From a virus, in IMG/VR virus record IMGVR_UViG_3300042691_013285, positions 1 to 30,983 of that record: 30,983 nt of DNA; one strand, 5' to 3'. The notes below the pieces were generated by a model, which was not told the DNA's origin, made no database searches, and saw nothing but the letters and a program-made list of their open reading frames with translations. A program made the translations under genes and the position numbers. This document shows, piece by piece, positions 1 to 30,983 of this stretch. The first letter of the stretch is position 1. Every line of letters begins with the position of its first letter.

Positions 1-149
1 GCGAAACTTGTATGCTTACCCCTGAGGAAGTCGCTGTTTATGACTATCTTAAGGGCTGCGAATTAATGGGAGATTACAACGGTGTTCGCAAGGGCATCAA
101 TTGGTTCATCGACAACAACGCCGAAGCTTATATGACGTTGCTGGATTGA
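1..149 (+). CDS. Hypothetical protein, 3' end only
   Basis: The open frame runs in from the left edge, with its first complete codon at base 3, and stops at TGA 147-149. It gives the last ~49 residues of a protein ending ...YMTLLD. An internal ATG at 12 could be a start (46 residues), but no ribosome site is visible ahead of it, so the gene probably begins outside the window. The visible part is a small, mixed-charge, mostly helical domain with the segment VRKGINWF. It resembles short uncharacterised proteins of T4-like phages, but I cannot assign a function. A strong promoter for the next gene follows 14 bases after the stop. Confidence 0.6.
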   Translation, partial: ETCMLTPEEVAVYDYLKGCELMGDYNGVRKGINWFIDNNAEAYMTLLD

Positions 150-162
150 TAACACTTTTTGG

Positions 163-191
163 TTGACAATAAATCCAAAAGGTTATATAAT
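163..191 (+). promoter_or_regulatory. Strong sigma70-type promoter
   Basis: TTGACA at 163-168 and TATAAT at 186-191 are separated by exactly 17 bases, so both boxes match consensus. The first spacer bases (ATAAATC) are shared with promoters at 948, 2191 and, less closely, 19932 and 20277. It drives the small-gene group beginning at 222 and probably acts early, using unmodified host RNA polymerase. Confidence 0.88.
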
Positions 192-221
192 AACGGTATA
201 GTCAAACAATAGGAGTATAAA

Positions 222-539
222 ATGAAAGTAGTCATCTACACCCAAGTTTTTGAAAACTATGCATGGAACGAAGATGGTTCTATTGGCAAAGGTAAGGATG
301 CTTATTGGAAAGCTAAGGGTGGCGATGAGTATGTTGTCACTGGTATTTGGGATCAAGAAGAAGCAACAACCGCTGTAATGGTTTTGCGTGAACAAATTGA
401 GAGGGCTGACGATTATATTGTAGAAACAATCGTTGATTGGGAGTTGGTTGATAACGAGTTCCTCACACAGTTTGAGCGTGACCAACTTGAGTTTGATGGT
501 AAGATTGAATTTCCCGCAAAAGAAATTACTTGGGCATAA
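222..539 (+). CDS. Hypothetical protein (105 aa)
   Basis: The start ATG at 222 follows AGGAG (211-215) at a good distance and lies just downstream of the consensus promoter at 163-191. The protein is acidic. Its N-terminal half has strand-like segments (KVVIYTQVFENYAW), a central Gly/Lys-rich region follows, and the C-terminal half is helical and acidic. It has no signal peptide, membrane segment or catalytic motif that I recognise. It is the first gene of a three-gene group of small proteins (222, 550, 779) that shares one promoter and is probably expressed early to modify host functions; that role is inferred from position only. The minus-strand frame over the same bases is a shadow. Confidence 0.8.
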   Translation: MKVVIYTQVFENYAWNEDGSIGKGKDAYWKAKGGDEYVVTGIWDQEEATTAVMVLREQIERADDYIVETIVDWELVDNEFLTQFERDQLEFDGKIEFPAKEITWA

Positions 540-549
540 GGAGAAGAAT

Positions 550-774
550 ATGTATGTAGCAAATGATTTTGGTAAGGTTCGTATCGTACATGACGGTTCA
601 CCGTTCGATACTGCATATGATGTTAAGGTTGAATGGTTAGTTGATGGTAAATGGGAATTGTATCACGGCTTTAATAGTCTTAGTGATGATTACGCATTTA
701 CTAACAGTCGTGAGGCTGCTGGTCGTGCAATTAAAAAATTGGCAGCACAATCTGCTAGTATGTTTGAGGTATAA
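550..774 (+). CDS. Hypothetical protein (74 aa)
   Basis: I chose ATG 550 because AAGGAGAAG lies just before it, 10 bases after the previous stop; a longer frame reaching back to 433 would overlap the upstream gene and has no ribosome site. The protein begins MYVANDFGKVRIVHDG and looks like a small beta-rich domain followed by a basic helix (AAGRAIKKLAAQ). No function is recognised. It is the middle gene of the 222-931 cluster and is almost certainly co-transcribed with both neighbours. Confidence 0.75.
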   Translation: MYVANDFGKVRIVHDGSPFDTAYDVKVEWLVDGKWELYHGFNSLSDDYAFTNSREAAGRAIKKLAAQSASMFEV

Positions 775-778
775 AATT

Positions 779-931
779 ATGAGTGACCAAAATTTAATTG
801 ATGTCCTATACGAAGAATTGGTTCATTTAGATGAGCAGTCTGGTTGTTTTGATGAAGAAACCAATCTAGCAATCGATCTCCAGCGTTGGGCAATTTACAA
901 ACAAATCCAAGAACTAGAGGCGACACAATAA
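779..931 (+). CDS. Hypothetical small acidic protein (50 aa)
   Basis: ATG 779 lies four bases after the previous stop, with GAGG about nine bases upstream as a ribosome site. The product is a 50-residue acidic helical protein (MSDQNLIDVLYEELVHL...) without cysteine pairs or membrane segments, and its function is unknown. A longer frame from 641 exists but overlaps the upstream gene without its own ribosome site. It is the last gene before the promoter at 948. Confidence 0.65.
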   Translation: MSDQNLIDVLYEELVHLDEQSGCFDEETNLAIDLQRWAIYKQIQELEATQ

Positions 932-947
932 TTGGGCAAACAAGCTT

Positions 948-976
948 TTGACAGTAAATCTGTCTTATACTATAAT
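948..976 (+). promoter_or_regulatory. Strong sigma70-type promoter for the MoxR-like ATPase gene
   Basis: TTGACA (948-953), a 17-base spacer starting GTAAATC, and TATAAT (971-976). It belongs to the same extended-promoter family as 163-191 and 2191-2219. It leaves a leader of about 35 bases before ATG 1018. Confidence 0.88.
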
Positions 977-1017
977 TCAAATTCTCGCATCAAATAATAT
1001 TTTTTTAGGAGCTATGT

Positions 1018-2115
1018 ATGGCAAAAGTATCTGACAATCATACTATCACTAGTATTCAAACTCGCAAGGCATTGCTGAGTGCATTCAAAATTAAGCGACC
1101 CGTTTTTCTATGGGGTCCGCCCGGTATTGGTAAGTCTGAAGTAGTTGCTGAGGTCACTGAGGAACTAGGTGGTCTTATGATTGATTTGCGCATGGCGCAA
1201 ATGGAACCTACTGACATTCGTGGTATCCCATACTTTAATAAAGACAACGGTAAGATGGATTGGGCTCCCCCAGTCGATTTGCCTGACGAGGAACTTGCAA
1301 GTAAGTATCCTATCGTGGTGCTTTTTCTAGATGAAATGAATTCTGCACCCCCTGCTGTTCAGGCTGCAGGTTATCAGTTGGTTCTCAATCGTCAAGTAGG
1401 TAAATATAAACTGCCTGACAATGTTGTGATTGTTGCAGCAGGTAATCGTGATAGCGACAAAGGTGTTACTTATCGTATGCCGATGCCGCTTGCGAATCGT
1501 TTTGTTCACCTTGAAATGCGTCCCGACTTTAATGCATGGCAGTTGTGGGCTGTTGACAAGAAAATTCACAAGGATGTAGTTGGTTATCTTTCGTTTGCTA
1601 AGCAAGACTTGTATGATTTTGATAATAAATCTTCAAGTCGTGCATTCGCTACTCCACGTACTTGGTGCTTTGTTTCTGATCTGCTACAAGATGAAACATC
1701 GGACACTGATACGCAATTCAATCTTATCAGTGGTGCAATTGGTGAAGGTCTTGCAGTTAAGTTTGCTGCACACCGTAAGCTTGCAGGTAAAATGCCTGAA
1801 CCAAGTGATATTCTTGCAGGCAAAGTAAAAGATTTGCAAGTAAAAGAAGTTTCCGCTATGTACTCACTTGCGATTTCAATGTGCTATGAATTGAAAGAGG
1901 CAGTTGACAATAAGAAAGTGGACATGAAAAAGTTCCACGAAATGGCTGATAATTTCTTTGCGTATGCAATGAATAATTTTGAAACTGAACTAGTTGTCGT
2001 TAGTGCAAAAATTGCACTTAAGACATACAAGCTTCCGATTGAACCTAGTCAGTTGAAAAACTTTGATGACTTCCATAAGAAATATGGTAAGTACATTGTT
2101 GAAGCAGGTTCTTAA
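1018..2115 (+). CDS. MoxR-type AAA+ ATPase
   Basis: A 365-residue AAA+ ATPase. Walker A is GPPGIGKS at residues 33-40 and Walker B is VVLFLDEMNSA with Asp105-Glu106. A sensor-like AAGNRD segment and a Pro/Met-rich MPMPLANRF region are typical of MoxR/RavA-class AAA+ proteins. AGGA at 1007-1010 supports ATG 1018 (MAKVSD) over the ATG four bases earlier. MoxR ATPases act with VWA-domain partners as ATP-driven chaperones that assemble or remodel metal-bearing or multi-subunit complexes, and a VWA gene follows at 2248, so the pair probably works together. It has its own strong promoter (948) and an intrinsic terminator (2147-2178), which points to controlled, probably early, expression. The substrate is unknown. 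Confidence 0.88.
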   Translation: MAKVSDNHTITSIQTRKALLSAFKIKRPVFLWGPPGIGKSEVVAEVTEELGGLMIDLRMAQMEPTDIRGIPYFNKDNGKMDWAPPVDLPDEELASKYPIVVLFLDEMNSAPPAVQAAGYQLVLNRQVGKYKLPDNVVIVAAGNRDSDKGVTYRMPMPLANRFVHLEMRPDFNAWQLWAVDKKIHKDVVGYLSFAKQDLYDFDNKSSSRAFATPRTWCFVSDLLQDETSDTDTQFNLISGAIGEGLAVKFAAHRKLAGKMPEPSDILAGKVKDLQVKEVSAMYSLAISMCYELKEAVDNKKVDMKKFHEMADNFFAYAMNNFETELVVVSAKIALKTYKLPIEPSQLKNFDDFHKKYGKYIVEAGS

Positions 2116-2124
2116 GTAGCTCCT

Positions 2125-2178
2125 GGTATATGTAAATATACCATTTGGGTGGGAGTAGAAATATTCTCACCCTTTTTT
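2125..2178 (+). terminator. Intrinsic terminator preceded by a small hairpin
   Basis: Directly after the ATPase stop there is a perfect 7-bp hairpin (GGTATAT, loop GTAA, ATATACC; 2125-2142). Next comes a second stem running from GGGTGGGAG (2147-2155) to the CTCACCC ending at 2172, including two G-U pairs, followed by six T (2173-2178). The stem plus T-run is a standard factor-independent terminator. It separates the ATPase transcript from the next promoter 13 bases downstream. Confidence 0.8.
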
Positions 2179-2190
2179 AAAGGTCTTGAT

Positions 2191-2219
2191 TTGACAATAA
2201 ATCTATAATGTACTATAAT
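2191..2219 (+). promoter_or_regulatory. Strong sigma70-type promoter for the VWA gene
   Basis: TTGACA (2191-2196), a 17-base spacer starting ATAAATC, TATAAT (2214-2219). It begins right after the terminator, so the VWA gene is transcribed independently of the ATPase gene. AGGAGC (2237-2242) then serves ATG 2248. Confidence 0.88.
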
Positions 2220-2247
2220 AATAAAACTAATTCTATAGGAGCATATT

Positions 2248-3531
2248 ATGAGTGATGTTATCGCACCCACTAAGAAAAAGAAAAAACGCAGCAAAGATTT
2301 TGAAAATCTTGTAGGACCTACTGACCCAAAAATTGACGCACAGGCACGTGAGCGATTGGTTACTGCACGTGTTGGTCTACTATTACGTCACAGTTTTTTT
2401 GGTAATCTTGCAACCAGATTACAATTAGTTAATGCTGATGAGTGGTGCAGTACTGCTGCTACTGATGGCAAACGTTTCTATTACAATTCACGTTTTATTA
2501 TGATGCTAAAGACCAAAGAGGTAGAGTTCCTAGTTGGTCATGAAGTGTTGCATGTAGTGTACGATCATATGAATCGTCGAGGTACACGTGATCCGCAGAT
2601 TTGGAATATTGCTGATGACTATGCTGTAAACGCAGACCTAAAACGTCACAAGGTTGGTGACTTTATTACTACTGTGCCTTGTTTGTATGAAAACAAATAT
2701 GATGGCATGGCTGCTGAAGCTATCTATGATGATCTGATGAAAAATGTTCAAAAGATTAACATCGATGACCTGTTGGACAAACTCATTGACGACCACATGG
2801 ATGGTGACGGAGAAGGCAACGGCGAGGATGAAGGTGATACTGATGGCAAAAGTAAACGTCCAAAATTAAGTGACGAAGAAAAAGAAGAAATCCGTCAGGA
2901 AATGAAACAAGCAATTCTTCAGGCTGCACAAAGTGCTGAAGCAGGTTCATTGCCTAAAGGTGTTGAACGTCTTATCAAAGATGTTACTAACCCTGTCATG
3001 CCCTGGCGTGAATTGATTCAAACAAACTTGACTAGTGCTATTCGTACTGACTATAGTTGGATGCGACCTAGTCGCCGTGGTTGGCATATGGATGCAGTAA
3101 TGCCTGGCATGACTCCAGGTGAAGAAATTGATGTTGTTGTTGCACTTGATATGAGCGGCTCAATTGGTGATAGACAAGCAAAGGCATTCTTAAGTGAGAT
3201 TGCAGGTATGATGGATGCATTTGATGGTTATAAAGTTCATGTATTCTGCTTTGATACAGACATTTATAATCCAAAAGATTTCACTAGCGAGAATCTTGAT
3301 ACAATTGATGAATACGATCCACAAGGTGGTGGAGGCACTGACTTTACTGCAATATTTGATTACCTCAAAGAAATTGGTAATGTGCCAAAACGTTTGATTG
3401 TTTTCACAGATGGTTATCCTTGTGGTAGTTGGGGTGATGCAGAATACTGTGACACTACATGGATCATTCATGGTGACAAAGATCCTAATCCCCCATTTGG
3501 TACGTATGCAATTTATGATGAACATAACTAG
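2248..3531 (+). CDS. VWA-domain protein with metallopeptidase-like N-terminal domain
   Basis: A 427-residue two-domain protein. Residues ~30-170 form a metallopeptidase-like domain with a zincin-type motif HEVLH (His98, Glu99, His102) and a downstream NIADDYAVN segment. Residues ~183-225 are a very acidic, charged linker. Residues ~295-427 form a von Willebrand A-like domain with a MIDAS motif DMSGS (Asp301, Ser303, Ser305) and a later FTDG strand end. This is the arrangement of the DUF2201-type family (putative metallopeptidase plus VWA-like), usually encoded next to a MoxR ATPase, as here. It starts MSDVIAPTKKK after AGGAGC. The likely role is the substrate-binding partner of the ATPase at 1018. 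Whether the HExxH site is catalytic cannot be read from sequence. Confidence 0.87.
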   Translation: MSDVIAPTKKKKKRSKDFENLVGPTDPKIDAQARERLVTARVGLLLRHSFFGNLATRLQLVNADEWCSTAATDGKRFYYNSRFIMMLKTKEVEFLVGHEVLHVVYDHMNRRGTRDPQIWNIADDYAVNADLKRHKVGDFITTVPCLYENKYDGMAAEAIYDDLMKNVQKINIDDLLDKLIDDHMDGDGEGNGEDEGDTDGKSKRPKLSDEEKEEIRQEMKQAILQAAQSAEAGSLPKGVERLIKDVTNPVMPWRELIQTNLTSAIRTDYSWMRPSRRGWHMDAVMPGMTPGEEIDVVVALDMSGSIGDRQAKAFLSEIAGMMDAFDGYKVHVFCFDTDIYNPKDFTSENLDTIDEYDPQGGGGTDFTAIFDYLKEIGNVPKRLIVFTDGYPCGSWGDAEYCDTTWIIHGDKDPNPPFGTYAIYDEHN

Positions 3532-3540
3532 GAGAGTATT

Positions 3541-3648
3541 ATGAATGACATTTTAACTGTATTGCTTACTTTAAGTATGTTGGGTATTTTTGTTTATGGA
3601 ATTTCTTATTTTATTAGTAAAGTAGGAAATGATGATGAACAAGACTAA
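3541..3648 (+). CDS. Small single-pass membrane protein (35 aa)
   Basis: ATG 3541 follows AGGAG (3531-3535) and the frame runs to TAA 3646-3648. It encodes 35 residues: MNDILTVLLTLSMLGIFVYG and a short continuation form one hydrophobic segment (about residues 4-26), followed by a short acidic tail (GNDDEQD). It has the form of a one-pass inner-membrane miniprotein. It overlaps the next gene by 14 bases. Its function is unknown; a role in lysis timing or membrane remodelling is possible but not shown. Confidence 0.6.
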   Translation: MNDILTVLLTLSMLGIFVYGISYFISKVGNDDEQD

Positions 3649-3973
3649 TCAATATTTGGCTGTGTGGGATTGTTATGGGCTTGAAAGTCTATTCAATGTT
3701 ACACAATATATGCAACAATGCACATACAATACATTAATGGAATTGCCTTTACCTGAATCAATTCCATTAAATCATTTATTGCTACGGGCAAGAAACAACC
3801 CTCAACGTAATTATGAAATATATGTTTTTGATTGCGAAAGTGATATAACCGAAAATATGTTACGAGAAAGTTTTGAGGTAGCACCTCAAGGTATTGTAGA
3901 CTACATTCGTAAAAACGGTCAACAAATTTATAGTGACCGATTATCCGACAAGGATAAAAGATTGATTGTATGA
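3635..3973 (+). CDS. Hypothetical protein (112 aa)
   Basis: Three ATG codons stand in a row (3629, 3632, 3635). AGGA at 3624-3627 best fits the third, giving MNKTNQYLAVWDCYGLES as the N-terminus. The protein appears as a mixed alpha/beta domain with LLLRARNNPQRNYEIYVFD in the middle, a helical stretch, and IVDYIRKNGQQIYSDR near the end. It resembles conserved uncharacterised proteins of T4-like cyanophages, but I cannot give a function. It overlaps the membrane miniprotein upstream and the next gene downstream (ATGA), so all are translated from one mRNA. Confidence 0.75.
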   Translation: MNKTNQYLAVWDCYGLESLFNVTQYMQQCTYNTLMELPLPESIPLNHLLLRARNNPQRNYEIYVFDCESDITENMLRESFEVAPQGIVDYIRKNGQQIYSDRLSDKDKRLIV

Positions 3974-4218
3974 TTATAAATCCAATAATTTGGTTTGCTG
4001 AACGAGAATTGGATTTCGTTCCGCGCCATTTCATCAAGTGTCCAACTCCACTAAATTTTCAGAGTAAACAATGGGTACAAAATAAAACAAACGGGCGATA
4101 TGCTTTTGTGCCCTTAGATCGATCGGGTATGCTTACAACTATCGAATTGTGTGTATGTTTTGAAGATCAAAAAGATGCAACAATGTACGAATTACTTTGG
4201 GCAGGCTCATCGACATAA
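3970..4218 (+). CDS. Hypothetical small protein ending in an aromatic-strand motif (82 aa)
   Basis: ATG 3970 overlaps the preceding stop (ATGA), which implies translational coupling. The C-terminus reads ELCVCFEDQKDATMYELLWAG. This resembles the F-x-F...(E/D)...F-x-L-x-W ending of the tandem small proteins at 25714-26413, so it may be a distant member of that fold. The N-terminal half contains an FVPRHFIKCP segment. No catalytic motif or membrane segment is visible. It is the last gene before the regulatory hairpin at 4222-4276. Confidence 0.7.
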   Translation: MIINPIIWFAERELDFVPRHFIKCPTPLNFQSKQWVQNKTNGRYAFVPLDRSGMLTTIELCVCFEDQKDATMYELLWAGSST

Positions 4219-4221
4219 AAA

Positions 4222-4276
4222 TTCTCCCAGTAGGCATTTACAATTAAATAATTGTGCTTATAAGCCTATAGGAGAA
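4222..4276 (+). promoter_or_regulatory. Nested hairpin that can sequester the ribosome binding site
   Basis: Three inverted-repeat pairs are nested. TTCTCC (4222-4227) faces GGAGAA (4271-4276), TAGGC (4231-4235) faces GCCTA (4264-4268), and ACAATTA (4240-4246) faces TAATTGT (4249-4255). The outermost right arm is the SD of the gene starting at 4281. In the folded RNA the SD would be paired, so this looks like a translational switch. There is no T-run, so it is not a standard terminator. Confidence 0.65.
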
Positions 4277-4280
4277 CAAT

Positions 4281-4934
4281 ATGAGTTTCATGAGACACGT
4301 CGGGAAAGTTGGCGATAGAAAAGTTGCTGTAATATTTAGAGAGGTTCCAGGTGAACCTCATATGTGTTTGTTAGTTTACACTGAAATACTAAATGCTCAT
4401 TTGCATGATTCGTTGATGCGTTGCGTTGAAAGCGATATTGGGCAAAATAGTGAAAACTTAGCAGATGCACTAAACAGAAGCTACACACAAGATGGTAAAA
4501 TAATTTTGCAAGTGTTACATAGTGAAGGACTCTTAAAAAAGATGCAAACTTCACAAGTTGTAATGACCCCTCAGCCTAACACAAAAATTAAATTAGAAGA
4601 ATTAAACAAGATTCTTGATGAAATGGCATTGGGAGAAGCTGCAGTAAAACGTTTAGCAGAAATTGATGCAAGCAGTGGGTTGCAAGATCCAGCTGATGTA
4701 GCACGTAGAATGCGTAATCAAGGACAATCTAATCCAAGTGCATCACCTGGTGCATTAGATGATTCAACACTAGCACAACAACGTTTAGAGCAGGCAGAAA
4801 AAATGGAACGTGAAGCTAATGGATTATTAGCCGAAGCAAAACGTTTAAAAGAAGAAGCTAAAGCATTAACACCATCAACTGTTAAGCCTACTACAAAACC
4901 AGTGAAAGCTAAAAAAGTAAAGAATGTCGCCTAA
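4281..4934 (+). CDS. Hypothetical protein with C-terminal coiled coil (217 aa)
   Basis: ATG 4281 follows GGAGAA at a good distance, but that SD lies in the hairpin 4222-4276. Residues 1-~110 form a compact alpha/beta domain (VAVIFREVPGEPHMCLLVY is strand-rich). Residues ~105-150 are helical. Residues ~165-200 are a heptad-like, Ala/Glu/Lys-rich coiled coil. The protein ends in a Lys/Pro-rich tail (KPVKAKKVKNVA) that could bind nucleic acid. I do not recognise a function. It heads the coupled operon 4281-7263 that includes thymidylate synthase and overlaps the next gene by 11 bases. Confidence 0.8.
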   Translation: MSFMRHVGKVGDRKVAVIFREVPGEPHMCLLVYTEILNAHLHDSLMRCVESDIGQNSENLADALNRSYTQDGKIILQVLHSEGLLKKMQTSQVVMTPQPNTKIKLEELNKILDEMALGEAAVKRLAEIDASSGLQDPADVARRMRNQGQSNPSASPGALDDSTLAQQRLEQAEKMEREANGLLAEAKRLKEEAKALTPSTVKPTTKPVKAKKVKNVA

Positions 4935-5220
4935 TTTTTTTGATAAGTGGGAACATATTTTAGAAGGTGTAGAAAAAAATAGAATCCCAATACAATTCGT
5001 AAAAAAGATAGTAATTAAATTAAAAGGTAAACGTCAACATACAATTAATATTAATTCTTTAATTAAACAAGGATTAGATCCTAATCATATTGAAGAATTA
5101 GTGAATAAAAAGTTATATGAATTAGATGATGATATAGTAAATCTTGAGTTTATACTTAACATTGAAACTATTGCTGAAACAGTACAACCTGAAACTGATA
5201 GGATTTTAAGTAGATTATGA
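4924..5220 (+). CDS. Hypothetical protein (98 aa)
   Basis: ATG 4924 lies inside the end of the previous gene, and the stop TGA overlaps the thymidylate synthase start (ATGA), so translation is coupled on both sides. The protein has a basic, strand-forming middle (FVKKIVIKLKGKRQHTINI), then a helical acidic half (DPNHIEELVNKKLYELDDD). Its size and charge are those of a small nucleic-acid or polymerase-associated factor, but no family is certain. I considered a late-transcription accessory protein (gp33-like) and could not support it. Confidence 0.72.
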   Translation: MSPNFFDKWEHILEGVEKNRIPIQFVKKIVIKLKGKRQHTININSLIKQGLDPNHIEELVNKKLYELDDDIVNLEFILNIETIAETVQPETDRILSRL

Positions 5221-6074
5221 AACAATATCATGACCTTTTAGAAGATATTTTACAAAACGGAGAAATTAAAGATGATAGAACTGGCGTTGGCACTTATAGT
5301 GTGTTTGGACGTAGTGTTCGCTTTGATTTGCGTAGGGGCTTTCCAGCCATCACAACTAAAAAGTTGGCTTGGAAAGCATGTGTCGCTGAATTACTTTGGT
5401 TTATCGAAGGTTCAAGCGACGAGCGTAGACTTGCAGAACTAACACATGGTACACGTGATGGAACAGTAACAATATGGACATGGAACGCACTTGCACCATA
5501 TTGGAAACATAAGGCAAAGTTTGAAGGCGATTTAGGTCGCATATATGGTGTACAATGGCGTGATTGGGTTAAGACAGATAAGCCACCAGTTCGTGTTGCT
5601 ATTGATCAATTGCAAACTTTAATAACACAAATTAAAGAAGATCCACATAGCAGACGCCATATACTTAGTTCATGGAATGTTGCTGAATTAGAGGATATGG
5701 CACTACCTCCTTGTCACGTTATGAGCCAATTCTATGTCAATCATAACAAAGAACTAAGTTGTCATATGTATCAACGTAGTGTTGATGTATTTTTAGGTCT
5801 TCCATTTAATATTGCTAGTTACGCTTTACTTACCCATATGATTGCACATGTATGTAATTTAAAGGTAGGTGAATTGATAATCAGTATGGGCGACACACAT
5901 ATCTATAAAGACCATGTTGAACAAGTTAAAGAGCAGTTGACAAGGGAAGAGTATCCTTTGCCAAGATTATTTCTAAGTTTTGACGTAAAAGATATCACTA
6001 AATTTACAATGGATGACATACATCTAGAAGATTATCAATCTCATGGCTCATTAAAGGCTCCAATGGCAGTATGA
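5217..6074 (+). CDS. td: Thymidylate synthase (ThyA type)
   Basis: A 285-residue, full-length ThyA-type enzyme that converts dUMP to dTMP using methylene-tetrahydrofolate, supplying dTTP for phage DNA synthesis. Family signatures in order are: DRTGVGTYSVFG near the N-terminus; the folate/dUMP region FPAITTKKLAWK; LLWFIEGSS; GDLGRIYGVQWRDW; the phosphate-binding RRHILSSWN; the catalytic cysteine in LPPCH (Cys166); QRSVDVFLGLPFNIASYA; and GDTHIYKDHVEQ. All key residues are present, so it should be active. ATG 5217 overlaps the upstream stop (ATGA) and the stop overlaps the next ATG, which places it in a tightly coupled operon. T4 also encodes this enzyme (td); no intron is seen here. Confidence 0.97.
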   Translation: MKQYHDLLEDILQNGEIKDDRTGVGTYSVFGRSVRFDLRRGFPAITTKKLAWKACVAELLWFIEGSSDERRLAELTHGTRDGTVTIWTWNALAPYWKHKAKFEGDLGRIYGVQWRDWVKTDKPPVRVAIDQLQTLITQIKEDPHSRRHILSSWNVAELEDMALPPCHVMSQFYVNHNKELSCHMYQRSVDVFLGLPFNIASYALLTHMIAHVCNLKVGELIISMGDTHIYKDHVEQVKEQLTREEYPLPRLFLSFDVKDITKFTMDDIHLEDYQSHGSLKAPMAV

Positions 6075-6301
6075 GAACAATAACCGTTCATAAATTTAAT
6101 ATGAGCGATGTAGAAGATCCTGATTTATGGGCTGCGCAAACTTTATATGAATGGGAAAAATCTGATAAAGGAAATTGGGTAATGAATAATACATTAGAAC
6201 CTACGTGGCACAGAAGTTTCTTTGAGTATGGTTGGCAATATACGATTACAACTCAAATGACCGACGAACAATTGACATACTATAAACTTAAATACGAATG
6301 A
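6071..6301 (+). CDS. Hypothetical small protein (76 aa)
   Basis: ATG 6071 overlaps the thymidylate synthase stop (ATGA). The protein has a strand-like start (MRTITVHKFNMSDVEDPD), several aromatic residues (WEKSDKGNWVM, FEYGWQYTITTQ) and ends QLTYYKLKYE. That ending is a Y-x-L-K-Y version of the F-x-L-x-W ending seen in the small proteins at 25714-26413. It resembles uncharacterised small proteins of aquatic T4-like phages. Function is unknown; the operon context does not say whether it takes part in nucleotide metabolism. Confidence 0.72.
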   Translation: MRTITVHKFNMSDVEDPDLWAAQTLYEWEKSDKGNWVMNNTLEPTWHRSFFEYGWQYTITTQMTDEQLTYYKLKYE

Positions 6302-7263
6302 AGATATTAGTGACTGGTGGTATGGGCCTAATAGGACATAACATTGTAAGTAAATTAGAAAATGATCACGAACTTATTATTATTGATAGTCATACTAATT
6401 ATGGTTTTATACCTCAGCAGCAAATTGATTCCTTAATAAATGCACGTAGGCTAAAAATTAGCAAGTATAAAAATTATATTGTTGATATAGTTGATATTCA
6501 TAATATCAATTTAATTTTCAGAAATTTTCAACCTGATTTAGTAATACATTGTGCTAGCTATCCTAGACAAAAAGCAGTAGAAGCGGATCCAGCCTTAGGG
6601 GCGAGAGTTATGTGCGAGGGTCTTACTAATCTACTAGAAGCCTCAATAAAGAATAATGTAAAAAGATTTGTGTATATCAGTTCAAGTATGGTCTACGGGG
6701 ACTTTGAACATGATGTAACAGAAGATAGTCCGTGCAATCCTATAGGTCAGTATGGTATCTTTAAACTTATGGGAGAGAAACTTGTACAAGATTATAGTCG
6801 TAGGACTAATATTGAACACGTTATTATTCGTCCTAGTGCTGTATACGGCGAGCTTGATGTGGAAGATAGGGTTGTTAGCAAATTTGTTTTAGGGGCTATA
6901 CGAGGACAAACCTTAAAGGTTAATGGACCAGATGAAGTATTAGACTTTACATACGTAGATGATGCAGCAGAAGGTATTGTTCAGGCCTCATTAAGCAATA
7001 ACACAATAAATCAAATTTACAATATAACCCGTAGTGCGGATCAGATGTGGACTTTAAAACAAGCAGCAGAATTAGCAATTAAGATTGCAGGTAAAGGAGA
7101 ACTTATTGTAGGTCCTAGAGACTTAAGTTTTCCTAAACGAGGACGATTGAGTATTGAGAAAGCTATAAAAGACTTTGATTATTATCCTAAAATCAATGTA
7201 GAAGAGGGTTTTCTTAAGTATTACTATTGGTTAAAGGATTTTGAATGCTTCGGTGATAAATAA
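6298..7263 (+). CDS. NAD-dependent sugar-nucleotide epimerase/dehydratase (extended SDR)
   Basis: A 321-residue extended short-chain dehydrogenase. The Rossmann NAD-binding motif GGMGLIG is at residues 7-13. Ser128-130 (YISSSMVYG) and Tyr152-x3-Lys156 (QYGIFK) supply the catalytic Ser-Tyr-Lys set, and the C-terminal part contains the substrate-binding region (IIRPSAVYG, DFTYVDDAA). Such enzymes epimerise or dehydrate UDP-, GDP- or dTDP-sugars. In phages they may modify host surface sugars or supply sugars for virion or DNA decoration. The start overlaps the previous stop (ATGA). It is the last gene of the 4281-7263 operon, and its final codons contain the late octamer for the spanin genes. 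The exact sugar is unknown. Confidence 0.88.
   Translation: MKILVTGGMGLIGHNIVSKLENDHELIIIDSHTNYGFIPQQQIDSLINARRLKISKYKNYIVDIVDIHNINLIFRNFQPDLVIHCASYPRQKAVEADPALGARVMCEGLTNLLEASIKNNVKRFVYISSSMVYGDFEHDVTEDSPCNPIGQYGIFKLMGEKLVQDYSRRTNIEHVIIRPSAVYGELDVEDRVVSKFVLGAIRGQTLKVNGPDEVLDFTYVDDAAEGIVQASLSNNTINQIYNITRSADQMWTLKQAAELAIKIAGKGELIVGPRDLSFPKRGRLSIEKAIKDFDYYPKINVEEGFLKYYYWLKDFECFGDK
7255..7262 (+). promoter_or_regulatory. T4-type late promoter octamer (GATAAATA)
   Basis: GATAAATA at 7255-7262, within the end of the epimerase gene, matches the T4 late -10 octamer TATAAATA except at its first base. The ATG of the spanin gene is only five bases downstream, about where transcription should begin, which suggests a leaderless lysis-gene mRNA. 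Confidence 0.6.
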
Positions 7264-7267
7264 CTGC

Positions 7268-7717
7268 ATGTGGATACTATCATTTACACCCGACTGGGTC
7301 TTTCATTCAATAACATTAGCAGGAGTAATAGGAATAATAGCTGGATTCTTGCTAGCCTTTATTCCTTTAGTTAATAAATATAAGTTACCAATTCAAATTA
7401 TATCAATTGTCTTACTGACGTTTGGGATATTTATGGAAGGGGCTATTCTTAACGAGCAAGCCTGGCAACTAAAAGTGGCTGATATGGAGAAGAAAATGGC
7501 TGAAGCAGAAGCTAAGTCTGCTCAAGAAAATGTGAAATTAGTTGAAAAAATAGTAGTGAAGAAAGAATATATTAAAACACGTGGTCGTGATATTGTAAAA
7601 TATATTGACAAAGAAATTGTAAAATACGATACAAAATTCATGCCCGGAGGACAGTGTGAAATTCCTAAGGAATTCTATAAAGCATTAAATGATGCGGCTC
7701 AGGAGCCAAACAAATGA
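7268..7717 (+). CDS. Probable inner-membrane spanin (Rz-like)
   Basis: A 149-residue protein with two hydrophobic helices (about residues 14-33 and 41-59). A charged coiled coil follows (about 65-120: QLKVADMEKKMAEAEAKS...), then a C-terminal segment CEIPKEFYKALNDAA, typical of the periplasmic end of Rz-like proteins. Inner-membrane spanins pair with an outer-membrane lipoprotein spanin to fuse the envelope membranes in the last step of lysis of Gram-negative hosts. The lipoprotein gene follows with an ATGA overlap. I prefer ATG 7268, just after the late octamer, over TTG 7241, which would overlap the epimerase. Two N-terminal membrane helices instead of the usual single one is unusual. Confidence 0.72.
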   Translation: MWILSFTPDWVFHSITLAGVIGIIAGFLLAFIPLVNKYKLPIQIISIVLLTFGIFMEGAILNEQAWQLKVADMEKKMAEAEAKSAQENVKLVEKIVVKKEYIKTRGRDIVKYIDKEIVKYDTKFMPGGQCEIPKEFYKALNDAAQEPNK

Positions 7718-7980
7718 AAAAAATAATTATTATTTCTATGTTGTTATTAACAGGGTGTTCTACTACTGTGCCCGTAAAAGCTAAGTTTCCTGATGCACCT
7801 GATATGCTAATGACAAAGTGCCCTGCATTATCACAGGTTAAAGAAGATGCTAAGTTAAGTGAGATTGCTACTAATGTAGCTAATAACTACACATTATATT
7901 ACGAATGTGCAGTTATCGCTAGGGGCTGGCAAGACTGGTATCAAATACAGAAGAACATCTACGAAAACGCTGGTAAGTAA
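7714..7980 (+). CDS. Probable outer-membrane lipoprotein spanin (Rz1-like)
   Basis: An 88-residue protein with a lipoprotein signal: basic MKK, a hydrophobic core and the lipobox LTGC with Cys15 as the acylation site. The mature part has CPALSQV and YYECAVIARGWQDWY, two further cysteines and a conserved-looking aromatic region that resembles phage Rz1-type proteins. It would be anchored in the outer membrane and bind the spanin encoded just upstream, with which it shares an ATGA overlap. Its stop (7978-7980) abuts the stop of the convergent minus-strand nuclease gene. The pair implies a Gram-negative host. Confidence 0.75.
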   Translation: MKKIIIISMLLLTGCSTTVPVKAKFPDAPDMLMTKCPALSQVKEDAKLSEIATNVANNYTLYYECAVIARGWQDWYQIQKNIYENAGK

Positions 7981-8418
7981 TTAATTACACCAGCTTTGTT
8001 TCGCTTCTCCGAAGTATTCTCTAGCAAATCCATTAGCTATTAACATAGAACGTAAACTTTGACCGTCTAGTAGTATATCTCCTAACACACGGCCACCAAA
8101 CTTATCCCAACCGTATAATACAACCTGACGTTTCACAGATTTTGCGACAGCGTTTGTTGTAAATTTAGATGCTGCTAGTCCCCTGTCATTTTCACTGGGG
8201 CACTGGGCACGATGTCCCTTTTCAGGGGTATCTACTCCATAAATTCTGACTGCGAGTTCAGGCTTTAATGGGGCAGGAAGAAAGGGGGCAGAAATAACGA
8301 TTGTATCTCCGTCGCTAACTCGCAGGATCTGCGCATCATATGTAGCTCCTTGGGGAGTTTTAGCAGCATAAAGACTAGCTGAGTATGTTAATAATAGGAT
8401 AGTGAGTAGTTTTTTCAT
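7981..8418 (-). CDS. Secreted thermonuclease-like (SNase/TNase) endonuclease
   Basis: A 145-residue protein on the minus strand, one of only two such genes seen. Residues 1-~19 form a Sec signal peptide (MKKLLTILLLTYSASLYAA). The mature domain is an OB-fold staphylococcal nuclease. It has DGDT (residues 36-39), Arg58 and Glu66 in RIYGVDTPE, and Arg110 in FGGR, matching the catalytic Arg-Glu-Arg set of the family. Two cysteines (73 and 144) could form a disulfide in the periplasm. It would cut DNA or RNA outside the cytoplasm, for example breaking down released nucleic acid at lysis or attacking incoming DNA; this is inferred. It has its own minus-strand late octamer at 8426-8433. Confidence 0.9.
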   Translation of the reverse strand: MKKLLTILLLTYSASLYAAKTPQGATYDAQILRVSDGDTIVISAPFLPAPLKPELAVRIYGVDTPEKGHRAQCPSENDRGLAASKFTTNAVAKSVKRQVVLYGWDKFGGRVLGDILLDGQSLRSMLIANGFAREYFGEAKQSWCN

Positions 8419-8425
8419 AGTCTAT

Positions 8426-8433
8426 TATTTATC
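8426..8433 (-). promoter_or_regulatory. Late promoter octamer for the minus-strand nuclease
   Basis: Read on the minus strand this is GATAAATA, seven bases before the nuclease ATG (8418). With transcription starting about six bases after the octamer, the mRNA would have almost no leader. It stands back to back with the plus-strand octamer at 8439-8446. Confidence 0.55.
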
Positions 8434-8438
8434 TTGGG

Positions 8439-8446
8439 CATAAATA
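8439..8446 (+). promoter_or_regulatory. Late promoter octamer (CATAAATA)
   Basis: CATAAATA followed by CT, 21 bases before the ATG of the structural gene at 8468. It diverges from the nuclease octamer, with only five bases between the two. Confidence 0.55.
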
Positions 8447-8467
8447 CTAGATAAACGGGACTCTGAA

Positions 8468-9241
8468 ATGGCATATGAAGTAATTAATGTAGGTTCACTT
8501 CCAAACGACGGATCAGGTGATCCATTACGTGTAGCATACATCAAAATCAATAATAATTTTGCAGTAGCGAGTAATCTTACACCGTCCGGATCAAATGGGG
8601 ATGTTCAATTTAAGTTAGTTTCAGTCAATGGAAACGTAATTACAAACTCTTTTTCATCAAGTACAAACCTAAATTTTAATGATGATGAGGGCAACTTCTA
8701 TATAGGGGCAAATATTATGCCACTAGTAGATGATGCAATGACTATTGGAGATCCTGTTAGACAAGTAGGTAATCTATATTTAAGTCCTAATGCTTTAAAC
8801 ATTGGTAACATAAACATCACCGAAGATGCAAACATTATGAACTTTAATGTTGCAGTGTTCCCCTCGCTTAAAGCAGATATAGTTGTAGGAGGTATAAACT
8901 ATGGTGCAAGTCCTAACACGACTATTGATACTCATACGTTTATAACAAACACAACTTCACCGATAGCAATATATGCAGTACCAACAAGTCAATTTAGTGC
9001 AGGAAAATTTGATTTGACTAGCAGAGAAGCAAATAGTAACAATAGTCAAACAGTAACACTGGTTGCGTCATTGAGTAATGATGGAGCGAATGTTTCTTTT
9101 ACTGCGTTTAACACATTAATATCTGGAAACGCAGTAACAACATACGATATGGATGTATCCGCAAATAGTGTTAGAGTTATTGTGTCCCCATTCGTAAGTG
9201 CCACTATCACACATAACATTTCATATAAGATTGATACCTAA
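8468..9241 (+). CDS. Virion structural protein, tail-fibre-like (257 aa)
   Basis: The N-terminus (EVINVGSLPNDGSGDPLR, then KINNNFA) carries the NDGxGDxLRxAxxKINxNF motif found at the start of many structural and fibre-like proteins of marine T4-like phages. The remainder is Asn/Ser/Thr-rich, predicted beta-rich, with repeated short strands and few charged residues, as expected for a fibre or decoration protein. The C-terminus (SVRVIVSPFVSATITHNISYKIDT) is strand-forming. It sits under a late octamer in a block of other virion genes, which supports late expression. Its exact place in the particle is unknown. Its stop overlaps the ATG of the next gene (TAATG). Confidence 0.68.
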   Translation: MAYEVINVGSLPNDGSGDPLRVAYIKINNNFAVASNLTPSGSNGDVQFKLVSVNGNVITNSFSSSTNLNFNDDEGNFYIGANIMPLVDDAMTIGDPVRQVGNLYLSPNALNIGNINITEDANIMNFNVAVFPSLKADIVVGGINYGASPNTTIDTHTFITNTTSPIAIYAVPTSQFSAGKFDLTSREANSNNSQTVTLVASLSNDGANVSFTAFNTLISGNAVTTYDMDVSANSVRVIVSPFVSATITHNISYKIDT

Positions 9242-9618
9242 TGAGAGCAAAAGAATTTATCGTAGAGCAGAAGAAAAGAGGTAAAATGACCAAACGTCAG
9301 AAACAAGCGACAGTTGGAGTTGACCTATTTCGTGATCCTGACGGATACGATAGAATGTATGAACTAAATCGTATGATGATGGCTGTAGCTATGGCAGATG
9401 GATCAGGAAGTCTACTACCAGTTGATGCAGAAAGTTGGATAGGTAAAGATAATTCTGCCCAACCATACACAAAACTAGAACAAGACATGATGAAACAAGC
9501 AGCAAAATCAATTGGTTCTAAATTAAAAGACTCTAATCATGGTAATTTACGTAGTATGGAATTAGATACTACCAATAAATCTAGCCCAGTTCAAGCATTC
9601 AAAGGGTTTGGAAAATAA
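9241..9618 (+). CDS. Small protein with T4 internal-protein-like N-terminus (125 aa)
   Basis: Starts MRAKEFIVEQKKRG. This resembles the capsid-targeting N-terminus of T4 internal proteins (MKTYQEFIxEA), including an I-x-E sequence (IVE) of the type cut by the T4 prohead protease. The next part is basic (KMTKRQKQ), then FRDPDGYDRMYELNRMMMAVAMADG and a helical C-terminal region. I infer that it may be packaged in the head and ejected with the DNA; the family itself is uncharacterised. It overlaps the upstream structural gene by one base and is probably late. Confidence 0.7.
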   Translation: MRAKEFIVEQKKRGKMTKRQKQATVGVDLFRDPDGYDRMYELNRMMMAVAMADGSGSLLPVDAESWIGKDNSAQPYTKLEQDMMKQAAKSIGSKLKDSNHGNLRSMELDTTNKSSPVQAFKGFGK

Positions 9619-9668
9619 TATACACATCAAATCTTGAATAAGTAAGTTTATACTTTTTTAGGATTTGT

Positions 9669-10361
9669 ATGATAGATATTAACAACACCCTTGACTTAAT
9701 CAAACTCAAATTTTACAATGAATGGCTATACGCCTCGCATATCTATGCTGAGGGCGAAAGCGGCTTTCATAAATCATTAACAACTCAAGTAGTTGAAGCA
9801 TATGTTGATCCATTAGAAATGGCAAAAGATGCAGTCATTCTTGATTTAGGTTGTGGACCTGGTTACTTCCTAGATGAAATGAAAACACGTGAATATACTA
9901 ACGTGACTGGGGTAACACTAAGTCCTGAAGATATTAAACTATGCGAAAGCAAAGGTCATACAATTAAAGCATATGATTTAAGCTTTATCCCACAGAAAGA
10001 TGGTTGGTATGATGAAAGCGTAGATTTTATATTTCTACGACATGCATTAGAACATAGTCCATACCCTATCTTTAGTTTGATGGAATACAATCGTTTACTA
10101 AAACAAAATGCATCAATTTACATTGAAGTGCCCGCACCAGATTGTGATAGAAAGCACGAAAACAATCCTAATCACTATAGCATTTTGGGATCAAGTCAAT
10201 TAGCAGCATTACTTGTACGTACAGGATTTGATGTTGAGAAATTCAACAATATTGAGTTTGATTTGACTGTTGGAACTGATGACGATGGCAATCCTGTCAA
10301 AGCAAGAGAGAAATACTACGCAATTCTAGCTACTAAAAGAAGACCATTAGACGTTAAGTAA
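9669..10361 (+). CDS. SAM-dependent class I methyltransferase
   Basis: A 230-residue protein with the SAM-binding motif I ILDLGCGPG at about residues 57-65. An acidic post-motif segment follows, then motif-IV-like DFIFLRHALEHSPYP and a later strand pair (ASIYIEVPAPD). This is the Methyltransf_11 type layout, common for small-molecule, sugar or protein methylation and not typical of DNA base methyltransferases (no (D/N)PPY motif). TAGGA before ATG 9669 supports the start. It lies alone among late structural genes, so its target may be a virion or surface component, but this is only inferred. Confidence 0.85.
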   Translation: MIDINNTLDLIKLKFYNEWLYASHIYAEGESGFHKSLTTQVVEAYVDPLEMAKDAVILDLGCGPGYFLDEMKTREYTNVTGVTLSPEDIKLCESKGHTIKAYDLSFIPQKDGWYDESVDFIFLRHALEHSPYPIFSLMEYNRLLKQNASIYIEVPAPDCDRKHENNPNHYSILGSSQLAALLVRTGFDVEKFNNIEFDLTVGTDDDGNPVKAREKYYAILATKRRPLDVK

Positions 10362-10364
10362 TGT

Positions 10365-10372
10365 GCTAAATA
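10365..10372 (+). promoter_or_regulatory. Weak late promoter octamer (GCTAAATA)
   Basis: GCTAAATA lies four bases before ATG 10377, which has no SD. The octamer differs from TATAAATA at the first two positions, so it is reported only because its spacing matches the other leaderless-type late starts. Confidence 0.35.
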
Positions 10373-10376
10373 CATC

Positions 10377-10649
10377 ATGACCTTTGATGTATGGAAACAA
10401 GCACAGTTAATGAATGGTTACACTAAGTTACAATCAGTAGACCTTCCTGAAACTAAAGAAACAACCCTGCAAGAGCTTAAAAAACTTGCAGGGTTACCAA
10501 ACATGAGTCCACTTGGTGGCATGAATATGAGTGTGACAGGTACAGAGAAGGGAGAAATGATGAAGAAGCATAATATACAACCGGGCACTCCTGAATGGTT
10601 TAAGTTATGGTTCAGTCTCCCATATATGACAGGTGAGAAACCATTATGA
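10377..10649 (+). CDS. Hypothetical late protein with a Leu-Lys-rich motif (90 aa)
   Basis: ATG 10377 follows the methyltransferase stop by 15 bases and shows no SD. The protein contains LQELKKLAGLPNMSPLGGMN (residues ~32-51). This is a short amphipathic helix followed by a Gly/Met-rich loop, and a similar LKKL-(S/A)-GL motif occurs at the C-terminus of the large protein at 14999. The C-terminal half (HNIQPGTPEWFKLWFSLPYM) is aromatic-rich. It is coupled to the next gene by an ATGA overlap. Late, probably virion-related; function unknown. Confidence 0.7.
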   Translation: MTFDVWKQAQLMNGYTKLQSVDLPETKETTLQELKKLAGLPNMSPLGGMNMSVTGTEKGEMMKKHNIQPGTPEWFKLWFSLPYMTGEKPL

Positions 10650-10975
10650 GAATACATGAAATACTAAATGAAGATGATGCTAGACTTAAGCAGATGCAGG
10701 ATGCTTTTAAAAAGATGCAACAACGTAAAGAGTTTTATGGTAGAACTCCAAATGATCTTAAAGGAGATCCCGAAGAGATAGGTGACACATGGGATGATTA
10801 CAAGCGACACGTGAAAATATTTGGGCAAATGCCAAAAGCTCCCAAACTCTACGACCCATCAAAAGATGATCCAAATGCGACTCCATTAGATCCCGATAAA
10901 ATACGTAAGCCTAAATTTAAAGCAGGACAAACGGATCCTTGGGATACTGATCCTGACTTAGGAACGGTAGGGTAG
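10646..10975 (+). CDS. Small protein with internal-protein-like N-terminus (109 aa)
   Basis: ATG 10646 overlaps the previous stop (ATGA). The N-terminus MRIHEILNEDDARLKQ again matches the M-(K/R)-x2-3-E-(F/I)-(I/L) pattern of T4 internal-protein targeting sequences, followed by L-x-E (LNE), the prohead-protease-type site. The remaining sequence is highly charged and proline-rich, without a clear globular core (KLYDPSKDDPNATPLDPDKI), which also fits an internal head protein. The C-terminus is Asp/Thr/Gly-rich. Function unknown. Confidence 0.7.
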   Translation: MRIHEILNEDDARLKQMQDAFKKMQQRKEFYGRTPNDLKGDPEEIGDTWDDYKRHVKIFGQMPKAPKLYDPSKDDPNATPLDPDKIRKPKFKAGQTDPWDTDPDLGTVG

Positions 10976-10982
10976 ATAAATA
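10975..10982 (+). promoter_or_regulatory. Late promoter octamer (GATAAATA)
   Basis: GATAAATA overlaps the stop of the previous gene and stands five bases before ATG 10988. No SD is present between, which indicates a leaderless late mRNA. Confidence 0.6.
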
Positions 10983-10987
10983 TAACT

Positions 10988-11257
10988 ATGAGAGCTACTG
11001 AATTTATAAGAGATATACTAGATTTAATTGATAATCTAGACGGGGCGAATAATGAAATAACGAGTGACTGTGGGTGCAGTTCAGATTGTGATTGCCCTGA
11101 TTGCCAAAACAACTTATCTAATAGTCCTGATCCTGTGGTTACGTCAGTAGATTATCTTATTAAAGATATAGCAGGCGGCGTTAACGGACCCAAACATCCG
11201 GCTGATCTAAAAACAGCGACCTTTCCATTATATCCTGGACTGCAGTTTAAGGAGTAA
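10988..11257 (+). CDS. Small cysteine-cluster protein with internal-protein-like N-terminus (89 aa)
   Basis: Begins MRATEFIRDILDLIDNL, the third protein in this block with the M-R-x-x-E-F-I start. Residues ~28-40 hold a compact cluster CGCSSDCDCPDC: five cysteines in 12 residues, enough to bind zinc or another metal or to cross-link. The remainder is short and polar (PVVTSVDYLIKDIAGGVNGPKHP). It is translated from the ATG just after the late octamer and followed by the ubiquitin-like gene two bases later. No known family is recognised; packaging in the head is inferred from the N-terminus. Confidence 0.7.
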   Translation: MRATEFIRDILDLIDNLDGANNEITSDCGCSSDCDCPDCQNNLSNSPDPVVTSVDYLIKDIAGGVNGPKHPADLKTATFPLYPGLQFKE

Positions 11258-11259
11258 TA

Positions 11260-11697
11260 ATGACTACCATAAACATTACAGTTCAAAGTTTATTGAATGC
11301 GGCACAATTTGACCCATATACTGTAGATGATACAGATACAGTTGGTGATTTAAAAAATACAATTGAATCATCAACTAGTTGTAATGTTAGTTGGTTTAGT
11401 CTAGTTTTTAATAATGAAGAACTAAACACAGCAAACACATTAGCAAGTTATAATATAGTAGAAGATTCAGAACTAAGGACAGCAAATAAAATAGCCAGGC
11501 TTACAACATTAGAAGATAGACAGGTTGCTAAACTTGATCTGTCAGAATTAGAAAGATTAGAATTAGGTAATAGTAGACCTTATTATGATATTTCAGAATT
11601 GCCGACATACTACAGTGGCAATGTAGTTGTTGACAATCCTAATCCAGGGGGTCTTATAGAAGGCCGTCCTTGGGTAGATACTCCACCAGGACCATAA
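11260..11697 (+). CDS. Ubiquitin-like (beta-grasp) protein of the virion gene block
   Basis: A 145-residue protein whose first ~80 residues align with ubiquitin with almost no gaps. DDTDTVGDLKNTIES matches ubiquitin PSDTIENVKAKIQD, and SLVFNNEELNTANTLASYNI matches [20 protein letters not shown]. By hand I count about 15 identities over some 50 positions. Residues ~85-145 are an extra acidic, Pro/Gly-rich tail containing an internal Gly-Gly (NPNPGGLIEGRP), not a terminal one, so conjugation is not implied. GGAG before the ATG supports the start. It lies directly before a structural gene, so a role in the particle or its assembly is likely. Confidence 0.75.
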   Translation: MTTINITVQSLLNAAQFDPYTVDDTDTVGDLKNTIESSTSCNVSWFSLVFNNEELNTANTLASYNIVEDSELRTANKIARLTTLEDRQVAKLDLSELERLELGNSRPYYDISELPTYYSGNVVVDNPNPGGLIEGRPWVDTPPGP

Positions 11698-11707
11698 AGG
11701 ATTACAA

Positions 11708-13378
11708 ATGGCAGGCGAAAATACAGGTCAACTATACACTCCCGAGCACCATAGTGGAAGATTAGATCAACGACTAAATTCAACAAATTACATACATCCT
11801 CAAGAAACTAATCTACTCAACTTGCATAAAGCAATGGAGTATGATCTTGCAGGTAAACCTACGATTCGTGTTGTTTCTAAACTAGCAGGCCCGGAAGTTG
11901 CAGGGCAAGTAAGTTCGTTTGGTGAACCACTAGCTATATCGCCTACTGCTGTTATTCAGTTAGATGCTATCTACGGAACTACTACAGACGTTATACAACT
12001 TTACACCAATGGGACAGGATCGTCAGCTGGATCAAACGCACAGATATTTCGTGTTCAATCTGGAACTACACAAGGAGGCTATGGTCTACTGCGCTCTAGG
12101 AGGTTTATGCGTTACCGTCCGGGGCAGGGTGTGCTTACAAGATTTACTGCAGCCTTTACTACTGGTGTAGCAGGCAGCTTGCAATTTGTTGGATTAGCCA
12201 ATCAAGAGAATCGTGTGGCATTTGGTTTTGACGGCACACGATTTGGAGTATGTCGTAGTACAGGTGGCAAGGCTACAATCTACCTAATGACTATGACTGT
12301 GGCACCAAATGCCACACAGACTGCTACTATTACATTAAATGGTGTTGCCTACACTGTTACACTAGCGAACACTAGTGCTGAGGTTGCTATTCAAACTATA
12401 TCTAACCGTGTGGGCGGATACGGTGGTTGGTTATTCCAACAAACAGACGGTGCTATGTTGTGGTTGGCACCCACACTAGGTCCAATGACGGGTACTTTCA
12501 GTTTTATCAGCACCGGTAATGCACAGGCCACCTTTGTGGTCAAACAAGCAGGTGTGGCACAGACTGATTATTGGACCTATCAAGAAGATTGGAATGTAGA
12601 TCGTTTAGATGGCACAGGTGATATTCGTAATCCGAGCGCCATGGATCTTGATCATACTAAATTAAATGTTTATCAAATAGGAATGCGATGGTTAGGAGTA
12701 GGAGCCATTAGCTACGCTATTGAGGATCAATTGTCGGGAATATTAATTTACGTACATAGAGAACATTATACCAATCAACACGTTGTACCTCACATAGACA
12801 ATCCTAGCTTTAAGATAACCTATGCCGCAGTCAATACTACTAACACTTCAAACCTTACAGTGATTGGTGCTAGTATGTACGGTGCCATAGAGGGAACCAT
12901 ATTCTTAAATGAATTGACTAGAAGCAAGCATACTAGTAAAGGTACTTTAGCTAAAGACCTTGTACACCATGTTTTGACTATAAAAAACTCTGTAGTTACC
13001 AATGGACTAGCAGGAGCCAACAACGGTAACTATGTAATCAATGCCAAAGAGGCTATAATTAAACAGTTAAGTTTGTCCGTACAGGGAACCGATCCAGTAA
13101 ATGTGTATCTATTTTTTGACCCTACTAGTTTATCAGTACCACAACTATACAACAACATCAACTATTGTAACGAGGTTTTCAGCATAGTGACTGGCACATT
13201 TGATCTTACTATAGACACTGCTATATGGTCTGGTATAGTAGGCATTAATGGTACGTTCAATATTGACCTCAGTGACTATCGTATTACTATACCACCAGGA
13301 AGTCAACTCAGTGTTGCAGTACAAAGTACTAACGGTATAAGCCGCACAGACTGTTCTTTAACGTGGAGCGAAGATTGA
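11708..13378 (+). CDS. Large virion structural protein (556 aa)
   Basis: Starts MAGENTGQLYTPEHHSGRLD after AAAGG. The N-terminal ~100 residues are mixed. Residues ~110-290 contain SRRFMRYRPGQGVLTRFTA and VAFGFDGTRFGV, a beta-rich arrangement seen in structural proteins of several aquatic phages and large viruses. Then comes a Thr/Ala-rich repeat-like stretch, DLDHTKLNVYQIGMRWLGVG, and a C-terminal Asn/Thr/Ile-rich beta region. The lack of catalytic motifs, the size and the late context indicate a fibre, decoration or head-surface protein. It looks more GC-rich than its neighbours by eye, which could reflect separate acquisition. The exact role is unknown. Confidence 0.7.
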   Translation: MAGENTGQLYTPEHHSGRLDQRLNSTNYIHPQETNLLNLHKAMEYDLAGKPTIRVVSKLAGPEVAGQVSSFGEPLAISPTAVIQLDAIYGTTTDVIQLYTNGTGSSAGSNAQIFRVQSGTTQGGYGLLRSRRFMRYRPGQGVLTRFTAAFTTGVAGSLQFVGLANQENRVAFGFDGTRFGVCRSTGGKATIYLMTMTVAPNATQTATITLNGVAYTVTLANTSAEVAIQTISNRVGGYGGWLFQQTDGAMLWLAPTLGPMTGTFSFISTGNAQATFVVKQAGVAQTDYWTYQEDWNVDRLDGTGDIRNPSAMDLDHTKLNVYQIGMRWLGVGAISYAIEDQLSGILIYVHREHYTNQHVVPHIDNPSFKITYAAVNTTNTSNLTVIGASMYGAIEGTIFLNELTRSKHTSKGTLAKDLVHHVLTIKNSVVTNGLAGANNGNYVINAKEAIIKQLSLSVQGTDPVNVYLFFDPTSLSVPQLYNNINYCNEVFSIVTGTFDLTIDTAIWSGIVGINGTFNIDLSDYRITIPPGSQLSVAVQSTNGISRTDCSLTWSED

Positions 13379-13408
13379 AATACTTTGTAAAAATGTAATT
13401 TAATATTT

Positions 13409-13416
13409 TATAAATA
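13409..13416 (+). promoter_or_regulatory. Consensus late promoter octamer (TATAAATA)
   Basis: An exact T4 late octamer, in an AT-rich 43-base gap, stands five bases before the terminase ATG at 13422. There is no SD in the gap. Confidence 0.75.
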
Positions 13417-13421
13417 ATTTC

Positions 13422-14969
13422 ATGAGTTTGTCAACACTAATTAAAACCCCTTATGCAAAAACAGTTTTTGCAAATGATCAGCAACTAGAAGATTTTATAA
13501 AATGTAGTGACCCTGCAACTGGTTATCTACACTTTATGGATAACTTCTTTATGATTCAACACCCAACTAGGGGTGCAATGAATTATCATCCATGGGACTT
13601 TCAAGAAAGATTGATTGAAACATATCACAAATATCGTTTCTCAATTTCATTGATGCCCAGACAAACAGGTAAATCAACAAGTGCTGCTGGATATTTGCTT
13701 TGGTATGCAATGTTTGTTCCTGATAGTACAATTCTTATTGCTGCACACAAATATGCAGGTGCTCAGGAAATAATGCAACGTATCAGATACGCATATGAGA
13801 ACTGTCCATTGCACATTAAAGCAGGGGTAGTAACATATAACAAAGGCTCACTTGATTTTGATAATGGTAGTCGTATCATAAGTGCGACAACAACTGAAAA
13901 CACAGGTCGTGGTCTTTCTATATCATTATTATATCTTGACGAATTTGCATTCGTTAGACCTACAATAGCGCAAGAGTTTTGGACTTCTATTACACCTACA
14001 TTATCAACAGGTGGTAAAGCGATTATAACTAGTACTCCAAACAGTGACGAAGATCAATTCGCACTTATTTGGAAAATGGCCAACAAAACAGAGGATGAGT
14101 TTGGTAATACAACTGAAGTTGGTGTTAATGGTTTTAGAGCGTACCGCGCATACTGGCATGAACATCCAGAACGTGATGACAAGTGGGCAACTGAAATGCG
14201 GGCACAGTTGGGCACTGATCGTTTCCGTCGTGAGATGGACTGTGAATTCATTATCGCAGATGAAACACTAATTAGTCCAAGCGCATTATTTGAGTTAGAA
14301 GGAATAGATCCAATTTACAAACAAGGTCAGGTACGTTGGTATAAAAAGCCAACACCAGGTAATATTTATGTATTAGCACTTGATCCTAGCTTAGGTACAG
14401 GAAGTGATCCAGCAGCAATACAAATATTTGAAGCAAACACAACTACCCAAGCAGGTGAATGGAAGCATAATCAAACGGTAATTCCAGAACAGATAAGATT
14501 GCTAAAACAAATCACAGATTATATCGTCGAAATTACTAAAGAACCAAACAATATATATTATAGTATAGAAAATAATACTATCGGAGAAGCTGCACTTATT
14601 TCCCTACAAGAATATGGTGAACACAATATATCAGGGACTTTCCTCACAGAAACCGGAGTCAAAAAACGTAAGGGATACAATACAACACAAAAATCTAAAT
14701 TAGCAGCTTGTGCTAAATTCAAGCACCTTATCGAATCCAAAAGGATGAAAGTACACAGTAAAGCACTTATAAGTGAAATGAAAAATTTCATAGCCAATGC
14801 AGGTTCTTACAGGGCCAAAGTCGGAGAAACCGATGATTTAGTGATGGCTACTCTATTAGTCACTAGAATGCTTCAGGATTTGGGTAATTATGTTAGTGAA
14901 TTAGAATCACAGATACGTGACTATGACGAATTCCTGCCCCCGTTACCCTTTTATGCAGTACTGGGCTGA
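13422..14969 (+). CDS. 17: Terminase large subunit (gp17-like DNA packaging motor)
   Basis: A 515-residue two-domain packaging terminase. The N-terminal ATPase has Walker A PRQTGKST (residues 79-86) and Walker B LLYLDEF with Asp173-Glu174, followed by a coupling-motif-like ITSTPNS. The C-terminal RNase-H-fold nuclease shows Asp321 (ALDPS), Glu383 (SIENN) and Asp471/472 (GETDD), matching the T4 gp17 acidic triad. The motor drives DNA into the prohead through the portal and cuts the concatemer. It is somewhat shorter than T4 gp17 (610). No small-subunit gene is recognisable just upstream, unlike T4 where gene 16 precedes it. The start is set by ATG 13422, just after the late octamer. Confidence 0.96.
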   Translation: MSLSTLIKTPYAKTVFANDQQLEDFIKCSDPATGYLHFMDNFFMIQHPTRGAMNYHPWDFQERLIETYHKYRFSISLMPRQTGKSTSAAGYLLWYAMFVPDSTILIAAHKYAGAQEIMQRIRYAYENCPLHIKAGVVTYNKGSLDFDNGSRIISATTTENTGRGLSISLLYLDEFAFVRPTIAQEFWTSITPTLSTGGKAIITSTPNSDEDQFALIWKMANKTEDEFGNTTEVGVNGFRAYRAYWHEHPERDDKWATEMRAQLGTDRFRREMDCEFIIADETLISPSALFELEGIDPIYKQGQVRWYKKPTPGNIYVLALDPSLGTGSDPAAIQIFEANTTTQAGEWKHNQTVIPEQIRLLKQITDYIVEITKEPNNIYYSIENNTIGEAALISLQEYGEHNISGTFLTETGVKKRKGYNTTQKSKLAACAKFKHLIESKRMKVHSKALISEMKNFIANAGSYRAKVGETDDLVMATLLVTRMLQDLGNYVSELESQIRDYDEFLPPLPFYAVLG

Positions 14970-14975
14970 TAAATA
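14968..14975 (+). promoter_or_regulatory. Late promoter octamer (GATAAATA)
   Basis: GATAAATA overlaps the terminase stop codon. The predicted transcription start (about 14981) is just before a minicistron ATG (14985) and about 18 bases before the main ATG at 14999. Confidence 0.55.
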
Positions 14976-14998
14976 CTTATTATTATGAGATTATCAAC

Positions 14999-16717
14999 AT
15001 GCCCATAAACAACGAATCATTACAAGACCAACTTTATAATTTTTTAAAAACTCAAGGATTCAGACCTGTCAGATTAAATTCCGCAGGAAAACCAGTGCCT
15101 CTCAGTAAAATGGCGGACGTTTTCAAATTTAATTTTAAAATGGATGATGTAGACTATGGGCAGGTATATGCTGCTGTAATCGAAAAAAATGTAATAGTTT
15201 GGGTAGAAGATGATGTTTTAAGTAGCCCTAACCATGGTAAAGATGAAGATAGTATGTCATGGAATGACGTATCAAACTATATCAAAAACTGGGCGCATGA
15301 CCATCAATTAGGTTATGAACGTGATGATATTGAGAATTTAGAGGATGAAATGGCTAAGCGTGAAGATAGTAAAAATATAAATGAAGGATATCATCCTGTA
15401 GGTAGAAGAATTAGTTTAAACGATAGCGTTCCTAATGTAAAAATTAAAATTCAACACAGTAAGAATATGGAAGAGGGAATGCAGCGTTTTAGAAACGTTG
15501 AAAAAATTTATTTAGAAAACGTAAACGGAGAAAGATTTCTGTTAGATACTAAAAAACCAGGAATAGCAAGAATCTATGCAAGACATATTGCAGAAGGTGG
15601 AAAAGTAAATGATGACCGTTGGAATCATATTCACAATTTAGTTGAAGAATATACTAGTATGGCAGGATTTGTACGTGCCACACGTAACGGACAGTTTAAC
15701 GAAAGTACGCAAGTATTAGTAAATGAAGGAGTAGAACATTATATTAAGTTGCGTGAATCACTACAAAAATTAGCAGGTAAGCGTGGGTATAATACCTACT
15801 TTGAAAATTGGACTCCTACACTTAATGAAGATATGGGAATCGGTCAACCTGATCTTGCAGAAATGTTTATGAGTTCCAGTATAGACCCACGTATTGAAAG
15901 AGCGATGCCGGTATTAGTACGCATTCATAAAGTGTCAGGTAAAATTGATGAGGTTACCGAATTAGAAGAATGGACAAACAATATAATTAATGAAAAACTT
16001 AAGCCACATAATAATTTACAAATAAAAGATTTAGCAGCACAGTTTTCAGAAGAAATACCAGTTGGTGATGATGCAATAAATGCAAAAAATATTTTATCAA
16101 AATACAACTTAGAAAATGAAGATTTATTTGGTGAACTAGACGAGTTAGCATCAACTGATGTAGACGCAGATGCACGTGAGGTTATTTTAAGTTGGGCGCA
16201 ACGCACAGACGACCATGACCTACATGATTTAGCCAATGAAATTAAAAGTATTATGAAAGGTGATATACAGGTACCATCACCGGCAGCCCAAGTTCCGCAA
16301 GAACCTGCTCCCCAACCTGCGCCACAAATGCCTCAACAACCTGCAGCTCCGGTAATGGAAAATGATAGAGAATTAGATGAAGAATTAATTGGCAAAATAG
16401 TTGAACTTGCAATAGAAGGGTATCGTGATCCTGAAATTGCAAAAGCAGTTAATATAGATTTGGAAGATGTACAACAAATACTTGACGCTTACTTAGAGGA
16501 AATCGAAGCTGGTATAGACCAAAATGTTGATGAATCATTAAACAAACAACAAACAAAAGCAAAACAGTTAGGACCAACGAAAAAGGCAAAAGGCATCAGC
16601 CCAGTACTTGGTAAAGAACCAAAACAACATCCCTTTAAAGGTTACGCAGTTGGATTTGAAAGTGTAGATCCAATGATAGCCAGAATGAAAAAACTTTCCG
16701 GTTTAAACGAAAAATAA
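14999..16717 (+). CDS. Large acidic probable virion or assembly protein (572 aa)
   Basis: A 572-residue acidic, largely helical protein with no enzyme motif. Residues ~1-90 form a small domain (FRPVRLNSAGKPVPLSKMAD). Residues ~150-260 carry VEKIYLENVNGERFLLDTKK and FVRATRNGQFNES, then VEHYIKLRESLQKLAGKRGY. The middle is helical. Residues ~424-450 are a Pro/Gln/Ala-rich linker, followed by a helix-turn-helix-like segment (IEGYRDPEIAKAVNIDLEDV). The C-terminus has MIARMKKLSGLNEK. It resembles conserved proteins that follow the terminase in aquatic T4-like phages. It contains several L-N-E sites of the prohead-protease type (LNEDM, LNEK). A virion or prohead role is likely, not proven. No SD precedes the ATG. 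Confidence 0.7.
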   Translation: MPINNESLQDQLYNFLKTQGFRPVRLNSAGKPVPLSKMADVFKFNFKMDDVDYGQVYAAVIEKNVIVWVEDDVLSSPNHGKDEDSMSWNDVSNYIKNWAHDHQLGYERDDIENLEDEMAKREDSKNINEGYHPVGRRISLNDSVPNVKIKIQHSKNMEEGMQRFRNVEKIYLENVNGERFLLDTKKPGIARIYARHIAEGGKVNDDRWNHIHNLVEEYTSMAGFVRATRNGQFNESTQVLVNEGVEHYIKLRESLQKLAGKRGYNTYFENWTPTLNEDMGIGQPDLAEMFMSSSIDPRIERAMPVLVRIHKVSGKIDEVTELEEWTNNIINEKLKPHNNLQIKDLAAQFSEEIPVGDDAINAKNILSKYNLENEDLFGELDELASTDVDADAREVILSWAQRTDDHDLHDLANEIKSIMKGDIQVPSPAAQVPQEPAPQPAPQMPQQPAAPVMENDRELDEELIGKIVELAIEGYRDPEIAKAVNIDLEDVQQILDAYLEEIEAGIDQNVDESLNKQQTKAKQLGPTKKAKGISPVLGKEPKQHPFKGYAVGFESVDPMIARMKKLSGLNEK

Positions 16718-16736
16718 TTTATTTACCCGCAACTGG

Positions 16737-16775
16737 GATAAATACTATTGACATATCTGAAACAAGTGTTATAAT
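16737..16775 (+). promoter_or_regulatory. Composite late plus sigma70-type promoter of gene 32
   Basis: A late octamer GATAAATA (16737-16744) is followed within four bases by TTGACA (16748-16753), a 16-base spacer and TATAAT (16770-16775). The two elements would let gene 32 be transcribed both early by unmodified polymerase and late by the modified one, as expected for a protein needed throughout replication. Confidence 0.75.
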
Positions 16776-16782
16776 CGTTTCA

Positions 16783-16850
16783 ATGTGTCAGTTGTCTCCG
16801 ACAACACATAGGCATACTTAGGCTCAATTTTAGGCACATTTTTAAGGAGA
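16783..16850 (+). promoter_or_regulatory. Structured 5' leader of gene 32, possible autoregulatory operator
   Basis: The leader contains a hairpin (GTTGTC 16791-16796, loop TCC, GACAAC 16800-16805; outer pairing ATGT 16783-16786 with ACAT 16806-16809). Three TAGGC repeats (16809, 16819, 16831) follow, then AU-rich bases and the SD AAGGAGA (16844-16850). In T4, gp32 represses its own mRNA by binding a pseudoknot upstream of an unstructured ribosome site. The layout here is similar, but the function is inferred. Confidence 0.5.
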
Positions 16851-16856
16851 AATATT

Positions 16857-17849
16857 ATGGCAAGTCTAGCAGAAATCCGCGCACGTATTGCTGCGCAAGA
16901 AAACAAATCAAACACTGGTTCAACTCAACAATCAGATAACGCAATCTACCCACACTGGAATATGGACGAAGGCACTAATGCTATCATTCGTTTTTTACCA
17001 GATGGTAACTCAAGTAATACTTTCTTTTGGGTAGAGCGTCAAATCATTAAACTTCCATTCAATGGTATTAAAGGTGATGGCGCAGTAAAACAAATACAAG
17101 TTCAAGTACCATGCGTAGAAATGTATGGTGATAATTGTCCTGTTCTAGCAGAAGTTCGTCCTTGGTATAAAGACGAAAGTTTAAAAGATATGGCAAACAA
17201 GTATTGGAAGAAGCGTAGTTATCTGTTTCAAGGTTTTGTTCGCCAGAACCCACTAGGTGATGATAAGACTCCTGCGAACCCTATTCGTAGATTTATTATC
17301 AGTCCACAAATCTTTACTATCATCAAATCTAGTTTGATGGATCCTGAAATGGAAGAAATGCCAACTGATTTTGTTCGTGGTCTTGATTTCCGTATCACTA
17401 AAACTAGCAAAGGTGGTTACGCTGACTATAGTACTAGCACATGGAGTCGTAAAGAATCTGCTCTCACTGAGGCAGAACAGGAAGCCATCGCAGCACATGG
17501 TCTATACAATTTGGCTGACTTCTTACCTAAGAAGCCAAGTGAAGCAGAACTACGAATAATCAAAGAAATGTTTGAAGCAAGCGTAGATGGTCGCCCATAT
17601 GATGCAGAGCGTTGGGGCGCATATTATCGTCCTTACGGTCTTGATGTACCGGCAGGTGCAAAGGTGGAAGAACAGGTAACAGCAGTTCAAGCTACTGCTG
17701 CCACAACCGCACCCGTAGCTGAACAAGCACCATGGGATGATGAACCAGAAACAGCCTCACAGCCAGTCAAAGTTCCAACAACACCAACAAGCGATAAAGC
17801 ACAGGACATTCTAGCAATGATCCGTGCAAGGCAAAGTAAAGCTGCCTAA
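16857..17849 (+). CDS. 32: Single-stranded DNA binding protein gp32
   Basis: A 330-residue T4-type gp32. The N-terminal basic helix (LAEIRARIAAQENK) is the co-operativity domain that binds neighbouring monomers. Residues ~28-250 form the OB-fold core with CVEMYGDNCPVLAEVRPWYK and repeated aromatic/basic residues (YWKKRSYLFQGFV). The C-terminal ~70 residues are an Ala/Thr/Pro-rich linker and acidic segment (WDDEPE), followed by a short basic end (MIRARQSKAA). It coats single strands during replication and recombination and contacts UvsY, UvsX and gp61. The T4 zinc cysteine pair C-P-V-C reads C-P-V-L here (Cys94, Leu97), so the T4-type zinc site is incomplete. AAGGAGA supports the start. Confidence 0.95.
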   Translation: MASLAEIRARIAAQENKSNTGSTQQSDNAIYPHWNMDEGTNAIIRFLPDGNSSNTFFWVERQIIKLPFNGIKGDGAVKQIQVQVPCVEMYGDNCPVLAEVRPWYKDESLKDMANKYWKKRSYLFQGFVRQNPLGDDKTPANPIRRFIISPQIFTIIKSSLMDPEMEEMPTDFVRGLDFRITKTSKGGYADYSTSTWSRKESALTEAEQEAIAAHGLYNLADFLPKKPSEAELRIIKEMFEASVDGRPYDAERWGAYYRPYGLDVPAGAKVEEQVTAVQATAATTAPVAEQAPWDDEPETASQPVKVPTTPTSDKAQDILAMIRARQSKAA

Positions 17850-17859
17850 ATAAAGGGTA

Positions 17860-17889
17860 TTGGAAGGGAACACTACCGTTCCCTTCCAA
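17860..17889 (+). other. Perfect 12-bp hairpin between gene 32 and the next gene
   Basis: TTGGAAGGGAAC (17860-17871), loop ACTACC (17872-17877), GTTCCCTTCCAA (17878-17889), all 12 pairs perfect. It begins ten bases after the gp32 stop and ends just before the SD GGAG (17891-17894) of the next gene. No T-run follows, so termination is uncertain. It may protect the abundant gp32 mRNA end, cause partial termination, or keep the next SD accessible. Confidence 0.75.
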
Positions 17890-17901
17890 AGGAGAACAAT
17901 T

Positions 17902-18129
17902 ATGACATTACCTGACGAAAGATACCTAGCCATAAAGCAAGGAAAAAAGTTGCTGGAAGAATTATGTGATCCAGGCAAAACACCAAGAGTTCCAAGCATT
18001 GTTAGAGATCGGGCAAGAGCAGCACTAAGACATTTTCCAAATGATTGGGATATTGATATTATGGCTGAACGTTGCCCTGAAATCATTGACAAAAAAACGA
18101 ATGGCGTGTATCGTGTTACAAAACAATAG
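17902..18129 (+). CDS. Conserved small protein (75 aa), BPSL0761-like
   Basis: ATG 17902 follows GGAGAA. The sequence MTLPDERYLAIKQGKKLLEEL, then DPGKTPRVPSIVRDRARAALRHFP, is very close to a small conserved family found in bacteria and phages (BPSL0761-type, function unknown), recognisable by the RVPxxVRxRARxxLRHFP segment. The C-terminal ~20 residues are specific to this protein. It lies between gp32 and uvsX; its stop TAG (18127-18129) overlaps the SD of uvsX. Function unknown; the basic middle could contact nucleic acid. Confidence 0.75.
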   Translation: MTLPDERYLAIKQGKKLLEELCDPGKTPRVPSIVRDRARAALRHFPNDWDIDIMAERCPEIIDKKTNGVYRVTKQ

Positions 18130-18138
18130 GAGACTATT

Positions 18139-19206
18139 TTGGTTAAACCATTTGATGTTAGTAAATTTAGAAAAGAAATAACTAAGTCCATTGATGGGCT
18201 TAGTATAGGTTTTAATGATCCGACCGATTGGATCAGTACAGGAAATTATGCACTCAATTATCTTATTAGCGGTGATTTTAGCAAAGGCGTTCCTCTTGGC
18301 AAAGTCACTGTATTTGCTGGCGAATCTGGTTCCGGTAAGAGTTACATCTGCTCTGGAAACTTGGTACGCCATGCTCAGCAACAAGGTATCTTTGTGGTAC
18401 TCATTGATTCAGAAAACGCTTTGGACGAAGATTGGCTCAAAGCATTAGGAGTTGATACAGCAGAAGATAAACTTTTAAAATTAAACATGGCTATGATTGA
18501 TGACGTAGCCAAAACTGTTAGTAAATTTGTTGCTGACTATAAAACACTATCACCGGACGATAGACCTAAAGTTCTATTTGTGTTAGATAGTTTAGGCATG
18601 TTATTGACGCCCACTGATGTGAATCAGTTTGATGCAGGCGATTTAAAAGGTGATATGGGTCGTAAGCCTAAAGCACTTACTGCGCTTGTTCGTAACTGTG
18701 TAAACATGTTTGGTGCATTGAATATTGGTATGGTTGCAACTAATCACACCTATGCATCACAAGATATGTTTGATCCTGATGATAAAATTTCAGGTGGTCA
18801 AGGTTTTGTGTATGCATCAAGTATTGTTGTTGCAATGAAGAAACTTAAACTTAAAGAAGATGAAGATGGTAACAAAGTTTCAGAAGTAAATGGTATTCGT
18901 GCTGCATGTAAAATTATGAAAACACGTTACGCAAAACCATTTGAATCACTTCAGATTAAGATTCCATATTCAACAGGTATGAATCCATATAGTGGGTTGC
19001 TTGATTTGTTTGAGAAGAATGGCATGCTTACTAAAGAAGGTAATCGTCTTGCGTACACAACTAACGACGGAGAAGTTATTAAAATGTTCCGCAAAGGTTG
19101 GGAAAGCAATGAAGATGGGTGTTTAGATAAAGTAATGGCTGAATTTGGTGAAAAAGAGCCAAATAAGCTAAGTAATGTTGCTGATGTTGAAGAGGAGGCA
19201 GCATGA
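18139..19206 (+). CDS. uvsX: UvsX, RecA-like recombinase
   Basis: A 355-residue RecA-family strand-exchange ATPase. Walker A is GESGSGKS (residues 61-68) and the Walker B region is KVLFVLDSLG. The DNA-binding loop regions include DMGRKPKALTALVRN and the segment ending NHTYASQD, with KISGGQGFVYASSIVV after it. The acidic C-terminus (EEEAA) is typical of UvsX. It forms filaments on gp32-coated single-stranded DNA with help from UvsY and initiates recombination-dependent replication. The start is a TTG (18139) with AGGAG about six bases upstream; no ATG fits. It overlaps the next gene (ATGA). Confidence 0.96.
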   Translation: MVKPFDVSKFRKEITKSIDGLSIGFNDPTDWISTGNYALNYLISGDFSKGVPLGKVTVFAGESGSGKSYICSGNLVRHAQQQGIFVVLIDSENALDEDWLKALGVDTAEDKLLKLNMAMIDDVAKTVSKFVADYKTLSPDDRPKVLFVLDSLGMLLTPTDVNQFDAGDLKGDMGRKPKALTALVRNCVNMFGALNIGMVATNHTYASQDMFDPDDKISGGQGFVYASSIVVAMKKLKLKEDEDGNKVSEVNGIRAACKIMKTRYAKPFESLQIKIPYSTGMNPYSGLLDLFEKNGMLTKEGNRLAYTTNDGEVIKMFRKGWESNEDGCLDKVMAEFGEKEPNKLSNVADVEEEAA

Positions 19207-19457
19207 CAAATTTAGATACTATTGCAGAAGTTTGGGAAGCATTGCGTATGCATATCGACCTAAACGAAAGAAAAGAAGCCGCAGAAACACTTGTAAATTA
19301 TTTGATGGAAAATAATTATGAGGCCAGTGAAATAAAAGAGGAGTTTAGAGGCGACAAAGACATTGCCAAAGCACTACTATTTTATGACGATCAAAGTCTA
19401 CATGATGAGGAAGAAGATGAATATGATGATGACTATGATGATTATGAACGTTATTAA
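19203..19457 (+). CDS. Small acidic protein between uvsX and uvsY (84 aa)
   Basis: ATG 19203 overlaps the uvsX stop (ATGA), so translation is coupled. The first ~60 residues are helical (EVWEALRMHIDLNERKEAA, then IKEEFRGDKDIAKALLFYDD). The last ~17 residues are a very acidic Asp/Glu/Tyr tail (EEEDEYDDDYDDYERY). The layout recalls small conserved proteins of T4-like cyanophages near uvsX. The acidic tail could mimic DNA or bind UvsX, UvsY or gp32, but no function is established here. Confidence 0.75.
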   Translation: MTNLDTIAEVWEALRMHIDLNERKEAAETLVNYLMENNYEASEIKEEFRGDKDIAKALLFYDDQSLHDEEEDEYDDDYDDYERY

Positions 19458-19468
19458 TTAGGGCCATT

Positions 19469-19924
19469 ATGACTTGGTATACCAAAGTTTCAACTGACTT
19501 ATCTGTAATACCGGATTTCATTTCATTTTATGAAGATGAATTACTTAAGGCTAAAAATGATGTTAAAATTTTTGGTAACTTAGAAAAAAACATTACAGCA
19601 CTTCCGGGTGTTACTGAACATAGATTTAACCAGCTTCAAGAAATTGAGGCTGTGTTAAATTTTTTAAATATACAATTGCGCAAGATACGAAGAAAGCATT
19701 TTCAAAAATATCTAGAATCATACAATAGAGTTTTAACTAGCCGGGACGCTGAAAAATATGTCGACGGTGAAGAAGAAGTAATTGATTTTGAAACAATAAT
19801 TAACGAGGTAGCATTATTGCGTAATCGCTGGTTAGGTGTACTTAAGGGGCTTGATGCTAAGCAATGGCAAATGGGTCATGTTGTCAAATTGAGAACAGCA
19901 GGTATGGAAGATATTTCATTATAG
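19469..19924 (+). CDS. uvsY: UvsY recombination mediator
   Basis: A 151-residue helical protein next to uvsX. It ends with RNRWLGVLKGLDAKQWQMGHVVKL followed by RTAGMEDISL. This matches the C-terminus of UvsY proteins of T4-like phages, where R-N-x-x-L-G-x-x-K-G-L precedes the end. The middle is a basic helix (NIQLRKIRRKHFQKYLES). UvsY loads UvsX onto gp32-covered DNA as a hexamer. It is slightly longer than T4 UvsY (137). AGGG before ATG 19469 is the ribosome site. Position in the uvsX cluster strengthens the call. Confidence 0.85.
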   Translation: MTWYTKVSTDLSVIPDFISFYEDELLKAKNDVKIFGNLEKNITALPGVTEHRFNQLQEIEAVLNFLNIQLRKIRRKHFQKYLESYNRVLTSRDAEKYVDGEEEVIDFETIINEVALLRNRWLGVLKGLDAKQWQMGHVVKLRTAGMEDISL

Positions 19925-19931
19925 ATAACAT

Positions 19932-19960
19932 TTGACAATAAATGTGTTTGGGTATACAAT
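19932..19960 (+). promoter_or_regulatory. Sigma70-type promoter
   Basis: TTGACA (19932-19937), a 17-base spacer starting ATAAATG, TACAAT (19955-19960). The upstream part repeats the extended TTGACAATAAAT seen at 163 and 2191. It drives the gene at 19991. Confidence 0.82.
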
Positions 19961-19990
19961 ATGGGTATAGTGAATAACAAGGAGCTACAT

Positions 19991-20287
19991 ATGAATATAC
20001 CCAATACAAAAACAGCAAGAAAACTTATCAAAATTGCATTAGATGTCAATAATGCAAGATATTCAGGTTGCTGGACTGACAAGACTTCTAAGTTTGACAA
20101 GAATCGTCGTAGTGTTTCATTTATGATAAGTGACTTGAAAGCTGATGCAATTTTAGCAACACTAAAACAAATCTATCAAGATTTGAATTACGATAGCCCG
20201 ATCAAAGTTACACAAAGTGAAACAAATTTCTATCATCGTTCAGGTGGAAATACTTACATTAGAGTAATTGCAACACTTGACAATTAA
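19991..20287 (+). CDS. Hypothetical basic protein (98 aa)
   Basis: I chose ATG 19991 because AAGGAGC lies just before it and the alternative 19961 lies at the promoter -10 box, where no mRNA would exist. The protein is Lys/Asn/Thr-rich and small: KTARKLIKIALDVNNARYSG, a strand region RRSVSFMISDL, a helix ILATLKQIYQDL, and a strand end TYIRVIATLDN. No known domain is recognised. It has its own strong promoter and lies between uvsY and the AAA+ gene, so it is probably early. The next gene's -35 box overlaps its final codons. Confidence 0.75.
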   Translation: MNIPNTKTARKLIKIALDVNNARYSGCWTDKTSKFDKNRRSVSFMISDLKADAILATLKQIYQDLNYDSPIKVTQSETNFYHRSGGNTYIRVIATLDN

Positions 20288-20305
20288 TCAGGTATTGTGT
20301 ATAAT
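20277..20305 (+). promoter_or_regulatory. Strong sigma70-type promoter for the AAA+ gene
   Basis: TTGACA (20277-20282), a 17-base spacer starting ATTAATC, TATAAT (20300-20305). The -35 box lies inside the end of the previous gene. AGGAGC before ATG 20336 is the ribosome site. Confidence 0.87.
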
Positions 20306-20335
20306 TATCAAATAAATTGATAACTAGGAGCTAAT

Positions 20336-21370
20336 ATGAGTACGATTCTTGTCAAATTCGGCGAATATCGCAACAAGCCCGTAATCAATCAAGAATTTAC
20401 ACTTGTTAAAGATTTTCAAACAGGTAAAAAAGGTAACTATGTTACTGTAAAAAACGACGGTCAATTTGACATTGCAATTGATGTTGTCAAAGTGAAAGTT
20501 AATTCTATTAACGATATTATTTTTGTAGATGGAGAGCCAAAAGTGAGTGAAAACGCAATTGCATTTAAAGCAAAAGAATCTAAGCCAGTTGAAACTGATG
20601 AAGAAGCAATGGATCGCATTGCTACCCGTTTTGCAGTTCTTGATGAGATGACTAAGGCTGCAATCAATAGTGATATTCGGGCTATGATTGTATCAGGTCC
20701 TCCAGGTGTAGGCAAAAGTTTTGGTGTCGAAACTCAATTAGAAAAAGCAAGCATGTTTGACAAGCTTGCTGGCAAACGTGTTCGTTATGAAGTTGTTAAA
20801 GGTGCAATGACTGCACTGGGTCTGTATGCACAGTTGTACAAATATTCTGACAAGAAAAACGTGTTGGTGTTTGATGACTGTGATAGCGTTTTTCAGGATG
20901 AATTGTCACTCAACATTCTAAAGGCAGCACTTGATTCGGGCAAACGTCGCCGTATCTGCTGGAACAGTGACAGTTCTATGTTGCGCCGTGAGGGCATCCC
21001 AGATCAGTTTAACTTTGAGGGTTCTGCAATCTTCATCACCAACTTGAAGTTTGAAAACGTCAAGTCGAAAAAATTGCAAGATCACCTCGAGGCATTGCAG
21101 TCACGTTGTCACTTTCTTGACCTGACAATTGATACGGAGCGTGACAAGATGTTGCGCATCAAGCAAGTTCATCGTGATAGCGATGGTGGTCTGTTCCGCG
21201 ACTATAATTTTGAAGAGGGTCAAGCAGAAGAAATTTTTGCTTTCATGCAAGAAAACAAAACTAAGTTGCATGAACTTAGTTTGCGTATGTGCTTGAAAAT
21301 TGCTGATTTGGTCAAGATCAGCTCCAACTGGAAAACACTTGCTAGCACTACTTGCATGAAACGTAGTTAA
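20336..21370 (+). CDS. AAA+ ATPase of the recombination region
   Basis: A 344-residue protein. Residues 1-~85 are an N-terminal beta-rich domain (LVKFGEYRNKPVINQEF). From ~95 there is an AAA+ core with Walker A GPPGVGKS (121-128), Walker B NVLVFDDCD (Asp180-Asp181), a long basic segment (DSGKRRRICWNSDSS) and a sensor-1-like FITN, then a C-terminal helical part. The Walker B has Asp-Asp rather than the usual Asp-Glu. It resembles phage AAA+ proteins of unknown substrate. It is not the clamp loader gp44, since no clamp-loader Arg-finger (SRC) context is clear and the Walker B differs. It has its own promoter and is followed by a strong hairpin. Confidence 0.82.
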   Translation: MSTILVKFGEYRNKPVINQEFTLVKDFQTGKKGNYVTVKNDGQFDIAIDVVKVKVNSINDIIFVDGEPKVSENAIAFKAKESKPVETDEEAMDRIATRFAVLDEMTKAAINSDIRAMIVSGPPGVGKSFGVETQLEKASMFDKLAGKRVRYEVVKGAMTALGLYAQLYKYSDKKNVLVFDDCDSVFQDELSLNILKAALDSGKRRRICWNSDSSMLRREGIPDQFNFEGSAIFITNLKFENVKSKKLQDHLEALQSRCHFLDLTIDTERDKMLRIKQVHRDSDGGLFRDYNFEEGQAEEIFAFMQENKTKLHELSLRMCLKIADLVKISSNWKTLASTTCMKRS

Positions 21371-21383
21371 GATTTATCAACTA

Positions 21384-21412
21384 GGCAATGGGAGCGAAAG
21401 CTCCCATTAGCC
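21384..21412 (+). terminator. Stable GAAA-loop hairpin after the AAA+ gene
   Basis: AATGGGAGC (21387-21395), tetraloop GAAA (21396-21399), GCTCCCATT (21400-21408): nine perfect pairs with a GNRA loop. A further GGC (21384-21386) can pair with GCC (21410-21412) around one bulged A. The following bases are AT-rich but lack a clean T-run, so it may be a weak terminator or an mRNA-stabilising end. Confidence 0.6.
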
Positions 21413-21419
21413 ATTTGCG

Positions 21420-21448
21420 TTGAATTATTTTACATATTAGTTTAAAAT
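21420..21448 (+). promoter_or_regulatory. Sigma70-type promoter with ATG at the predicted start site
   Basis: TTGAAT (21420-21425), a 17-base spacer, TAAAAT (21443-21448). ATG 21455 is six bases after the -10 box, so the start codon would be at or within a base of the transcription start. Confidence 0.6.
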
Positions 21449-21454
21449 TAAGTT

Positions 21455-22489
21455 ATGAATAGACTGTTGAATGCGGAAGAAGTTTTGGATTTAATGCTTA
21501 ATCATGTAAGCTTGTCTAGGTACGACCAAAAATTTTTTTATAATTTACAGTTGAATAATGTACTGCCCAGAAAGGCTATAACAAGTAATCAAGCGGCATT
21601 GTTTACTAAAGTGGTGAAAAAATATAAAAAGCAATTATCTTCACACCAATATGACGCTGACCATTTATCTGAACTGCCTTGGACACTCAAAGTTGTACAA
21701 AGTAGTCCTGATTTTACTCATGCACAAATAAGCATAGAAGGCAATGAATTAATTTTACGGTGTCCATTCAAACAAGCCTTTGTTCAGGAGTTTAGAGACC
21801 AGTCAGTAATGATATGGAATAGAGAAAAAAGGTATTACAATACAGAGTTTGGTTTACATAAGTTAAAAGTAATACTTAACTGTGTAATGAAACATTATCA
21901 GGATATAAAGTTTTGTGAAAATGTACACCAAATAATAAACGAAATTTCTATACATGATGAATACAGTTGTTGGAACCCAACATTAACTAGATGTAATGGA
22001 AATCTATATATTTTTAATTTGAATGAATCATTAGATTCAGCTACAAATCATATTGTATTAGATACTGATTTAAGCACTTTGGCATTATTGTGTTCATATG
22101 GCATTACAATCAGCGATAGTTTAAAAAAAGAATTATTAACAATCTATTCAATAGATGATTTGATATTTGCAATTAATAGACAAAATATTCATGAGGTTTC
22201 AGACATAGCAGGGATAGCAGATAAACTTAAGAAAATAAATTGTGATTACGCATTACATGCCTCAATACATTCAACTTCCGAATCAGAGACTTATCACAAA
22301 ACACTTGCACAATATGTAGATTTTCCTGTACAATCTACTAATATGCGTAAAATTACTTTGTCCGTAAGATCATACAACATGCCTGTTATTTTAAAATCAA
22401 TGTCTGCATATAGTTTCTCAGGGGCAGGATGTTTCTATGCAGGCAAAATAATAAATTTAGTAAATTCTAACCCAATCGACATTAAATGA
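21455..22489 (+). CDS. UvsW-coupled protein, possible helicase partner (344 aa)
   Basis: A 344-residue protein with no SD before its ATG. Residues ~68-140 read like the accessory HARP-type module of SNF2-family helicases: a W-x-VV strand, then a CPFKQAFVQEFRDQ segment, WNREKRYYNTEF, and a helix LHKLKVILNCVMKHY. The later part is helix-rich with acidic stretches and Cys-containing strands. It overlaps uvsW by four bases (ATGA), so the products are made together. My reading is a DNA-binding or fork-recognition partner of UvsW, but the domain match is by eye and uncertain. No enzyme motif is visible. Confidence 0.65.
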   Translation: MNRLLNAEEVLDLMLNHVSLSRYDQKFFYNLQLNNVLPRKAITSNQAALFTKVVKKYKKQLSSHQYDADHLSELPWTLKVVQSSPDFTHAQISIEGNELILRCPFKQAFVQEFRDQSVMIWNREKRYYNTEFGLHKLKVILNCVMKHYQDIKFCENVHQIINEISIHDEYSCWNPTLTRCNGNLYIFNLNESLDSATNHIVLDTDLSTLALLCSYGITISDSLKKELLTIYSIDDLIFAINRQNIHEVSDIAGIADKLKKINCDYALHASIHSTSESETYHKTLAQYVDFPVQSTNMRKITLSVRSYNMPVILKSMSAYSFSGAGCFYAGKIINLVNSNPIDIK

Positions 22490-23943
22490 AACCATGTAAA
22501 ATAATAATTAAAGATGAAGTAAATTGCAAGATAGAGGGGCTTGAGTTAACTGAACGAAAGTCACTTATGAAAATGTTTGAGTATGAGGTACCTGGAGCTA
22601 GGTACCTTCCTGCTGTAAAACTTGGACGATGGAACGGCAAAGTAAGTTACTTTAGTTTGGGTGGAAGTACGTTTATAAATTTACTTGATAAAATTATCCC
22701 ATACTTAGACAGTGCAGGGTATGATATAGAATTAAATGATTTACGTGAGGTTAGCCATTCATTTAATTTTGCTCAAGTGTCCGAGGATACATTTGCACAT
22801 AAGGCATGGCCAAAAGGTCATACTATAGAAGGTCAACCAATACTGTTACGTGACTATCAAATTGAAATTATAAATAATTTTTTAGCTAATCCGCAGTGTA
22901 TGCAAGAAGTAGCTACTGGTGCAGGCAAAACAATTATGACGGCTGCACTAAGTCACAGCGTAGAACAATATGGTAGAAGTATTGTAATTGTTCCTAATAA
23001 AAGTTTAGTAGTTCAAACTGAAGCAGATTATATAAATTTAGGTTTAGATGTAGGAGTTTACTTTGGTGATAGAAAAGAACTAGGACACACTCATACGATT
23101 TGTACTTGGCAAAGTTTAAATTATCTCATTAAAAATAAAGATGATACAGATAATGCAGAAAAACTTCAAACCTTTATGGAAGATTTAATATGCATTATTA
23201 TTGATGAGGTACATCAAGCGAAAGCAGATGTACTTAAAACTATGTTGACAGGCTTGTTTGCTAACGTTCCAATTCGTTGGGGACTTACAGGAACTATACC
23301 CAAAGAATTGTTTAGTAGTCAATCGTTATTTGTTAGTATTGGTCCTGTTATAAACAAACTTGCAGCAAGCGAATTACAAGATCGAGGTGTGCTTGCGAAC
23401 TGCCATGTCAATGTTATTCAATTACAAGATCACGTAGAGTTCAGTAATTATCAAAGTGAATTAAAACATTTACTTGAGGATCAAAAAAGGCTTGATACAA
23501 TTGCACAATTAGTATTAAACATTAAAGAAACGGGAAATACTTTAGTACTTGTAGATAGAGTTAACGCAGGGAAAGAACTCATTGACAGAATACCCAATGC
23601 AGTATTTGTAAGTGGTGAAACAAAACTAACAGAACGGAAAGAAGAATATGATGATTTTGCGACGAGTGATGACAAAGTTGCTGTTGCGACTTACGGTGTG
23701 GCTGCTGTGGGTATTAATATACCCCGTATCTTTAATCTTGTTCTTGTTGAACCTGGAAAAAGCTTCGTTCGGGTTATACAATCGATTGGTAGAGGTATCC
23801 GAAAAGCTGAAGATAAAGATTTCGTCCAAATTTGGGACATAACTAGTTCATGTAAATTTAGTAAACGACACTTAACTAAGCGAAAAGAATTTTATCGGGA
23901 AGCTAACTATCCGTTTAGTATAGAAAAGTTAGACTATAAGTGA
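22486..23943 (+). CDS. uvsW: UvsW, superfamily 2 DNA helicase
   Basis: A 485-residue SF2 helicase. Signatures in order are RDYQ (residues 122-125), Walker A ATGAGKT (143-149), VPNKSLVVQ (motif Ia), DEVH (240-243, motif II), LTGT (267-270, motif III), and motifs V/VI in VAVATYGVAAVGINIPR and VIQSIGRGIRK. The N-terminal ~110 residues are a T4 UvsW-like DNA-binding domain (GRWNGKVSYFS). UvsW unwinds R-loops and branched recombination intermediates and regulates the switch from origin- to recombination-dependent replication. It is coupled to the upstream gene (ATGA). Confidence 0.95.
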   Translation: MKPCKIIIKDEVNCKIEGLELTERKSLMKMFEYEVPGARYLPAVKLGRWNGKVSYFSLGGSTFINLLDKIIPYLDSAGYDIELNDLREVSHSFNFAQVSEDTFAHKAWPKGHTIEGQPILLRDYQIEIINNFLANPQCMQEVATGAGKTIMTAALSHSVEQYGRSIVIVPNKSLVVQTEADYINLGLDVGVYFGDRKELGHTHTICTWQSLNYLIKNKDDTDNAEKLQTFMEDLICIIIDEVHQAKADVLKTMLTGLFANVPIRWGLTGTIPKELFSSQSLFVSIGPVINKLAASELQDRGVLANCHVNVIQLQDHVEFSNYQSELKHLLEDQKRLDTIAQLVLNIKETGNTLVLVDRVNAGKELIDRIPNAVFVSGETKLTERKEEYDDFATSDDKVAVATYGVAAVGINIPRIFNLVLVEPGKSFVRVIQSIGRGIRKAEDKDFVQIWDITSSCKFSKRHLTKRKEFYREANYPFSIEKLDYK

Positions 23944-23949
23944 TATAAT
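23921..23949 (+). promoter_or_regulatory. Possible sigma70-type promoter with ATG at the start site
   Basis: TAGAAA (23921-23926, 4 of 6 matches), a 17-base spacer and consensus TATAAT (23944-23949). ATG 23956 is six bases beyond the -10 box, so transcription would start near the ATG. The -35 box is weak and lies inside uvsW. Confidence 0.45.
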
Positions 23950-23955
23950 GCAAAT

Positions 23956-24456
23956 ATGAAAATATTAACCTTAGACAATTCAGTGTACAATTTAGAAACG
24001 TTACCTGAAGAAATTGACGATTTAAGATTCGCAATCTTAGATAATAGTAATCCAGCAAACGTTGATTATCATTATATACCTTTGATTTTTTTAGAAAGCT
24101 TTAACAGCCCTGCACTTGTATTACGTATTGATAATAAAATTATCAAAATGCCAGTTGAATGGCAAATACTTATTGGTGAACCTGAATTGGGAGATTTAGA
24201 AACACTACCATTAACAAGCATTAATGATAGAGGCTTTAAAGCATTTGAATTTAATCCATTAAGTAGTTTTAAACCCACATTTTGTGACATAGAAGTTATG
24301 GACATTTATCATGATGTAGTTTGGTATGCGCCGAGATTAAAGAACGGGCAATTTCTTTGTGTACCAATTGAAGATACCGAAAAGCCCAGATGTGTTTACT
24401 TTGTCAAAGAGGTTAGTAGAAACTGTGAAATTGTTGATTATAAACAGGCATTCTAG
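23956..24456 (+). CDS. Conserved hypothetical protein downstream of uvsW (166 aa)
   Basis: A 166-residue acidic, beta-rich protein (MKILTLDNSVYNLETLPEE, then LVLRIDNKIIKMPVEW and FCDIEVMDIYHDVVWYAPRL). No catalytic cluster is visible. It resembles a conserved uncharacterised family near uvsW and gene 55 in T4-like cyanophages. I considered the late sigma factor gp55 and rejected it because the helical, DNA-binding organisation is absent. No SD is present; a TATAAT box lies six bases before ATG. It is coupled to the following gene by a one-base overlap of the stop (TAGTG). Confidence 0.75.
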   Translation: MKILTLDNSVYNLETLPEEIDDLRFAILDNSNPANVDYHYIPLIFLESFNSPALVLRIDNKIIKMPVEWQILIGEPELGDLETLPLTSINDRGFKAFEFNPLSSFKPTFCDIEVMDIYHDVVWYAPRLKNGQFLCVPIEDTEKPRCVYFVKEVSRNCEIVDYKQAF

Positions 24457-25043
24457 TGAATAAGCAAAAGACAAGTACGGACGAGAAGTTTACTGATATC
24501 GACTTTCCATTGTTTGATGCACTAGCTGCATTAGACAAAAAAGATTATGAGTTTTTTGATCGATTGACCTTGGAGCAACAGAAAGGATTTAGTCCATTCA
24601 TGTTGCTACATTGGCTTAGTGCAGTGTCGGGGATACCTGATTTACAACGTTATTACTTGCTAAACACAGATTACGCTGCAAACCAACATATATTTCATGA
24701 AAACGTTATCAAGCATAACAAGTTACAATGGTTAATATTATGTGCGGTTAGTCCAAATATGGGAAAGCAATTTCACAAATGGATACCGCACATTAAACGT
24801 AATTATACATTACTGACTGAAGAAGCAAAGACAAAAGATATTCAAGATTATTTTTCTAAAGTATATCCAAAGACTGACAAAGAAATATTAAGTGAGTTAA
24901 GTAAAGAATATACAAGAATACAAAAAAGAAAATTTAAATTAGCACAACTTTTTCCTAACTTAAAAGTTTCAGATATAGATGCACTAAATGAAGTTGTTAC
25001 AGATGAACAGATAATTGAATATGAAAAAGATTGTGGAAACTAA
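24456..25043 (+). CDS. Possible clamp-loader small subunit (gp62-like)
   Basis: A 195-residue helical protein starting at GTG 24456, which overlaps the preceding TAG. Its central region, FSPFMLLHWLSAVSGIPDLQ, then NKLQWLILCAVSP and GKQFHKWIPHIK, has the aromatic-rich pattern I associate with gp62-type clamp-loader subunits of aquatic T4-like phages (an F-x-P-x-M-x-x-x-W-x-S core). T4 gp62 (187 residues) is very divergent, so this is tentative. No partner gp44 or sliding clamp gp45 gene lies in the window, which weakens the call. It overlaps the next gene by 23 bases. Confidence 0.5.
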   Translation: MNKQKTSTDEKFTDIDFPLFDALAALDKKDYEFFDRLTLEQQKGFSPFMLLHWLSAVSGIPDLQRYYLLNTDYAANQHIFHENVIKHNKLQWLILCAVSPNMGKQFHKWIPHIKRNYTLLTEEAKTKDIQDYFSKVYPKTDKEILSELSKEYTRIQKRKFKLAQLFPNLKVSDIDALNEVVTDEQIIEYEKDCGN

Positions 25044-25713
25044 TTTTGGCTGCGAATTTTGCAAACGTAGTTTTGCAAGAGAAAGTACCATGCTAAAACA
25101 TATATGTGAATATAAGCATCGTTGGTTAGAGCGTGATCGCCGCGGCAATCAAATAGGATATCAAAGTTTTGTGCAATTTTATAAAAAACATAGTGCTGCT
25201 AAAAAAGAAAAGACATATGAAGAATTCATTAAATCAGCGTACTATACAGCATTTGTAAAATTTGGTAACTACTGTGTTGATATTAACGCAGTTAATGTTA
25301 CACGATTAGTAGACTACTATGTAAAAAACAATGTGAAGTTAGATAATTGGATCAGTGACAAAAGTTATACTGAGTATCTAATAGATTACTTGAAAACAGA
25401 AAACCCAATTGATGCAGTTCAACGTAGTATTGAAATGTGTTTAGAACTTGCACAGACAGAAAATTTACAACCAAACGATTTATTAAGATATGGAAGCAAG
25501 AGCAAGATATGTCAAGTTATAACAAATGGTAAAATAAGTCCATGGGTATTATATCAAAGCGACGGTGGTAAAAAGTTTTTAGATGAGCTACCAGAAGATT
25601 TAATTAAAATGATTTACGATTATATAAATCCTATTCAATGGGCAGTAAAGTTTTCCAAACAAGAAAGTGACGTAAAAGAAGTAAAAGACCTGCTACAAGA
25701 ATTGAAATGGTAA
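25021..25713 (+). CDS. C2H2 zinc-finger protein (231 aa)
   Basis: ATG 25021, inside the end of the previous gene, is preferred over TTG 25015. Residues ~11-33 contain a classical C2H2 spacing, C-x2-C-x12-H-x5-H (CEFC...KHICEYKH), a zinc finger that usually binds DNA, RNA or protein. The remainder (~200 residues) is helical and basic/acidic with FIKSAYYTAFVKFGNYC, a segment VDYYVKNNVKLDNW and a C-terminal LPEDLIKMIYDYINPIQW. Classical fingers are uncommon in T4-like phages, so a regulatory or recombination role is plausible but unproven. It lies directly upstream of the tandem small-protein genes. Confidence 0.75.
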   Translation: MKKIVETNFGCEFCKRSFARESTMLKHICEYKHRWLERDRRGNQIGYQSFVQFYKKHSAAKKEKTYEEFIKSAYYTAFVKFGNYCVDINAVNVTRLVDYYVKNNVKLDNWISDKSYTEYLIDYLKTENPIDAVQRSIEMCLELAQTENLQPNDLLRYGSKSKICQVITNGKISPWVLYQSDGGKKFLDELPEDLIKMIYDYINPIQWAVKFSKQESDVKEVKDLLQELKW

Positions 25714-25923
25714 ATGGAAACTTATGTAATAAGCCATGGTGCATTAAACGATGGTAGTGGTTACATTATACTAACAGATTTTTTGTATTGGATGCACCAG
25801 GAGGCTGAGTTAAAAGACTGGTGTGATGATAATTTATCTAAGGGTAAATCTGCTTTTCAAGGGTCTGTAATTGAGTTTACAAGTGAAACGGAATTGATCA
25901 TGTTTATGTTGAGGTGGAGTTGA
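25714..25923 (+). CDS. Small F-x-L-x-W protein, paralog 1 (69 aa)
   Basis: ATG 25714 begins right after the stop of the zinc-finger gene. The C-terminus SVIEFTSETELIMFMLRWS has a strand, an acidic turn and a final aromatic helix or strand, the pattern shared by the next two genes and by 3970-4218. The N-terminal half includes ALNDGSGYIILTDFLYWMHQEAEL. There is no enzyme motif. It overlaps the next gene by ten bases. The family is known from small phage proteins with F-x-L-(K/R)-W endings, but function is unknown. Confidence 0.7.
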   Translation: METYVISHGALNDGSGYIILTDFLYWMHQEAELKDWCDDNLSKGKSAFQGSVIEFTSETELIMFMLRWS

Positions 25924-26138
25924 TAGAAATTGTATTACAATACAAAAAACCCTCTGAGATTATTGAGATAGTCAAAGAGATGCGTGATGCTGGAATGATA
26001 CAACACAAAGATTTTGATTTTCAATATAATCAAGCAAAGTATCAAGATTGGAGTGGAGATTTCGTTGCACCGGAGCATACAGTTTTCGTATTTTACGAAG
26101 AAGCACATGCAACTTGGTTCACATTAAAATGGACATGA
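25914..26138 (+). CDS. Small F-x-L-x-W protein, paralog 2 (74 aa)
   Basis: Starts at GTG 25914 or TTG 25920 inside the previous gene; both are in frame, and GAGGTGGAG just before TTG 25920 could act as its SD. The protein ends HTVFVFYEEAHATWFTLKWT, the same strand, acidic turn and aromatic ending as paralogs 1 and 3. The N-terminal half is a helix pair (LIEIVLQYKKPSEIIEIVKEM). Its TGA overlaps the next ATG (ATGA). Function unknown; tandem duplication is likely. Confidence 0.68.
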   Translation: MELIEIVLQYKKPSEIIEIVKEMRDAGMIQHKDFDFQYNQAKYQDWSGDFVAPEHTVFVFYEEAHATWFTLKWT

Positions 26139-26413
26139 GAAAAAAAGATATTGACAAACTAATACAAAGAGTTACGGAGATGCTGAATACAAAACGATTG
26201 GTATGGTATGAAGATCCTATAAAGCCACTTATATTACAGGCTAACTTAGTCTATGCTCATGGTGCAATTACACCAACTGGACTTAGAGAAGAAGATTTAG
26301 ATCCGGTACAACAGTGGTGTGAAACATCAAAATGTGGCAAAAGAATTAGTTTTGATATGTTTAAATTTAAAGATAGAAAAGAGATAACTGCTTTTTTGTT
26401 GGTATGGGGTTGA
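26135..26413 (+). CDS. Small F-x-L-x-W protein, paralog 3 (92 aa)
   Basis: ATG 26135 overlaps the upstream stop (ATGA); an alternative ATG 26129 in frame adds two residues, while the longer frame back to 26048 is a read-back over the neighbour. The protein starts MRKKDIDKLIQRVTEML and ends ISFDMFKFKDRKEITAFLLVWG, matching the ending of paralogs 1 and 2. The middle contains WYEDPIKPLILQANLVYAHG and two cysteines (WCETSKCGK). It is the longest of the three. Function unknown. Confidence 0.7.
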   Translation: MRKKDIDKLIQRVTEMLNTKRLVWYEDPIKPLILQANLVYAHGAITPTGLREEDLDPVQQWCETSKCGKRISFDMFKFKDRKEITAFLLVWG

Positions 26414-26414
26414 T

Positions 26415-26576
26415 ATGTATGTTTATATTCTAACAGTAATGCTATTGTCAAGTGACCCGCCCAAGTTGTATGTCGAGCAAACATATGATACAATGGCTGA
26501 GTGCCATCGATGGGCAGACTTTTATAGGGAATATCCTTTTTATCCTAAATGTACTAGATTTAAGGTGATAAAATGA
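26415..26576 (+). CDS. Small two-cysteine protein, paralog A (53 aa)
   Basis: ATG 26415 lies just after the preceding stop and the frame ends at TGA 26574-26576. The 53 residues comprise a hydrophobic N-terminus (MYVYILTVMLLSS), PPKLYVEQTYDTMAECHRW and a last part YPKCTRFKVIK. One cysteine in a T-x-x-E-C-x3-W segment and one near the end match the following gene, so these two are duplicates. The hydrophobic start may be a short membrane anchor or signal. Its stop overlaps the next ATG (ATGA). Confidence 0.65.
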   Translation: MYVYILTVMLLSSDPPKLYVEQTYDTMAECHRWADFYREYPFYPKCTRFKVIK

Positions 26577-26758
26577 ATGAATTAATTGTTGTTTGGATTT
26601 TAAGTGTTCAATTATGGACAGAAGATCCATCAAAGATTAAATTTGTATACACAAAAGAATATCCTACACACGAAGAATGTATGAAGGCTAGGGAAGAATG
26701 GACAAAAGTTAAAGAGCATACAAGTTTGTGTTTGATTAAAACAAAAGAGAAAAAATGA
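26573..26758 (+). CDS. Small two-cysteine protein, paralog B (61 aa)
   Basis: ATG 26573 overlaps the stop of paralog A. The protein is MNELIVVWILSVQLW, then EDPSKIKFVYTKEYPTHEEC, a charged helix ending in W, and HTSLCLIKTKEKK. It shares with A the hydrophobic N-terminus, a P-(P/S)-K-(L/I) turn, a Y-x-T-x-x-E-C segment and a second Cys near the C-terminus. It is very basic at the end. A membrane-anchored or exported role with a disulfide is possible. The stop overlaps the following ATG (ATGA). Confidence 0.67.
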   Translation: MNELIVVWILSVQLWTEDPSKIKFVYTKEYPTHEECMKAREEWTKVKEHTSLCLIKTKEKK

Positions 26759-27036
26759 ATCGTTTGTCTGAAATACCGCCTTTGAAGGATCATCACAATC
26801 AAGAATTTTCTTGGGATACGCATCCAACTGATCCTATGTTAATGGTAGTTTATCATTGGGGTAAACCAGTCATGAGTTTATTTTTAGGTGAAGCAATTGA
26901 ATCAGCAGGATATAAAGCAGTAATGGAACATGTAGAAGAATGTAATCGTACACCTTGGTTGCATCGTTGGCATAAAGAAAGAAAAGATTTTGAATACAAA
27001 GATGTTGTTGATATACTTACGAAAGATTATGAGTAA
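26755..27036 (+). CDS. Hypothetical protein (93 aa)
   Basis: ATG 26755 overlaps the upstream stop (ATGA), and the TAA overlaps the ATG of the exonuclease gene by one base (TAATG). It is His/Trp-rich: DHHNQEFSWDTHPTDPMLMVV, then YHWGKPVMSLFLG, and HVEECNRTPWLHRWHKER near the end. The many His and Cys residues could bind metal, but there is no recognised motif. It is co-expressed with the exonuclease and the mini-DnaE, so a link to DNA metabolism is possible. Confidence 0.7.
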   Translation: MNRLSEIPPLKDHHNQEFSWDTHPTDPMLMVVYHWGKPVMSLFLGEAIESAGYKAVMEHVEECNRTPWLHRWHKERKDFEYKDVVDILTKDYE

Positions 27037-27602
27037 TGGCTAATCATATTATGATTGACATTGAAAGCCTTGACACAAGTCCGTATTGTGTTATACTTAC
27101 TATTGGTGCAGTAAGATTTGATCCTCGCGGTGATGGTATTGTAGAAAAACTAGAACTAAGGCCAACACTGGAAGATCAAACTGAAATATACAATCGCATT
27201 ATAAATGATGATACTATTCGTTGGTGGAGTACACAAAATTCTGCAGCACTAGAAGAAGCAATGGGCGATAATGATAGAGAACCATTAAAAGATTGTATGG
27301 AAAAACTTTACAAGTTTTGTTGGAATCGTCAGGCAGTATGGAGTCATGGTGCACCATTTGACGTTGTTGTGATGGAAACTGCAATGCGACAAACACTTAC
27401 AGATAGACCTAACCCTATTCCATGGCCTTTTTATACAGTACGTGATACTAGAACATTGTTTGAGATTGCCGGTGTAAGTTTGAAAGATAAAAAGTATAGC
27501 ACAAAGACAACACACAAAGCAGTTGAAGATGCTGCTCACCAAGCAATAGTAGTACAAGATGCATATAAGAAATTAATGGATAAAGGATTCGCTTTAAAAT
27601 GA
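27036..27602 (+). CDS. DEDDh-type 3'-5' exonuclease
   Basis: A 188-residue DnaQ-like exonuclease. Asp8 and Glu10 (MIDIESLD) form the first motif, Asp109 (SHGAPFD) the second, and His160 with Asp165 (HKAVEDAAHQA) the third, completing the DEDDh set. Aromatic segments (TIRWWSTQN, WPFYTVRDTRTLF) lie between the motifs, as in phage DexA and Rv2179c-like 3'-5' exonucleases. It removes nucleotides from 3' ends of DNA or RNA. Its TGA overlaps the ATG of the miniature DnaE gene (ATGA), so the two are made together. This is suggestive because the proofreading exonuclease of bacterial DNA polymerase III is of the same fold. T4 DexA itself is longer. Confidence 0.93.
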   Translation: MANHIMIDIESLDTSPYCVILTIGAVRFDPRGDGIVEKLELRPTLEDQTEIYNRIINDDTIRWWSTQNSAALEEAMGDNDREPLKDCMEKLYKFCWNRQAVWSHGAPFDVVVMETAMRQTLTDRPNPIPWPFYTVRDTRTLFEIAGVSLKDKKYSTKTTHKAVEDAAHQAIVVQDAYKKLMDKGFALK

Positions 27603-28183
27603 CATTTAAAAGTGACATTGACATAGACTTTGGTAATCGTGATTTGATATTGGAACATATTAAACACATTTCTGCTGCTATGCGCAATGTAAATCCTATG
27701 AGAAAACATAATACTGGTGTATATGTTACAGAAATACCATATGATGCACTTAATGATATGGCAAACATAGATTATACAGAAGCAGAAGACCGCGGTTATG
27801 TAAAATTAGATTTCTTAAATGTGCATGTATATCAAGATATACAATCAGAACAAGAATTAATTAAATTGATGAAAGAACCTAATTGGAGTTTGTTAAACAA
27901 AAAAGAGTTTGTAGAGCAATTAGTACATTTGGGCAACCACTATAATAACTTACAAAAAATGCCTGAACCAGTTGATAGTATACCTAGACTTGCTATGTTC
28001 CTAGCTTGTATAAGACCAGCAAAAAAACACCTATTAGGTAAGCAGTGGGCTGAAGTTGCTAAAACAGTTTGGGACAAATCTGATGACGGGTATAGCTTTA
28101 AGAAAAGTCACAGTGTTGCATATGCTCATTTAGTAGTAGTACACATGAACTATCTTGAAAAATTAGGGCATACGCTGGACTAA
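27599..28183 (+). CDS. Miniature DNA polymerase III alpha (DnaE)-like protein
   Basis: A 194-residue protein in which the motifs of the bacterial C-family polymerase appear in the right order but with very short spacing. They are SDIDIDF (residues 5-11, the metal-binding PDIDxDF motif), HNTGV (37-41, from HxxGV), GYVKLDFLN (66-74, from GxxKFDFLGL, with Asp71), IRP (138-140) and GYSFKKSHSVAYA (164-176, from GYGFxKSHAxAYA). Full DnaE has about 1,100 residues; PHP, thumb, beta-binding and most finger parts are absent. The catalytic-type Asp residues are kept, yet polymerase activity is unlikely at this size. The frame is intact and coupled to the DEDDh exonuclease (ATGA), so it is not obviously a decaying fragment. 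Its last 21 bases overlap the convergent minus-strand gene. Role unknown. Confidence 0.82.
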   Translation: MTFKSDIDIDFGNRDLILEHIKHISAAMRNVNPMRKHNTGVYVTEIPYDALNDMANIDYTEAEDRGYVKLDFLNVHVYQDIQSEQELIKLMKEPNWSLLNKKEFVEQLVHLGNHYNNLQKMPEPVDSIPRLAMFLACIRPAKKHLLGKQWAEVAKTVWDKSDDGYSFKKSHSVAYAHLVVVHMNYLEKLGHTLD

Positions 28184-28540
28184 TGTAATACTCCTACGTT
28201 TAGTTTTTTTCTTATGTAAGTCGCTCATGCTGCATATAGGTCCATGTATAATCTCTAAACTTTTATTATTAAAAGTCCTTAAATAAATTTTAAATGGAGC
28301 CCATTCTTCTCTTAGGAACATATTGATAGGGATGAGTCTATTACTTTCCCACCACCATATTTCCCCTAGTTCAAGAAATCGTTCTCTCAGTTCATTTTGT
28401 ACAATGGACCCATAGTCATATATTGTTGTTACAATATCGTCTCGGTTTTGTATGATTCCTACATAGTCTTGACCTGAATAGGAACAGACAGTGATGAATG
28501 GATGATTTTCGGATAATTTTTTAAAAAATTCGTTGTGCAT
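28163..28540 (-). CDS. Conserved minus-strand protein of T4-like phages (125 aa)
   Basis: One of only two minus-strand genes seen. The protein starts MHNEFFKKLSENHPFITVC, then SYSGQDYVGIIQNRDDIVT, LGEIWWWESNRLIPINMF, EWAPFKIYLRTFNNKSLE and a basic end KKKTKRRSITLVQRM. This sequence resembles conserved hypothetical proteins of aquatic T4-like phages, which as I recall also lie on the opposite strand. No enzyme motif is evident; the strong basic C-terminus suggests nucleic-acid binding. A minus-strand late octamer at 28560-28567 and AGAAG just before ATG support late expression. It overlaps the end of the mini-DnaE gene by 21 bases, tail to tail. Confidence 0.85.
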   Translation of the reverse strand: MHNEFFKKLSENHPFITVCSYSGQDYVGIIQNRDDIVTTIYDYGSIVQNELRERFLELGEIWWWESNRLIPINMFLREEWAPFKIYLRTFNNKSLEIIHGPICSMSDLHKKKTKRRSITLVQRMP

Positions 28541-28559
28541 TTTCTTCTAATTCTCGGAA

Positions 28560-28567
28560 TATTTATC
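28560..28567 (-). promoter_or_regulatory. Late promoter octamer for the minus-strand gene
   Basis: Read on the minus strand it is GATAAATA, 19 bases before the ATG at 28540. It diverges from the plus-strand octamer at 28615-28622, so the intergenic stretch 28541-28640 is a bidirectional late promoter region. Confidence 0.55.
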
Positions 28568-28614
28568 GAATAATTTATCCAAAATATTTTATAAATGTAT
28601 AGCATATTTAGTTG

Positions 28615-28622
28615 AATAAATA
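28615..28622 (+). promoter_or_regulatory. Late promoter octamer (AATAAATA)
   Basis: AATAAATA is followed by AAGGA (28628-28632) and GTG 28641. A second near-match TATAAATG (28590-28597) lies 25 bases upstream and could be an additional weak start. Confidence 0.5.
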
Positions 28623-28640
28623 ATAAAAAGGACTAGAAAA

Positions 28641-29387
28641 GTGTACTCAACAAGCGTTTATAACTATACACCAAAGTATCAAGTCGTTCTATTTGAGGGT
28701 GATTCACCTAGGAGATATCAAATCGTGTATGCCAAAAATTTGACCCTTAACAAAGGGGTAGACAATAAAATTCAATTTCAATTCCTAAATCAGGAGCAAA
28801 AGTCTATTGATTTGACAGGAAAACAAATCACATTTAGATTCATTAATTCTGAAGGCACAAGCGTCGATATTCAAAAGACTGTGAATGTTACACTCCCCTT
28901 AAAAGGGTTAGCTAACTTAACAATTACTCAAGCTGAATTAATGGAAATTGATGCTCAAATAGGAAGCTTTAGTCTTGATATTGTTGATGGTAATTTAACT
29001 TTACCTATCTTTACAAACAGCGAAGCTGACGCAAGAGGCGTCTGTCAGATAATGGACGGAATATTACCAAAACATGTACCTAGCACACGTGTGACAATAC
29101 CAAGTCACGGAGAAGTTTCAAACTCAGGCACTACATATTACAGTAGTGTGTTAGGACTCAACGGTTCAAGTAAAATAACGATCCAAACTTCTTTAAGTAA
29201 TTATTCCGGTAATATTAACATTTTAGGTTCTACAACAGTTGATGCAGATTGGTACACAATTGAATCTTTGGGTAATTTTACTGCAAATACTAGTACGTTT
29301 GGTACTACGATAAATGGATTTCACCCATACATTCAATTGCAGTTTACTTCAACCGGCGGAACAGTAGCACACATTTTGGCTAGATAG
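28641..29387 (+). CDS. Virion structural protein with BppU-like N-terminal domain (248 aa)
   Basis: Starts at GTG 28641 with AAGGA upstream. The N-terminal half (AKNLTLNKGVDNKIQFQFLN, then DLTGKQITFRFINSEGTS and LKGLANLTITQAELMEID) is an all-beta domain like the N-terminal domain of BppU-type baseplate proteins, with the conserved D-L-T-G-x-x-I-x-F-x-F strand. The second half contains Ser/Thr/Gly-rich strands and a FHPYIQLQFTSTGGTVAHILAR end, as in many phage structural proteins. It would be part of the baseplate or tail fibre attachment. It has its own late octamer, and a replication gene follows. Confidence 0.7.
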   Translation: MYSTSVYNYTPKYQVVLFEGDSPRRYQIVYAKNLTLNKGVDNKIQFQFLNQEQKSIDLTGKQITFRFINSEGTSVDIQKTVNVTLPLKGLANLTITQAELMEIDAQIGSFSLDIVDGNLTLPIFTNSEADARGVCQIMDGILPKHVPSTRVTIPSHGEVSNSGTTYYSSVLGLNGSSKITIQTSLSNYSGNINILGSTTVDADWYTIESLGNFTANTSTFGTTINGFHPYIQLQFTSTGGTVAHILAR

Positions 29388-29399
29388 AATTCCAATCTA

Positions 29400-29429
29400 T
29401 TGTATTTTTACAAATTAATGTACTATAAT
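29400..29429 (+). promoter_or_regulatory. Sigma70-type promoter for the primase gene
   Basis: TTGTAT (29400-29405), an 18-base spacer, TATAAT (29424-29429). ATG 29436 begins six bases after the -10 box, so the mRNA should start at or next to the codon. The bases TACTATAATAATA also occur at the promoter of the VWA gene (2211-2223). Confidence 0.55.
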
Positions 29430-29435
29430 AATAGT

Positions 29436-30401
29436 ATGTTTGATATCCTCACAGTAATTCCAAATAAGAAAAAGCTAACCCATAGTGGCTGGTATAGTTT
29501 TAACGCGGTATGTTGCGATAAACGTGGACATAAACCTGATAAAAGACATAGGGGTGGTATAAAATTTGACGGAAGTAATTGGACATACAACTGCTTTAAT
29601 TGTTCGTTTAGCTGTCATTATGAACTAGGACGCAGTATAAGTAAGCGCACCCGTGATCTACTTAAATGGTGCGGTATCGACGAAACACAAATTCAACGAT
29701 GGAATATAGAAAGTTTACAAAACAAAGATTTACTAGATTTTACAAAAAAATTTAAAAAAGAAAAAGACCTTGTTTTTAAGCCTAAGAAATTACCAGAATC
29801 AGAAGCGTTGGATGAGGTAAACCCACTACATAAACAATACATTGATTATTTGACTACTAGAAAAATAAATTATTTTGAACACCAGTTTTTTGTAGCTCCC
29901 AATGATGAGGGAAGAAACGCAAACAGAATAATTATACCTTATTATTACAATGGTGAAATTGTAGGACACACAAGCCGCTTTTTAGACGATAGAATACCTA
30001 AATACATAAATGATCAACAACCAGGCTATGTATTTGGTTATGATAATCAAAAGAAAGATTGGCAAATTGCATTACTGATGGAAGGTATTTTCGATGCATT
30101 ATGTATTGATGGATTGGCTTTGACACATAATACAATTAATGATGATCAGGTAAGATTGATAAAACAACTTAACAAAGAAGTTATTTTTGTGCCTGACAGA
30201 GATAAAACAGGATTAGATACATGTGAAAGAGCGTTAGAAGTGGGATTCAAAGTTAGTCTACCAAATTGGGATACAGACGTAAAAGATGTAAATGATGCTG
30301 TAATAAAATATGGAAAGCTACCTACGTTATTAAGTATTATACAGAGTGCAACGACAAGTAAAATAAAAATAGAAATGATGAGGAAACGAATTGGTAACTG
30401 A
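29436..30401 (+). CDS. 61: DNA primase (gp61-like)
   Basis: A 321-residue primase from ATG 29436; the longer frame from TTG 29400 would begin inside the promoter. The N-terminal zinc-binding part has Cys26-Cys27 and His32, then Cys53-x2-Cys56-x3-Cys60 (NCFNCSFSC). A central linker and a TOPRIM domain follow, with the Glu-containing LLMEGIFDAL and the DxD-type motif PDRDKTG. It makes RNA primers for lagging-strand synthesis and works with the helicase gp41, encoded immediately after. Its stop overlaps the helicase reading frame by 11 bases. T4 gp61 is a similar size (342). Confidence 0.9.
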   Translation: MFDILTVIPNKKKLTHSGWYSFNAVCCDKRGHKPDKRHRGGIKFDGSNWTYNCFNCSFSCHYELGRSISKRTRDLLKWCGIDETQIQRWNIESLQNKDLLDFTKKFKKEKDLVFKPKKLPESEALDEVNPLHKQYIDYLTTRKINYFEHQFFVAPNDEGRNANRIIIPYYYNGEIVGHTSRFLDDRIPKYINDQQPGYVFGYDNQKKDWQIALLMEGIFDALCIDGLALTHNTINDDQVRLIKQLNKEVIFVPDRDKTGLDTCERALEVGFKVSLPNWDTDVKDVNDAVIKYGKLPTLLSIIQSATTSKIKIEMMRKRIGN

Positions 30402-30983
30402 TTATAACATAGATGTACAGAAACTTTTCTTGCGTATGATGATTACGAATGGAGAATTATACACTAGAGTTTCAAACATAATGAATGCTGAGAATTTCGA
30501 TAAATCATTGAGACCAGTTGCAAAATTTTTTCAATCGCATTCAGAAAAATATAATGTACTTCCAGAAGCGGAACAGGTATTAGCCACATGTGGGATAGAA
30601 ATTGAACCTATACCAGAATTATCACAAGGTCATTTTGAATGGTTTTTAGATGAATTTGAAAAATTTACACGTAGACAAGAATTAGAAAGAGCTATTTTAA
30701 AAGCAGCAGATTTATTAGAAAAAGGTAATTACGATCCTGTTGAAAAACTAGTCAAAGATGCAGTTCAAATCAGTATAACAAAGGATATGGGTACTGATTA
30801 CTTTGCTGATCCACGTGCTAGATTGATGGCACTAAAAAGTAATAATGGACAAATCAGCACAGGTTGGCCTACGGTTGACAGTAAACTATATGGTGGTTTT
30901 AACAGAGGTGAATTACAAATTTTTGCAGGTGGCTCAGGATCAGGTAAGAGTTTGTTTATGCAGAATCTTGCAGTCAACTGGAG
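30391..30983 (+). CDS. 41: Replicative DNA helicase gp41 (DnaB-like), 5' part
   Basis: The frame opens at TTG 30391 with AGGA (30381-30384) six bases before it, overlaps the end of gene 61, and runs off the right edge. The visible ~197 residues hold the helical N-terminal domain (DVQKLFLRMMITNGELYTR, an acidic helical middle) and the start of the RecA-like motor: TGWPTVDSKLYGGFNRGEL and Walker A GGSGSGKS (residues ~180-187), as in the T4 gp41 helicase. It unwinds the fork as a hexamer and forms the primosome with gp61. ATG codons at 30436/30439 exist but would cut into the N-terminal domain. Confidence 0.92.
   Translation, partial: MVTDYNIDVQKLFLRMMITNGELYTRVSNIMNAENFDKSLRPVAKFFQSHSEKYNVLPEAEQVLATCGIEIEPIPELSQGHFEWFLDEFEKFTRRQELERAILKAADLLEKGNYDPVEKLVKDAVQISITKDMGTDYFADPRARLMALKSNNGQISTGWPTVDSKLYGGFNRGELQIFAGGSGSGKSLFMQNLAVNW

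Follow-up and report, generated by a model that had tools for sequence, protein, structure and literature searches.

The locus and its conserved neighbours

The window analysed here is the whole 30,983-nucleotide stretch of the virus record IMGVR_UViG_3300042691_013285. Near its right end lies an intact open reading frame of 194 codons with an ATG start, which encodes the C-terminal portion (hereafter the C-half) of a minimal DNA polymerase III alpha that is split in two. The gene, the residues that it shares with Escherichia coli DnaE, and its neighbours are the following:

22486-23943, plus strand: UvsW-like recombination helicase, conserved upstream neighbour (66/90 loci)
27036-27602, plus strand: DnaQ-like 3'-5' exonuclease (Rv2179c-like, phrog_255), overlapping the start of the C-half by 4 bases
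27599-28183, plus strand: C-terminal half of a split minimal DNA polymerase III alpha (phrog_11778), 194 aa
27614-27628, plus strand: DIDID; D6 and D8 correspond to the catalytic D401 and D403 of E. coli DnaE and D10 to D405 (invariant in 22/22 diverse and 79/79 closer homologues)
27707-27718, plus strand: HxxG; H37 and G40 correspond to DnaE H511 and G514 (invariant)
27803-27811, plus strand: KxD; K69 and D71 correspond to DnaE K553 and the catalytic D555 (invariant)
28013-28018, plus strand: RP; R139 and P140 correspond to DnaE R639 and P640, fingers (invariant)
28100-28111, plus strand: KKSH, with H171 in the active-site fingers helix of DnaE K758/S759/H760 (H171 invariant; the strongest profile-profile segment)
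28163-28540, minus strand: convergent gene (phrog_11637) overlapping the 3' end of the C-half; a conserved neighbour, not a known part of the enzyme
29400-30401, plus strand: DNA primase (phrog_47), conserved neighbour (119/127 loci)
30391-30983, plus strand: DnaB-like helicase, cut by the end of the window, last full codon at 30981

The C-half is situated in a conserved block that comprises UvsW, three genes without known function, the C-half itself, the convergent gene, a 248-aa protein, the primase, and the DnaB helicase. Three genes assigned to phrog_11279, phrog_11758, and phrog_11058 are consecutive between UvsW and the C-half (23956-25713) and are conserved in most relatives; a C2H2-like motif can be read by eye in the phrog_11058 gene. 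The phrog_11637 gene follows the C-half in 137 of the 138 loci whose downstream sequence is long enough, and the two genes overlap at the 3' end of the C-half in 119/148. An antisense overlap conserved to this degree is unusual, and it is kept where the C-halves are only ~30-48% identical.

At the upstream side, the stop codon of the exonuclease gene overlaps the ATG of the C-half as ATGA, a -4 overlap by which the translational coupling of the two genes is real. The same overlap is present in 57 of the 132 homologous loci with enough upstream sequence. The exonuclease directly adjoins the C-half in only 61 of these 132 and stands beside it in none of the named phage loci, and it was therefore rejected as an obligatory proofreading partner; possibly it is a clade-specific one.

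Relationship of the C-half to C-family polymerases

A preliminary description of this DNA had proposed that five DnaE landmarks occur in the right order within 194 residues, that the frame is intact and coupled to its neighbour, and that the protein is homologous to the palm and fingers of DnaE with the metal site kept. All of these proposals are borne out. The landmarks (D6-I-D8-I-D10, H37-N-T-G40-V, G66-Y-V-K69-L-D71-F-L, I-R139-P140, and G-Y165-S-F167-K-K-S-H171) follow the DnaE order; none of 200,000 shuffled versions of the protein contains the ordered pattern, and among the 126 open reading frames of the window it occurs in the C-half alone. The protein starts exactly at the PDxDxDF motif, and the catalytic aspartates D6, D8, and D71 are invariant in all homologues. 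Across the 22 diverse and 79 closer C-half homologues, the equivalents of D401, D403, D405, H511, G514, K553, D555, L557, R639, P640, and H760 are all invariant, and the C-half of the window phage shares 29-48% identity with those of the named phages sampled.

The HMM searches suggested in the preliminary description recover the polymerase family. The C-half matches the profile of phrog_11778 ("DNA polymerase") with an E-value of 3.6e-56 over residues 4-187 of 194; its last 36 residues match the full-length phage Pol III family phrog_405 (E 1.1e-7), and TIGR00594 is matched at E 1e-3. Sequence similarity to DnaE is weak except in the last 35 residues. A Pfam scan of the C-half of the window gave no match above the cut-off, and a profile of 22 C-half homologues found none of the PDB chains at E 0.1; DNA_pol3_finger of Pfam is above the cut-off at the C-halves of phages XacN1 and RAS14. 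Because these Pfam and PDB sequence searches alone are inconclusive, the homology is settled by profile-profile comparison and by structure. Alignment with six DnaE proteins by hhalign yields three colinear segments (C-half 5-21 with E. coli DnaE 400-418, 33-141 with 507-641, and 151-183 with 738-772). The AlphaFold model, built with 79 homologues (pLDDT 92.1), superposes on PolC 968-1296 with Z 9.6 and 3.2 A over 187 of the 194 residues, and on E. coli DnaE 397-781 with Z 8.5. Among solved structures, residues 1-192 of the model align full-length with C-family polymerases only, and chains outside this family reach Z values of at most 3.5. As to which fold is nearer, PolC and DnaE tie within about 1 Z unit for the models of both halves. 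The C-half is thus a genuine fragment of a C-family (DnaE/PolC) polymerase with a palm/fingers fold. It comprises the second part of the palm and much reduced fingers; within a minimal catalytic core that is split in two, it forms the C-terminal half. It has neither a PHP domain nor a thumb, nor the GS-bearing first half of the palm; most of the fingers is missing, and nothing after DnaE position ~781 is represented. The clamp-binding, OB, and CTD domains of full-length Pol III alpha are absent as well.

Purifying selection acts on the intact gene. Compared with relatives of 69-85% nucleotide identity, it contains no stops and shows a dN/dS of 0.03-0.07 (about 0.05), the exact value being rough because dS is near saturation in most pairs compared. 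The proposal that a compressed DnaE has been selected rather than left to decay therefore holds as far as selection is concerned; compression does not describe the protein, since only the region of DnaE ~397-781 is present and the rest is absent.

The N-terminal partner and the distribution of the two halves

The missing GS motif (R362, G363, and S364 in DnaE) is found, invariant, in a separate protein, the N-half (phrog_11127), which is ~170 aa long and bears the triphosphate-binding motif GRGS. A "truncated" Pol III alpha of 172 aa has been reported in phage CBB (PMC5259590), and this protein belongs to phrog_11127. The N-half matches Pfam DNA_pol3_alpha (E 2.1e-8) and, by hhalign, DnaE (1.9e-10), with the match ending at residue 393. 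A model of the N-half of a relative (L265, gene 4001-4504; pLDDT 86.8) matches C-family polymerases only, corresponding to E. coli DnaE 279-393. The equivalents of R362, G363, S364, and S368 are invariant in 59/59 N-half homologues.

The end of the N-half falls exactly before the PDxDxDF motif. Since the N-half ends at the position of DnaE 393 and the C-half begins at that of 397, the chain is cut within the palm, with the triphosphate-binding motif on one protein and the metal-binding aspartates on the other. Two positions without variation among the DnaE proteins sampled are consistently switched: the DnaE-invariant R390 is replaced by E/D in the N-half and P642 by K in the C-half, so that the split active site is not identical to that of DnaE. 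One possible reason for these switches is a new contact between the halves. The replacements carry opposite charges and might pair across the split.

The sample for co-occurrence comprised 28 genomes or long contigs, each selected because it encodes at least one of the halves. Both are present in 26 of them, the C-half in 27/28 and the N-half in 27/28, once each; the two without both halves are partial 191-kb contigs. Among those chosen for the N-half only, 7/8 contain the C-half, and 18/19 of those chosen for the C-half only contain the N-half; phage XaC1 was found with both. A family B polymerase accompanies the two halves in 11/11 isolate phages and is present in 11/17 contigs of the sample; none is found in the 31-kb window, which is a fragment. 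Neither is an N-half found inside the window. In 9/10 long contigs with C-halves close to that of the window, the N-half lies on the same strand 35-53 kb downstream of the C-half, a distance that reaches beyond the right end of the window, and its presence in the window phage is inferred from these relatives. In annotated phages, the N-half adjoins a GroES-like gene and a clamp loader.

Neither an N/C fusion nor adjacent N and C genes occur in 264 loci, and searches of 16 genomes with TIGR00594 and a finger model detected no other Pol III alpha fragment (thumb, fingers, PHP) above threshold. A scan of genome contigs for a cellular version of the mini-protein returned 12 matches, all in metagenome-assembled or uncultured genomes of unrelated phyla; these are best read as phage contigs in bins, and a cellular version was rejected. 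Both halves are also present in Alishewanella phage Slicko01, whose genome of 141 kb is well below the usual 200-kb jumbo size; their occurrence in a sub-jumbo phage is a new observation here. The family B polymerase of Slicko01 also reads as two frames.

A probable two-piece polymerase and its relation to known systems

The analysis establishes the homology and the fold, the invariant catalytic residues of both halves, the exact split point, the co-occurrence, and the purifying selection. Very probably, the protein is one subunit, the C-terminal one, of a minimal C-family DNA polymerase made of two pieces that together rebuild one site. The C-half would supply the metal-binding half of the palm with its three aspartates, the adjacent lysine, and the reduced fingers with the Lys/His helix, and the separate ~170-aa protein would supply the other half of the palm, where GRGS would cradle the triphosphate of the dNTP. 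The halves would join non-covalently, forming one nucleotidyltransferase site at the cut (DnaE 393/397). We infer that they most likely assemble into a second, accessory polymerase beside the family B replicase of the phage, with gap filling and recombination-primed or lagging-strand patches as its conceivable tasks. As the enzyme is devoid of PHP, thumb, clamp-binding, OB, and CTD regions, its synthesis is probably short and distributive. Taken in its most specific form, a thumbless, clamp-motif-free C-family polymerase of ~360 residues, with two subunits sharing the active site and a task of its own beside the family B replicase, the proposal has about an even chance of being right.

The absence of the thumb, PHP, and clamp-binding parts, the switches of two DnaE-invariant positions (R390 to E/D and P642 to K), and the location of both genes among replication genes would also suit a non-catalytic replisome component, formed by the C-half alone or with the N-half and acting as a decoy for the partners of host Pol III or as a structural adaptor for the PolB/clamp machinery of the phage. 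This is unlikely, however: every metal-binding aspartate and the GRGS motif stay unchanged even between deeply diverged homologues, a constraint for which a decoy has no need, and the regions by which DnaE binds host partners are exactly those that are missing, namely PHP, which contacts epsilon, and the clamp motif and CTD, which contact beta and tau. The regulator of host Pol III that the preliminary description envisaged finds no support either, nor do its stand-alone mini-DnaE and its relic put to a new use. The C-half provides only one half of the catalytic site, and nearly every relative examined also encodes the partner phrog_11127. A decaying relic of full-length DnaE would account for the very small size and for the many missing domains, yet it is scarcely credible given the dN/dS of about 0.05, the lack of stops, the same boundaries across phages of very different hosts, and the retained partner.

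The two halves might alternatively carry out nucleotidyl transfer of a kind other than templated DNA synthesis, such as untemplated tailing, end modification, or the conjugation of nucleotides, on the same Pol-beta-like core, as the nucleotidyltransferase part is kept and the thumb and most of the fingers, which hold duplex and template, are gone. In DnaE, S759 and H760 serve nucleotide selection; for H760, the dnaE literature considers a role as steric gate. The conservation of this K/S/H helix of the fingers and of the RP element, together with neighbours that are replication genes, makes such an activity improbable. The two-piece polymerase remains the preferred reading.

If this reading is true, no natural C-family polymerase would be smaller, and the enzyme might serve as a model of a form that preceded fusion into DnaE/PolC. 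To our knowledge, C-family polymerases replicate all bacteria; a natural enzyme in two pieces, conserved among large phages with many hosts, would define the minimal working core of this family. Kept alongside a family B replicase, it would also reveal that unrelated polymerases divide the labour.

The preliminary description knew of no described function for such a phage protein, which is incorrect. In 2021, Iyer, Anantharaman, Krishnan, Burroughs, and Aravind predicted from genomes that jumbo phages of group 2.2 encode a minimal Pol III alpha in split form (PMC7824862), to which the C-half of the window adds a new member. Their split reading is reproduced independently here for the phage group of the window. 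In relatives of the window phage, the same two proteins (phrog_11778 for the C-half and phrog_11127 for the N-half) are encoded by distant genes, mostly with a family B polymerase alongside; nothing essential appears to differ, and the window phage is an uncultivated relative. In the literature searched, no paper with an experimental test of the split enzyme was found. In a survey of marine jumbo phages, PF07733, the Pfam family of the N-half, was found in 51.9% of the largest cluster (PMC9123017), a figure that may include proteins other than the split halves. A MoxR-type AAA+ ATPase (1018-2115) followed by a metallopeptidase-vWA protein (DUF2201; 2248-3531) is encoded near the left end of the window, and this pair, typical of group 2.2 (PMC7824862), is shared by the window phage with the jumbo phages of that group.

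Like bacterial DnaE and PolC, the split enzyme has the core fold of palm and fingers, the aspartate triad, K553, H760, and GRGS, here distributed over two proteins. It differs from them in being cut in the palm, in its much shortened fingers, in the switched R390 and P642 positions, and in the absence of PHP, thumb, HhH/clamp-binding, OB, and CTD parts. With the full-length phage DnaE proteins (phrog_405; phage G, Streptomyces phages, and others) it has in common that a C-family polymerase is encoded by a phage. Unlike the split enzyme, these are single chains close to the host enzyme, and they are treated as separate host-derived acquisitions (Iyer et al., 2021; PMC7824862).
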